Notes under the pieces: generated by a model
What the model was told of the DNA's origin: nothing
The model's database searches: none
Seen by the model: only the letters and a program-made list of their open reading frames with translations
Origin: Thermoplasmata archaeon
GTDB lineage: Archaea > Thermoplasmatota > Thermoplasmata > Lutacidiplasmatales > UBA184
Assembly: GCA_021821785.1 (NCBI GenBank)
Contig: JAKACD010000007.1
Coordinates: 1-49,862, forward strand
Direction of reading: 5' to 3'
DNA: 49,862 nt
Part shown: in pieces, positions 1-49,862 of the stretch
How the letters are laid out: the number at the start of each line of letters is the position of its first letter
Numbering within the stretch: the stretch's first letter is position 1
Program-made: the position numbers and the translations under genes

Positions 1-615
1 CCGCACGCGGTCGAAGAGCGCCGGCTCGTCATACTTCTCCTCGGGGACCAGGGTCGCGTCCGCGCCGCCCGCGAGCCCGGTCGCCAGCGCGACCCAGCCC
101 GCGTGGCGGCCCATCACTTCGAGCACGATCGCGCGGTGGTGGCTTTCGGCCGTGTCGCGAAGGCGTTCGAGGGCATCGACCGCGACCGCGGTCGCCGAGT
201 GGAAGCCGAACGTCCAGTCCGTCCCCGCCACGTCGTTGTCCATCGTCTTCGGCACGCCGACCACGTGTCCACCGCGACGGTGGAGCTCGCGGGCGGCGGT
301 GAGCGTGTCGTCCCCGCCGATCGCGACCAGCGCATCGATGCCGTGGTGGGCCAGCGTCGCGAGGACCTGCTGCGCCTCCGCCTCCTTGGCGAACGGGTTC
401 GTCCGGGAGCTCCCAAGGATCGTGCCGCCCCGGTCCAGGATCCCCTGGACGTCCGCGGGGGCGAGGGGACGGCTGAGATCGTCCCGAAGGCCCTTCCAGC
501 CGTCGAGAAAACCGACCGTCTCGTGCCCGAACTTGGCCGCCCGGAGCACCACCGCCCGGATCGCCGGATTGAGCCCCGGACAGTCCCCGCCCCCGGTCAG
601 GACGCCGAACTTCAC
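1..615 (-). CDS. pfkA: 6-phosphofructokinase, PPi-dependent type by active-site residues (3' end outside window)
   Basis: PfkA-family phosphofructokinase phosphorylating fructose 6-phosphate in glycolysis; 205 N-terminal residues are visible and the C-terminus lies off the left edge. The glycine-rich start (KFGVLTGGGDCPGLN), the GGDDT motif at about residues 100-104, PKTMDND at 122-128 and VMGRHAGW near 167-174 are diagnostic. Family knowledge: ATP-dependent enzymes have GGDGS and PGTIDND, whereas Asp in the first motif and Lys in the second mark pyrophosphate-dependent enzymes. Both are changed here, so PPi use is inferred. The GTG start overlaps the stop of the upstream M24 peptidase (GTGA), giving translational coupling in a minus-strand operon with gcvPA-gcvPB. 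The M24 overlap fixes the start. Confidence 0.9.
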   Translation of the reverse strand, partial: MKFGVLTGGGDCPGLNPAIRAVVLRAAKFGHETVGFLDGWKGLRDDLSRPLAPADVQGILDRGGTILGSSRTNPFAKEAEAQQVLATLAHHGIDALVAIGGDDTLTAARELHRRGGHVVGVPKTMDNDVAGTDWTFGFHSATAVAVDALERLRDTAESHHRAIVLEVMGRHAGWVALATGLAGGADATLVPEEKYDEPALFDRVR

Positions 616-1721
616 GCGGGGACCTCGAGGTAGGCACGGGGGGCTGTGGTCAGGAAATCGAAGCCGTTCTTCGTCACGACGATGTCGTCCTCGATGCGGA
701 CCCCGCCGTGACCGGGAAGGTAGATCCCCGGTTCGACCGTGATCGCCATCCCCTCCTCGAGCGGGTCCTCGACCGTGGAGTTGTAGCCCCAGCCGTCGTG
801 GACGACCAGCCCGATCGAGTGGCCGACCCCGTGGATGAGCCGACCCTTCCAGGGGGAGCTGTCGATGACGCGCTGGGCCGCGAGATGGATCTCCTTGCCC
901 GGCACGCCGGGCCGGACCGCGGCGAGGGCGGCGGCCTGGGCCTTCTCGACCGTCTCGTGGACGCGCTGCATCTCCTCGTCCCGCTTCCCGAAGTGGTAGG
1001 AGCGGGTGATGTCGCTCGCGTAGCGGCCGTAGATCGCGCCGAAATCGCAGACGATCGAATCGCCCGAGCGGAGCGGCGTCGCCGCCGGCTGGTAGTGCGG
1101 CTCGGCCCCGTGGGCCCCGAAAGCGACGATGGTCGAGAACGAGCGGCCACCGGCCCCGAGCCGGTTCATGCGATACTCCATCTCCGCCGCGAGCTCGAGC
1201 TCGGTCATCCCGGACTTGAGGAGGCTCGGGATCTCCCGGCCGACGGCCGACCCGATCTCGCCCGCCTTGCGGAGCAGCGCGATCTCGTCGGCGTCCTTCG
1301 TCACGCGGGCGCTGCGGATCGCGTTCGAGGCGTCCGACCACTTCGCCTCGGGCAGGAACTGGGCGAAGCGGGAGTACCACTCGTGGGTGATCTCCCGATA
1401 GTTGAGGGCGAGGGCGCGGGCGCTACCGACCAGCTTCTTCACGAGCTTCTCGGTCTCGTCGCCGCGGCCCACCTCGTGGACCGTGACGTGGGCGTCCCGC
1501 TTCGCGGCCTGGTGCGCGCTCTCCGCCTCGAGCGGGGAGGTCAGGACGTCGAGCTTCCCATCGGGATGCGCGATCGCGACCGAGCCTTCGAAGAGGCCGC
1601 TCGGGACCGAAAAGAGGTAGAAGAACGTCTGGTCGAGATGGGGGTCGACCGAGTTCGCGACGAGGAGAGCGTCCGGCTTCGGGTCCAGGTGACGAAAGAC
1701 CTTCTCGACGCGGGCTTTCAT
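612..1721 (-). CDS. M24-family metallopeptidase (Xaa-Pro aminopeptidase/dipeptidase type)
   Basis: Cytoplasmic creatinase-fold aminopeptidase of about 369 residues that likely removes residues next to proline. The N-terminal half is the non-catalytic creatinase-like domain. The C-terminal pita-bread domain carries the dinuclear metal ligands: Asp in CDFGAIYGRYASDITRS (two Asp), His in HGVGHSIG, Glu in TVEPGIY and Glu in RIEDD. The ATG at 1721 begins MKARVEKVF, the natural family start; longer in-frame extensions run into low-complexity Arg/Ser sequence that shadows the neighbouring gene. It lies 16 nt after gcvPB and overlaps the phosphofructokinase start by 4 nt. Whether it is a true Xaa-Pro dipeptidase or another M24 peptidase cannot be settled from motifs. 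Confidence 0.9.
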   Translation of the reverse strand: MKARVEKVFRHLDPKPDALLVANSVDPHLDQTFFYLFSVPSGLFEGSVAIAHPDGKLDVLTSPLEAESAHQAAKRDAHVTVHEVGRGDETEKLVKKLVGSARALALNYREITHEWYSRFAQFLPEAKWSDASNAIRSARVTKDADEIALLRKAGEIGSAVGREIPSLLKSGMTELELAAEMEYRMNRLGAGGRSFSTIVAFGAHGAEPHYQPAATPLRSGDSIVCDFGAIYGRYASDITRSYHFGKRDEEMQRVHETVEKAQAAALAAVRPGVPGKEIHLAAQRVIDSSPWKGRLIHGVGHSIGLVVHDGWGYNSTVEDPLEEGMAITVEPGIYLPGHGGVRIEDDIVVTKNGFDFLTTAPRAYLEVPA

Positions 1722-1737
1722 GGCCCAAACCCAGTCG

Positions 1738-3204
1738 TCAGGGGGTTTCAGCTTTTGCGCCGGCGGTGCGGAGGTCCTTCCAGGAGAGGAGCGGTTCCCG
1801 GGCCGCCCGGACCTCGTCCACGCGTCGGACGGCGAGGTGCTGGGGGGCCGCATGGAGGTTCTCGGGCGAGTCCCCGATCGCCCGCTCGAACGCCGCGACG
1901 AACTGGTCGAGCTCACGGCGGCTTTCCGTCTCGGGCAGCTCTACCATGAGCGACTCCTCGACCAGGGTCGGGAAGTAGACGGTCGGGGCATGGACCCCTT
2001 CGTCGAGCAGGCGCTTCGCGAGATCGATCGTCCGGACGCCGCGCTCCTTGAGCGGGGCGCCCGAGAGGACGAACTCGTGCTTCACGAGCGGCCGGAACGG
2101 CCGCGGCAGGTACTTCCCGAGGCGCAGTCCGACGTAGTTCGAGTTGAGCACGGAGCGGTGCGCGACGTGCTTCAGCCCCTCCTCGCCATGGGTGAGGGCG
2201 AAGGCATAGGCGCGCACATCGAGGCCGAAATTGCCGTAGCCGGTCTTGATCTTCCCGATCGAGTGGGGTCGGTCGTAGTCAAGGCGGAACTTCCGGCCGC
2301 TCTTCACGACGCGGGGCACGGGGAGATACGGCCCGAGCCGCTCGCCCGCGGCGAGGACGCCAGCGCCTGGTCCGCCGCCCCCGTGGGGCGTCGCGAAGGT
2401 CTTGTGGAGGTTCAGGTGGGCGACATCGAAGCCCATGCGCCCGGGATGCGTCACCCCGAGGATCGCGTTGAGGTTCGCCCCGTCGTAGTAGAGCATCCCG
2501 CCCGCGGCGTGCACCGTTTCGGCGATCTCGAGGATATCGCTCTCGAAGAGGCCGGCGGTGTTCGGGTTCGTCAGCATGAAGCAGGCCGTCTTCTCGCTGA
2601 CCGCGGCCTTGAGCGCCGCGACGTCGACGCATCCGTCCTTCGAGGGGATCTCCCGGGTCGTGTAGCCGGCCATCGCGGCCGACGCGGGGTTCGTACCGTG
2701 GGCGGTGTCGGGGAGCAGTACCTCGGTTCGGGTCGCCGACTCGCCCTTGTCGTGGAAGTAGGCCCGGACCATCAGGAGCGCCGCGTACTCCCCGTGGGCC
2801 CCGGCCGAGGGCTGGAGCGAGACCTCGGGCAGTCCGGTGACCTTGGCGAGCAGGCGTTCGAGCCGCCAGATGAGCTCGAGGGCGCCCTGAGCGGTCGCCT
2901 CGGGCTGGTACGGGTGCATGTCCGCCGCCCCGGGGCGGCGGGCGAGCATCTCCGAAACCTTCGGGTTGTACTTCATCGTGCACGACCCGAGCGGATAGGC
3001 GGAGGTGTCGATCCCGAAGTTCATCTGCGAGAGGCGGGTATAGTGGCGAACGACCTCGGGCTCGGAGAGCTCGGGCCACTGAACGGCGGTCTTCCGACGG
3101 AACCGATCCGGGATCCCCGAGATCGTCGGGGGTGCCTCAGCCGTACGCGGCGGCGCGAGGTCCCAGATCGGAGGCTCCTCCCAGCGGGCTTGACGGAACG
3201 TCAT
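1738..3204 (-). CDS. gcvPB: Glycine dehydrogenase (decarboxylating) subunit 2, P-protein beta
   Basis: PLP-bearing half of the two-subunit P-protein of the glycine cleavage system, which decarboxylates glycine and passes aminomethyl to lipoylated GcvH. It has 488 residues, the usual length for this subunit. The PLP lysine is in NLHKTFATPHGGGGPG (about K268), preceded by the DGANLNAILG stretch and AHGTNPASAAMAGY, both typical. The ATG at 3204 overlaps the gcvPA stop by 4 nt (ATGA), as expected for two subunits made in equal amounts. GcvT, GcvH and lipoamide dehydrogenase are not in the window, so the rest of the system must lie elsewhere. Confidence 0.95.
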   Translation of the reverse strand: MTFRQARWEEPPIWDLAPPRTAEAPPTISGIPDRFRRKTAVQWPELSEPEVVRHYTRLSQMNFGIDTSAYPLGSCTMKYNPKVSEMLARRPGAADMHPYQPEATAQGALELIWRLERLLAKVTGLPEVSLQPSAGAHGEYAALLMVRAYFHDKGESATRTEVLLPDTAHGTNPASAAMAGYTTREIPSKDGCVDVAALKAAVSEKTACFMLTNPNTAGLFESDILEIAETVHAAGGMLYYDGANLNAILGVTHPGRMGFDVAHLNLHKTFATPHGGGGPGAGVLAAGERLGPYLPVPRVVKSGRKFRLDYDRPHSIGKIKTGYGNFGLDVRAYAFALTHGEEGLKHVAHRSVLNSNYVGLRLGKYLPRPFRPLVKHEFVLSGAPLKERGVRTIDLAKRLLDEGVHAPTVYFPTLVEESLMVELPETESRRELDQFVAAFERAIGDSPENLHAAPQHLAVRRVDEVRAAREPLLSWKDLRTAGAKAETP

Positions 3205-4583
3205 GCGTTCCTCCCGACGGCGGCCATCGCTCCCCGGGCTGCCTTCGCGTACTTCTGGACCTGCTTGTCCCCCGCGGCCTGGGTCGCCGCCACCAGGATC
3301 CGCTCGGGGCCGTGGGAGGCACCGGGGCGGGGGTCGGCGAGGGAATGGCCGCCGAGAACCTTCCGCCGGCGCAGGCGGTCCAGGAATTCGTCCGCGGTCC
3401 CCTTGGTGAGCTCGACCGTGAACTCCCCGAGGTACGGGGCGTCGAAGCGGGGAGCCTGGAGCCCCTCGATGCCCCCAAGGGCGCTCGCGAGGGTCCGCGC
3501 CTTCTCGGCGAGCGAGGCCTGCAGGTTCGCGAGACCGCGCGGGCCCTGGAGGCTCGCATAGACCACGAAGGCGAGCGCCATCAGCGACTCGTTCGTGCAG
3601 ATGTTGGAGGTCGCGCGGGAGCGGCGGATGTGCTGCTCGCGAGTGACGAGGGTCAGCGCGTAGGCCCGGTGCCCCTCGGCGTCCAGGGTGGCGCCCACGA
3701 TCCGCCCGGGGGCGGCGCGTACGTGCTCCTTGCGGCAGGCAAAGAGCCCGAGGAGCGGACCCCCGAAGGACGGCGCGATCCCGAAGCCCTGGCCCTCGCC
3801 AATGACGACATCGGCGCCGTAGTTCCCGGGCGGCTCGAGGACCGAGAGCGCAAGCGGGTCCGCGGCGACGACGAGCGGGATGTCCCCGAGGATCGACTTG
3901 AGGTCCAAGATGCCCTCGTCCAGGTGTCCGAAACCGTTCGGCACGTCGGCGAGGACGCCGAAGACGTCCTTCCGGCCCACCTCGCGGCGGACGAAGTCGA
4001 GGTCGAGGCGGCCGGTGCGCTCGTCGTACGGGATCTCCTCGACGTTGAGGTTCGGCCCGCTCGCGTAGTTGCGGAGGACGCTCTTCTCCTCCCAGGGCAG
4101 GCTGGCGGGCACCAGGAAGCGGTTTCCTTCGTGGAGGCGGCGGGAGAACAGGAGCGCCTCGCCGGCGGCGGTCGCGCCGTCGTAGAGCGACGCGTTCGCG
4201 ACGTCGAGCCCCGTGAGCTCCACCCAGAGGCTCTGGAACTCGAAGAGGGCGCGCAGCATCCCCTGGCTTGCCTCCGCCTGGTACGGCGTGTAGGCGGTGT
4301 AGAACTCGCTCCGGGAGAGCATCGCATCGACGGCGGCCGGCACGTAGCGCGACGAGATCCGACCTCCGAGGAACGACGCGAAGTCGGAGAGCGGCTTGTT
4401 GCGTTTCAGGATCTTGTCGACCTCGGCCACGACCTCGGGTTCGTCCCGGCCGGGGGCGATCCCGAGACGTCCGATGCGCGCCTTCTTCGGAACGTCCTGA
4501 AAGAGCTCGTCGACCGACGAGATCCCGAGGGCTTGCAGTAGCGCGGCTTCCTCACCCGGTTCGGTCGAGATCCATCGGCTCAC
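3201..4583 (-). CDS. gcvPA: Glycine dehydrogenase (decarboxylating) subunit 1, P-protein alpha
   Basis: Alpha subunit of the glycine decarboxylase P-protein, 460 residues. It has the aminotransferase fold but no PLP lysine; the beta subunit supplies it. Recognisable stretches include RYVPAAVDAMLSRSEFYTAYTPYQAEASQG, LYDGATAAGEA, and GEGQGFGIAPSFGGPLLG followed by the RSRATSNICTNESLMA segment. First gene of a minus-strand operon gcvPA-gcvPB-M24-pfkA. The start is a GTG at 4583; an AT-rich box (CTAAATC on the minus strand, near 4618-4624) about 38 nt upstream would leave a short leader. It is divergent from the NOG1-like gene across a 190-nt gap. Confidence 0.95.
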   Translation of the reverse strand: MSRWISTEPGEEAALLQALGISSVDELFQDVPKKARIGRLGIAPGRDEPEVVAEVDKILKRNKPLSDFASFLGGRISSRYVPAAVDAMLSRSEFYTAYTPYQAEASQGMLRALFEFQSLWVELTGLDVANASLYDGATAAGEALLFSRRLHEGNRFLVPASLPWEEKSVLRNYASGPNLNVEEIPYDERTGRLDLDFVRREVGRKDVFGVLADVPNGFGHLDEGILDLKSILGDIPLVVAADPLALSVLEPPGNYGADVVIGEGQGFGIAPSFGGPLLGLFACRKEHVRAAPGRIVGATLDAEGHRAYALTLVTREQHIRRSRATSNICTNESLMALAFVVYASLQGPRGLANLQASLAEKARTLASALGGIEGLQAPRFDAPYLGEFTVELTKGTADEFLDRLRRRKVLGGHSLADPRPGASHGPERILVAATQAAGDKQVQKYAKAARGAMAAVGRNA

Positions 4584-4774
4584 GCCACATCCCCGGGGCG
4601 CTGGGAGCGGGATGGGAGATTTAGCGGTTCGCGTGTCGGCCTCGGGTTGCCGCGGGCCCGGGGCGGCACGGACCTCGAACCCGCTCGGTGACGGCCCCTG
4701 GGACGGTCCGCCGCCGCGCCCCCCCCGCCAAGGGCAAACCTATTCGTACGGGAGGCATCGCCGCCTCCGGTACT
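4584..4774. other. Divergent intergenic region gcvPA / NOG1-like GTPase
   Basis: No gene seen. It holds a minus-strand AT box near 4618-4624 (for gcvPA) and a plus-strand AAACCTATT at 4736-4744, some 31-38 nt before the ATG at 4775. A run of about 150 G+C-rich bases separates the two. Confidence 0.5.
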
Positions 4775-5905
4775 ATGGGACCCACGAGGATGGCGCGGAC
4801 CCGGAAGATGAGCCCACCCGCCCGGGCGGCCGGCCGATCCGCCCCCCCGTCCGTGGAGATCCTCGATGTGGCGTTCCGCCGCGCCTCCCTGGCGACCCCC
4901 CACGGCGAGACGAAGGCCGCCCGGGACCGATTGCGCGCGCAGCTCAAAGTCGTGCGCAGCTCGGCGACGGTGATGCGCCACCTGAAGCTCGAAACCCGCC
5001 CGTTCACCCGGCCACCGATCACCGAGTTCGAGCGCTCGCTCCTCGTCGCCCCGTTCGGGGAGGGTTCGCTGGACCGCTCGCTCCTCCGGCTGCGCCGGGC
5101 CGACGAGCGGATCCGCGGGCTCGCCCGAGACGCCGAGAAGGCGACCCGACGGGCGACCGGCTCCGAAGAGCTCGGGGAGATTATCCGGACCTTCTACGGC
5201 CGCCTCTCGAGCTTCGTCCGGGAGGTCGACCCTGACATCGTCCGACTCAGGGACATGCAAGGGTTCCTCAAGGAACGGCCCCACCTGCGGCCCGAAGAGC
5301 CGACCCTCGTCGTCGCCGGGTTCCCCAACGTCGGGAAATCGTCGCTGGTCGCCCGGCTCTCCACCGCGCGTCCGAAGGTCGCCGACTACCCGTTCACGAC
5401 CCTCTCGATCGCCGTCGGCCACGCCGACCTCGGGTTCGACCGGCTCCAGGTCGTCGACACCCCCGGCGTGCTCGGCCGGGAGCGCCGAGCCAACCTCGCC
5501 GAGGTCGAGGCCGAGACGACCGTCCGGGGCGCCGCGACGGTGGTCCTGTTCGTGCTCGACCCGTCCGGCGGGTCGGACCACTCCCTGGAGGAGCAGGAGG
5601 CGCTGCTCGCCCGATGGCGCGAGGAGTTCCCGACGATCCCGATCGTCGCCGTGGAGACGAAATGCGACCTCGCCCGAACGACGTCCGACCGAGCCAAAGT
5701 TTCGGCGGTCACCGGGGAGGGGATCGACGAGCTCTGGAAGCAGATCCGCACCCTGGTCCGACCGAAAGGCGAACTTCCGCCGATGGAAGAGAGCGTCGTC
5801 GAGACCACGCCCGCGTTCGAGGACCTGGACTATGAGACCGGCGAAGACCGACCGGGCCCGCCCCCCCGCCGAAGTTCCCGCGGACGGCGACGCAGTCCTG
5901 AGTAG
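4775..5905 (+). CDS. NOG1/OBG-family GTP-binding protein
   Basis: GTPase of the Nog1-type OBG group, about 376 residues, expected to act in large ribosomal subunit assembly. Residues about 30-165 form a helical N-terminal region (ERSLLVAPFGEGSLDRSLLRLRRADERIRGL) typical of archaeal and eukaryotic NOG1. Next comes the G domain: G1 GFPNVGKSS, switch with FTTLSIAVG, G3 DTPGVL, a G4-like ETKCDL in place of NKxD, and G5-like SAVTGEG. A basic Arg-rich tail ends the protein, consistent with RNA binding. ATG 4775 is preferred because an AAACCTATT box sits at a leaderless-promoter distance; ATG 4790 and 4808 are alternatives. Confidence 0.85.
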   Translation: MGPTRMARTRKMSPPARAAGRSAPPSVEILDVAFRRASLATPHGETKAARDRLRAQLKVVRSSATVMRHLKLETRPFTRPPITEFERSLLVAPFGEGSLDRSLLRLRRADERIRGLARDAEKATRRATGSEELGEIIRTFYGRLSSFVREVDPDIVRLRDMQGFLKERPHLRPEEPTLVVAGFPNVGKSSLVARLSTARPKVADYPFTTLSIAVGHADLGFDRLQVVDTPGVLGRERRANLAEVEAETTVRGAATVVLFVLDPSGGSDHSLEEQEALLARWREEFPTIPIVAVETKCDLARTTSDRAKVSAVTGEGIDELWKQIRTLVRPKGELPPMEESVVETTPAFEDLDYETGEDRPGPPPRRSSRGRRRSPE

Positions 5906-5933
5906 CCGGTTCGGCGGAGCGGGAACGGCCCGC

Positions 5934-7166
5934 TCAGAGGGTGAACGCCTTGGCGTTCTCCGGCAGGACGACGTGGCAGAACCCTTCGAGGGCATCCCGC
6001 AGCGCCTCGCGATGGTCGCCGTGCATCAGGACGACCGTCTCCGCGCGGCTCTCCTTCGCGATACGGACGAGGTCGGAGTGGCCCGCGTGCGCGGAGAAGT
6101 CGAACTTGATCACCTCGCAGGACGGGTGGATCACGGTCTCGTCCACCACGAGCGTGCCCTCGTCGAGCAGCCGACGCCCGTTCGAGCCGTCGACTTGGAA
6201 ACCGGTGAGGTAGATCGAGCTCTTCGCATCCTGGTAGAGTTCGCCGATGTAGTAGAGGACCGGCCCGCCGTCGAGCATGCCCCCGGTCGTGACGATCACC
6301 TCACCCTCGCGCAGGGCCTTCTTCCGGTCCCCCGGGTGCTCGACGATGTGCACCCCTTCCATCGCCCGGCGGAACCGCCGAGCGTCCGCGAGGTACTCGG
6401 GGGCCGCGTCGTAGATCTCGTTCACCTGCCGGGCCATCCCGTCGAGGTACGTCTCGTACCCCGAAGCGGCGAGTGACATCAGGACCTCCTGCGCGCGGCC
6501 GACGGCGAACGCCGGGATGATCGCCTTCCCGCCGCGCTCGATGGTCTCCGCGACCTTGTCTCGGAACCGCCGCTCGGTCTCTTTGCGGTCGGGGTGCTCG
6601 CGGCCCGCGTACGTCGACTCCATCACGAGGATCTCCGTCTCGACCGGTTCCGCCCCGCCGACCAGGTGGGTCGGGAGCGTCTGGAGGTCCCCGGTGAAGA
6701 GGACGTCCTTCTCCCCGCGGTAGAGGACCATCGACGCGCCCGGAATATGGCCCGCCGGGGTGAACTCGACCTCGATCCCCCGGTGGCGGAACGTCCCGTG
6801 GCGGTCGACCGCCGTGAACCGGGCGTGGAGCGCGTGGATGTCGCTCGGGGTGTACGGGGCCAGGTACCCTTCGAGCCGGGCGACCTTGAGCGCATCCTTC
6901 GTCAGGAGGTCGGCGACGGCGATCGTCACCGGGGTTGCGATGAGGCGGGCCCGGGGAAGGCGGCTCAGTAGCGGCGTCATCCCCGAGTGGTCGAGGTGCG
7001 CGTGGGAGAGGAAGGCGAGGTCGACGTTCGTCGGGGCCGGTCGGGGATAGGCCGGCGGGTCCGACGGCGTCATGCCGTAGTCGAAGAGCAGGGTGCGCCC
7101 CTGGTCGCGGAGCACGAGGCCGAGCGAACCGACCTCGTTGGCGCCTCCGAGGAACTGGAACTCCAT
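5934..7166 (-). CDS. aCPSF2-type beta-CASP ribonuclease
   Basis: Metallo-beta-lactamase/beta-CASP nuclease of about 410 residues, in the archaeal CPSF family that processes RNA 3' ends or degrades RNA. Motif 1 GGANEVG, motif 2 SHAHLDHSG, motif 3 in TPAGHIPGAS, motif 4 LFTGDLQ, then the beta-CASP insert with ESTYAGREHP, and C-terminal motifs FSAHAGHSD and MHGDH. There are no N-terminal KH domains, so it matches aCPSF2 rather than the transcription-terminating aCPSF1. ATG 7166 is chosen over the in-frame codon at 7190 because a TTAA box at 7191-7194 is 27 nt upstream, inside the longer version's leader. Convergent with the NOG1-like gene (28-nt gap). Confidence 0.92.
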   Translation of the reverse strand: MEFQFLGGANEVGSLGLVLRDQGRTLLFDYGMTPSDPPAYPRPAPTNVDLAFLSHAHLDHSGMTPLLSRLPRARLIATPVTIAVADLLTKDALKVARLEGYLAPYTPSDIHALHARFTAVDRHGTFRHRGIEVEFTPAGHIPGASMVLYRGEKDVLFTGDLQTLPTHLVGGAEPVETEILVMESTYAGREHPDRKETERRFRDKVAETIERGGKAIIPAFAVGRAQEVLMSLAASGYETYLDGMARQVNEIYDAAPEYLADARRFRRAMEGVHIVEHPGDRKKALREGEVIVTTGGMLDGGPVLYYIGELYQDAKSSIYLTGFQVDGSNGRRLLDEGTLVVDETVIHPSCEVIKFDFSAHAGHSDLVRIAKESRAETVVLMHGDHREALRDALEGFCHVVLPENAKAFTL

Positions 7167-7189
7167 CGGCGGGCCGAGGAGTCCCCCCA

Positions 7190-7243
7190 CTTAACGTCTG
7201 GCGAAGGGGCGGGACGCGGGGCGGCGAGCAACCCCATTTTAAT
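7190..7243. promoter_or_regulatory. Divergent core promoters, aCPSF2 (-) and IMPase operon (+)
   Basis: Two separate AT boxes lie in an otherwise G+C-rich gap. GTTAAG on the minus strand (7190-7195) is 27 nt before ATG 7166; TTTTAAT on the plus strand (7237-7243) is about 24 nt before ATG 7264. Spacing fits leaderless archaeal TATA promoters. Confidence 0.6.
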
Positions 7244-7263
7244 CCCACGCCGTTCCCGGCGCC

Positions 7264-8076
7264 ATGAGCCGCCCGCTCCGGCCCGAGCTCGAGGCCCTGA
7301 ACCGGGTCGCGCTCGCGGTGCACCGGGTCGTCCGGGACTGGGCCAGCTCGCCGCGTCGAGGCACCGTCGTGGCGATGGGGGCGGACGGCTCCCCGACGGA
7401 AGAGCTCGACCGGCTCGCCGAGTCCGAGATCCTCCGGGTGCTGGAGTCGGAGGCCCTCGACTGGAACCTGGTCAGCGAGGAGGCGGGCCGGGTCGAGCGG
7501 GGGGGTTCGAGCACGCTCGTGGTCGATCCGATCGATGGAACGATGAACGCGATCCGCAACCTTCCGTTCTCGACCGTCTCGCTCGCCCTCGGCACGCGGG
7601 ACCTCTCGGGGATCGAGTTCGGGCTCGTCCGGGACCTCTATCGCGGGACCACCTGGTGGGCGGCGCGCGGCGAGGGGGCCTTCGTCGATGGGCGGCCGAT
7701 CCACACCCGGGCCTGGGAGTCGAGGGCCGAGGTCTTCCTCATCAACCTGGGGCACCGCGCGACGGAGCGTGCGGTCCGCCTCGCGGGACGCGCCCATCGC
7801 GTCCGTTCCCTGGGGTGTGCCTCCTTCGAGATGCTCCAGGTCGCTCAGGGCAGCGCGGATGCCTACTTCTTCGAGAACAAGGAGGCGAGCCGCAACCTCC
7901 GGGCCACGGACGTCGCGGCGGCGTACCGGATCCTGCTCGAGGCGGGCGGCGGCGTGACCAACGCCGAGGGCCACGCCCTCGACACGTTCCCGCTCAACGT
8001 GGAGGACCGCACGAGCATCTTCGCCTGGGGCGACCCGACGTTACCCTCGCAGGTGCCGAGCGCAGGGTACCTATGA
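7264..8076 (+). CDS. suhB: Inositol monophosphatase / fructose-1,6-bisphosphatase (archaeal type IV) family
   Basis: Mg-dependent sugar phosphatase of 270 residues. In archaea this family dephosphorylates inositol 1-phosphate and often fructose 1,6-bisphosphate. Metal ligands are visible as SEE (WNLVSEEAG), DPIDGT (VVDPIDGTMN) and Asp in NLRATDVAAAYRILLEAGG, where the usual Trp-Asp is Thr-Asp. ATG 7264 follows a TTTTAAT box at leaderless distance. Its stop overlaps the NAD kinase ATG (ATGA). Phosphatase-NAD kinase linkage recurs in archaea, including fused forms, which supports the assignment and suggests NADP-linked metabolism. Confidence 0.9.
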   Translation: MSRPLRPELEALNRVALAVHRVVRDWASSPRRGTVVAMGADGSPTEELDRLAESEILRVLESEALDWNLVSEEAGRVERGGSSTLVVDPIDGTMNAIRNLPFSTVSLALGTRDLSGIEFGLVRDLYRGTTWWAARGEGAFVDGRPIHTRAWESRAEVFLINLGHRATERAVRLAGRAHRVRSLGCASFEMLQVAQGSADAYFFENKEASRNLRATDVAAAYRILLEAGGGVTNAEGHALDTFPLNVEDRTSIFAWGDPTLPSQVPSAGYL

Positions 8077-8954
8077 AGATCGGGATCACCGCGAATCCCA
8101 CCAAGCCGGCGGCGGTCGAGCTCGCCCACCGGGCCGTCGAGCTCATCGGCTCCCGGGCCGAGCTCAGCCTGAGCGACGAGATCGCGACGGTCGCCCCGTC
8201 GCTCCGTCACTCGCCGCTCGCCTCGCTCGCTCCGGACATCCTCGTGGCGATCGGGGGCGATGGGACGTTCCTCTACTCGATGCGCCGGTGCCCGGCGCCA
8301 CTCCTCCCGATCAACATGGGAACGGTCGGGATCCTCGCGGAGGTGGAGGCGCACCGGCCCGGCGAGTTCGAAGGAGCGCTCGAACGCCTCCTCGCGGGCC
8401 GCTATTTCCTCGAGGAGCGGATGAAGCTCGGCGCGCAGGTCGGCCCGACGCCGCTGCCGGACGCGGTCAACGAGTTCGTCCTTCACTCCGCGCAGGTCGG
8501 CAAGATGGGGCTCTTCGAGCTCGCGTTCGACGACCACGTCGTCGGGCAGATCCAGGCGGACGGGGTGATCGTCTCGAGCCCGACCGGCTCGACCGGCTAC
8601 TCGCTGAGCTCGCTCGGACCGATCGTCGACCCGGGGCTCGACGCGCTCGTCCTCACCACGATCGCCCCGTTCCGGGTGGAAGCGCGCGCGCTCGTCATCG
8701 ACCCGTTGCGCACGATCCGCCTCCGATCGATCGACGCTGACCGGCCGGCGCTGCTCATCGCGGACGGCCAGGAGGAGTCCCCGCTCTCGCGGCCGAGTTC
8801 GTACGTCACGATCTACCGGTCGCCGCGACGCCAGACGCTCGTCCGGTTCGGCTCGAGCTTCTTCCAACGCCTCCGGGGCAAGCGGATCCTTCCCTGGACC
8901 GAGGAGTTCCTCGCGGAGGAGGGATCGGGTGCCGATCTTTCGCCCCGCGCGTAA
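8073..8954 (+). CDS. nadK: NAD kinase
   Basis: Phosphorylates NAD to NADP; 293 residues. The nucleotide-binding GGDGT motif (LVAIGGDGTFLYSM), the NMGTVGILAEV stretch, NEFVLHS, and the DGVIVSSPTGSTGYSLS motif that binds NAD are all present. Middle gene of a three-gene operon: it starts in an ATGA overlap with the phosphatase, and its last 26 nt overlap the JAMM protein. A C-terminal extension of about 30 residues after LVRFGSSFFQRLRGK is longer than in minimal homologues and coincides with the start of the next gene. Confidence 0.95.
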   Translation: MKIGITANPTKPAAVELAHRAVELIGSRAELSLSDEIATVAPSLRHSPLASLAPDILVAIGGDGTFLYSMRRCPAPLLPINMGTVGILAEVEAHRPGEFEGALERLLAGRYFLEERMKLGAQVGPTPLPDAVNEFVLHSAQVGKMGLFELAFDDHVVGQIQADGVIVSSPTGSTGYSLSSLGPIVDPGLDALVLTTIAPFRVEARALVIDPLRTIRLRSIDADRPALLIADGQEESPLSRPSSYVTIYRSPRRQTLVRFGSSFFQRLRGKRILPWTEEFLAEEGSGADLSPRA

Positions 8955-9462
8955 GCGGCCGCCCGGGGCCCCTCTGCTCGGCGCTACGCCGCGCGCGATC
9001 TCGCGCCGCGCCCTCGATAGCGCGCTCGCGAGCGCCCGCTCTGCCTACCCGAACGAGTTCGGGGGCGTCCTGCGCGCCGACCCCCCGGGCGTGATCGGGG
9101 AGCTCCTACTCCTACCCGGCACCACCGCGGGGCGGCGGCACGCGAACTTCCAGCTCTATATGCTGCACGCCGACCTCTCGGTCGTGGGTACCGTTCACTC
9201 TCATCCGTCGGGGGCGCTTCACCCCTCGACCGCGGACGTGACGCTGTTCCGCAACTGGGGGAGCCGACACATCATCCTGGGAGCCCCCTTTGGACCCGGC
9301 TCTTGGCGGGCGTACGACGGGAACGGCCGGGAGATCTCGCTCGAGGTGGTCCAGGGCCGTGCCTTGCCGGGCGAGGAGCGGACCCCCGCCGAGTACCGGC
9401 CCCGTTCGGTGCACCGCCCACCGTCGCACGCGCCGGCGGAGTTCCCGGCCGACGAGGCGTAA
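8929..9462 (+). CDS. JAMM/MPN-domain metalloprotease (HvJAMM1/desampylase-like)
   Basis: Small JAB1/MPN/Mov34 metalloenzyme of 177 residues. The zinc motif is complete: Glu in NEFGG and HSHPSGALHPSTAD (HxHP, then Ser and Asp). In archaea, single-domain JAMM proteins such as HvJAMM1 remove ubiquitin-like SAMP modifiers; other members act in sulfur transfer. No ubiquitin-like gene is present here, so the substrate is unknown. A tail of about 45 Pro/Arg/Glu-rich residues follows the domain. GTG 8929 lies 26 nt inside nadK; the N-terminus up to TPRAISRRAL is basic and could be shorter. Confidence 0.85.
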   Translation: MPIFRPARKRPPGAPLLGATPRAISRRALDSALASARSAYPNEFGGVLRADPPGVIGELLLLPGTTAGRRHANFQLYMLHADLSVVGTVHSHPSGALHPSTADVTLFRNWGSRHIILGAPFGPGSWRAYDGNGREISLEVVQGRALPGEERTPAEYRPRSVHRPPSHAPAEFPADEA

Positions 9463-9498
9463 GGGCCCGGTCCTAACCCGCGATCGACCCGAGGCCGC

Positions 9499-11091
9499 CT
9501 ACTCGCGGACCGGGATCGTCGGCAGCGGGAGCCGATCGGGGGTCTGGGTTGGGTCGGCGATCGCGCGGCCCGGCCGCCCGGATTCGCTCCAGAGACCGTT
9601 CATCTTGGCGAGGACCTCGAGGAACCCGATGAACCCGCGGAAGGCGCCGCGGTAGAGCTCCGTGTGGGCCCCTTCCCAGTCGAAGAAGTCGCGCAGCATC
9701 TTCTTCGATTGGCGGAGACCGTGGGTAAGCGCGCGCTTCAGGAGCTCCTCCTGGAGCGGGCTCAGCCGGTCCCGGCTGAACCAGTCCCGGCTCTTCAGGT
9801 GACCGAGCGGGACGAAGAACATCGGGACGAGGAGCGCCTTGAAGTCCCAGAGATCGTCGATCAGGTCGATCGTGCGCGCGACGTCGTCCTCCGTCTCCTG
9901 GGGCAGGCCGACGATGAACGTGCAGGCCGGGTAGACGTGGTTGTCGTTCATGAGGCCGGCCGCCTGGACGACGAGCTCGGGCCACTGGCTCGCCTTGAAC
10001 GGAGCGACCTTGCCCGGCATCGCGGCGGTGATCATGCGGGGCGAGCCGGTCTCGACCCCGACCTCGACCCCCCACCAGGACTGCTTCTCGTCGATCAGGA
10101 CCTCGGCGCACTTCGCGAGGAGCTTCGGCTTCGTCATGAGCGAGGCGACCGCGACATGCGACCAGCCGACCTGCTCGTAGTAGCGCTTCGCGAGCTGGAG
10201 GAGCGGGATCAGCTTCTCCTCGTGGGGCATGATGTTGGGGCTGCCGTAGAAGTACACGTCGTCCGAGTGAAGGAGCCCCTTGCGGATCCCGATCTTCGCG
10301 TTGACCTTGAGCTCCTCCTCGATCTTCTCGAGGGGGTACCAGCGCGTCGGGCGGGTCGTCACCGAACAGAACGAGCAGCCCCGACAGCACCCGCGGCCGA
10401 TCTCGACCAGGCCGTTCACGCTCGGGTACTTGATCGACGAGATCTGCTCGACCTTCGGCGCTTCCTTCGCCGCCAGGATGACATGGGGCGGGAGGAACTC
10501 GTCCCGGAGGGCCTTCCCGACGATCTCCCGGACGAAGACGTCGCTCTCGCCCTCCACGACCGAGTCGATCCCCCCGAACGAGTCGAGGAACTCCTGGATC
10601 CAGGGGAGCTTCACGCGGGTCGCGGGCGAGAGCTGCCAGGCGCAGGGGCCGCCCGCGATGATCTTGAGCCCGCGCCTGCGGGCCTCGACGACCGCAGGCT
10701 GGGTGAGCATCCGCTTGAAGTTCACGCTGTTCAGGGTCTCCCGGTGCATCACCCCGCCGAACGTCGAGCTCGGCGGATTGAGACCGAAGTAGTCGTGCCC
10801 CGAGATCAGCAGCACCTTCGCTTCCCCGGGCAGGTACTTGTCCAGGTGGCCGGGGTGGACGATGCGCGCGTCGAAACCGCCGTCGATGAGCGACGCCTCG
10901 ATCTTCCGCATCCCGTACGGAGCCTGCAGCGGGAACCCCTGCTCGTCGACCTTCATCGCGGGGTAGAACAGGCGCTGGTAGACCGACTCCGGGAAGATGT
11001 AGGCGGGCGTGGTGGTGCCGAACCCCAGGAACTCCTTCCCGTGGTGGTTGCTCATCATCGTCCAATCGCAGGTGATGACCACTTCCGGCAT
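9499..11091 (-). CDS. B12-binding domain / radical SAM protein
   Basis: About 530 residues. The N-terminal third is a Rossmann-like cobalamin-binding region without an obvious DxHxxG; the radical SAM core has the CxxxCxxC cluster ligands in GRGCCRGCSFCSV, then VGVETGSPRM and FIVGLPQETEDDV. A helical C-terminal part (KSRDWFSRDRLSPLQEELLKRA) resembles the B12/radical-SAM family named for Thermoplasma Ta0216. Such proteins are usually methyltransferases or carbon-skeleton enzymes; the substrate cannot be deduced. It stands alone, convergent with the JAMM operon. A minus-strand AATAAAA box near 11144-11150 lies about 55 nt before the ATG, so this gene likely has a leader of around 25-30 nt. Confidence 0.85.
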   Translation of the reverse strand: MPEVVITCDWTMMSNHHGKEFLGFGTTTPAYIFPESVYQRLFYPAMKVDEQGFPLQAPYGMRKIEASLIDGGFDARIVHPGHLDKYLPGEAKVLLISGHDYFGLNPPSSTFGGVMHRETLNSVNFKRMLTQPAVVEARRRGLKIIAGGPCAWQLSPATRVKLPWIQEFLDSFGGIDSVVEGESDVFVREIVGKALRDEFLPPHVILAAKEAPKVEQISSIKYPSVNGLVEIGRGCCRGCSFCSVTTRPTRWYPLEKIEEELKVNAKIGIRKGLLHSDDVYFYGSPNIMPHEEKLIPLLQLAKRYYEQVGWSHVAVASLMTKPKLLAKCAEVLIDEKQSWWGVEVGVETGSPRMITAAMPGKVAPFKASQWPELVVQAAGLMNDNHVYPACTFIVGLPQETEDDVARTIDLIDDLWDFKALLVPMFFVPLGHLKSRDWFSRDRLSPLQEELLKRALTHGLRQSKKMLRDFFDWEGAHTELYRGAFRGFIGFLEVLAKMNGLWSESGRPGRAIADPTQTPDRLPLPTIPVRE

Positions 11092-11225
11092 GCGGTTACC
11101 CCAGGTTGGGCTCCGTGAGCCCCTCGCTCCACGAAGTCGGCCCTTTTATTGGTTGCGACGCAGACTGAGCGACAGGCCACGGCAGAACGTCCCACCGGCT
11201 CGGGGACGCGCCACCGCGGGTGCGA

Positions 11226-11486
11226 TCACTCGAAATCGGCCTCGTCGTCGTCCCGGGGAAGTACTCCATCCAGGCTGTCCGCCCCATCCTCGCTCAACTC
11301 CTGGGGTTCCCCGCCTTCCCGGAACGCGGGGTCCCGCTGCAATAGATGGATCCGCACGCAGTCGCGATGCGCCGGATTGCCGTTCCACGAGCTCGTCTCC
11401 TCGGGGTTCCCGAGCGGCTCCTTGCAGAGGGTGCAGATCTCGGGTGGGGGGGTGATCCACGCGATCCGCCGGGGAGGGGACTCCAT
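11226..11486 (-). CDS. Small Cys/His (zinc-binding-like) protein, unknown function
   Basis: An 86-residue protein. Residues about 18-47 hold a treble-clef-like pattern: CTLCKEPLG, a spacer, then NPAHRDCVRIH, i.e. CxxC ... HxxC, likely a single zinc site. The C-terminal half is acidic and disordered-looking (many Glu/Asp, ending DDDEADFE). ATG 11486 is supported by a minus-strand GGTATTGG box about 30 nt upstream. Small zinc-finger proteins of this kind are common in archaea and often bind nucleic acid or partner proteins. I recognise no specific family. Confidence 0.7.
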   Translation of the reverse strand: MESPPRRIAWITPPPEICTLCKEPLGNPEETSSWNGNPAHRDCVRIHLLQRDPAFREGGEPQELSEDGADSLDGVLPRDDDEADFE

Positions 11487-11639
11487 GGGTTACCGTACCG
11501 GTACTCCTCGGGGGTCCAATACCTTTCGGACGCCCCCCGCGCGCACGAATTCCCCGGGACGAAGGCACCCTCCGCGGCCCACGGTCGACGGCGGCGTCTT
11601 CCACAACGCCCTTAACGGGGTGGTCGTGTCCGCCGGAGG

Positions 11640-12218
11640 ATGGACGCGCTCACGGAGATCCGGCGGCGGCGGACCGCCCTCGGGATCTCTTTGGGAGAAC
11701 TCGCGCACGCCGTCGGCCGGAGCGACGCGACGCTGAGCCGGATCGAACGGGGACAGATCCGACCTTCCTACGACCTGGTCCAGCGGATCTTGAACTACCT
11801 CGAGGCGCAGGAAGGGCTCACCGCTCCCCGGCTCACGGTGGCGGAGCTCATGAGCCGGACCCTCACCTCCGTCGAGTCGGGGGCGACGCTCACCACCGCG
11901 GCGCAGCGGATGGAATCCGGCGCATTCTCCCAGCTGCCCGTACTGGACGACGGTCGGGTCGTCGGCGCGTTGTCCGAGACCGCGCTCCTGCGAGCGCTGG
12001 CCCAGCCGAACGCACATCGCCTTCGGGTACGGGACGTCCTCGAGGTCGCGTATCCCGTCGTGGACGAAGGGTTCCCCGCCGATCTGCTGCCTCCGCTGCT
12101 CGGTCGGTACCCCGCGGTCCTTGTCGCCCATCGGGGCGAGGTCCGAGGGATCGTGACGAAGGCGGACCTCATCCGCGGCCTTCGCGGCACGCCGCTGAGG
12201 AAGCGCCCCGCCCCGTAG
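11640..12218 (+). CDS. HTH (Xre-type) plus paired CBS-domain regulator
   Basis: Predicted transcription regulator of 192 residues. Residues 1-60 form an Xre/Cro-type helix-turn-helix (LGISLGELAHAVGRSDATLSRIERGQIRPSYDLV). Residues about 66-185 form two CBS motifs (VAELMSRTLTSVESGATLTTAAQRM and VRDVLEVAYPVVDEGFPADLLPPLL...GIVTKADLIRGL), which bind adenosyl ligands such as AMP or SAM. This HTH-CBS arrangement is a known archaeal family. ATG 11640 is 24-29 nt after a CTTAACG box (11611-11617), so the transcript is likely leaderless. The target is not evident from neighbours. Confidence 0.88.
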   Translation: MDALTEIRRRRTALGISLGELAHAVGRSDATLSRIERGQIRPSYDLVQRILNYLEAQEGLTAPRLTVAELMSRTLTSVESGATLTTAAQRMESGAFSQLPVLDDGRVVGALSETALLRALAQPNAHRLRVRDVLEVAYPVVDEGFPADLLPPLLGRYPAVLVAHRGEVRGIVTKADLIRGLRGTPLRKRPAP

Positions 12219-12312
12219 ACGTCGCTCGAAGTCGGTTCTCCCGGGTGTCTCGGCCGGTCCGTCGACAGGGCTGGCTCGGGAGCGGCGCGTTGCGTGCCCC
12301 ATTGGAAACCGG

Positions 12313-13269
12313 CTAGGGTTCCCGACGAGAAGTGCGCACCGCCGCCAGCAGCGCGGAAACGGCAAGGCCGGCCGCCCGGACCCCCAGACGATCGGCCGTC
12401 TCCCCCGGGCGGGCCTCCCGCGAGCGCCGACGGCGCCGCTCGGTCGTCGCGGCGAAGATCACGTCCCCGTCGGTCGTGCTGTGGAACGGCGAGATCGCCG
12501 ACGCGAGGCCCGTGTGGACCATGGTGGCGACGCGGGCGAGCGCCGGACGGTCGACCACCAGGTCGGTCACGACGAGGCCGAGCGTGGTCCCCGTGGTCCG
12601 TTCGCGACTTCCTTCCTGGGTGGACGGCGGGGTGACCCGGCCGTCGGCGGTGCGCGCCCCGGCGATCCACTTCCCGCTTTCCGGGTCGCGGACCGCCCCG
12701 ACCGCGTTCACCACGACCAGCACCCCGAGCGAACCGAAGACCGGGTCGCGGCTCGCGGCGGCGCCGACGCCCCCGGCCATCGCGCGCTCCCGCCCGAGAT
12801 ACTTGCCGACCGTCGCGCCGGCCCCCGCGCCCACGCGGCCGATGGCGACCGGTCCCGGGACGGCCCGCCGGGCGGCCTCGTAGCCGAGGGGAAGATAGTC
12901 CGGGATCGGGGCCCGGCGCATCGGGAGGTCGAAGAGCGCCGCGCCCGAGATCGGTACGACGACGTTCGGATTCCGAAAGGCGCGATGGCCCCCGCCGGTC
13001 TCGAGGATGCGGGTCCGCACTCCGCGCGCCGCGTCGAGCCCATAGAGGCTCCCGCCCGCGAAGAAGATCGCCCAGCGCCGCCCGAAGGTCGCGTCGAGGG
13101 CCAGCGAAGCGGTGTCGTACGTTGCGGAGGCGCCCCCCCGTACGTCGACCACCATGGGGGCCGGCGCGTCGAACCGGGCGACGGTGACGCCGCTCGTTCC
13201 GTCCTCCGACTCCGCGTGACCGACCGACACGCCGGCAATGCTCCCAAAATCGATCGGCCGTGCGGGCAC
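12313..13269 (-). CDS. P1-family autoprocessing peptidase (DmpA/NylC-like aminopeptidase)
   Basis: About 318 residues, N-terminal-nucleophile hydrolase of the DmpA/ArgJ-like fold. The family self-cleaves to expose a Ser or Thr nucleophile. The motif ERTTGTTLGLVVTDL near residue 230 fits: Gly-Thr corresponds to Gly-Ser in DmpA and Asn-Thr in NylC, so cleavage before Thr is inferred. The N-terminus IAGVSVGHAESEDGTSGVTV and GAGAGATVGKYLGRE are typical. GTG 13269 is selected because a CCTAGGTTTT box on the minus strand (13294-13301) sits about 27 nt upstream; the much longer in-frame extension is low-complexity. Substrates could be small peptides, D-amino-acid amides or amides. Confidence 0.85.
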   Translation of the reverse strand: MPARPIDFGSIAGVSVGHAESEDGTSGVTVARFDAPAPMVVDVRGGASATYDTASLALDATFGRRWAIFFAGGSLYGLDAARGVRTRILETGGGHRAFRNPNVVVPISGAALFDLPMRRAPIPDYLPLGYEAARRAVPGPVAIGRVGAGAGATVGKYLGRERAMAGGVGAAASRDPVFGSLGVLVVVNAVGAVRDPESGKWIAGARTADGRVTPPSTQEGSRERTTGTTLGLVVTDLVVDRPALARVATMVHTGLASAISPFHSTTDGDVIFAATTERRRRRSREARPGETADRLGVRAAGLAVSALLAAVRTSRREP

Positions 13270-13357
13270 GGCCCCCGCAAGCCGACGGGAGGCAAAACCT
13301 AGGCGCCACTCGGCCGGTCGAGGGGCTTTATTCTTCCCGTGCGTTCGGTACCGTTCG

Positions 13358-13939
13358 ATGAGCCGACCCGCGCCGGTGCCGACGCCCCGCGAGGTCGAGC
13401 CGGAAGGGTTCACGGTCGCCCGGGACCTTCCGCTCGGACGCCATCCGATCCTGGCGGCGTTCCCGACCCTCGACCGCCTGCCGACCGCGGGACGTCTCGT
13501 GGCGGACGCCGCGCGTCGCACGCGGCTGTTCCGATCGACGTCGATCGAACTCGTGGCGCAGGACCTCTGGATGTACGTGGCGCCGTTCGAGCTGCCGAAG
13601 GGCGCGCGACGCGAGTGGCGGCCGGTCGTCTCCCCGGACGCCGACTGCATCGTCATCGGGGCGTCGCACCTGCGGGAGAGCTCGGGGCTGATGCTGTTCC
13701 TCGACATCTACCACGAGCTCTGCCACGTGCTCCAGCGGCAGGGCGGCGCCGACCTCTGGCCCCCCGGCGTGAGCTACGTGCATCGATGGACCGAGGTCGA
13801 AGCGTACCGGTTCGTGGTCAACGAGGCGCGCTTGATGGGCGTCCCGAACGACTACCTCGCCGACTACCTGCGCGTCGAGTGGATCTCGGAGGAGGAGCAC
13901 CGAGAGCTCCTTTCCGAGCTGGGGATCCAGAGGAACTAG
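13358..13939 (+). CDS. HExxH-containing putative zinc metalloprotein
   Basis: A 193-residue protein of unrecognised family. A zincin signature HELCH occurs in LDIYHELCHVLQRQGG, and a candidate third ligand, Glu, lies downstream in RWTEVEAYRFVVNEARLMG, the arrangement seen in ImmA/IrrE-like and similar minimal zincins. The N-terminal 60 residues contain no membrane segment, so it should be cytoplasmic. ATG 13358 follows TTTATT (13327-13332) at leaderless distance. It is divergent from the P1 peptidase with 88 nt between starts. Peptidase activity is inferred from the motif only. Confidence 0.75.
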   Translation: MSRPAPVPTPREVEPEGFTVARDLPLGRHPILAAFPTLDRLPTAGRLVADAARRTRLFRSTSIELVAQDLWMYVAPFELPKGARREWRPVVSPDADCIVIGASHLRESSGLMLFLDIYHELCHVLQRQGGADLWPPGVSYVHRWTEVEAYRFVVNEARLMGVPNDYLADYLRVEWISEEEHRELLSELGIQRN

Positions 13940-14059
13940 CCGCGATAGTGCGACGCCGTCGTGCTTCCGGCCGAGCTGGGGCCGCGACGCGCTGCGAGAC
14001 GAACCGATTCTTTATCCCCCCTATCCCAGAGTTCGTACTCCTCCGGGGGTGCGTGGGCT

Positions 14060-15499
14060 ATGGCGATCGACATCAAGGCTCGTACCACCGTTCGCCCGTC
14101 CTCGAGCGACCTCTGGTTTCTCTCCTACTTGCCCCTCGCGATCTCCGACGGGATCGCGATGCCGCTCATCCCGCTCCTCGCCCTCCAGCACTTCGGGGCC
14201 AGCGCGTTCGCGGTCACGATCATCATCGCCGCGAGCGCGATGAGCCAGGTGCCGTTCACGATCCTGTGGGGGAACCTCTCCGACCGGGTCTCTCACCGGA
14301 AGTTCTTCCTCGTCGGCTCGTTCCTGGCCACGGGCACGAGCATCATCCTCATCGCGCTCTCGCACAATCTGCTCACCTACTTCTGGCTCAACGTCGTCGA
14401 GGGCCTCGCCTCGGCCGCGAGCGCTCCGATCGGCACGATGCTCCTGCTCGAGACACGGCACAAGCGCTGGTGGCCCGAGGACATCGGGCTGTTCGGTCTC
14501 ATCTCGGGCCTCGGCACGACGGCCGGCCTCGCTCTCGGCTTCATCTGGCTCTTCGTGATCGGCTACAGCCAGCCGGCGATCCAGGTGATGACCGGGCTCC
14601 TGATCGTCTCGGGGGTCCTCGCGCTCGTGTCGGCGGGGATCGCCTGGGCCTGGATCGAGGAACCGCCGACGACGGCACGGGTCGACCGTCGCACGGTCGC
14701 CGACCTCGTCCACCTCCACCGCGGGGTCGTCGAGCGGCTGCGCCACGTCCGCTCCCGGGTCGTCGGCCTCGTCGACCTCACCCGGCCGACCACGGACCGC
14801 CTACCGGGCCGGGAGTATCTCTTCCTCGCCGCGCTCGGCCTCATGAGCGTCGGGTTCGACATCTTCTACGGTCCCTTCCCCGTCTTCCTCTGGCAGAACG
14901 CGCACTTCACCGACGCCGGGGTCTTCATCGTCTATCTGGGTTCGTCGGCCGCCTCGACCGCGCTCTTCTTCCACTCGGGGAAGGCGGTCGAACGCCATTC
15001 TCCGAAGTCGGTCTTCCTCGAATCGCTGGGGGGCCGCGTCCTCCTCATGCTCCTGTTCCTGTGGGGTCCGATCTATGTCCTCTTTGGCCTCGGGAGCCCC
15101 GCGCTCCTCGCGTGGCTCACGGTCCTGAACGCGCTCCTCGGCGTCACCTGGGCGTTCATCAGCACGGCCAGCACCCTCTTCCTCGTCCGACTTGTCGGCC
15201 GCTCGGCGCGGGGCCGGGCGCTCGGTCTCTACAACGCCTTCGCCGGGGCCGGTAGCCTCCTCGGCACGCTGCTCGGCGGCTGGCTCTACGCCACCTACGG
15301 GGTCCAGTTCGCGTACTCGATCGCGGCGCTCACGGTGATCGGGGGCGCGGCGGTGCTGCTCCCGATCCCCTACCACATGTTCACGCTCCCCCATCACGCG
15401 GCGCACCGGTACCGGGGCTCGCACGCCCTCCGGCCCTCGATCCGGAGCACACGGGCCACGCTGCCTCCGCCGTCCGTCCCGATCGGGCACCGACGCTAG
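14060..15499 (+). CDS. Major facilitator superfamily transporter
   Basis: A 479-residue, 12-helix MFS protein. The loop 2-3 signature appears as GNLSDRVSHRKFF, and repeated hydrophobic segments fill residues about 15-230 and 265-435. A long charged cytoplasmic loop (about 200-260, rich in Arg/Val/His) separates the halves, and an Arg-rich tail follows the last helix. Substrate unknown; the pattern resembles general sugar/drug MFS exporters. A TTTAT box at 14011-14015 would place transcription start near 14038, leaving a leader of about 20 nt that contains a GGGGGTG Shine-Dalgarno-like run, unlike the leaderless neighbours. Confidence 0.88.
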   Translation: MAIDIKARTTVRPSSSDLWFLSYLPLAISDGIAMPLIPLLALQHFGASAFAVTIIIAASAMSQVPFTILWGNLSDRVSHRKFFLVGSFLATGTSIILIALSHNLLTYFWLNVVEGLASAASAPIGTMLLLETRHKRWWPEDIGLFGLISGLGTTAGLALGFIWLFVIGYSQPAIQVMTGLLIVSGVLALVSAGIAWAWIEEPPTTARVDRRTVADLVHLHRGVVERLRHVRSRVVGLVDLTRPTTDRLPGREYLFLAALGLMSVGFDIFYGPFPVFLWQNAHFTDAGVFIVYLGSSAASTALFFHSGKAVERHSPKSVFLESLGGRVLLMLLFLWGPIYVLFGLGSPALLAWLTVLNALLGVTWAFISTASTLFLVRLVGRSARGRALGLYNAFAGAGSLLGTLLGGWLYATYGVQFAYSIAALTVIGGAAVLLPIPYHMFTLPHHAAHRYRGSHALRPSIRSTRATLPPPSVPIGHRR

Positions 15500-15521
15500 G
15501 CGCGGAGGCGGGCCCGGCCGC

Positions 15522-15998
15522 TCAGGCGAACATCTCCCAGGTGAGCGTCCGGATCACGTAGCCGAGCGAAAGGTTCGCGAGGAACACCTCGAGGTCGGCG
15601 GGGTAGTCCCGGATCTGGCAGGATCGGAACCCGAGCTGGCCGACCGCGACCGGCTCCGCGCCCTTCAGGATCGCGAACCGGCCGGTCAGCCGCTCGTTGA
15701 TCGTGTAGGTGACGCTGCCGTAGGCGATCGTCATCGGCCCGAAGGTCGTCGAGTGCGTGCGCCAGTGCTCCTCGCCGACCTGGATCCGGATCTCGTCGCT
15801 CTTCGCCCGGTACGAGACGGTCGCGTAGGTCTCCTCGGGCGCCTCGGGCCGCAGGACCACGTAGTCGGTCGAGAACAACGCGGCGATGCGGCGGCCGAGG
15901 CCGGCTTCCATCGCCTCCTTCGGCCGGCCGATCCAGGTCTCCGACCCGACCCGGATCTCGATGACGTTCTTGAGAACCCGCGCGGTCGCTTGGATCAT
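15522..15998 (-). CDS. Conserved-looking hypothetical protein, beta-rich
   Basis: A 158-residue protein with no recognised motif. It has alternating hydrophobic/charged stretches suggesting a beta-barrel or beta-sandwich (EIRVGSETWIG, TYATVSYRAKSDEIRIQVGEEHW, MTIAYGSVTYTINERLTGRFAIL), and a hydrophobic C-terminal helix candidate (LEVFLANLSLGYVIRTLTWEMF). A tubby/LURP-like fold is conceivable but I cannot support it. Codon use is normal for the region. ATG 15998 lies about 32 nt from a TATTA box also usable by truD in the opposite direction. The gene is tail-to-tail with the MFS transporter. Confidence 0.7.
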   Translation of the reverse strand: MIQATARVLKNVIEIRVGSETWIGRPKEAMEAGLGRRIAALFSTDYVVLRPEAPEETYATVSYRAKSDEIRIQVGEEHWRTHSTTFGPMTIAYGSVTYTINERLTGRFAILKGAEPVAVGQLGFRSCQIRDYPADLEVFLANLSLGYVIRTLTWEMFA

Positions 15999-16027
15999 CG
16001 GGCTCTCGGGCGTATCCGGCCAACAGG

Positions 16028-16034
16028 TAATAAT
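16028..16034. promoter_or_regulatory. Single AT box serving truD (+) and hypothetical gene (-)
   Basis: TAATAAT is the only AT-rich block in the 57-nt gap between the two divergent start codons (15998 and 16056). It is about 25 nt from GTG 16056 and about 32 nt from ATG 15998, so one box could drive both. Confidence 0.5.
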
Positions 16035-16055
16035 GACGGTCCGGCTCCCGGCGAC

Positions 16056-17411
16056 GTGTCCGGCGAGCCTCCCCGCCCTCCCGACGGCGAGCGCGCCCTC
16101 GGCCTCGAGTTCTACCTGTCCCGGACGCCGCCCGTCCCCGGGCGCCTCAAGGCCCGCGCGGAAGAGTTCCGGGTGAGCGAGATCTCGAGCTATCCGCTAC
16201 CCGACCCCGAGGGGGCGTTCGCGGTCCTGCGCATTGCCAGCCGAGACTGGGAACAGCACGAGCTCGGCGGGGCGATCGCCCGTCGCCTCGGCCTCGGTCC
16301 CCACGCGATCCAGTGGTCCGGCACGAAGGACCGTCGGGCCGAGACGGACCGGCTCCTCTCCTACCGCGGTCCCCTTCCCTCGGGCGACCTCGGGCTTCCG
16401 CGCGTCGAGGTCTTGGAAGCCTACCGGGCGCGCGACGGCCTCGTCCTCGGGCATCACTACGGGAACGCGTTCGAGATCCGGGTGAGCGAGCTCGCGGTCC
16501 CGTCCGAGGAGGCCCGGTCGATATTCCAGCGCGCCGCAGAAGAGCTCCGCGCGGCCGGCGGTTTCCCGAACTTCTTCGGACTCCAGCGGTTCGGGGAGGT
16601 CCGACCGATCACGCATGTGGTGGGCCGGTGCTTGGTCCAGGGCGACCTCGCCGGCGCCGTCGATGCCTACCTCACGGCCCGGCCGGTCGGCGGGACCCCC
16701 GGCGCGGGAGACGCAGCGAGGGCGGCGTATGCGACCCACCGGGACCCAGTCCGCGCGCTTGCGGAGTTCCCGCCCGAGTACCGGTTCGAACGCGCGCTGC
16801 TCGAGCGGCTCGCGAAGGGTCCGGGCCCCGATCGCGCCCTGCGGGCCCTCTCCCGCGACCTGCGGCTCCTCTTCGTCCATGCGTTCCAGGCGCTCCTGTT
16901 CAATCGGTGGGTGAGCCGCCGGCATCGGGCCGGCCTCCCCCTCTCCGCCCCGAGCGCGGGGGACAGGATCCTCCGCGTCGGCCGGGACGGCACCGTGCGG
17001 AGCCAGGATGCGGTGCCGGTCGCGGAGGACAATCTTCCCGAGTGTCGGGACCTGGTCGCCCGAGGCCGGGCGCTCGTCGCGGGCCCGCTTGTCGGGTTTG
17101 AGACACCACCGGGCGGCGGGCCCGTGGGCGAGCTTCTCGCCGGAGTCCTCGCCGAGGAAGGGGTCACGCCCGACATGTTCCGCCTCCCCGCCGCGCCCGA
17201 GGTCGCGAGCCGCGGAGGCTGGCGCCCGATCCTGCTCCCGCTCCCGCCGATCGACCTCGCGCCGGACGGCGACGGGCTCTGGTTCCGGTTCGGCCTGCCG
17301 AAGGGCGCCTATGCGACGGTGCTCCTGCGCGAGTTCCTCAAGCCGGGCGCCGCGGGAAGCAGGGTCGAGCCATTTCGGCTCACCGGTGGAGACGAATTCT
17401 CTAATACCTGA
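16056..17411 (+). CDS. truD: tRNA pseudouridine(13) synthase TruD
   Basis: Converts U13 of tRNAs to pseudouridine; about 451 residues, normal for archaeal TruD. The catalytic Asp is in the motif WSGTKDRRAETDRL (about D92). NFFGLQRFG and FVHAFQALLFNRWVSRR (the YQSxLFN-like segment) are family hallmarks, and GAYATVLLREFLKP matches the conserved C-terminal GSYATMxLRE stretch. GTG 16056 is chosen because the TAATAAT box at 16028 is 25 nt upstream; longer in-frame versions overlap the divergent gene. No ribosome binding site precedes it. Confidence 0.93.
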   Translation: MSGEPPRPPDGERALGLEFYLSRTPPVPGRLKARAEEFRVSEISSYPLPDPEGAFAVLRIASRDWEQHELGGAIARRLGLGPHAIQWSGTKDRRAETDRLLSYRGPLPSGDLGLPRVEVLEAYRARDGLVLGHHYGNAFEIRVSELAVPSEEARSIFQRAAEELRAAGGFPNFFGLQRFGEVRPITHVVGRCLVQGDLAGAVDAYLTARPVGGTPGAGDAARAAYATHRDPVRALAEFPPEYRFERALLERLAKGPGPDRALRALSRDLRLLFVHAFQALLFNRWVSRRHRAGLPLSAPSAGDRILRVGRDGTVRSQDAVPVAEDNLPECRDLVARGRALVAGPLVGFETPPGGGPVGELLAGVLAEEGVTPDMFRLPAAPEVASRGGWRPILLPLPPIDLAPDGDGLWFRFGLPKGAYATVLLREFLKPGAAGSRVEPFRLTGGDEFSNT

Positions 17412-17445
17412 GGACCGCGTGGAACGGTGAGACCGAGTTCCACCG

Positions 17446-18363
17446 ATGGTGACCGACTCCCCGCGGCCGTACCTCTACCCGACGCAATCTGCGGGAACGC
17501 CGCGGGCACCGGCCCCGGCCGACCCTCCGCCCCGGGTACCGAGCGGCGTCCCGGATTTCGATTACTTGACGGGCGGGTTCCCGGTCGGGTCGGTCGTCCT
17601 CCTCTTCGGGGAGGCCGGCTCGGGCCACCAGGAGTTCGCGCTGACCTCGGCCGCGCATCTCATGCTCCGGTTCGACGAACCCGGGGCGCGCCGGTTCTTC
17701 CTCGGGAACGCGAAGGGACCGTTCCTCTTCCCGGAATCGGTCTCCTACCTCAGCACGAGCCGATCGGAGGACCAGGTGATGAACGAGCTCCGGGCGGCGT
17801 TCGCCGGGATCTATCCCGACACCCTGCGGCGCCACCTCGCGTTCCAGGACCTATCCCCCACGTACTTCGCGGACACGGTCGTGCCGACCGACTGGGCGTC
17901 GGTCCGTAGCCCCCTGCTCGCGGGATCGCCCGCGTCCAGCCACGCCGACGGCGACCCGGTCCGGGCCCTCGCGGAGGCGGCGGAAGCGGCGGGCCCGAAG
18001 AACCTCGTGATCGTCGATTCGCTCACCGACCTACTGGTCCGTCAAGGGATCGAGGCGGGCGACCTGCTCACCCTGCTGAAGGGGCTGCGCCGGCGCGCCA
18101 AGGAGTGGAACGGGATCGTCTACCTCCTGCTTTCCGAGGGCGTCGCGCCGGCCCCGATCGAGCAGGCGGTCATCGATTCGGTCGACGTCGTCCTCCACTT
18201 CGCCTGGCAATCCAGCCCGAACCGCTCCCATCGCCAGCGGACGATGCTGATCGAGAAGTCGATGCCCGTCCTCTCCCACCTCCCGGCGGAGTACCAGGGG
18301 CGGTTCGTGATCCGGGTCAACGCACTGAACGGATTGGTGACCACGCAGTATGAACGAGTCTGA
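17446..18363 (+). CDS. RAD55/KaiC-like RecA-fold protein with degenerate Walker A
   Basis: A 305-residue RecA-fold protein whose start resembles KaiC-family proteins (VPSGVPDFDYLTGGFPVGSVVLLFGEAGSGHQE). The P-loop is broken: the GxGKT lysine and Ser/Thr are replaced by His and Gln (about residues 61-62). Walker B NLVIVDSLTDL is kept. A Pro-rich N-terminal extension of about 30 residues precedes the fold. Haloarchaeal HTR-like/RAD55-type relatives also, to my recollection, have altered P-loops, so this is probably an inherited non-ATPase partner. The last 14 nt overlap the next gene, which encodes an intact KaiC-like ATPase. An AT box (CTAATAC, about 17401) gives a leader of about 17 nt. Confidence 0.82.
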   Translation: MVTDSPRPYLYPTQSAGTPRAPAPADPPPRVPSGVPDFDYLTGGFPVGSVVLLFGEAGSGHQEFALTSAAHLMLRFDEPGARRFFLGNAKGPFLFPESVSYLSTSRSEDQVMNELRAAFAGIYPDTLRRHLAFQDLSPTYFADTVVPTDWASVRSPLLAGSPASSHADGDPVRALAEAAEAAGPKNLVIVDSLTDLLVRQGIEAGDLLTLLKGLRRRAKEWNGIVYLLLSEGVAPAPIEQAVIDSVDVVLHFAWQSSPNRSHRQRTMLIEKSMPVLSHLPAEYQGRFVIRVNALNGLVTTQYERV

Positions 18364-19075
18364 AGGCGTCCGCAGCCGCGTCCCCACCGGTATCGCCGGG
18401 CTCGACGAGATGCTCGGCGGGGGGTTCCCCGCCGGCCACGTCGTTCTGGTGACGGGTCTCCCGGGGACGGGCAAGACCTGTTTCGGGCTCCAGTTCCTGG
18501 TCGCCGGCGCGGCCCGGGGCGAGCGGGGGGTCTTCCTCTCGCTGGAGGAGGACGTCGGTCCGCTGCTCGAGAGCGCACGGCAGTTCCACTGGCCGGTCGA
18601 CGCGGCGGTGAAGGACGGCTCGCTGAAGATCCTCCGGGTCGACCCGAAGGAGACCCGCCAGAGCCTCCACCGCATCCAGGGAGAGCTTGGCCGCGAGCTC
18701 CAGGCGCTGAAGGCGCAGCGGATCGTGGTCGATTCGGTCTCGTTGCTCAACATGCTGAGCGACGACGAGCCCGGGCGCCGGGCGACGCTCTTCGCCCTCG
18801 CCGCGGCCTGCCGGGACGCCGGCGCGACCACGGTGCTGACCGCGGAGGCGGATCCGGTCCACCCGGGCGTCAGCCGCGACGGCCTGTCGGAGTACGTGGC
18901 CGACGGAGTGGTCCTGCTCGAGTACCGCACCGGCGCCGACGGCCATCGGGTCGGGCTCGCGCTCCGCATCCTGAAGATGCGGCGAACGAGCCATGTCCGG
19001 ACCGTCCAGCCGTACGCGATCGGACCGAGCGGTCTCTCGGTCGACGCGAAGGCGGTCGACTTCGGCAGCCCGTAG
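18350..19075 (+). CDS. RAD55/KaiC-family ATPase
   Basis: Single-domain RecA-fold ATPase, 241 residues. Walker A GLPGTGKT at residues 36-43, a Glu pair after FLSLEED (family catalytic region), and Walker B in QRIVVDSVSLLN. The opening VPTGIAGLDEMLGGGFPAGHVVLVTG and the C-terminal RILKMRRTSHVRTVQPYAIG with the YxIxxxG pattern are typical KaiC-like features. There is no effector domain attached. Translation is coupled to the upstream P-loop-less paralogue through a 14-nt overlap, so a complex of active and inactive subunits is likely. The biological role of single-domain archaeal KaiC-like proteins is mostly unknown; motility and signalling links are reported. Confidence 0.88.
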   Translation: MNESEGVRSRVPTGIAGLDEMLGGGFPAGHVVLVTGLPGTGKTCFGLQFLVAGAARGERGVFLSLEEDVGPLLESARQFHWPVDAAVKDGSLKILRVDPKETRQSLHRIQGELGRELQALKAQRIVVDSVSLLNMLSDDEPGRRATLFALAAACRDAGATTVLTAEADPVHPGVSRDGLSEYVADGVVLLEYRTGADGHRVGLALRILKMRRTSHVRTVQPYAIGPSGLSVDAKAVDFGSP

Positions 19076-19158
19076 CGGGCGCTTCGGGAAGTCGTTCGTC
19101 TACCGTTCCGTCCCCTCCCCCTCCACCGATTTGTACGCGGGCCGCCTTTCCCGGGGTC

Positions 19159-20364
19159 GTGACGCAGGCATCGGGGGCGCCCGGTCCGCGGCGTCGCGGC
19201 CCAGAACCGCTCCCGGGTATCCCTCCCTCCCCGGCGCCCCCGCTCCGGTGGATCGTGTACGTCGACCTCGACGCGTTCTACGTCTCGTGCGAGCTCCGCG
19301 ACCGACCCGATCTCGTCGGGAAGCCGGTGATCGTCGGCCCGCCCCCCTCGGACGGCCCCTCCCGCGGCGTCGTCCTCTCCGCGAGCTACGAGGCTCGGGC
19401 CTTCGGGGTCCACAGCGCGCAGCCCGCGGCTCAGGCGGTCCGGCTCTGCCCCGACGCGGTCTGGATCCCGCCCGACTTCGCGAAGTACGAGCGGGCGAGC
19501 GAAGAGGTCCGGACGCTTCTCCGTCGCCACGCGAGCTCGGTCGTTCCGTTCAGCATCGACGAGGCGGCGCTCGTCCTTGACCTCCCGTCCGCCGCCGCGG
19601 CACGGACGCTCGCCGAGACCGTGCAGAAGGAGCTCCGCGAGCAGCTCGCCCTGCCCGCCTCGATCGGGGTCGCGACGAGCCGGCCGATCGCCAAGATCGC
19701 GACCGATCGCGCGAAGCCCGCGGGGATCGTCGTCGTACCGCCCGAGGAGGCCGCGGCGTTCGTCGCCCCGCTCCCCGTGCGCGCCATCCCCGGCGTCGGA
19801 CCGAAGACCGAGGAGCTCCTCCGCCGGCACGGGTTCGAGCGGATCGGGGACCTCGCCAAGGCGCACGCGTCCGACCTCCGCCGGCGGTTCGGGACGTTCG
19901 GCGACGAGCTGATTGCGCTCGCCCGCGGCGAGCCCCGACCCGAGGTGGAGAGCACGGCCGGTCCGAGGTCGAGGTCGACCGACCGTACGTTCGCGGTCGA
20001 CGTCGATCGATGGGACGCGCTCGAGCCGGCCGTGCGCGCCCTGGCCGAGGAGCTCGCGCACGGGCTCGATCGGGAAGCATTGCGGTACGGGGCCGTCGGT
20101 GTCGCCTACCGCTGGGCTGACTTCACGCGCAGCCAGCGGATCCGCAGCCTTCCGGCGACGCAGGGGGGCTCCGCCTCGCTGGTCGAGCAGGCGCTTCGGC
20201 TCGCCCGAGAGCTGTGGGAGGCGGAACAGGGAGGGCGGAGGCGCCGCGTGCGTACGCTCTCGGTCCGGACCGAACGCCTCGTGGAGCGCACGCAGCGTCA
20301 GGCGTCCCTCGATGTCTTCGGGGCGGAGGCGTCCAGCGCCGGGCCGGGTCGGGTCGTTAAGTAG
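19159..20364 (+). CDS. dinB: DNA polymerase IV (Y-family, Dpo4-like)
   Basis: Translesion polymerase of 401 residues. The palm motif is YVDLDAFYVSCE (about D36, D38; Y41 at the steric-gate position) and the second catalytic motif is SIDEAAL (about D134-E135). GVATSRPIAKIATDRAKP and the helix-hairpin-helix IPGVGPKTEELLRRHG follow, then the little-finger domain. The extreme C-terminus has QASLDVFG, a PCNA-interacting PIP-type motif. An N-terminal extension of about 30 Pro/Gly/Arg-rich residues precedes the polymerase and may be partly untranslated, yet GTG 19159 is 23-29 nt after TTTGTAC (19130-19136), favouring that start. It follows the KaiC pair by 83 nt. Confidence 0.93.
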   Translation: MTQASGAPGPRRRGPEPLPGIPPSPAPPLRWIVYVDLDAFYVSCELRDRPDLVGKPVIVGPPPSDGPSRGVVLSASYEARAFGVHSAQPAAQAVRLCPDAVWIPPDFAKYERASEEVRTLLRRHASSVVPFSIDEAALVLDLPSAAAARTLAETVQKELREQLALPASIGVATSRPIAKIATDRAKPAGIVVVPPEEAAAFVAPLPVRAIPGVGPKTEELLRRHGFERIGDLAKAHASDLRRRFGTFGDELIALARGEPRPEVESTAGPRSRSTDRTFAVDVDRWDALEPAVRALAEELAHGLDREALRYGAVGVAYRWADFTRSQRIRSLPATQGGSASLVEQALRLARELWEAEQGGRRRRVRTLSVRTERLVERTQRQASLDVFGAEASSAGPGRVVK

Positions 20365-20417
20365 GGTCGTCGGGGTGCGGAGCGGTCCGCGCCGAAGCGC
20401 GGTCGGGGACGGGATCG

Positions 20418-21722
20418 ATGGGACGCGATGCGGCGGACCGGGCGGCCGAAGCGTTGCTGCGCCCCGATCCGGTGCTGGGCGTGCCGATCCCGGCGTACGA
20501 CGGCCGGTCGCTCCCGAACGTGACGAGCTCGATCGTACGGGCGCTCGGCCACGAGCTGACGGGGGCGCCCGCGCCCTTGCCGCCGCTCGCACCGGGGCTC
20601 GACCCGTTCGACGGTCGACGGGCCGAAGGTCCGATCGTTCTGTTCCTGGTCGACGGCCTCGGATGGTACCCGTCGGACCGCTCGGAGGGGTTCGTGGCCG
20701 GGGGATTCCCAGCGGAGTGGTCCGACCGGCTCCGGCCCATCTCGAGCGTCTTTCCGACGACCACCACCGTGGCCCTCACCAGCCTCTCCGCCGGCCAGCC
20801 GCCGAGCCGCCACGGGATCGTGGGGCACCGGGTCTATCTACCGGCCTACGGCGCGGTCACGGAGGTCCTCCGAATGTCCCCGATCGGCGTCGCGGCCCCC
20901 GAGACGCTCACCGGGCCCGAATGGCGGACGGAGTCGGTCTCGGGCGCCCCGAACATCTTCCGCCGGGGGCTCCCGGGGGTCGCCGTCTCCCGCGATCGCT
21001 TCGAGGGGACCGGCTTCACCCGCATCCTCTACGAGGGCGCCGAGTTCGTGGGGTTCAGCACCGCGGGCGATCTGGCTCACCGCCTCGCCGAGGTCCTCCG
21101 ACGCCCGACGCCGCCGCCGCTCATCCTCGCCTACTGGGACGAGCTCGATACCGTCGAACATCTGCGGGGACCCCGGCCCGAGCTCGCCTCGTTCGAGGCC
21201 GGGCTCATCGCGCGGATCCTCGCCGCGGCCGCCGATCGGATCCCGCCCGAGCGGGCGCGCGACACGACGGTCCTGATCACGAGTGACCATGGTCAAGTCT
21301 CGGTCGACCGCGCCCAGGAGATCTCCATCGACCGCGAGCCGTCGATCCTTCCCCATCTATGGCATCCCCCCGGCGGGGACCGCCGCGCGGGCTTCTTTGC
21401 CGCGCGGCCCGGCGAGCTCGACTCGCTCCGCGCGGCGCTCCAGGCCCGCCTGCCGCCGGGCGCCCACCTGCTCTCGACCCGCGCGGCCGTCGAACGCGGG
21501 CTCTTCGGCCCGCCTCCGTACCACCCCGAGCTCTTGACCCGACTTGGGGACCTCCTCGTTCTCCTGCCGAGCCCGGCGAGCCTGACGTACCGCGTCCCCG
21601 GGGTCGCGGCACGGGCCTACCTACGGACGGGGGCCCACGGGGGACTCGAGCCGGAGGAGCTCCTCGTTCCGCTCGCCACCGGTCGGCTCTCCGACCTCCT
21701 CGCTACCGGCTCGGGCCGGTGA
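20418..21722 (+). CDS. Alkaline-phosphatase-superfamily phosphodiesterase / nucleotide pyrophosphatase
   Basis: A 434-residue hydrolase of the type-I phosphodiesterase/nucleotide pyrophosphatase group. Metal ligands are evident: Asp in LFLVDGLGW, the Thr nucleophile region SSVFPTTTTVALTSLSAG, Asp and His in YWDELDTVEH, Asp-His in TSDHGQ, and a final His in GAHGGLEPEELLVPL. It lacks a signal peptide, so a cytoplasmic substrate such as a nucleotide sugar or phosphoester is plausible. It lies 53 nt after dinB and 35 nt before galT. A TTAAG near 20357-20361 is about 60 nt before the ATG, so a leader is possible. Confidence 0.85.
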   Translation: MGRDAADRAAEALLRPDPVLGVPIPAYDGRSLPNVTSSIVRALGHELTGAPAPLPPLAPGLDPFDGRRAEGPIVLFLVDGLGWYPSDRSEGFVAGGFPAEWSDRLRPISSVFPTTTTVALTSLSAGQPPSRHGIVGHRVYLPAYGAVTEVLRMSPIGVAAPETLTGPEWRTESVSGAPNIFRRGLPGVAVSRDRFEGTGFTRILYEGAEFVGFSTAGDLAHRLAEVLRRPTPPPLILAYWDELDTVEHLRGPRPELASFEAGLIARILAAAADRIPPERARDTTVLITSDHGQVSVDRAQEISIDREPSILPHLWHPPGGDRRAGFFAARPGELDSLRAALQARLPPGAHLLSTRAAVERGLFGPPPYHPELLTRLGDLLVLLPSPASLTYRVPGVAARAYLRTGAHGGLEPEELLVPLATGRLSDLLATGSGR

Positions 21723-21757
21723 TTCTTTAGGACCTCCTCCATTCCGGAACGAGAGCG

Positions 21758-22777
21758 GTGTCGGAGTACCGAAGAGACCCGATCACCGGTCGGTGGGCGA
21801 TCGTCGCCGAGAGCCGGGCGGCCCGCCCGAACGAGTACCTGAAGCGGGTCGCCCCGTCCGCTCCCGAAGACTGCCCGTTCTGTCCGGGCCACGAGTCCTG
21901 GACCCCTCCCGAGGTCGCGGCGCTCCGATCGCCGGGCTCGGCTGCGAACGGGCCGGGCTGGACGGTCCGCACCGTCCCCAACAAGTTCCCGAGCCTCGCG
22001 GCGAGCGCGCGGCCGGACGGACGTTCGCCTCGATCGGAGGAGGTCGACCGTCGCCCCGGATACGGCGTGCACGAGGTCGTCATCGAAACTCCGGAGCACG
22101 GGAGCCGCTTCAGCGAGTTCCCTCCCGAAACGGCCGGCGCCATCCTCGCGATGGCCCGGGACCGCGTGCGGGCCCTCTCCGAGCTGCCCGAGATCGCCTC
22201 GGTCATCACCTTCGAGAACTCCGGAGACGAATCCGGCGGGACGCTCTTTCACCCCCACCTCCAGCTCGTCGCCCTCCCCTCGGTACCGCTCTCGCTCGCG
22301 GAGGAGCTCTCCGGAGCGCGCCGCTACGCCGCGGCGCGGTCGGTCCCCTGCGCCCTCGAGTCGGTCGTGGCCACCGAGCGGGCCGCCCAGGAGCGCCTCG
22401 TCCTAGAGACGCCGACGTTCACGGCCTACTGTCCGTTCGCGTCCGAGTATCCGTTCGAGGTGCGGATCGTCCCCCGCCATCACGCGGGCTCGCTGGCCGA
22501 GGCGACCGACGCCGAGCTCGATGGTCTCTCGACCCTCCTGCCAGCCGTCCTTCGGGCCTTGGAGAAGGTGCGGCCGATGGCCTCCTACAACCTCGTCCTA
22601 CGGTCGTTCGCGCCGGTCGACCGCCTCCCGACGGAATACCACTGGCATCTCGACCTACTTCCTCGCCTCATCCGTCCGGACGGCTTCGAGCTCGGGAGCG
22701 GGATCCCGGTGAACCCCGTCGCCCCCGAGTCCGCGGCCCAGGAGCTTCGCGGGGCGCTCGGGGACGTCGCGAGATAG
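21758..22777 (+). CDS. galT: Galactose-1-phosphate uridylyltransferase family (GalT, HIT superfamily)
   Basis: Nucleotidyl transferase exchanging UMP/AMP between sugar phosphates (Leloir pathway or archaeal nucleotide-sugar routes); 339 residues. It has DPITGRWAIVAESRAARP at the N-terminus, a zinc-binding CPFCPGHE, TVRTVPNKFPSL, and the catalytic HPHLQ at residues 165-169 (family consensus HPHxQ). The C-terminal YHWHLDLLPR is also conserved. GTG 21758 lies about 27-32 nt downstream of TTTAGG (21726-21731), a leaderless arrangement. No galK or galE lies nearby; the upstream phosphodiesterase could act on the same nucleotide sugars, but that is inference. Confidence 0.9.
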   Translation: MSEYRRDPITGRWAIVAESRAARPNEYLKRVAPSAPEDCPFCPGHESWTPPEVAALRSPGSAANGPGWTVRTVPNKFPSLAASARPDGRSPRSEEVDRRPGYGVHEVVIETPEHGSRFSEFPPETAGAILAMARDRVRALSELPEIASVITFENSGDESGGTLFHPHLQLVALPSVPLSLAEELSGARRYAAARSVPCALESVVATERAAQERLVLETPTFTAYCPFASEYPFEVRIVPRHHAGSLAEATDAELDGLSTLLPAVLRALEKVRPMASYNLVLRSFAPVDRLPTEYHWHLDLLPRLIRPDGFELGSGIPVNPVAPESAAQELRGALGDVAR

Positions 22778-22833
22778 AGCCGCGGCCCGGCCGCCGCGTA
22801 AAACCTAATGGCCCCGGGACGGTCGCCGGTCGC

Positions 22834-24594
22834 GTGGCGGGGCTGCGCGAGCCGATCGTCTCCCTCCTGGGGCACGTCGATCACGGCAAGACGACGCTGC
22901 TCGATCGCATCGCGGGCAGCGTAAAGGCCGAGCACGAGCCCGGAGGGATCACCCAGCACATCGGCGCGGTCGAGGTCCCCGGGTCGACCGTCCGCCAGCT
23001 CTGCGGCGGGATCCTCCGGACGGATCAGTTGGTGGTGCCGGGCCTCCTGTTCGTCGACACTCCTGGGCACCGCTCCTTCGAGACCCTGCGCCGGCGCGGC
23101 GGCGCGCTCGCGGACATCGCGGTGCTCGTCGTCGACGCCCGCGAGGGCATGATGCCGCAGACCCGGGAATCGATCCAGATCCTCCGACACGAGAAGACGC
23201 CGTTCGCGATCGCGCTCACCAAGATCGACCTCTTGCCCGGCGCCCGAAAGCCGACCGGGCCGGTCCGCCTCGCGGACCACATCGCGAAGGGCGGGGCCGA
23301 GTTCCAGCGATCGCTCGACGATCGGGTCTACGCCCTCGCCGAGGAGGTCGTGCAGCTCGGCTTCAGCGCCGACCGGTACGACCGGGTCAGTGACTTCACC
23401 CACAACGTCGGCATCGTCCCGGTCTCGGCGAAGACGGGGGTCGGAGTGCCGGAGCTCATCGCGCTCCTCGTCGGACTCTCCCAGCGGTTCCTGAAGGAGG
23501 AGCTCGAGCTCTCCACCGACGGGGGCGAGGCGACGATCCTCGAGCGAAGCGACCAGAAGGGCGTGGGGCCTGTCGGGAACGTCATCGTCTACCGGGGTCG
23601 GCTCAAGGTCGGTGACGAGATCGTGGTGACCGGCCGGGCCGAGCCGTTCGAGACCCACGTCCGCGGGATCTACCGGCCGATCCTCCTCAAGGGAGGAAAG
23701 ATCAAGCATTTCCGGCTCGACCCGTTCGACGAGGTCGAGGCCGCGGCCGGGATCTATCTCGCCGCCCCCGGGATCGAGGATGCGATGCCCGGTGGCCTCC
23801 TGCGCGTGGTGCGGACGGCGGAGGAGAAGGCGACCGTCCGGGCCGAGCTCGCGCGCGAGAGCCAGCCCGTCGCGGAGGTCGCGCTCTCCGGGGTCGCGAT
23901 CTACGCCGACACCTTGGGCGGGCTCGAGGCGCTCGCGTTCGAGTGCCGGGACAAGGGGATCCCGGTCCACGAGGCGGGCGTCGGGCCGGTGAGCCGCGCG
24001 ACGATCCTGCGGATCGCCAACGTCAAGGACGCGACGCACCGCGCGGTCCTCGCCTTCAACGTCGAGGTCCTCCCCGAAGCGCAGCCCGAAGGGGACGCCG
24101 GTCCGGTTCGCATCTTCCGCGCCGAGGTGATGTACCGGGCGATCGAGGAGTACCTCGCCTGGCGGGCCGAGCGGGAGCGTCAGCTACGGGCGCAGACGCG
24201 GCTCCAGCTCGTCCATCCGGCGAAGATCGAGGTGCTGTCCGGCTATGTGTTCCGGATCTCGAAACCCGCGATCGTCGGCGTGAAGGTCCTCGGCGGCACG
24301 ATCCGTCCTGGGGTCCGTCTGATCCACGCGAACGGCGCCGAGGTCGGGGTCCTCAAGTCGCTCCAGGAGGAAGGATCGTCGGTCTCCGAGGCGGCCGAGG
24401 GCCGAGAGCTCGCCGCCTCGATCGACGGGGCCGTCATCGGCCGTAATCTCAAGGAAGGCGACGTCCTGATGGTCGACCTTCCCGAGTCGGTCGTGCGCGC
24501 GCTCCAGCGCGATACCCTGAGTCCCCGCGAGGTCGAGATCCTCGAGGAGATCATCCGTCTCCACCGCACGAGCCACCCGTTCTGGGGGCAGTGA
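22834..24594 (+). CDS. infB: Translation initiation factor aIF5B (IF2-like)
   Basis: GTPase promoting subunit joining in archaeal translation initiation; 586 residues, the usual aIF5B length. G1 LGHVDHGKTT near residues 12-21, switch-I-like GGITQHIGA, G3 DTPGHRSF, G4-like TKIDL and G5 VSAKTGVG. Domain II (VGPVGNVIVYRGRLKVGDEIVV) and the aIF5B-specific C-terminal domains (ATHRAVLAFNVEVLPEA, YVFRISKPAIVGVKVLGGTIRPG) follow. GTG 22834 is supported by an AAAACCTAAT box (22800-22809) 25-34 nt upstream. It precedes the TFB gene by 122 nt, a natural information-processing neighbourhood. Confidence 0.96.
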   Translation: MAGLREPIVSLLGHVDHGKTTLLDRIAGSVKAEHEPGGITQHIGAVEVPGSTVRQLCGGILRTDQLVVPGLLFVDTPGHRSFETLRRRGGALADIAVLVVDAREGMMPQTRESIQILRHEKTPFAIALTKIDLLPGARKPTGPVRLADHIAKGGAEFQRSLDDRVYALAEEVVQLGFSADRYDRVSDFTHNVGIVPVSAKTGVGVPELIALLVGLSQRFLKEELELSTDGGEATILERSDQKGVGPVGNVIVYRGRLKVGDEIVVTGRAEPFETHVRGIYRPILLKGGKIKHFRLDPFDEVEAAAGIYLAAPGIEDAMPGGLLRVVRTAEEKATVRAELARESQPVAEVALSGVAIYADTLGGLEALAFECRDKGIPVHEAGVGPVSRATILRIANVKDATHRAVLAFNVEVLPEAQPEGDAGPVRIFRAEVMYRAIEEYLAWRAERERQLRAQTRLQLVHPAKIEVLSGYVFRISKPAIVGVKVLGGTIRPGVRLIHANGAEVGVLKSLQEEGSSVSEAAEGRELAASIDGAVIGRNLKEGDVLMVDLPESVVRALQRDTLSPREVEILEEIIRLHRTSHPFWGQ

Positions 24595-24686
24595 TCCCGT
24601 CTTGGGTTCGCGGCGGCCTCCCGAAGGACGCCCCTCTCGCGCGGGCTCGCCGTACCGGACGGCCCGAGAGGTCCGGCCGGCGACGG

Positions 24687-24692
24687 TATATA
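24687..24692 (+). promoter_or_regulatory. TATA box of the tfb gene
   Basis: TATATA, the closest match to a canonical archaeal TATA box in the window, 25-30 nt before the GTG at 24717. The predicted start of transcription coincides with the start codon. A factor that binds the TATA/BRE region being under a strong consensus box hints at autoregulation, which is inference. Confidence 0.7.
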
Positions 24693-24716
24693 CTGGTCGG
24701 GGCTGCGTGCGACGCC

Positions 24717-25670
24717 GTGACAGACCGCGGGGAAGAGAAGCCCGCCGGACCGGAGGTCCCTGCGGGCTGTCCGATGTGCCACAGCACCCACCGCATCGTG
24801 GACCCCGTTCGGGCGGAGACCCACTGCGCGGAGTGCGGACTCGTCTTCGATGAGTCGGAGATCCTCGCGACCCCACCGCCTCCCACCGAGTCCCCCGGGT
24901 CCGAGGGGAGCGGGCGGGGGATCGGGCCGTTCGCTCGACCCGGGTCGACCAAGCGGACGCTCGGCTCCACCCTCTCGATCACCCGCGACGGTCAGGGTCG
25001 CCGCCTCGACTGGCACCGTCGGTACGAGTTCCAGCACCTGAAGCGGGTGATGGTGCGGCAGACCTCTCGGGTCGTCGATGGCCCGCTCGACCGGACCCCG
25101 GCCCGCAACGAGATCCAGTCGGTGGGCGTGACGCTCGGGCTACCGGCGGTCGTGCTCGGGGAGGCGGAGCGCGTCTACCGGGAGGCGAAGATCCGCGGTC
25201 TCTTCCGGGGGCGGAGCCTGCCCGCGAGCGTGGGCGCCTGCCTTTACGCCGCCTGCCGTCGATACTCGATCCCCCGGACCCTCGGCGAGGTCGCCCAGGC
25301 GGTCGGGGCGAAGCGCTCGGAGGTGGGCCGTACGTTCAAGGTCGTGCAGCGCGGCAGCGGCCTCTCGGTCCCTGGCGTGGGCACCCGCGCGTTCCTCACC
25401 CGGTACGCCCAGGAGCTCGCGCTCTCTCCCCAGGTCCGATCCACGGTCGAGTCGATGCTCGACAAGGCGCGCGAGGATCCCGAGCTCTCCGGCCTGAGTC
25501 CGCACGGCCTCGTGGCGGCGCTCATCTACATCGCGGCGGAGGAGAACGGCGAGCACCGTTCCCGGGCCCAGGTCGCCCGCGTGAGCTCGGTCACCGAAGT
25601 GACCCTGCGCTCCACCAGCCGGCTCATCGAGCGGATCTGGGGCCGACCGGCCGAGGCGCCGAAAGGCTGA
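24717..25670 (+). CDS. tfb: Transcription initiation factor TFB (TFIIB homologue)
   Basis: General archaeal transcription factor that binds the BRE-TATA-TBP complex and recruits RNA polymerase; 317 residues. The zinc ribbon has C18/C21 (CPMC) and C37/C40 (CAEC) then GLVFDE. A B-finger/linker region follows with RTLGSTLSITRDGQGRRLDW. Two cyclin folds occupy about 110-315: the first with SLPASVGACLYAACRRYSIPRTLGEVAQA, the second with LSPHGLVAALIYIAAEENGEHRSRAQVARVSSVTEVTLRSTSRLI. The ribbon is present and spacing normal, so this looks like a functional TFB rather than a fragment. GTG 24717 follows a TATATA box at leaderless distance. Confidence 0.95.
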   Translation: MTDRGEEKPAGPEVPAGCPMCHSTHRIVDPVRAETHCAECGLVFDESEILATPPPPTESPGSEGSGRGIGPFARPGSTKRTLGSTLSITRDGQGRRLDWHRRYEFQHLKRVMVRQTSRVVDGPLDRTPARNEIQSVGVTLGLPAVVLGEAERVYREAKIRGLFRGRSLPASVGACLYAACRRYSIPRTLGEVAQAVGAKRSEVGRTFKVVQRGSGLSVPGVGTRAFLTRYAQELALSPQVRSTVESMLDKAREDPELSGLSPHGLVAALIYIAAEENGEHRSRAQVARVSSVTEVTLRSTSRLIERIWGRPAEAPKG

Positions 25671-25688
25671 CGCGGGACGCCCCGCGCC

Positions 25689-25913
25689 CTACTTCACGAG
25701 GTAATAGCCCGCGGCCTTTTCCCGGACCTTGCGCCGGGCCCAACCCTTGTTCTGGAGCTCCTGGAGCGCATTCATGACCATCGTCTTGGGGAGCCGGGTC
25801 GACTGGGTGACCCGCTCGGCGGTCCCCATCTTCTCTTCCGAGAGCATCCCCATCTCTTTCATCGACTTGTAGACCTTGACGGCGTTGCCGCCGACCTCGT
25901 CCTCGATCCCCAT
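25689..25913 (-). CDS. Small winged-helix transcription regulator
   Basis: A 74-residue winged-helix protein. Helices VGGNAVKVYKSMKEMG and ERVTQSTRLPKTMVMNALQELQNKG form the HTH, and ARRKVREKAAGYYLVK is a plausible wing. The length matches many one-domain archaeal DNA-binding proteins. ATG 25913 is preceded by TTAT on the minus strand at about 25947-25950 (short leader likely). It is convergent with tfb (18-nt gap) and divergent from the deacetylase-like gene. The target is not evident. Confidence 0.8.
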   Translation of the reverse strand: MGIEDEVGGNAVKVYKSMKEMGMLSEEKMGTAERVTQSTRLPKTMVMNALQELQNKGWARRKVREKAAGYYLVK

Positions 25914-26014
25914 CGCGATCCCGTCCCGCGCGACCCGGGACCCCTCATAAGTCTGGCGCTCGCGGCGGCGCCGGGCGACGCCTTATTCCGAAGCGCGGGC
26001 CTTGCCCGGACCTG

Positions 26015-26098
26015 ATGCCCTTCCGTTCCGGGCGTGCTCCGTTCCGGCGGTCCGATCGGGCGGGGGCCGGCCCTCGGTCCCGGGGGTCCTCCTCGTGA
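26015..26098 (+). CDS. Short upstream ORF before the deacetylase-like gene (27 codons)
   Basis: An ATG at 26015 lies 28-32 nt after CTTATT (25982-25987), exactly where a leaderless transcript would begin. It opens a 27-codon, Arg/Ser/Gly-rich ORF (MPFRSGRAPFRRSDRAG...) whose TGA overlaps a GTG at 26095 in frame with the deacetylase-like protein (GTGA). This could be a leader peptide that delivers ribosomes to the main gene, or chance. Its amino-acid bias gives no independent support. Confidence 0.35.
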   Translation: MPFRSGRAPFRRSDRAGAGPRSRGSSS

Positions 26099-26109
26099 CG
26101 CCGGGCGGG

Positions 26110-27243
26110 ATGTCGCTCGTCTGGGACGAGCGGTTTCGAGAGTACAATCTCGGACCCGACCACCCGTTCACCGAACAGAGCCGGGCGCTCGCGGTTCGGC
26201 TCTTCGACCAGATCGTACCCCCGGGGACGGCGAACGTCCGGCGGCACGCGGAGATCGAACCGGCTTCTCGCTCGCTGCTCGAACTGTTCCATCGCCGTGA
26301 GTACCTGCACTTCGTGGAATCCGCGAGTGCGTTCGATGAGCCGACGCTCCTCGACGCCGGGGATACCCCGGGCTACCCCGGCTGTTACCCGGCGGCGGCA
26401 CGGATCGTGGCGGGCGCGGACCGGGGCCTCTCGCTGACGCTCGAAGAAGGTCGGCCCGCGTTCCACCCGGCGGGGGGGCTCCACCACGCCCACCCGGACC
26501 GGGCGAGCGGCTTCTGCATCTTCAACGACGTCGCCGTCGCGATCGGGCGGGCGGTGCGAGAGGGTCGCCGGGTCGCGTACCTGGACATCGACGCCCATCA
26601 TGGGGACGGAGTGATGTACGGCTTCTACGACTCGGGGCGGGTCCTCGACATCGACTTCCACCAGGACGGCCGCACGCTGTTCCCCGGCACCGGGTTCCCT
26701 CCCGAGACCGGTCGCGGGGACGGCGCGGGGCTCAAGGTAAACCTCCCGTTGCCGCCGGGCGCCGGAGACCGCGCCCTCCTTTCGCTCTTCCACCGGGTCG
26801 TGCCGTCGATGCTCCGGTCGTTCCGCCCCGACGTGATCATCCTGCAGCACGGCGTCGACGGGCACGTCGGGGATTCGCTCGCGCAGCTCCAGTACACCCC
26901 CGGGGCCTACGCGGCGGTCGATCGGGCCGTGGTCGAGCTCGCGCGCGAGGTCGCCCACTCCCACCTCCTCGTCACGGGCGGAGGGGGCTACCGGCCCGAG
27001 AACGTCAGCCGGGTCCTCGCACGCACGGGGCTCATCCTCGCGGGCGAACCCGTGCCCGCCGAGACGACCGAGCTGCCCGCGGCGTGGCGCGAGGAGTTCA
27101 CGCAGCTCGTCGGTGAACCGGCTCCCGCTCGGTGGGGCTACGGTTCCGCGCCCGTTCCCTCCGCGTGGGGGCCGGACCACGAGGACGCGCTCGTCGAACA
27201 GCTCGAAGAGGAGCTCGGCCAGCGGTTCCCGTCGACCGGCTAG
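26110..27243 (+). CDS. Histone deacetylase / acetoin utilisation family zinc hydrolase
   Basis: Arginase-deacetylase fold enzyme of about 377 residues (class II HDAC/AcuC/acetylpolyamine amidohydrolase group). FHPAGGLHHAHPDRASGFCIFNDVAVAIG contains the active-site His pair, YLDIDAHHGDGVMYGFYDSGRVLDIDFHQD carries the zinc-ligand Asp-His and charge relay, QHGVDGHVGD supplies another metal Asp, and TGGGGYRPENVSR the Gly-rich end. Substrate could be acetyl-lysine (for example Alba or acetyl-CoA synthetase) or acetylpolyamine. Start: ATG 26110 matches the family N-terminus (MSLVWDERFREYNLGPDHP); GTG 26095, five codons earlier and coupled to the short upstream ORF, is the alternative. The stop overlaps that of the next gene tail-to-tail by 4 nt. 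Confidence 0.88.
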   Translation: MSLVWDERFREYNLGPDHPFTEQSRALAVRLFDQIVPPGTANVRRHAEIEPASRSLLELFHRREYLHFVESASAFDEPTLLDAGDTPGYPGCYPAAARIVAGADRGLSLTLEEGRPAFHPAGGLHHAHPDRASGFCIFNDVAVAIGRAVREGRRVAYLDIDAHHGDGVMYGFYDSGRVLDIDFHQDGRTLFPGTGFPPETGRGDGAGLKVNLPLPPGAGDRALLSLFHRVVPSMLRSFRPDVIILQHGVDGHVGDSLAQLQYTPGAYAAVDRAVVELAREVAHSHLLVTGGGGYRPENVSRVLARTGLILAGEPVPAETTELPAAWREEFTQLVGEPAPARWGYGSAPVPSAWGPDHEDALVEQLEEELGQRFPSTG

Positions 27244-28298
27244 AGCCGGTCGCCCCACGTCGGTCGGTCGAGCCAATCCTGGTCGGTCGCCCGGATGCCC
27301 CGCTCGATGTCCCCCTCGGTGAGCTCGCGTGCGTCCCGGCCCGCGAGCTTCGCCCGCACGCTCGCCCGGCCCAGCACCTCCGCACCGAGCTCGAGGAGCG
27401 CCGACTCGACCCAGTCGCGGACCGATCCGTCACGGCCCTCCAGCATCTCGAGGTGAACGGACGCGAGGAAGGCGTCCCGCGCGAGCACGTAGCGAAGGTA
27501 CCCCTCAAGGAGTCGCCGCGCCGAGGCGTCGAGTCTCGGAGGCCGCTCCGGCGGGACGAGGACCCCGAGGCTCCGCGCCCCGCCCTCGGGGGCGAGCTCC
27601 AGGAGCTCCCAGCCCCCGAGCGCCCGGGCGAGCGCGACCGGACCCGGCCGCTGGTCGAAGAAGAAGGGGAGACGCTCAAGGCCCTCGTCCCGGGCGGGGG
27701 GCTCCGGAGGGGGGAAGAGGTCGGCGCCGGGGAGCGGCATCGCCGCCCCGAGCTCCGCGCGGACGGTGTCGTCGTCGATCCAACGACCCTCTTCCGTGAG
27801 CCGTCGCTCGACCTTGCGTCCCCGGCGTACGGCGGCGGCCTGCCGCGCCGTGGTCCCCGCATCGACCCGCTCGACGAGCGAGGCCACCTCCGCCGCGAGG
27901 CCCCCCGTGGAGCGAAGAGCCCCTGCCACGCCGCCCGACCGCAGCGGAGCGAGGTCGATCCCGGGACAGGAGAGGATCACGGTCGCCTGAAGCCGTGGGC
28001 CGACGTGGGCCGTCACGGGGTACTCCCGGCACGGGTGGGGTCGCGCGGCGTGCACCCCGCAGCGTCCGTCGACCAGGAACTGGCAGGCCCCGCCCTCGGG
28101 ACGGGAGGACAGGAACCGGTCTCGGCCGTGGCGACGGAACGAGGTCGCCGGCGCGATCTGGAGCAGTCGGGTCGCCTCGTCGGGCTCTACGCGGGGTTCG
28201 GCGTAGCAGCAGAGACCGCAATCCGGTCGGCAGGTGAAGCGGAACCCGTCCACGAGATCGAGATCGAGAGCGTCGGCGCCAGCCCGAGAGTCGCTCAT
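27240..28298 (-). CDS. YkgJ-type Cys-cluster (zinc/iron-chelating) protein
   Basis: A 352-residue protein with a Cys-rich N-terminal module typical of the YkgJ/UPF0153 family: FTCRPDCGLCCYAEPRV (residues about 21-37), CQFLVDGRCGVHAARPHPCREYP near 71-93, and a further Cys in ILSCPGIDL. These residues are thought to bind zinc or an Fe-S cluster. The remaining 230 residues are helical, Arg/Leu/Ala-rich and of unknown role; they are longer than in bacterial YkgJ. No enzymatic activity is assigned to the family. It is convergent with the deacetylase-like gene and divergent from the CBS protein. Confidence 0.82.
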   Translation of the reverse strand: MSDSRAGADALDLDLVDGFRFTCRPDCGLCCYAEPRVEPDEATRLLQIAPATSFRRHGRDRFLSSRPEGGACQFLVDGRCGVHAARPHPCREYPVTAHVGPRLQATVILSCPGIDLAPLRSGGVAGALRSTGGLAAEVASLVERVDAGTTARQAAAVRRGRKVERRLTEEGRWIDDDTVRAELGAAMPLPGADLFPPPEPPARDEGLERLPFFFDQRPGPVALARALGGWELLELAPEGGARSLGVLVPPERPPRLDASARRLLEGYLRYVLARDAFLASVHLEMLEGRDGSVRDWVESALLELGAEVLGRASVRAKLAGRDARELTEGDIERGIRATDQDWLDRPTWGDRL

Positions 28299-28442
28299 GT
28301 CCGTCGGAACTTCGCGCCGGGGCGCATGGGTCTCCGTCGTCCGGCCACCGGAGGGCCGTACAAGGCCTGTTCGCTCGGGACCGTTCGGGAGTTCGGGCGG
28401 GTCCGCCTCAGATTCTTAACCCCCGCCTCACTGGGGCGGTCC

Positions 28443-28886
28443 ATGGTGCTGCTGGCGAAGGACCTCATGGACACGTCCTTCCTGTCGCTCGACGAAGATA
28501 CCGATGCGTTCACCGGGGCGAAGACGATGGTGGACCGGCACAAGGGCTACGCCGTGGTGACGCAGGGGAGCGCGGGGCACGTGGTCGGGATCGTCACCGA
28601 GTGGGACTTCCTTTCGAAGGTGGTCGCTCAGGGCATCGACCCGGTGACCATGAAGATGAAGGACCTCGCCTCCCCGACCGTCCACGCCTGCGCGCCCGAC
28701 ACTCCGACCGACGAGGTCGTGAGCTCCATGGCCAGCCGGGGCATCCGCCGAATGGTCGTCCGGTCGGGCGACCAAGTGGTCGGGATCATCACCGCGCGGA
28801 ACGTGCTCGCCCGGTTCCGGGAGTACGTCGACAAGCTCTCGCGCGAGATCGCGAGCTATCAGTCGAGCCAGACCCCCCTCGGCTAG
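28443..28886 (+). CDS. Paired-CBS-domain protein
   Basis: A stand-alone CBS pair, 147 residues. First motif: AKDLMDTSFLSLDEDTDAFTGAKTMVDRHKGYAVVT...GIVTEWDFLSKV; second: MKDLASPTVHACAPDTPTDEVVSSMASRGIRRMVVRSGDQVVGIITARNVLARF. CBS pairs sense adenine nucleotides or SAM and usually regulate partner enzymes; no partner domain is fused. ATG 28443 is 22-27 nt after TTAAC (28417-28421), a leaderless pattern. The partner is unknown. Confidence 0.88.
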   Translation: MVLLAKDLMDTSFLSLDEDTDAFTGAKTMVDRHKGYAVVTQGSAGHVVGIVTEWDFLSKVVAQGIDPVTMKMKDLASPTVHACAPDTPTDEVVSSMASRGIRRMVVRSGDQVVGIITARNVLARFREYVDKLSREIASYQSSQTPLG

Positions 28887-28934
28887 GCGGCAGTACGGAG
28901 CGCGAGGACGAGCCCCTGACCATGCCGCCGGTCC

Positions 28935-28953
28935 GGGACCCGGACCGGGTCCC
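28935..28953. repeat. Near-perfect palindrome upstream of the DHA2-type efflux gene
   Basis: GGGACCCGG-A-CCGGGTCCC: two 9-base arms around one base. It lies about 58 nt before the GTG at 29011 and 49 nt after the CBS gene stop. It could be an operator for the efflux gene or an RNA hairpin at the end of the CBS transcript. Confidence 0.45.
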
Positions 28954-29010
28954 TTCGGGGAAGCGGGGGCCGATGACCGATCGGTTCGGTCGTTCCGAGC
29001 GTACGAGGGG

Positions 29011-30468
29011 GTGACGGGCCTGGAGTACAAGTGGCGCGTCCTCTCGAACACGACCGTCGCGACCCTGATGTCGGCGATCGACACCAACATCGTCCTCATC
29101 TCGCTCCCGTCGATCGGACGCGATCTTCCCGGCACGAGCCCAACGACCCTATTGTGGATCCTGCTCGGCTACTCGCTCCTCACGGCCGTCGTGCTCCTGA
29201 ACTTCGGCCGGCTCTCCGACCTCTTCGGCCGGGTCCGTCTGTACATCCTCGGGTTCGCGATCTTCACGTTCGGCTCCCTCCTGTGCGGCTTCTCGGGCAC
29301 CGGTATCGAGCTGGTCGCGTTCCGGCTCGTGCAGGCGGTCGGGGCCGGATTCCTCTTCTCGAACTCCGCGGCGATCATCACCGACGCGTTCCCACCGAAC
29401 GAGCGCGGACGGGCCCTCGGGGTGAACCAGGTCTCGATCGTCGTCGGGGCGGTCTCGGGGCTGATCCTCGGCGGCATCATCACCTCGGAGCTGAGCTGGC
29501 GGTGGATCTTCTTCGTCAACGTTCCGATCGGGGTCGTTGCGACCGTACGGGCGTACTACGACCTCCACGAGCTCCAGCGGCCGACAAAGGCGCCCCGCAT
29601 CGACTGGATAGGGAACATCGTCTTCGCGCTCGGCCTCACGCTCCTCCTGCTCGGGATCACGCTCGGGGCCCTCGGCCAGCTGGGCGACCTCCCGGCCGCG
29701 GCGACCGTCGTGGTCGGCCTCGCGCTCCTCGGCCTCTTCCTGTGGGTCGAAAGCCACGAGCGTTCCCCGATGCTCGACCTCAAGCTGTTCCGCATCCGCC
29801 AGTTCGCCACGAGCGCGGTCTCGATGCTGCTGAACGCGCTCGCCCGCGGGGCCTTCACGTTCATCCTCGTCTTTTACCTACAGGGACCGCCCCGGTACCT
29901 CAACCCGTTCACCGCCGGCGTGTTCCTCATCCCGGTCTCGGCGTCGCTCGCGACCTTGGGCCCGGTGAGCGGCTGGCTCTCCGACCGCTACGGACCCCGA
30001 CCGTTCCTGCTCGCCGGCCTCGTGACGTCGGCCGCGGGATTCCTCTGGCTCGCCACGATCGGGTCGGACGAGTCGTTCCTCGCCCTCGCCCCCCCGCTCA
30101 TCCTCGTCGGCGCGGGGATGGGGATGTTCGCCTCGCCGAACCGGGCCGCGATGATGACCGCGGTGCCGCCGACGCAGCGCGGCGTCGCGTCGGGGATCGG
30201 CACGACGTTCGTCAACACGGGCGCGACGATCAGCCTCGGGCTCACGCTCATCATCATGACCTCGGTCCTCTCCCGGTCGGCGATCACCCAGATCTTCCTC
30301 GGTACCGCCAACGCGGCGCAGCCGTTCACGGCCGCGGCGGGATTCCTCGCGGCGATCCACCTGATCTTCCTGATCTCGGGCGTCCTGTGCCTGGTCGCCC
30401 TCGTGCCTTCGCTCTACCGGCCCCGACCTATCGCGACGCCGGCGGCGGCCGGGGAAGAGGCGGACTAG
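29011..30468 (+). CDS. DHA2-type MFS efflux transporter (14 helices)
   Basis: A 485-residue membrane protein of the drug:H+ antiporter-2 group. Motif D1/A are seen as SAIDTNIVLISLPSIGRDL and LNFGRLSDLFGRVRLYILG; motif C as GVNQVSIVVGAVSGLILGG; RWIFFVNVPIG is the DHA2 signature. Fourteen hydrophobic segments are expected from the length. Such proteins export drugs or solutes; the substrate is not predictable. The GTG at 29011 follows GAGGGG and I see no clear TATA box. Its stop overlaps that of the receiver-like gene on the other strand by 4 nt. Confidence 0.88.
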   Translation: MTGLEYKWRVLSNTTVATLMSAIDTNIVLISLPSIGRDLPGTSPTTLLWILLGYSLLTAVVLLNFGRLSDLFGRVRLYILGFAIFTFGSLLCGFSGTGIELVAFRLVQAVGAGFLFSNSAAIITDAFPPNERGRALGVNQVSIVVGAVSGLILGGIITSELSWRWIFFVNVPIGVVATVRAYYDLHELQRPTKAPRIDWIGNIVFALGLTLLLLGITLGALGQLGDLPAAATVVVGLALLGLFLWVESHERSPMLDLKLFRIRQFATSAVSMLLNALARGAFTFILVFYLQGPPRYLNPFTAGVFLIPVSASLATLGPVSGWLSDRYGPRPFLLAGLVTSAAGFLWLATIGSDESFLALAPPLILVGAGMGMFASPNRAAMMTAVPPTQRGVASGIGTTFVNTGATISLGLTLIIMTSVLSRSAITQIFLGTANAAQPFTAAAGFLAAIHLIFLISGVLCLVALVPSLYRPRPIATPAAAGEEAD

Positions 30469-30890
30469 GCCCGTCCCCCGTCGTTCGACGGCGTAGGCTC
30501 TGCGGCCACCGGTCGGAGCTCGGCCGGAGCCGTGAGGTGGTCGAGGACCTCGAGGAGCTGGCGGCCCTCGAGCGGCAGCCGGATGAAGTGGACGTTCGAC
30601 GGCCACCCGTGACGGGAGTGGGCGGCGCGGTCCCCGATCACCAGCACCGGAAGTCCTCGGGCGGATTGCGGGAACGCCTCAGGGAAGTACCGCAGGAGCT
30701 CGGAGCGGGGGTGGTTGCACGCGATCACGACCGCCCGGACCGGCGCATCCCCTGCCTGGCGGAGCCGGGCGAGGACCCCGCCGACCTGGTCCTCGGCCAC
30801 GACGCGGAATCCCACCGTCTCGAGCAGGAGCTGTAGGGAGTCCGCCAGGCTCGGCGTCTCCCGCATTACCAGTATCACTGGTTCATCCAT
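30465..30890 (-). CDS. Receiver-like protein lacking the phosphoacceptor Asp
   Basis: A 141-residue protein with a CheY-like pattern: VILVMRETPSLADSLQLLLETVGFRVV (acidic pair lost), APVRAVVIACNHPRSELL (where receivers have VLLDxxMP, here Ala-Cys-Asn), LPVLVIGD and the terminal helix LLEVLDHL. Missing Asp residues argue it cannot be phosphorylated normally. ATG 30890 is used because ACAAAACC on the minus strand sits about 27 nt upstream; a TTG three codons earlier is possible. It is divergent from the histidine kinase, so it may be part of that pathway as a non-phosphorylated adaptor. Confidence 0.7.
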   Translation of the reverse strand: MDEPVILVMRETPSLADSLQLLLETVGFRVVAEDQVGGVLARLRQAGDAPVRAVVIACNHPRSELLRYFPEAFPQSARGLPVLVIGDRAAHSRHGWPSNVHFIRLPLEGRQLLEVLDHLTAPAELRPVAAEPTPSNDGGRA

Positions 30891-31024
30891 CTCTGACAAT
30901 CTCTACGGAGGGGGGGTTTTGTGGCCGGCGTCGAGCCGAGTTGACCTTCGACCCCCCTCCCGGGGGGGCCCGGGAACCTCAAGTGGGTTCGCTCCTCTCC
31001 TCTGGGTTGGGGAGGAGGAGGGCC

Positions 31025-32473
31025 GTGTCCGACTGGTTCGCCGACTCTTTCGACGCGGCTTCGACGGGCGCGGTGCTCCTGGACCCGACCGGGCACGTGG
31101 CCCGGGCGAACCCGATGTTTCGCGAGCTGCTCGGGCTCAAGGAAGAGCCGAAGGGGCTCTCTCTCCGAGAGCTGCTCGGTCGGACCGCCCCGCTCTTCGA
31201 ACGGGGGTGGCGTCAGGCGCTCGAGGAGGCCCACAAGGTCGAGCTGCGCGGGGTGCCCCTCGAGCCGGCGAGCCAGGACCGCCGTCGGACCGTCGACGCG
31301 GAGTTCCATCCCCAGCTGGAGGCGGGGGGTCGCGAGACCACGGTCCTCCTCGTGGTGCATGACCGGACGGGGTTCGCTGAGAACGCGCCCGAGGCCGCCC
31401 GGCTGTTCTACCAGGCGTTCCTCCATTCCACGAACGTCATGGAGCTCACCGACCGCGATGGCTACCTCGTCGATGTGAACCCGGCGTTCGAGCGGGTCTA
31501 TGGCTTCCGGAGGGAGGAGGTGCTCGGTCGGCGACCGAGCCTCGTCGCGAGCGGTCGGACCGACCGCGCGATCTACAACCGGATGTGGGACGCCCTCCTC
31601 GACCCGAAGGTCGGTTCCTGGTCGGGCGAGATCATCAACCGGGACCGCCAGGGAACCGAGCACCCGATCCTCCTCGCGATCAGCGCCATCCGCGGGGAGG
31701 ATGGGGCGGTGACGCACTTCCTCGGGGTCGCGGTCGACCTCACCGAGCGTCGCGCCTGGGAGCGGGCGGCCATGCACTCCGAACGGATGTTCTCCTTGGG
31801 CCAGCTCGCCGCGGGGGTCGCCCACGAGATCAACACGCCGCTCGCCAACATCATGCTGATCGCGGAATCGATCCGACGACGGAACCCGGACCCGTGGACC
31901 TCGGAGCGCATCGACTCGCTCCTCGGCCAGTCGGAATCGGCGGCCCGCATCGTCCGCGGGCTCCTCGACTTCGCCCGCCGTCCCGAGACGAAGGTCGGGG
32001 AGGTCGATCTCGGAAAGGTCGTCACGAACTCGGTGAGCTTCCTCAAGGGCAAGCAGTCCTCCGCGGTTGAGGTGGAGATCGAGACGGCGAAGACACCGGT
32101 CGTGGTGCACGGGGACCGAGAGCAGATCACCCAGGTCGTCGTGAACCTCCTCAACAACGCCTACGACGCGCTGGACGGGCACGGACGGGTCGTCCTCCGG
32201 GTCTTCGCGGACGAGGACGGCGCGCACGTCACGGTCTCCGACAACGGTCCCGGCATGGGGCCTGAGGTCCAGGCCCACCTGTTCGAGCCGTTCTTCACGA
32301 CCAAGCCCGAAGGGAAGGGCACCGGGCTCGGCCTCGCGATTTGCCATGGGATCGTCCAATCCCATGGCGGCACCATCGACGTCGATTCGGCGGTCGGCGA
32401 GGGGAGCACGTTCGACGTGCGTCTCCCTCTCTCCCTCGCCCCCTCCGGGGGTCCCCCGCGGCACGTCGGCTGA
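31025..32473 (+). CDS. PAS-domain sensor histidine kinase
   Basis: A 482-residue soluble kinase with no membrane segment. It contains a PAS-like region (about 1-110, with LLDPTGHVARANPMFRELLGL), a second PAS (about 125-240, ELTDRDGYLVDVNPAFERVYGF...), HisKA with phosphoacceptor H267 in AAGVAHEINTPLANIM, and an HATPase domain (N box NLLNNAYDAL, DNGPGMG, FTTKPEGKGTGLGLAICHG). It should sense a cytoplasmic signal and phosphorylate the response regulator that follows 70 nt downstream. GTG 31025 has a strong Shine-Dalgarno (GGAGGAGGAG, about 31010-31020), an exception to the leaderless pattern here, and longer in-frame starts lack support. Confidence 0.9.
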   Translation: MSDWFADSFDAASTGAVLLDPTGHVARANPMFRELLGLKEEPKGLSLRELLGRTAPLFERGWRQALEEAHKVELRGVPLEPASQDRRRTVDAEFHPQLEAGGRETTVLLVVHDRTGFAENAPEAARLFYQAFLHSTNVMELTDRDGYLVDVNPAFERVYGFRREEVLGRRPSLVASGRTDRAIYNRMWDALLDPKVGSWSGEIINRDRQGTEHPILLAISAIRGEDGAVTHFLGVAVDLTERRAWERAAMHSERMFSLGQLAAGVAHEINTPLANIMLIAESIRRRNPDPWTSERIDSLLGQSESAARIVRGLLDFARRPETKVGEVDLGKVVTNSVSFLKGKQSSAVEVEIETAKTPVVVHGDREQITQVVVNLLNNAYDALDGHGRVVLRVFADEDGAHVTVSDNGPGMGPEVQAHLFEPFFTTKPEGKGTGLGLAICHGIVQSHGGTIDVDSAVGEGSTFDVRLPLSLAPSGGPPRHVG

Positions 32474-32543
32474 CCCTCCCCGCCCCCGGCCCAACCGGCG
32501 GGGCGAGGGAGAAGGTTATCTGACCGAAATCGACTGTCACGGC

Positions 32544-33626
32544 ATGCGGCTCCTCGTCGTGGACGACGACCTCGTCTTTCGGGAGGAGCTCGCGACGCTC
32601 CTTTCCGACTGGGGGCACCAGGTCGAATCGGTCAGCTCGGCCGCGAAGGCGCTCGAGGCGCTGGGCATCGCCGAGTTCGATGCGGTCTTCTCGGATGTCC
32701 GGATGCCCCGGATGAGCGGGATCGAGCTCCTGCGCCAGATGCGCGAACGCTGGCCCCGCATCTACGTCGTGATGATCACCGGCTACGCGACCGTGGAGAC
32801 GGCCGTCGAAGCGATGAAGCTCGGGGCGTTCGACTACCTCCGCAAGCCGTTCCGGGCGGAGTCGGTCCAGCGGATCGTCGAGCTGATCCAGGAGGAACGC
32901 GCGTTCTCGCTCGGCGCCGGCCGCGAGCACGATCCCCTGCACCTCGCCGAGCGGTGGGCGAAGGAGAAGCGGGAGGTGCTCCTGATCGGGGTTGCTCCGA
33001 AGAAGCCGGTCCCCGGGGTCACAGCGACCGACCTGCCGTTCACCGATTCGGGGGTCGGGCTTCAGGAGACGATTCTCCGGTTCGTGGAGTCCCACTCCCA
33101 CCCCGCGGTCGTGATCGGCAACATCGAGCGGCTGTTCGCGCTCCACCGGTCCGAAGAGGTCGCCGCGGCGCTGAGCCAGGTCCTCGAACGCATCGAGGGG
33201 AAAGGCCCGGTCGCCATCGGGTTCGACCCGTCGATCCTGCCCGACCAGGCGGTCCTCGAGATCCGCTCGGCGGTCTCCGCGGCCCGCGTGCACGGGATGC
33301 TCGGCGCGCTCGCGAACCCGCTCCGGCGCCACATCCTGCGTCGGCTCGCCGAAGGGCCCACCTCGTTCACCGAAGTGATGCGCGCCGCCGGGATCGACGA
33401 CTCTCCCAAGCTCTCCTTCCACCTTCGCACTCTCCAGGAGGACGGCCTGATCCTCCACTCCCAGGAGGCCTACCGCCTGTCGCCGAACGGCGAGGAGGCG
33501 GTGCGTCTCCTCAAGGAGGTCGACGAGATGGGCTCCCAGGAGGAGGGCCGGGTGCTCCTGTTCCCGGTCCGCAGCCGGGAAGGCAGCCCCCGCGCCGGGG
33601 GCCGGGTCGGGCCCCCTGGGTCCTAA
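32544..33626 (+). CDS. Response regulator: receiver + DUF835-like + ArsR-type HTH
   Basis: A 360-residue regulator. Receiver domain 1-120 has the acidic pair (VVDDD), phosphoacceptor D51 in FSDVRMP, Thr in MITGYAT and Lys in LRKPF. The middle (about 130-245, REVLLIGVAPKK...AVVIGNIERLFALHRSEEVAAALSQVLERIEGKGPVAIGFDPSIL) resembles DUF835, an archaeal signalling domain. The end (about 250-330) is a winged helix of the ArsR type (MLGALANPLRRHILRRLAEGPTSFTEVMRAAG). Typical bacterial output domains are absent. ATG 32544 lies 25-29 nt after TTATC (about 32515-32519). It follows the sensor kinase, so the two form a two-component system; DNA target unknown. Confidence 0.87.
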   Translation: MRLLVVDDDLVFREELATLLSDWGHQVESVSSAAKALEALGIAEFDAVFSDVRMPRMSGIELLRQMRERWPRIYVVMITGYATVETAVEAMKLGAFDYLRKPFRAESVQRIVELIQEERAFSLGAGREHDPLHLAERWAKEKREVLLIGVAPKKPVPGVTATDLPFTDSGVGLQETILRFVESHSHPAVVIGNIERLFALHRSEEVAAALSQVLERIEGKGPVAIGFDPSILPDQAVLEIRSAVSAARVHGMLGALANPLRRHILRRLAEGPTSFTEVMRAAGIDDSPKLSFHLRTLQEDGLILHSQEAYRLSPNGEEAVRLLKEVDEMGSQEEGRVLLFPVRSREGSPRAGGRVGPPGS

Positions 33627-33698
33627 GAGGGTTCCGACCGCCGCCCGAAAGCGCCCCGCCCCCGAGGTCTTTATGACCGATCAACCCAGAACGGTCCC

Positions 33699-35033
33699 AT
33701 GCGGCGGACGCGCGTAGTCCTCCTGGGTGCCGCGGGTCGCGACTTTCACGACTTCAACCTCCTGTATCGGGGGAACGATGCGTTCGAGGTGGTGGCGTTC
33801 ACCGCCGCCCAGATCCCGAACATCGCGGGACGGGCGTACCCCCCTTCCCTCGCCGGACCGGGGTATCCCCGAGGGATCCCGATCGTGCCCGAGGCCGAGC
33901 TCCCCGACCTCATCCGGCGAGAGAAGGTCGACCTCGTGGTGATGGCCTACTCCGACCTCCCGCATCTCGAGGTGATGCACAAGGCGTCCATCGCACTGGC
34001 CGCCGGCGCGAGCTTCCTCATGCCCGGCCCCCACGGGACCGAGCTCCGCTCGACGAAGCCGGTCGTCAGCATCTGCGCCGTCCGGACCGGGGCCGGTAAG
34101 AGCCCGCTCACGCGCTACATCTCCCGCTACCTCCGCAGCCAGGGACGGCGCGTCGCGATCGTCCGCCACCCGATGCCGTACGGGGACCTCGCCGCCCAAG
34201 CGGTCCAACGGTTCGCGACGATGGACGACCTCGACCGGGCGCACTGCACCATCGAGGAACGGGAGGAGTACGAGCCGCATCTCCGGGACGGCGCGATCGT
34301 CTTCGCCGGGGTCGACTACGAACCGATCCTTCGGGCCGCGGAGAAGGAGGCCGACATCGTGATCTGGGACGGGGGGAACAACGACCTCCCGTTCTTCGCT
34401 CCGGACCTGCAGTTCGTGGTCGCCGACCCTCACCGGGCCGGGCACGAGCTCTCCTATCACCCGGGCGAGGCGAACTTCCGCAAGGCGGACGTGATCGTCG
34501 TCAGCAAGACCGACTCCGCCCGGCCCGAGGACGTCCGGCACATCGAGGAGAGCGCGGCCCGAGCCAACCCGCGTGCGACCGTCGTGCGGGGGGGTCTCGG
34601 GCTGGCGGTCCCGGACGCCGAGCGACTGCGGAACCGGAAGGTCATCGTCGTGGAGGACGGTCCCACGCTCACGCACGGCGGGATGACGTTCGGCGCGGCG
34701 ACGCTCGTTGCCGAGGCGCACGGGGCGGTCATCGTCGACGCCCAGCGCTCCGCGGTCGGGAGCCTCGCGGACGTGTACGTGAACTACCCCCACCTGCGCC
34801 GGATCCTCCCCGCGATGGGATACAGCCCGACCCAGGTCCTCGAGCTCGAGGAGACGATCCGCGGCTCGGAGGCCGAGATCGTTCTGGATGGGAGCCCGGT
34901 CGATCTCGGACGGCTCGTCCGGGTCCCGCAGCCGATCGTCCCCGTGACGTATACCTACGACGATCTCGATCGTCGCGTCGCCGGGATTCTCGACCAGTTC
35001 CTCGCTCGCCACCCCTCGGCCCCGTCGGCCTGA
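33699..35033 (+). CDS. Cyclic 2,3-diphosphoglycerate synthetase-like GTPase
   Basis: A 444-residue protein resembling archaeal cPGS-related GTPases. An N-terminal Rossmann-like section (VVLLGAAGRDFHDFNLLYR) is followed by a P-loop SICAVRTGAGKSPLTR at about residues 124-139 (G-A-G-K-S), the DGGNNDLPFF stretch and VSKTDSA, a G4-like motif. True cyclic diphosphoglycerate is a thermoprotectant made in some methanogens; relatives in other archaea may have a different function, so enzymatic identity is uncertain. TTTAT at 33670-33674 lies 25-29 nt upstream of the ATG. It is the only member of its pathway seen here. Confidence 0.8.
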   Translation: MRRTRVVLLGAAGRDFHDFNLLYRGNDAFEVVAFTAAQIPNIAGRAYPPSLAGPGYPRGIPIVPEAELPDLIRREKVDLVVMAYSDLPHLEVMHKASIALAAGASFLMPGPHGTELRSTKPVVSICAVRTGAGKSPLTRYISRYLRSQGRRVAIVRHPMPYGDLAAQAVQRFATMDDLDRAHCTIEEREEYEPHLRDGAIVFAGVDYEPILRAAEKEADIVIWDGGNNDLPFFAPDLQFVVADPHRAGHELSYHPGEANFRKADVIVVSKTDSARPEDVRHIEESAARANPRATVVRGGLGLAVPDAERLRNRKVIVVEDGPTLTHGGMTFGAATLVAEAHGAVIVDAQRSAVGSLADVYVNYPHLRRILPAMGYSPTQVLELEETIRGSEAEIVLDGSPVDLGRLVRVPQPIVPVTYTYDDLDRRVAGILDQFLARHPSAPSA

Positions 35034-35166
35034 CCTCTCCGAAGAGGTAGGTCGCCCGACCGAGCGCGGAGAGCGCCCGCCAAGGTATTCGAGGGGGGAC
35101 GCTGAACCTCCGGGGCTCGGAGCCGCGGCGCGGACGGACGCAGGGCGGACCGAGTCGGAGTGTCGT

Positions 35167-36108
35167 GTGCCGGAAACCATCGCGGTCTCAAAGCTGGTGA
35201 AGGCCTATGGGGATCTCCACGCGGTCGACGGGGTCGACTTCACGGTGAACTCGGGCGAGGTCTTCGCGTTCCTCGGCCCGAACGGCGCGGGGAAGACCAC
35301 CACGGTCGAGATCCTGGAAGGGTTGCGCCGCCGCACGGCCGGCGAGGTTCGGGTCCTCGGGCGCGACCCGTGGACGGAGGCCGGTCGGCTGAAGCGGCGC
35401 ATCGGCGTGATCCCCCAGGACTTCCAGTTCTTCCCGAAGCTCTCCCCGCGCGAGGCGATCCAGCTCTACGCTCGGCTGTTCGCGGTCCGCGTTGACCCGG
35501 AAGCGCTGCTCGCGGAGGTCGAGCTGAGCGATAAGGCCAACGACCACTACGACACGCTGTCGGGGGGGCAGCGGCAGAAGGTCGGGGTCGCGCTCGCGCT
35601 GGTGAACGATCCCGAGCTCTGCTTCCTCGACGAGCCGACCACGGGGCTCGACCCGCGCGCCCGGCGGTCGATCTGGGAGGTCATCCGCCGCCTCCGGTCC
35701 GAGGGGCGCACGGTATTCCTCACGACCCACTACCTCGATGAGGCGCAGCAGCTCTCCGACCGCATTGCGATCATCAACCTCGGAAAGATCATCGCCACCG
35801 GCGCCCCGGACGAGATCATCGGCCGGTTCGGCCGCCCGGCCCGCCTGCGCATCACGGGTGACCCCGCGCTCGTCACGCACCTCACGGAGCGCGGGTTCCG
35901 GGCCACGGCCACGAACGGCGGCGCCGAGGTCGAGCTCCGGTCCAAGGCCGACGCGCTCGCGGTCGTGAACGCGGTCGCCGGGAGCGGACTTCGCTGGGAA
36001 GGGTTCTCGACGCGGAGCGACACCCTCGAGGACGTCTTCATCCACCTGGTCGGCCGGCTCGAAGAGGGGTCGATGCGCGCGCTCGACGAACGGGAGGCGA
36101 ACCGATGA
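35167..36108 (+). CDS. ABC transporter ATP-binding protein (DrrA/ABC-2 type)
   Basis: A 313-residue ATPase. Walker A GPNGAGKT, Q-loop IGVIPQDFQ, signature LSGGQRQKV, Walker B ELCFLDEPTTGLD and H-loop TTHYLDEAQQLSDRI are all intact; the DrrA-like C-terminal extension after residue 220 is present. It pairs with the downstream ABC-2 permease, overlapping it by 4 nt (ATGA). Exports a drug, lipid or polysaccharide; substrate unknown. GTG 35167 has GGAGTG a few bases upstream. A GGTATTCG box near 35082-35089 would leave a leader of about 55 nt, more than usual here. Confidence 0.92.
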   Translation: MPETIAVSKLVKAYGDLHAVDGVDFTVNSGEVFAFLGPNGAGKTTTVEILEGLRRRTAGEVRVLGRDPWTEAGRLKRRIGVIPQDFQFFPKLSPREAIQLYARLFAVRVDPEALLAEVELSDKANDHYDTLSGGQRQKVGVALALVNDPELCFLDEPTTGLDPRARRSIWEVIRRLRSEGRTVFLTTHYLDEAQQLSDRIAIINLGKIIATGAPDEIIGRFGRPARLRITGDPALVTHLTERGFRATATNGGAEVELRSKADALAVVNAVAGSGLRWEGFSTRSDTLEDVFIHLVGRLEEGSMRALDEREANR

Positions 36109-37205
36109 ACCTCCCGCGCGTCGCGGCGTACTTCCCCGCCTTCGCGAAGGGATACCTTCGCAATCCGCTCGGCCTGTTCATGTCCCTCATCTTCCCGATC
36201 ATCCTGATCCTGATCTTCGGGGCGGTCTTCTCGAACTCGGGGGTCAGCGCGGTCCCTCTCACGGTCCAGAATCTCGATGGGGGCTCGGCGGCGAGCCAGC
36301 AGTTCCTCGCCGCGCTCAATGCGACCGGGGCGGTCTCGATCACGCTCGTCTCCCCGTCGGTCGGGAATCTCTCCGCGTACATCTCGCACCACAGCCTGAC
36401 CGCCGGCCTCGTCATTCCGGCCGGCTTCGGCGCCGCCCTCGCGAACCACACCCCGGTCTCGGTCCTCGTCTACACGAACCCCTCCGCCGGGTCGGCGGCC
36501 GGGGTGGTCCAGGGGGCGGTCCAGGGGGTGGTGAACGGCCTCAACCTCCGCCTGGCCGGGGGCAGCGTGGTCGTCTCCACGATCCAGCTCAATGTCGGGA
36601 GCGTCCTCTACACGTACATCGACTACCTCGTACCCGGGCTCATCGGCTTCTCGGTGCTCGTGGCACCGATGTTCTCGATGGTGAACATCAGCTCGACCTG
36701 GAAGCGCGACAAGCTGTTCCGCCAGCTCTCGCTCACGCCGCTCACCCGGGGCGAGTGGCTGACGGCCACGCTCCTCTGGTACGTCCTGCTCGCGATCACC
36801 TCGGCCCTGCTGCTGCTCGGGATCGGGGCGGCGGTCTTCGGCGCCCACGTGACCCTGACGTGGATGACGCTGCCGATCCTGGTGTTCGGGCCGATGCTCT
36901 TCGTCGCCATCGGGCTCCTGGCGGGCACGGTGTCGAACACGCCCGAGAGCGCCGGCGTGATCGGGAACATCATCACTTTCCCGATGATGTTCCTCTCGGG
37001 GACCTTCTTTCCCGTCTCGCTCTTCCCGTCCTGGCTCGTGCCGATCGCCCGGGCCCTGCCGCTCTACTACGTCATCGAAGGGCTCAACGCGTCCATGGTG
37101 TTCGACAACCCCTCGCTGGCCCTGAACGACACGCTCATCGTGCTCGTTCTCGCGGTAGCCTTTTCAATCGTGGCAGTGCGGGCGTTCACCTGGCGCGAGG
37201 ACTAG
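36105..37205 (+). CDS. ABC-2 type permease
   Basis: A 366-residue membrane component. One helix near residues 20-40 (LFMSLIFPIILILIFGAVF) is followed by an external domain of about 130 residues and then a helical bundle from about 170 (LVPGLIGFSVLVAPMFSMV, LLWYVLLAITSALLLLGIGA, MLFVAIGLLAGTVSNTPESAG, SGTFFPVSLFP...). The family's conserved polar-rich segment FFPVSLFPSWLVPIARALPLYYVI is present. It forms an exporter with the overlapping upstream ATPase. No further gene follows on this strand; the island boundary repeat starts about 110 nt downstream. Confidence 0.92.
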   Translation: MNLPRVAAYFPAFAKGYLRNPLGLFMSLIFPIILILIFGAVFSNSGVSAVPLTVQNLDGGSAASQQFLAALNATGAVSITLVSPSVGNLSAYISHHSLTAGLVIPAGFGAALANHTPVSVLVYTNPSAGSAAGVVQGAVQGVVNGLNLRLAGGSVVVSTIQLNVGSVLYTYIDYLVPGLIGFSVLVAPMFSMVNISSTWKRDKLFRQLSLTPLTRGEWLTATLLWYVLLAITSALLLLGIGAAVFGAHVTLTWMTLPILVFGPMLFVAIGLLAGTVSNTPESAGVIGNIITFPMMFLSGTFFPVSLFPSWLVPIARALPLYYVIEGLNASMVFDNPSLALNDTLIVLVLAVAFSIVAVRAFTWRED

Positions 37206-37583
37206 GGCGTGCCCGATCCCGATGGGAAGGGCTCGGGGCGGGCGTGGGTACCGGCCGCCGGCACCGTTCACGCCGGTAGCGGGGGTCCCGGCGGTCGGGC
37301 GCGAGGCGATAGACCGCCGGTCGGTCGCCACAATGGACGAGGAGGCATCGACGTTGTCTTGATTGTGGCCCCGAGCGGATTCGCTGGTACTTTCGTTCGA
37401 AAGGGATACCATCGCAGTCGGAGCCGGAGGAAGGAGTAGGGGACCATTCGGACCCCGGCCAGTCCCGCGGCAGAGTCCGGGCCTGAACCGACTACGGAGT
37501 CGGGATTGGGACCCGGCCCTTCGGGCCGGGAAAAGGTTGGGTCTGCTTTCGAACCTAGACCGAGACGTTGGGATGGGAGGGGT
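37206..37583. other. Gene-free stretch containing the left island boundary
   Basis: No gene seen. It includes the left copy of the 66-bp repeat (37318-37383) and a perfect 8-bp-stem hairpin with a 3-base loop at 37512-37530 (CCCGGCCC-TTC-GGGCCGGG). The hairpin lies 54 nt beyond the stop of the NTF2-like gene but is not followed by a T run on either strand. Confidence 0.5.
37318..37383 (+). repeat. Left copy of 66-bp direct repeat (att-like) with tRNA-Gln 3' remnant
   Basis: Aligns without gaps to 41530-41595 at 53 of 66 positions by eye. Positions 37366-37383 reproduce the last 18 nt of tRNA-Gln (T-loop half to discriminator) with one change (G for A at tRNA position 72). Similarity stops abruptly after GATTCG, inside the tRNA T-arm, as at a recombination crossover. 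The other 48 nt are diverged and have lost the AT-rich box present in the right copy. Confidence 0.75.
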
Positions 37584-38012
37584 CTACTTCGAGAGGCCAA
37601 GCTGGCGGTAGAGGTCCGCCGGGTTGCCGTACGACCGAAGCGACTTGACCTTGCCCTTCTCGTTGAGGGCGACCCGGGTCATCTGGTCCTCGACGAACTT
37701 CTTATGGGTCGGGGCGATCGACTTGCCATCGGCTCCGGCGAGTGGCCCGGTGTGGGTCCCACTCACCGAGTGGACGATGACGGTCTCGTCACCCGAGACA
37801 AAGACCTTGGCGACGTCGAGCGTCCAGTCCGGGAACGCTTCGAAGCTTTCCCTGAGGTAGCTGCGAATTGCCTCCTTCCCGCGGAGCGGGGAGTCGAGTG
37901 CCGGGATCTGGAATGTCGCGTCGTCCGCGTACTGCTCCACGATCTGGTCGACGTTTCGGGTGTTGGCGACGGCGAACATCTGGCGTGCGTCTTGCTCTGT
38001 CAGTTGTGTCAT
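37584..38012 (-). CDS. NTF2-like / SnoaL-type small protein
   Basis: A 142-residue cone-shaped alpha+beta fold of the SnoaL/NTF2-like group: MFAVANTRNVDQIVEQYADDATFQIP (start helices), RGKEAIRSYLRESFEAFPDWTLDVAKVFVSGDETVIVHSVSGTHTGPL, and KVKSLRSYGNPADLYRQLG at the end. Members range from cyclases to stress-related carriers; no enzyme call is possible. First gene inside the island. The ATG follows GAGGAGAAGAA (Shine-Dalgarno) and a TACTTATCC box near 38046-38054, unlike the leaderless chromosomal genes. Horizontally moved genes of this kind are common. Confidence 0.78.
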   Translation of the reverse strand: MTQLTEQDARQMFAVANTRNVDQIVEQYADDATFQIPALDSPLRGKEAIRSYLRESFEAFPDWTLDVAKVFVSGDETVIVHSVSGTHTGPLAGADGKSIAPTHKKFVEDQMTRVALNEKGKVKSLRSYGNPADLYRQLGLSK

Positions 38013-38342
38013 TTCTTCTCCTCACCTACTTAAAGGCCGCCGAAGGGGATAAGTAGGAGTACTCCTGCCCGCGCTCGGCGCACGACCCGCGGGTAAGGGT
38101 GGAACGGCGGATCCGCCGCTTCCCCCTTCGAGAACCTGACTCTAGACCGACCGGGGCCGGTCGTACGGCGTGTCGGACCCGCCCTGATTTCACCTTCGTC
38201 GAATCGCGCCACCTTCGGGTCGGACGCGACGTGTCCTGGGTCCCCCGGGGCGTCCGCGGGCCGGGTTAGGTGCGATCCCCTCGATCCACCGGGGGTCGGG
38301 GCCACGCGCGCCAGAAACGGCTGGGGCCCCGGTCCCTTCCCG
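38013..38342. other. Gene-free island stretch
   Basis: 330 nt with only the NTF2 gene's promoter (minus-strand box near 38046-38054) recognisable. I see no gene, repeat or tRNA. A 168-codon open frame on the minus strand reads as Arg/Pro/Gly-rich and lacks a start signal. Confidence 0.4.
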
Positions 38343-38582
38343 CTACTGATGTCCCTCTCGCCACTTGAGCGGTTTCCCGCTCGCGCGGCGTGCGTCCTTT
38401 CCTCGACGCTTGGGCTTGCCCCCCGCACGGTAGATGCGACGTGCGGCTTCGTTCGGCGACTCAGGGCGCTCCTCAGCCTCGTCGCGAAGGGTGCCCGGAC
38501 CGGGCCCGCGTGCGGCGCGCTGAGCGGTCCTCGCACGCTTGGCCTCTTCTCGATTCTTGGCCCGTTCTTCCGCGCGTCCCAT
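38343..38582 (-). CDS. Small basic island protein, unknown
   Basis: A 79-residue, strongly basic protein (MGRAEERAKNREEAKRAR..., SPNEAARRIYRAGGKPKRRGKDARRASGKPLKW), possibly nucleic-acid binding. No family recognised. ATG 38582 is favoured over an in-frame start 29 codons earlier because TTTAAC (38605-38610, minus strand) sits about 26 nt upstream, the leaderless spacing used by other genes here. Coding reality is uncertain because the composition is biased. Confidence 0.5.
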   Translation of the reverse strand: MGRAEERAKNREEAKRARTAQRAARGPGPGTLRDEAEERPESPNEAARRIYRAGGKPKRRGKDARRASGKPLKWREGHQ

Positions 38583-38681
38583 GAATCGACGTAAGCCGCG
38601 GCCGGTTAAAGTGTCACCGGGATTCTGGGAAGGGCTTGAAGAACGGTGGAGTGGGAACCCGCGGGCCACCAGGCTCGCCGA

Positions 38682-39008
38682 TCACTCTCGTCCTGCCGTC
38701 GAGGTCTCGGGCGGACTCTCGGCGACCCGAGGTAGCTGGCGAGACTCCTCGGCACGGACGTTGTCCAGCGCGTCGAAGAGGTCTCGGAGATGCCCGTTGC
38801 ACAGGTAGTAGGGCCGGCCGGCAGGAGAGGATGGAAACAGACGTTCCTCCGCACCGGCATCGGAGCATGTTCCGACCGGTGCCCGAGTTCCCCGCTCTCT
38901 GGGCTGGACCAGTTCCTGGTAGGCTCGCTCGAACTCGCAGGGCCGGGCACTCCTCCCTCCCCTGGGGAGTCGATCGTCTACCGTCGGCAGATCACCCGAT
39001 TCGGCCAT
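38682..39008 (-). CDS. Possible small Cys-containing island protein
   Basis: A 108-codon frame with balanced composition (Glu, Asp, Phe, Tyr, Leu) and three Cys: ARPCEFERAYQELV, VGTCSDAG, and PYYLCNGHLRDLFDALDNV. This reads more like a protein than the other frames of the stretch. I see no clear promoter at leaderless distance from ATG 39008, so the start is uncertain. No family recognised. Confidence 0.38.
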   Translation of the reverse strand: MAESGDLPTVDDRLPRGGRSARPCEFERAYQELVQPRERGTRAPVGTCSDAGAEERLFPSSPAGRPYYLCNGHLRDLFDALDNVRAEESRQLPRVAESPPETSTAGRE

Positions 39009-39296
39009 CTTCGCCGTCGTCGCCCTCCACGGTCCCCTCCGCTACCAGAGGGCAGAGGCCCGCATAGAGCCTTGGGGTCCATCAACCCGGGTCGTACGAA
39101 ACGTACACTCTTCGTAGAGGACGCCACGCCCCGCATTGACGACGGGCCCTTCCCGGAAGGGGGGCTGCGGGCGTGGAGAGTCGTCCACAAGGGCGCCGCG
39201 GCTACGTTGACCGTGCCCAAGTCAGCGGTTAGGACGCACCCCACATCCAGGGGTTCCCTGACGAAGAATTGACCTAGGACGCCGCGTCGAATACCC
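39009..39296. other. Island stretch without a supported gene
   Basis: 288 nt. On the plus strand one frame (about 39160-39270) gives a segment VVHKGAAATLTVPKSAV that resembles the start of SpoVT/AbrB-type domains, but it has no start codon, no promoter and stops soon after. It may be a gene remnant. Confidence 0.3.
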
Positions 39297-40064
39297 TCAG
39301 CGGGTACCCTCGCGAGTCCCTCGAAGCGGAGACTTTCCGGTGGGAGGCTTGCCCGGAATCCCCGGGAGGAGAACCCGATCGGGAACCCTCGCCGCCCGGG
39401 CCCTCAGGGCCGTGATGGAGTTCTCGAGGAGACGATGCTGACCTTTTCGGAGGTGCTCTCCGAACGTTGAACGCGAGAGTCCTACCGCGGCCGAAACGGT
39501 TCCCCACCGAGTACGGGAGGGCACGTCGAAGAGTCCGGCGTCCCAAGCTGTCACTAAGTACCGTGCCTGAGCGTACGTCATCCCATCCGTCAAGTGGGCG
39601 GAGGTCGATCGTAGCTCGCGGAAAGTATCCAGACCCACTTGAGAACTCAACGAGAGAAGCTCGACAGGACCCGTTCGCCGCAGGCACGTCGTGAACGCAC
39701 GAAGCTCTCTCTGGCCCCGGGCGAGAACTCGACAGCTCTCGGATTCGCCACGGACGACGATCGGGGGCACGATCCAGACCCCGGATCGGCCGGCGAGACC
39801 CTCAATCGACTGGGGGTCGGTCCAACCGAGGTCGGGGACGAGGACGAGCGCCTCGGAATCTTCCACGGCGAGCGGCGTTGCGCGGAAGACTTCTTGCACT
39901 AGGGCGATCAGCTTCCGAGTGCCGCGGTAGGATTGATTCGAAAGAAGGAGCACGCTTCGGCCGGGATCGAACCACCGGAGCATCGTTGAGCCCGGTACTT
40001 CTGTCGACACCTCCTGGTAAGGGCAGGGATGGGTCGTGCGGAGGTGGGCTTCGACCAGGCCCAT
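39297..40064 (-). CDS. Bat-type HTH_10 transcription regulator
   Basis: A 255-residue archaeal regulator. The C-terminal domain is the bacterio-opsin-activator HTH_10 (LTDGMTYAQARYLVTAWDAGLFDVPSRTRWGTVSAAVGLSRSTFGEHLRKGQHRLLENSI), where the LSRSTFGEHLRKG helix is the recognition core. The N-terminal 170 residues resemble the sensory region found next to this HTH. ATG 40064 is supported by AAATACA on the minus strand (about 40090-40096), 27-32 nt upstream; an in-frame ATG far upstream would span the divergent promoter. It is divergent from the GyrI-like protein and may regulate it. HTH_10 proteins are almost confined to archaea. Confidence 0.85.
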   Translation of the reverse strand: MGLVEAHLRTTHPCPYQEVSTEVPGSTMLRWFDPGRSVLLLSNQSYRGTRKLIALVQEVFRATPLAVEDSEALVLVPDLGWTDPQSIEGLAGRSGVWIVPPIVVRGESESCRVLARGQRELRAFTTCLRRTGPVELLSLSSQVGLDTFRELRSTSAHLTDGMTYAQARYLVTAWDAGLFDVPSRTRWGTVSAAVGLSRSTFGEHLRKGQHRLLENSITALRARAARVPDRVLLPGIPGKPPTGKSPLRGTREGTR

Positions 40065-40177
40065 TACGGCGACGAAGGCGTAACCTGTATTTCTATAGGG
40101 CCGCCCTTGGGCGGCTCTGCAACTATCGCCTCGAGCGGAATCGTCCGGCGGACACGACGGGAGATAAGGAAAGAAAC
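40065..40177. promoter_or_regulatory. Divergent promoter with hairpin between HTH_10 and GyrI-like genes
   Basis: It contains the minus-strand AAATACA box and a plus-strand TATTTCTATAGG (about 40087-40098). A perfect inverted repeat CCGCCC-TT-GGGCGG at 40099-40112 lies just downstream of the plus box, at the place where an operator for the HTH_10 regulator would be expected. The plus leader is about 60 nt long with AAGGA before ATG 40178. Confidence 0.5.
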
Positions 40178-40630
40178 ATGACAGTGGACTTCGAGCTGAC
40201 AAAAGCCCCAAGCTACCGTGTCGCGTCGATCGTGCGAGTAGGCCCCTGGAAGGAGGACAATCTTCGGAGCGAGTTCGAGGAACTCGAGCATTGGGCGAAA
40301 CGCCAGGGAATACGGACGGGATCCTACGTCTTTCTCGAGCGAGGGAGTCGCCGATGGGAGGCCTGCTTGGAGATCAACGGAAGGGCCAAGGCCGAGGGAC
40401 GGATCCGGCTCAAGACTCTCTCCGCGACCCACGTCGCCAAGGTCGTCTTCGATCCCGACCAGGTTTCTTCGCGGATCGTCTACCACGGACTCAGCGACTG
40501 GACGCGTTGGCGCAAGAAGTACGGGGAAATTCGTTCCGTGGTCGGACCTCGCGAAGTGTACTCCGGGAATCCCTGGAAGGACAAACAGGCTTGGGCGCAT
40601 TGCGAGGTTCAGTTCGTCGTCCGGAAGTGA
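40178..40630 (+). CDS. GyrI-like / AraC effector-binding domain protein
   Basis: A 150-residue small-molecule-binding domain of the GyrI-like (SOUL/BmrR-type) superfamily. The start VDFELTKAPSYRVASIVRVGPWKEDNLRSEFEELEHWAKRQG, the GSYVFLERGSRRWEACLEING segment and HCEVQFVVRK at the end fit the family. These proteins bind drugs or cyclic ligands and often partner with regulators; here a divergent Bat-type regulator lies next to it. The ATG is preceded by AAGGA, giving a Shine-Dalgarno. Two 60-base stretches counted by eye hold 36 G/C each, versus 43 in one stretch of dinB, suggesting a foreign origin. Confidence 0.75.
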   Translation: MTVDFELTKAPSYRVASIVRVGPWKEDNLRSEFEELEHWAKRQGIRTGSYVFLERGSRRWEACLEINGRAKAEGRIRLKTLSATHVAKVVFDPDQVSSRIVYHGLSDWTRWRKKYGEIRSVVGPREVYSGNPWKDKQAWAHCEVQFVVRK

Positions 40631-40654
40631 CCGGGACTTGACCCCGTTCGCGCG

Positions 40655-40990
40655 ATGACCGAGGGCGAATCCTCCGGAGGTTGGACCCGAAAAGAAGCGT
40701 TGTTGACCTTCTCGCTCCTCTTCGAAGGCAAGGCTTGGGGGAGAGTGAGTCAATCTCAGCTCCTCGAGCTCGGGGAGCTTGTCGGGCGGAGCCCGGGGTC
40801 GATCTCCTTCAAGGTGGCCGGCTACCGAGCGCTGACGGGAGGAGAGTCGCCCCGAACCCGACGCGTGAGTTCGGTCCAGCGTGTGCTGTACCAAGAATAC
40901 CGGTTCCGCGTGGAGGCTCTTGCCGCCGGTTCCCAACTGGGCGCTTACGACGCAGACTCTCGGAGGCATCCGTCGGCGGAGGAGCAGTGA
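40655..40990 (+). CDS. Stand-alone domain resembling the N-terminus of some HNH endonucleases
   Basis: A 111-residue protein. WTRKEALLTFSLLFEGKAWGRVSQSQLLELGELVGRSPGSISFKVAGYRAL resembles the N-terminal helical module found before HNH nucleases in restriction-type proteins (consensus roughly WTREEL-LAL-LY ... ELA-LLGRTP-SV--KL-N). The later VSSVQRVLYQEYRFRVEALAAG fits that module too. No nuclease residues follow. It could be DNA-binding or a truncated nuclease. ATG 40655 lies 24 nt after the GyrI-like stop, so it is co-transcribed. Family memory only. Confidence 0.6.
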   Translation: MTEGESSGGWTRKEALLTFSLLFEGKAWGRVSQSQLLELGELVGRSPGSISFKVAGYRALTGGESPRTRRVSSVQRVLYQEYRFRVEALAAGSQLGAYDADSRRHPSAEEQ

Positions 40991-41030
40991 AGTGAGGGGG
41001 ACTTTCGTCGCAGGCGCAGAGGGAACTGAC

Positions 41031-41315
41031 CTACGACTTTGGTAAGGCTGAGTAGCCGATATCTCGCCGCAATCGGAAGCGAGTGAAACGGATGGTGTGA
41101 CCGTCGAACACGTAGGTCGCACGGTACTCCCCGACTCGGGCACGGAAGACTTCCTTCGCGCCCTTTCGCCCGATTGACTTGACCTCGCACCAAGGAGGAA
41201 GTCGATGGGGATTGATCTCGAGGAATGCCATCAGTTCATCGAACTGGTTTGCGATGTCTGTCGGGAGGCCGAGGTACTGGATCCGTGCCTCAGGGGTCAT
41301 GTCGACCTGGGCCAC
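41031..41315 (-). CDS. RelE/ParE-type toxin
   Basis: A 94-residue toxin of the RelE superfamily. It has the family pattern: an N-terminal helix pair (TPEARIQYLGLPTDIANQFDELMAFLEINPH), a central strand pair with the basic surface (CEVKSIGRKGAKEVFRARVGEYRATYVFDGHTIRFTRFRLRRDIGY). The Arg-rich strands match residues used in ribosome-dependent mRNA cleavage, but a single catalytic residue cannot be named. GTG 41315 follows the antitoxin stop by 3 nt. Confidence 0.8.
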   Translation of the reverse strand: MAQVDMTPEARIQYLGLPTDIANQFDELMAFLEINPHRLPPWCEVKSIGRKGAKEVFRARVGEYRATYVFDGHTIRFTRFRLRRDIGYSALPKS

Positions 41316-41318
41316 GCC

Positions 41319-41543
41319 TTAACGCCTCCGCTTCTGCTTCCGCTCCTCCGACACCTGACGCCAGGGAATCCCCGGCCCTTCCTCCGCCTGACGGACCATC
41401 TCCTTCACGAACTCCTCGGGGACGTGTTCTTCGATGAAGTCGATGAGGACGTCATCCCAAGTCATGTCGCCCCGCTTGAAAGGCTGGAGCATCCTCAAAG
41501 TCGAGGAATGGATGGATATCGAGGTCATTCGATCGGTCGCCAC
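41319..41543 (-). CDS. Antitoxin of the RelE-type module
   Basis: A 74-residue antitoxin-like protein. The N-terminal segment (MTSISIHSSTLRMLQPFKRGDMTWDDVLIDFIEEH) looks like a ribbon-helix-helix region and the C-terminus (VPEEFVKEMVRQAEEGPGIPWRQVSEERKQKRRR) a flexible toxin-binding tail. GTG 41543 is preferred: AATTAAAATAAT (minus strand, 41564-41576) is about 27 nt upstream; ATG 41528 is the alternative. First gene of the antitoxin-toxin operon. Its first codons and promoter lie within the 66-bp boundary repeat. Confidence 0.78.
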   Translation of the reverse strand: MATDRMTSISIHSSTLRMLQPFKRGDMTWDDVLIDFIEEHVPEEFVKEMVRQAEEGPGIPWRQVSEERKQKRRR

Positions 41544-41595
41544 GGTTCACAACGAGGTATCGACATTATTTTAATTGTAGCCCCGAGCGGATTCG
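41530..41595 (+). repeat. Right copy of 66-bp direct repeat (att-like), overlapping tRNA-Gln 3' end
   Basis: Ungapped partner of 37318-37383 (53/66 identical by eye). It contains the 3' 18 nt of tRNA-Gln, the AT-rich promoter of the antitoxin gene and its GTG start. The left copy has lost the AT-rich core (GTTGTCTTGATTG versus ATTATTTTAATTG). Confidence 0.75.
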
Positions 41596-41650
41596 AACCG
41601 CTGTCGCCGGCTCCAAAGGCCAGCATGCTTGGCCTCTACACCACGGGGCT
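41578..41650 (-). tRNA. tRNA-Gln (anticodon UUG)
   Basis: 73-nt cloverleaf on the minus strand, no CCA encoded. Acceptor AGCCCCG/CGGGGCT with discriminator A, anticodon stem CTGGC/GCCGG around CTTTGGA (anticodon TTG), T-arm AGCGG-TTCGAAT-CCGCT. A TTTATTATC box on the minus strand (about 41675-41684) lies about 27-30 nt upstream of the 5' end, consistent with an archaeal tRNA promoter. Its 3' end is the boundary of the island. Confidence 0.93.
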
Positions 41651-41730
41651 AGGTGCCGTCACGACGGCCCACCGATAATAAACCCACCCCGCTCCGCGCC
41701 GCTAATAGTCCCCCATCGCATGGCCACGCC

Positions 41731-43212
41731 GTGCGGAGGACCAAGATCCTGGCCACGGTGGGCCCGGCCTCCGACGACCCCGAGCGGCTCCGCGCGCTGA
41801 TCGCGGCCGGGGTCGACGCCTTCCGCCTCAACTTCTCGCACGGGAGCGACGTCGAGCACCGGGCCACGCTGCGGCACGTGCGCACCGCGGCCCATCGAGC
41901 GGGCCGTGAGATCGCCATCGTGGGCGACGTGCAGGGACCCAAGATCCGCATCGGGGAGATCGGGGCGGGATCGGTGCGTCTGCGACCCGGGCAGGACTGG
42001 ATCCTCGATGCGCGGACCGAACCGGGCGACGAACGTCGGGTGTGCGCCCAGGTACCGACCTTCGACGGGATCGCCCATGTCGGCGACCCCGTGCTCCTGG
42101 GAGACGGGAGCGTCGAGCTCACGATCGCGCGCGTCCGCCCTGAATCCCTGGTGGCAAAAGTGACCGCGGGTGGGGTGGTCACTTCCCACGCCGGCCTCTT
42201 CCTACCGCATGCCCAGCTGCGCACTTCGGTCTTCGCGGCGAAGGACCGGCGCGATGCGGCTCTCGGGATCGAGGAGGGAATCGACTACCTGGCCCTCTCG
42301 TTCGTTCGGGAAGCCGGTGACCTCGACGAGACCCGACGATGGCTGGACGCCCGCTCCGGCGGGCGTGACGTGGGACTGATCGCCAAGATCGAGCGGGCCG
42401 AGGCCCTGCGCTCGATCGACGGGATCCTCGAGAAGGCGGACGGGATCATGGTAGCGCGGGGCGATCTCGGGATCGAGGTTCCCCTCGAACGTCTCGCGCT
42501 CGAGCAGAAGCAGCTCGTACGCACCGCGAACCGGGCCGGGAAGTTCGTGATCGTGGCCACGCAGATGCTCCTGAGCATGGTGAGCTCGCCTCGGCCCAGC
42601 CGCGCCGAGGCCACCGACGTCGCGAACGCCGTGCTGGACGGCGCCGACGCCGTCATGCTCAGCGAGGAGAGCGCGGTCGGGCAATACCCCGTCGAGTCGG
42701 TCCAGTGGCTCGACCGCATCGCCCGGGCGACCGAGAGCTCGTTCGATCCGCGACCGCTGCGCGACGACGATCGGAGCCCGCTGCCCGAGGACGAGCGCGC
42801 GGTCGCCGCGGCGGCGGTGCGGCTCGCGGAGGGCGTGCGGGCCCGGGCGATCGTGACGCCGACGCACTCGGGCCGGACGGCCCGCCTGGTCGCCCGGCTG
42901 CGGCCGAGCTGCCCCGTGGTCGCCCTCTCGAATTCCCCAGCGACCCGGCGCCGCCTCGCTCTCGTGGGAGGCGTTACCTCCCTTCCGGCTCCGCTCCACC
43001 GGGACCTCGTGGAGCTGCGGACCCGCTCGGCGGAGCTCGTGCGGTCCGCCGGCCTCGGGGTCGGGGGCCCGATCGTCCTGACCGCCGGCTACCCGATCGA
43101 GGGCCGACCGACCAACCTCGTCACGTTGGTCGGTCCGGCGCCGTCACGATCCGGGGCCGCCGCGCGCGCGGCCGCACGAACGACTCCTCGACCTCGCCGC
43201 GCCGCCGGCTGA
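41731..43212 (+). CDS. pyk: Pyruvate kinase
   Basis: Glycolytic enzyme making pyruvate and ATP from phosphoenolpyruvate; about 493 residues. VRRTKILATVGPAS, RLNFSHGSDVEH, GDVQGPKIRIG, LIAKIERAEAL, GIMVARGDLGIEVP and ATDVANAVLDGADAVMLSEES cover the N, A and B domains. Small departures exist: VATQMLLSM for the usual ATQMLESM, SEESAVGQYP for SGETAxGKYP. The GTG start is 23-28 nt after TAATAG (41703-41708). The final 24 or so residues (Arg/Ala/Pro-rich) extend beyond the normal TNLV... end and overlap the MFS gene by 92 nt on the other strand; they may be dispensable. Confidence 0.93.
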   Translation: MRRTKILATVGPASDDPERLRALIAAGVDAFRLNFSHGSDVEHRATLRHVRTAAHRAGREIAIVGDVQGPKIRIGEIGAGSVRLRPGQDWILDARTEPGDERRVCAQVPTFDGIAHVGDPVLLGDGSVELTIARVRPESLVAKVTAGGVVTSHAGLFLPHAQLRTSVFAAKDRRDAALGIEEGIDYLALSFVREAGDLDETRRWLDARSGGRDVGLIAKIERAEALRSIDGILEKADGIMVARGDLGIEVPLERLALEQKQLVRTANRAGKFVIVATQMLLSMVSSPRPSRAEATDVANAVLDGADAVMLSEESAVGQYPVESVQWLDRIARATESSFDPRPLRDDDRSPLPEDERAVAAAAVRLAEGVRARAIVTPTHSGRTARLVARLRPSCPVVALSNSPATRRRLALVGGVTSLPAPLHRDLVELRTRSAELVRSAGLGVGGPIVLTAGYPIEGRPTNLVTLVGPAPSRSGAAARAAARTTPRPRRAAG

Positions 43213-44389
43213 TCCAGAGGAGCAACGGGAGCGGCACGAGGCTGACCACCGCGGCGAACCACCACGCGGTCGAATAGCCGTACGTCCCGGCGAGGTAGCC
43301 GAAGAGGATCGCGATCGCGCTCCCGAGGAAGATCTGGATGGTGTTCACGAAGGCGAGACCGAGCGCGAGGCTCTCTCCGTGCGACTCGGGGAGGTAGGAC
43401 GGGATCAGGTAGATCACGGCGAAAACGACGCCGTCCGCGAACCCGAGGAACGCGAAGAGGGCGACCAGGCCCGCGAACGGAAGGAACGGGATCACGAGGA
43501 TCGCGAGTCCCGCGGCGACCCCCCAGCCGAGCAGGATCCGCCGCATCTCGGGGGCTCGCTCCCCGATCCAACCGCCGAACGGCCCGCCCGGCACCTCGAA
43601 CACGATCATGAGGGTCGGGATCCCCGCGGCGAGGGCCACCGACCACACCGGATGCACGGCGTGAGCGAAGTCGGTGAAGTACTGGGCCGCAGCGTAGAGC
43701 GCCCCCCAGAGCCCCGACGTGCCGACCGAAAGCGCCCAGATGGAGCGGGAGGTGAATATGGGCCGCGCGGACTCCCACAGCCGGCCGAGGGGCCGGCGCT
43801 CGGGCCGCGGGCCCGTTCGGGGGAGGCCGAACGGTGCGATCGCGGCCATGGCCAGCAGCACCACGCCCCCGACCGCGAGGGCGAACGGCCAGCCGTAGGC
43901 CGCGCCGATCACGGCCCCTCCGAGAAGGCCGATCCCGGAGCCGATGCTGAAACCGGCGTTGTACACCCCGATGATCGGGCCCCGGGTCCCCGTGGGGAAG
44001 TAGGAAGTCACGAGTCCGAGCGCCGGGGCGAAGAAGAACGCGGCCCCGGCCCCTGCTCCGAACCGGAACGCCGCGAGGGTCGGCCAGTTGGGCGCGAAGG
44101 CCGAGGCGAGTGAGAACCCCCCCATGAGGACGAGCGAGAAGAGGGAGACGGCACGGTTCCCCCAGCGGAGCGCGGCGAGGCCCGCCGGGACCTGGAAGAC
44201 CCCGGCCCCGACGAGGAACGCGCCGAGGACGATCCCGAGCTGGAAGGTCGACGCTCCGAGATTCCGCCCGATGAGCGGAAGGACGGCTCCGATGTTGTAC
44301 CAGTTGAACGCGTAGACGACCCGGGACAGGAGCAGCGTGAGGGCGGCCTGGAACCGGCCCTTCGGATCGAGCGAAGTGGGGGTGCTCAC
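43121..44389 (-). CDS. Major facilitator superfamily transporter
   Basis: A 422-residue, 12-helix MFS protein. Segments LLLSRVVYAFNWYNIGAVLPLIGRNLG and FQLGIVLGAFLVGAGVFQVPAGLAALRWGNRAV match the start of the first six-helix half; the second half starts near residue 215. Last gene of a minus-strand cluster with MBL hydrolase, site-2 protease and BtuF-like protein; the GTG start overlaps the MBL stop by 4 nt (GTGA). Its C-terminal tail overlaps pyk convergently. Substrate unknown. Confidence 0.87.
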   Translation of the reverse strand: MSTPTSLDPKGRFQAALTLLLSRVVYAFNWYNIGAVLPLIGRNLGASTFQLGIVLGAFLVGAGVFQVPAGLAALRWGNRAVSLFSLVLMGGFSLASAFAPNWPTLAAFRFGAGAGAAFFFAPALGLVTSYFPTGTRGPIIGVYNAGFSIGSGIGLLGGAVIGAAYGWPFALAVGGVVLLAMAAIAPFGLPRTGPRPERRPLGRLWESARPIFTSRSIWALSVGTSGLWGALYAAAQYFTDFAHAVHPVWSVALAAGIPTLMIVFEVPGGPFGGWIGERAPEMRRILLGWGVAAGLAILVIPFLPFAGLVALFAFLGFADGVVFAVIYLIPSYLPESHGESLALGLAFVNTIQIFLGSAIAILFGYLAGTYGYSTAWWFAAVVSLVPLPLLLWISRRRGEVEESFVRPRARRPRIVTAPDRPT

Positions 44390-45315
44390 CGACCGATCAA
44401 CCCATGGGTCTCGAAGTAGCGCAGGAATCCCTGGGCGGCGAGCTCGTAGCCCGAGACGAGCGACTCCCGGTCGTTCTTGGAGACATGTACGGTGCTCGCC
44501 TCATCGTACGCCTTCAGGCGCGCGGTCACGAACTCCGAGTCGGCCCGTTCCCGCGCCGCCGCGAGCGCGACGTCCCGCCACTGTTCTACGATCGTGCGGT
44601 ACCGGACGAGGTCGGCGGCGCCGTCGGGGCTGGGCCCGAAGTGGCTGAAGAGCACAAGCCGGGGGTCGGTCCTACGCATCGTTTCGAGGCTCGTGAACAG
44701 CGCCTCGAGATCGAGGTCGGGCGGAGGGACCGCCGGCCGAAGGTGGCCGCTGTGCTCGAGGCGGACGCCGGCGCCGTCGCCCGTGAGGATCCCACGTATC
44801 CCGGAATCGAAGAAGGCGAGGTGGTGCCGGGCATGGCCCGGCGTCGCGAGGACCGACAGCTCGCCGCCCTTCAGCGGGAAGCGCTCGCCCCCCTTGAGCG
44901 GGACGACCCGGGGGGCCGGGACCGGCAGGATCGTTCCCCAGAGCGGGTCCGCGGCGGCCCCCCAGGCGCGCCGGGCGCTGGCGATCAGGCGCGTCGGGTC
45001 GACGAGGTGCGGCACGCCGACCTCGTGCGCGTAGAACGTCGCCCGGGGGAACGCGTCCACGACGGCGCCCATCCCCCCGGCGTGGTCGAGATGGATGTGG
45101 GTGACGAAGACGTGACGGACCTCGCTGGGCGAGACCCCCGCTCGACCGAGCGCGGCGAGCAGCGCCTCCCGGCACGTCGAGGGTCCCGTCTCGACCAGAG
45201 TGTAGCCTTCCTCTTCCGGAAGGAGGTAGGCGGCGACCAGCCCCTCGGTGTCCCGGAAGTCGAGGTCGAGCAGCAGGCGGCCGTTCCCTAGCTCCTCGAC
45301 CCGCGGCTGCGCCAT
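44386..45315 (-). CDS. Metallo-beta-lactamase fold hydrolase
   Basis: A 309-residue MBL-fold enzyme. The binuclear site is THIHLDHAGG, His in TPGHARHHLAF, Asp in GILTGDGAG, and His in FSHFGPSP. This pattern is that of glyoxalase-II-like or general MBL hydrolases; the substrate is not deducible. Start ATG 45315 is 12 nt from the site-2 protease stop. The helical C-terminal 80 residues (VRYRTIVEQWRDVALAAARERADSEFV...) are like those of alkyl-sulfatase/flavorubredoxin-unrelated MBL groups. Confidence 0.85.
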   Translation of the reverse strand: MAQPRVEELGNGRLLLDLDFRDTEGLVAAYLLPEEEGYTLVETGPSTCREALLAALGRAGVSPSEVRHVFVTHIHLDHAGGMGAVVDAFPRATFYAHEVGVPHLVDPTRLIASARRAWGAAADPLWGTILPVPAPRVVPLKGGERFPLKGGELSVLATPGHARHHLAFFDSGIRGILTGDGAGVRLEHSGHLRPAVPPPDLDLEALFTSLETMRRTDPRLVLFSHFGPSPDGAADLVRYRTIVEQWRDVALAAARERADSEFVTARLKAYDEASTVHVSKNDRESLVSGYELAAQGFLRYFETHGLIGR

Positions 45316-45327
45316 GGCCGTTCCCCG

Positions 45328-46038
45328 TTACGCACCGAGCAGAGGCGTCGTGACCCCATAAAGAACGAGCGTCGCGACGGCCGTAAACGCCCCGAAGGCC
45401 GCGATCGCCACGATCCAGGCGGGCTTCGACCAGCGGAGCACCTTCGCGCCGTCGAGCGGGCCGAAGGGGAGGAGGTTGAAGGTGGCGAACCAGCCGTTGA
45501 ACCAGGCGAGCAGGACGAACCAGGGGTAGTACGCGGAGCCGACGAGGAAGGTAGCGAGAGCGCCGACGTAGAAGATCCCGCCAAAGAACGCGTTGGTCAC
45601 CGGCCCGGCGAGGCTGGTCTTGCCCCAACGGGCGAGGTCGTAGTCGGCCATCCCGCTCACCATCGTCGCGCCGGGGGCCGCCCAGAGGAAGCCGGCGAAC
45701 GCGGTGATCAGCGAGATCACGAGTCCCATCGGTGACATGCGGAACTCCGCCCAGAAGCCGTGGCGCTGGGCGTAGAACTTGTGCGCGAGTTCGTGGCAGA
45801 GGAATCCGGTCAGCGCCGCGGCGGCGGCGGCCAGGACGACGGTGACGGAAACAAAGGCGAACAGACCGCCACGGCCCGCGGAGAGGAGGCCCCCGCCGCC
45901 GAGCAGGATCACCAGGTCGAAGGTGAGGACACCGAACGCAAGGAGGAGGTGCAGGATCTCGGTCCGGGACGTCGAGACTCGTGACGGGGTCGGATGCGCC
46001 GGGGTCCAGGTGTAGTAGAAGTTCGGTCCTCCGGTCAT
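45328..46038 (-). CDS. Site-2 protease family (M50) membrane metalloprotease
   Basis: A 236-residue intramembrane zinc protease. HELAH in LTGFLCHELAHKFYAQRHGF gives the zinc site, and NLLPFGPLDGAKVLRWSKP the third ligand (NPxDG-like). It has 5-6 hydrophobic segments and no PDZ domain, as in small archaeal S2P proteins. It cleaves membrane substrates such as anti-sigma-like or signalling proteins in bacteria; archaeal targets are unknown. ATG 46038 overlaps the BtuF-like stop (ATGA). Confidence 0.88.
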   Translation of the reverse strand: MTGGPNFYYTWTPAHPTPSRVSTSRTEILHLLLAFGVLTFDLVILLGGGGLLSAGRGGLFAFVSVTVVLAAAAAALTGFLCHELAHKFYAQRHGFWAEFRMSPMGLVISLITAFAGFLWAAPGATMVSGMADYDLARWGKTSLAGPVTNAFFGGIFYVGALATFLVGSAYYPWFVLLAWFNGWFATFNLLPFGPLDGAKVLRWSKPAWIVAIAAFGAFTAVATLVLYGVTTPLLGA

Positions 46039-46940
46039 GCGCTCACCTCCGGGGCGTCCGACGTCCACGCTTCGAACGGCAAGGAGAGCCGTTCCGTTTC
46101 GCCGGTCAGGAGGGAGCGCACCAGCCGGACGCCCTCGGCGAGTCGGGGACCCGGGCGACTGAAGTAGGCCTCGTCGGCCAGGAACGTACCGAGGGGCGGC
46201 CGGAGCGACCGGACCCCCGCGGCGATCCCGGGGTCGGCGAGCTCCGCGCGCGTCCGCGCCACGGAGAAACTGCAGGGGCTGAGGAGGACGAGGTCGATCC
46301 CGAGCTCCGCGAGGGCCCTCCAGGTCGTCCGCTGCCCGACTTCCCCTGCCCGTGGCCCCACGGGGGCGCCCCCGGCCAGGGTCACGATATCGGGCGTCCA
46401 GAGCCCGGCGAGGATCGGTGGGTCGAGCCACTCGATGACCGCGACCCGGGGGCCGCGGACGGAGCTCGCCGAAACCGAAGGATCGGGAAGTTCCGCCCGC
46501 AACCGCTCGGCCGCCGGTCGGTCTCCCAGGGCCTCGGCCACCTGGCCGAAGGTCCCCCAGACTTCCCCGAGCCGGCGTGGGGCGAGGGAAAGTATGCGGG
46601 GAGCCACCCCTGCGGCCCGACATCCGGCCGCGACCTCCTCCTCCGTCACGGAACAGACCCCGCAGAGGTCCTGGGTGATCAGGAGATCAGGTTGCAGTTC
46701 GGCGAGGAGCCCTAGGTCCAGTTCGTACAGGCTCTCCCCCCGCGACCGGACGGACCGCACCCGGGCATCGATCTCCCGGGAGGGACGATCGGCGTCCCAG
46801 GTGCGGGGTCGCATCACGACGGGTAACCGCGCGGTTTCCCGAGGATAATCGCACTCCGCGCTCCGGCCGATCAGCTCCGCGCCGTGACCGAGCGCAAAGA
46901 CGATCTCGGTCGCGCTCGGAAGTACGGAGATCACGCGCAT
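46035..46940 (-). CDS. BtuF-like cobalamin/iron-chelate binding protein
   Basis: A 301-residue periplasmic-binding-protein fold (TroA-type, BtuF-like): RVISVLPSATEIVFALGHGAELIGRSAECDYP, DLLITQDLCGVCSVTEEEV, RTTWRALAELGIDLVLLSPCSFS. No signal peptide or lipobox is visible, so it acts in the cytoplasm, unlike E. coli BtuF. Cytoplasmic BtuF-like proteins are known in archaea and may ferry or sense cobalamin or heme; no permease or ATPase is nearby. It starts 38 nt after the TPR gene stop and is coupled to the site-2 protease. Confidence 0.82.
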   Translation of the reverse strand: MRVISVLPSATEIVFALGHGAELIGRSAECDYPRETARLPVVMRPRTWDADRPSREIDARVRSVRSRGESLYELDLGLLAELQPDLLITQDLCGVCSVTEEEVAAGCRAAGVAPRILSLAPRRLGEVWGTFGQVAEALGDRPAAERLRAELPDPSVSASSVRGPRVAVIEWLDPPILAGLWTPDIVTLAGGAPVGPRAGEVGQRTTWRALAELGIDLVLLSPCSFSVARTRAELADPGIAAGVRSLRPPLGTFLADEAYFSRPGPRLAEGVRLVRSLLTGETERLSLPFEAWTSDAPEVSA

Positions 46941-46978
46941 AGACGATCGGGAGCCGGGAGGGCCGACGCGGAGGGCGG

Positions 46979-48112
46979 TTACTTACCTTTTCGGGTCGCC
47001 GATTTTCGTCGGGGCGCCGCGCGCCGGGCTTTCGGGGAAGGGCGTCGGGCCGCCCGCGGCCTCGTGGGTGGCGTCTCTGCGGTAGCGGGAGCCGGGGGCG
47101 TCCCCCGAACGGTCGGAGGGGGTGCTGGCGCGACACGCGGCTCCGCGCCGGCCTCGGGACGCGGCGGGGGCGGCAGGCCAAGGTGGCGGCAAAGGGCCGA
47201 CTCGCGATCGTAGGGAAGACCGAGGCGCCGCGCCTCGACCCGCTCTTCCTCCGCGATCTCCTTCGGCCCGGTGTGGGAAAGGGCCACGGCATGGAGGAAT
47301 CGCAGTTGCGGGTCCTCGGGGGTCCGCGAAAGGAGGGCCTCGATCTCGACCCGCGCGGCGGGCCAGTCCGCGAGGTCGATCAGGGCGGCGACCAGGTGAG
47401 CCCGCACCTCGGTCCGGGCCTCGTCCTCGGCAAGCAGCGCCCGGTACATCTCGATCTCCTGCTGCGGGAGCGCCTTCGCGCCCAGCACGGCCGCCTTGCC
47501 GAGACGGGCCTCGACATCGTCCGGACGGGTCGCGAGGACCTCATCGAACGCGCGGTCCGCGTCGGTCACCAGGCCCAGGGCGAGGAGCGCGCGTCCGATC
47601 CCCGTGCGCGCGGGGAGGAATCCCGGCTTGAGCTCGCTCGCCTGACGAAAGAATCGGAGCGCGAGCGCCGGTACCCCCCAGTCCAGCCAGGTCCGGGCCC
47701 GGTGCATGACCCCGTCGAGCTGCTGGGCGCTCGGCAGGAGCCGACGTCCCTCGGGCCGCGGCGCCCGGGGCTCCTCTCCGAGAAACGCCTCGAGCCCGAG
47801 CTGCCGGGCGAGCTCGGCAAAGCGGGCCCCTTCCACGAGCGTCCCGCCGCGTCGGACCACGTCCTGGGAGATCGCGAGCGGAAGATGGCCCGGGGTCAGG
47901 ACCACGAGGTGGACCGGGAGCCCGTTCCCCTCGTCGAAGAGGTGTCGGATCGTCTCGAGGGAGACCTGGTTCGGGTCCTCGAGGAACGCATAGAGGAATC
48001 CGTCCCCGGTGCGCAGGACGAGGCCCTCGGCAGTGGGCCGGGCCGCGTCGAGACGCTGGCCCATCGCCTCGACCAGAGCGTTGGCCAGTTCGGTAAACGG
48101 AAGGGACGCCAC
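46979..48112 (-). CDS. TPR-repeat protein with basic tail
   Basis: A 377-residue protein. The first 120 residues form an unrecognised alpha/beta domain (LANALVEAMGQRLDAARPTAEGLVLRTGDGFLYAFLEDPNQ... VVLTPGHLPLAISQDVVRRGGTLVEG). Residues about 135-285 carry TPR-like helical pairs (ALALRFFRQASELKPGFLPARTGIGRALLALG). The C-terminal 60-80 residues are Pro/Ala/Arg/Lys-rich and end RRKSATRKGK, likely nucleic-acid or surface binding. GTG 48112 lies 20-30 nt from TATTTAA (minus strand, about 48134-48140). First gene of a minus-strand run continuing into BtuF. Confidence 0.75.
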   Translation of the reverse strand: MASLPFTELANALVEAMGQRLDAARPTAEGLVLRTGDGFLYAFLEDPNQVSLETIRHLFDEGNGLPVHLVVLTPGHLPLAISQDVVRRGGTLVEGARFAELARQLGLEAFLGEEPRAPRPEGRRLLPSAQQLDGVMHRARTWLDWGVPALALRFFRQASELKPGFLPARTGIGRALLALGLVTDADRAFDEVLATRPDDVEARLGKAAVLGAKALPQQEIEMYRALLAEDEARTEVRAHLVAALIDLADWPAARVEIEALLSRTPEDPQLRFLHAVALSHTGPKEIAEEERVEARRLGLPYDRESALCRHLGLPPPPRPEAGAEPRVAPAPPPTVRGTPPAPATAETPPTRPRAARRPSPKARRAAPRRKSATRKGK

Positions 48113-48133
48113 GAGTCGGGCAAGGACGGGTGT

Positions 48134-48142
48134 GTTAAATAC
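48134..48142. promoter_or_regulatory. Shared bidirectional TATA element (TPR gene / polyprenyl synthase)
   Basis: TTAAATACG on the plus strand reads GTATTTAA on the minus strand, so one box has a TATA-like core in both directions. It is 26-34 nt before GTG 48168 (+) and 22-30 nt before GTG 48112 (-), the leaderless distance for both genes, and is the only AT-rich block in the 55-nt gap apart from scattered bases. Confidence 0.6.
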
Positions 48143-48167
48143 GATAGTTCTCCAACGGCAAACTGCC

Positions 48168-49229
48168 GTGGACCTAGCCGCCCTGTATCGGTACCTCCCC
48201 GCGCTGGAGCGGACGCTTCGGGCCGCCTATCGGCGCGAGCGGCGGGCGGCGCCGGCGTCCATCCGCCCCTACGTCGACGTGAACGAGGAGTTCACTCTCC
48301 GGGGCGGCAAGCGGTTTCGCGCGATCCTGGTCCTCGCCGGTTATCACCTCGCGACCGGGAAGGACCCGCGTCCTGCCCTTCCGGCCGCGGCCGCGCTCGA
48401 ACACTTCCAGAGCTGGATGCTGATCCACGACGACATCATCGACCATGCCGATACGCGCCGCGGGGGCCCGGCCGTCCACCGCTCGCTCGCCGCGCTCCAC
48501 GCGCGGGAAGCGCGCATCGGCTCGAGCGAGGATTACGGGGTCGGCATGGGGATCACGCTCGGCGACCTCGAGGAGCCGTTCACGGTCGAGGCGCTCCTCG
48601 CGGCCCCGGCCTCCCCCCGGGCCCGCCTCAACGCCCTCGCGGAGTACGTGCGCATGACCCGGCTCACGGCCTACGGCCAGGCGCTCGACATCCGGAACGG
48701 GATCCTTCCCCCCGAGACCGTCACCGAGGAGGACGTCCTCACTGTCCACCGGTTCAAGTCGGCGGTCTATACGGTCGCCTCGCCGCTCAAGATCGGCGCG
48801 CTGCTCGGCGGAACGTCCCGAGCCCGCCTCACCGACATTGAATCCGTGGGGATCGATCTCGGGATCGCCTTCCAGTTGCGCGACGACGTCCTCGGGGCCG
48901 GCTTCGACGCTGGCGCCTCGGGGAAGAGCTCGAACGACCTCGTGGAGGGCAAGCGGACGCTCCTGGTCGTGAAGGCGTGGCAGGCGGGCAGCGAGACCGA
49001 CCGGAACCGTCTCGCGCGGGTGCTCGGCAACGCGAGCGCGAGCCCCGAGGATGTGGAGCGGGCCCGGGAGGTGATCCGCGCGACCGGGAGCCTCGACTAT
49101 TCGGAGCGCCGGATCGAAACCCTCACGGCCCGCGCCCTGCGCCGGCTCGATCGGAGCCGGACGATCCGGGCCTCGGGAAAGCCGCTCGTGCGCGAGATCG
49201 CGGACCGGCTCGTGCGCCGATCGGCGTGA
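48168..49229 (+). CDS. idsA: Polyprenyl (geranylgeranyl/farnesyl) diphosphate synthase
   Basis: Isoprenyl chain elongation enzyme for archaeal membrane lipids; 353 residues. LRGGKRFRAILVLAGYHLA, the first Asp-rich motif LIHDDIIDHADTRRGGPAVH, FKSAVYTVASPLKIGALLGG and the second Asp-rich region LRDDVLGAGFD are the family's signatures. The second motif reads DDVLG with the later Asp in GFD. The chain length cannot be told with confidence. GTG 48168 is preferred by the AT box at 48134-48142; the reading frame extends upstream across the promoter. The TnpB element follows 92 nt downstream. Confidence 0.92.
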   Translation: MDLAALYRYLPALERTLRAAYRRERRAAPASIRPYVDVNEEFTLRGGKRFRAILVLAGYHLATGKDPRPALPAAAALEHFQSWMLIHDDIIDHADTRRGGPAVHRSLAALHAREARIGSSEDYGVGMGITLGDLEEPFTVEALLAAPASPRARLNALAEYVRMTRLTAYGQALDIRNGILPPETVTEEDVLTVHRFKSAVYTVASPLKIGALLGGTSRARLTDIESVGIDLGIAFQLRDDVLGAGFDAGASGKSSNDLVEGKRTLLVVKAWQAGSETDRNRLARVLGNASASPEDVERAREVIRATGSLDYSERRIETLTARALRRLDRSRTIRASGKPLVREIADRLVRRSA

Positions 49230-49248
49230 CGAGGCCGGCGAGCGCAAG

Positions 49249-49268
49249 CCCCCGTTTTCAGACGGGGG
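49249..49268 (+). repeat. Hairpin upstream of TnpB, IS200/IS605 end-like
   Basis: CCCCCGT-TTTCAG-ACGGGGG: 7-bp perfect stem (extendable by G-T and A-T pairs), 6-base loop, 54 nt before tnpB. IS200/IS605 elements carry subterminal hairpins of this style at their ends, so this may be the left end, or the right end of a lost neighbour. Confidence 0.55.
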
Positions 49269-49321
49269 TTAGCGAGCCAATCATTATCGCGTCGGCCGCG
49301 CCGGGAGGCGGGCTACCTCCG

Positions 49322-49862
49322 ATGTACCGGCCTCAGAAGTACCGCCTCTACCCGTTCCTCGATCGAGAACGCGAACTGCTCCGGCCATTCGAGGAGCTAC
49401 GGTTCCGGTGGCACTACGCCCTCGAACGGCGGCAGGAGGCGGGGCGGAAGGAGCGGCGGTCCCTCTCCTATGCCGACCAGTGCCGGGACCTCGCGCGGTG
49501 GCGAGCGTACGACCGGGACGGCATCGGTCGAGTGTATGGGCACGGGGCGCAAGAAACGCTGGCCCGCCTCCACGACGCATTCCCGCACTTCTTCTGCCGC
49601 GCGAAGGGGGGCGAACGTCCCGGGTTCCCGCGCTTCAAGCGAGAGGTCATGTCGATGGGCTACCCGGACTCCAACGGGTCCGGGGCGATCGCGCCGGGAA
49701 GGAACGGCACCGGGCGTCTCCATCTCTCATGAGTGGGCGACCTGCCCATCGAGCTCCACCGCGCACCGCCCGAGGGTCGGGTCAAGACCTGCATCGTGAG
49801 GCGGGAGGGCGACCGGTGGTATGCCGTCCTCGTCTACGCGGGGGCGGATCCCGCGCCGCCGC
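49322..49862 (+). pseudogene. tnpB: IS200/IS605-family TnpB, interrupted by in-frame TGA and cut by window end
   Basis: RNA-guided nuclease/OrfB family of the IS605/IS1341 group; only the N-terminal about 180 codons are visible. YRPQKYRLYPFLDRERELLRPFEELRFRWHYALERR, the RAKGGERPGFPRFKRE segment and, after the stop, VGDLPIELHRAPPEGRVKT with RREGDRWYAVLVYA are TnpB-typical. The frame is interrupted by TGA at 49730-49732, where the family has a Lys/Arg-like position between LHLS and VGDLP; the same frame stays open to the window edge. The stop could arise from CGA by one C-to-T change. A GTG directly follows the stop, so a split protein is possible. Confidence 0.8.

Follow-up and report, generated by a model that had tools for sequence, protein, structure and literature searches.

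A TnpB-only element with an in-frame TGA at a contig end of a Thermoplasmata-like archaeon, very probably an inactivated and decayed copy

Results

An interrupted tnpB gene at the end of a contig

The window (the whole stretch of DNA analysed, 49862 bases) ends where contig C2 ends, in an assembly of 1.69 Mb that comprises 99 contigs and is 91% complete. Its right-hand end carries a polyprenyl synthetase gene followed by the left part of a transposable element with an interrupted tnpB gene. The features are:

48009-49229, plus strand: neighbour gene, polyprenyl synthetase (ORF; Pfam PF00348, E 8.7e-44)
49227-49230, plus strand: TGAC, left boundary and putative target or transposon-adjacent motif (homology between C2 and contig C37 starts here)
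49231-49862, plus strand: left portion of an IS200/IS605-like (IS1341-type) element, truncated where the contig stops (alignment, copy comparison)
49249-49268, plus strand: left-end hairpin CCCCC...GGGGG (alignment, same place in most relatives; fold)
49322-49729, plus strand: tnpB codons 1-136, N-terminal region (ORF, alignment to relatives; weak PF12323)
49730-49732, plus strand: in-frame TGA replacing a sense codon of all 11 aligned relatives (alignment; also present in contig C69)
49733-49862, plus strand: tnpB frame past the TGA, 43 codons, stopping at the contig end ahead of the RuvC core (ORF, alignment)

The TGA is codon 137 of tnpB and lies in frame with the ATG at 49322, with 408 nt between them (ORF list and reading of the sequence). 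Around it the frame is otherwise open, for 136 codons before and 43 codons after, up to the window end, which truncates the gene at codon 180. This bears out the first-pass annotation, which had described a single TGA in an otherwise open tnpB: the alignment to relatives keeps one frame before and after the TGA, and the C2 copy itself shows this one lesion only. The RuvC core is absent from the window because contig C2 ends before reaching it.

The gene belongs to a TnpB family with intact members

The gene had been recognized as tnpB, rightly so. With codons 1-136 as the query against 103 genomes of the same family (its own genome among them), matches were obtained in 23; ten relatives share 69-77% identity with the window copy over 172-180 aligned residues spanning the TGA, and an eleventh shares 59% over 175 residues, likewise across the TGA. 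At the TGA column, these 11 relatives carry Met (ATG) in seven cases, Arg (AGG) in three and Lys (AAG) in one, and none of them is split at this position. The suggested origin of the stop from CGA by a single mutation finds no support in this column: CGA occurs in none of the 11, and none of the codons seen is one substitution away from TGA. The terminal stop of tnpB is visible in nine of the relatives and is TGA in all nine, the other two frames running off their locus. We also considered whether an internal TGA is a habit of the family and rejected it, given that among the 55 matches listed for codons 1-136 across the 103 genomes, five have an in-frame stop and all five are TAG.

The window's part of tnpB scores 16.6 bits against PF12323, below the cut-off of 21. 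In the two intact relatives that were scanned (L016 and L018), PF12323 (HTH), PF01385 (OrfB_IS605) and PF07282 (TNB) are all above cut-off, and L016 matches solved TnpB chains such as 8h1j_A, which we take to be ISDra2 TnpB, the match to this chain covering residues 42-408 of 444 (E 2e-43). The relatives' alignment further contains GVDLGLS, EDL/EDM and DRDLNAA, presumably the D/E/D catalytic residues of RuvC. When the L016 protein was searched against named contigs, it found eight loci, seven in Thermoplasmata metagenome bins and one in Nocardiopsis (34% identity); the Thermoplasmata-like assignment of the window is drawn from these loci.

Element edges

The left-edge TGAC includes the stop codon of the polyprenyl synthetase gene (TGA, 49227-49229) and, judging by sequence comparison, probably serves as a target or transposon-adjacent motif. 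Among ten relatives aligned at this edge, eight have TGAC, L018 has TGGC, and L023 has neither of the two motifs nor the left hairpin. The right edge, GATGTCAC, is present in seven of ten aligned relatives, L018 and L023 each deviate from it by a single letter, and L021 is too short to tell; contigs C6 and C69 of the window's own genome end in the same hairpin followed by this edge, as in the relatives. Subterminal hairpins and fixed edges, which we take to be marks of IS200/IS605-like elements, are thus both found, in keeping with a TnpB-only (IS1341-type) element.

A separate observation concerns the position of the left edge relative to genes. Across 17 left edges found by pattern (window 49227-49230, L007 11821, L066 1208, L016-L022, L038-L039, L060-L061, L064 and L067-L068), an ORF of at least 100 aa ends on the TGA of TGAC in seven, whereas among the 223 TGAC sites of the window the same holds for 28 (Fisher test, one-sided, 0.005), a background that comes from one genome only and from GC-rich DNA with many spurious ORFs. 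Scanning L040, L065 and L069 yielded no left-edge site. It may be that insertions beside stop codons are the ones that selection tolerates.

Transposase

No Y1 transposase (TnpA) is above cut-off in the window's own genome; the one match, on another contig, scores 19.4 bits where 23 would be needed. This match, on contig C40 (about 42947-43039), lies in a 71-codon open frame that resembles the relatives' copies and looks like the remnant of a transposase C-terminus. A Y1 transposase is above cut-off in four of the eight genomes searched, and around the relatives' transposase loci we found no convincing element ends, only scattered mismatched matches. Given the sub-threshold score in the own genome and the want of convincing ends near the relatives' transposases, we do not class the element as an autonomous IS605 element, which would carry tnpA with tnpB; no Y1 transposase lies within it.

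Remnant copies in the same genome

No intact TnpB was found in the assembly: the protein of an intact relative matches only pieces on C2, C69, C78, C6 and C37 (E 0.1), and PF01385 has no match in the genome at E 10. PF07282 has one match above cut-off, on C6, and six elsewhere below it (10.7-20.5 bits). Contig C37 matches the left end of C2 at 114 of 114 bases, from TGAC up to where C37 stops, while upstream of TGAC the flanks of the two differ. Contig C69 matches C2 at 220 of 223 bases, the TGA included; past the TGA it continues as far as about codon 189, shortly ahead of the start of RuvC in the relatives, and then jumps to the last stretch of tnpB, lacking both the RuvC core and the zinc ribbon. 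Beyond the TGA its frame stays open for 63 codons, and a further TAG lies near the contig tip. Contig C6 starts at codon 53 and is identical to C2 over 99 of 99 bases; after codon 85 it continues directly in the zinc ribbon. It too lacks the RuvC core, and the zinc ribbon that it keeps is partial (PF07282, 27.4 bits against a cut-off of 26.3), this domain being found neither in the window nor in C69. The right ends of C6 and C69 have 96 of 99 bases in common. Contig C78 holds a more distant short copy that agrees at 250 of 339 aligned columns, with 13 gaps; it contains a TAG and is without the core.

Both deletions can be placed on short sequences that occur at the two joined sites. The 13-nt sequence at the C69 join recurs exactly near the gene end in four of the six relatives inspected, and L021 has it, but for one mismatch, at the start of RuvC; the 12-nt sequence at the C6 join is shared without a difference by window codons 82-85 and the L018 zinc ribbon. 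On C6 (locus L006, positions 1-321) tnpB has an internal deletion, yet its frame runs through to the terminal TGA; what is left are codons 53-85, a piece of the zinc ribbon and the C-terminal tail. Two other left-end matches were set aside: one on C16 (E 0.0037) as chance, as it has no matching hairpin by eye and only a 9-letter right-end-like site with one mismatch, and one on C13 (E 0.048), taken as chance, its site not being found again by pattern.

Given that there are two left ends (C2 and C37) and two right ends (C6 and C69), and that C2 is intact where C6 is deleted, the pieces would make up two copies besides C78, one formed by C2 and C69, the other by C37 and C6. If C2 and C69 do belong together, the TGA is in one copy only, assembled twice with few differences; if they do not, the TGA has spread with the element. 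With a genome of 91% completeness whose contigs break at these very repeats, it is possible that an intact tnpB copy is hidden.

Signs of decay and selection

Of 93 columns that are invariant in ten relatives, 10 are changed in the window copy; the same scoring of each of these relatives against the other nine gives 0-7 of 93-100 columns. Pairwise dN/dS between the window copy and the ten relatives is 0.13-0.26. Among the intact relatives it is 0.09-0.22 in 17 of 18 listed pairs (45 in total) and 0.32 in one very close pair. Relative L023 was excluded from both measures as too distant. Since the dN/dS of the window copy is little above that of the intact relatives, its inactivation looks recent or weakly marked.

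Discussion

Taken together, the window very probably carries an inactivated copy of a TnpB-only element (IS1341-type, IS200/IS605) in a Thermoplasmata-like archaeon, an ordinary pseudogene of a kind that decays through deletions between short repeats. Of the four options that the first-pass annotation had offered for the TGA, inactivation fits best. This reading builds on what can be seen directly, namely the TGA, a second left end, deleted right halves, relatives with open frames, and an assembly in which no intact TnpB was found. What speaks against it is that C2 itself shows a single lesion, that its dN/dS is only slightly raised, that PF07282 has six sub-threshold matches elsewhere in the genome, and that an intact copy could be missing from the incomplete assembly. 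The element lies after a TGAC that includes the polyprenyl synthetase stop codon; we propose that its tnpB gained the TGA at codon 137, where UGA would simply terminate translation. The RuvC core and zinc ribbon have probably been lost as well, through deletion between short direct repeats, as in C69, which would belong to the window copy or to its sister. The copies may have been moved by a transposase supplied in trans or since lost. The first-pass annotation had held that many other disruptions downstream, marking an ordinary pseudogene, would refute its observation; such lesions exist if C69 is the window copy or its sister.

It is unlikely that the TGA is an assembly or sequencing artefact, the true codon being a sense codon. 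The TGA does lie about 130 bases from a contig end and inside a repeat; four of the five remnant contigs (C2, C37, C6 and C69, not C78) end within the element, and of the three differences between C2 and C69 in 223 positions, two fall within 25 bases of a contig tip. However, C2 and C69 agree fully at the TGA and in the sequence around it, which in C69 lies over 90 bases away from the tip, and the other lesions of the family (the TAG in C78, the core deletions) are independent of this base. A plain sequencing error, one of the options raised at the outset, is made less likely by the recurrence of the TGA in C69, with the reservation that C2 and C69 may be two halves of a single copy.

Could the deleted copies still serve a purpose? 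In known TnpB elements, the guide RNA scaffold lies at the tnpB 3' end, and copies that keep this end together with the element ends might persist as small trans-mobilised or regulatory units, which we consider very unlikely. The C6 copy, being in frame across its deletion, would encode an N-terminal region joined directly to a partial zinc ribbon. It is extremely unlikely that the gene is split, with translation restarting at GTG 49733 and the two part-proteins cooperating or acting as regulators: this GTG directly follows the TGA, but by eye no ribosome-binding sequence can be made out just upstream of it, the 63 codons past the TGA in C69 hold neither RuvC nor zinc ribbon, and no aligned relative is split there. 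Programmed UGA readthrough or recoding, including selenocysteine insertion, to give a full-length TnpB has a practically negligible chance, for although the frame stays open for 43 codons past the TGA, the same codon ends the gene in every relative with a visible stop, the relatives carry Met, Arg or Lys at the position, and the C69 copy with the same TGA has no RuvC core. A look for selenocysteine machinery, as had been advised, returned no SepSecS at E 1 in this 91% complete genome and 14 tRNA-Sec matches, all below cut-off, of which the eight scanned were seven ordinary tRNAs and one no tRNA; on these searches and the relatives' TGA stops, genetic recoding was rejected. A caution follows for similar cases: contig ends can fall inside such repeats, and a lone stop there should not be taken as recoding.

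The inactivated element is a further case of the known decay pattern of archaeal TnpB-only elements. It adds a Thermoplasmata-like example of decay by repeat-mediated core deletion, which in itself matters little. ISDra2 TnpB (8h1j_A) is matched by the intact relative L016; the window copy, unlike ISDra2 TnpB, is interrupted and cut, no nuclease core being found in the genome's remnants. For Halanaerobium hydrogeniformans, the published account describes the decay of many IS605 copies and notes a transposase without strong cis preference (PMC7290912). The likeness lies in the many degraded copies of one element per genome; the Halanaerobium element differs in being bacterial and in having tnpA within it (PMC7290912). 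For Haloquadratum walsbyi, the published account describes IS1341-type, TnpB-only elements with near-terminal palindromes that are mostly pseudogenes, and IS605-type elements in which core deletion between direct repeats has produced PATEs with the ends kept (PMC3119063). Compared with these, the remnants found here come from another archaeal lineage and still keep much of tnpB; the main traits are shared: archaeal TnpB-only elements whose cores are lost and whose ends are kept (PMC3119063).
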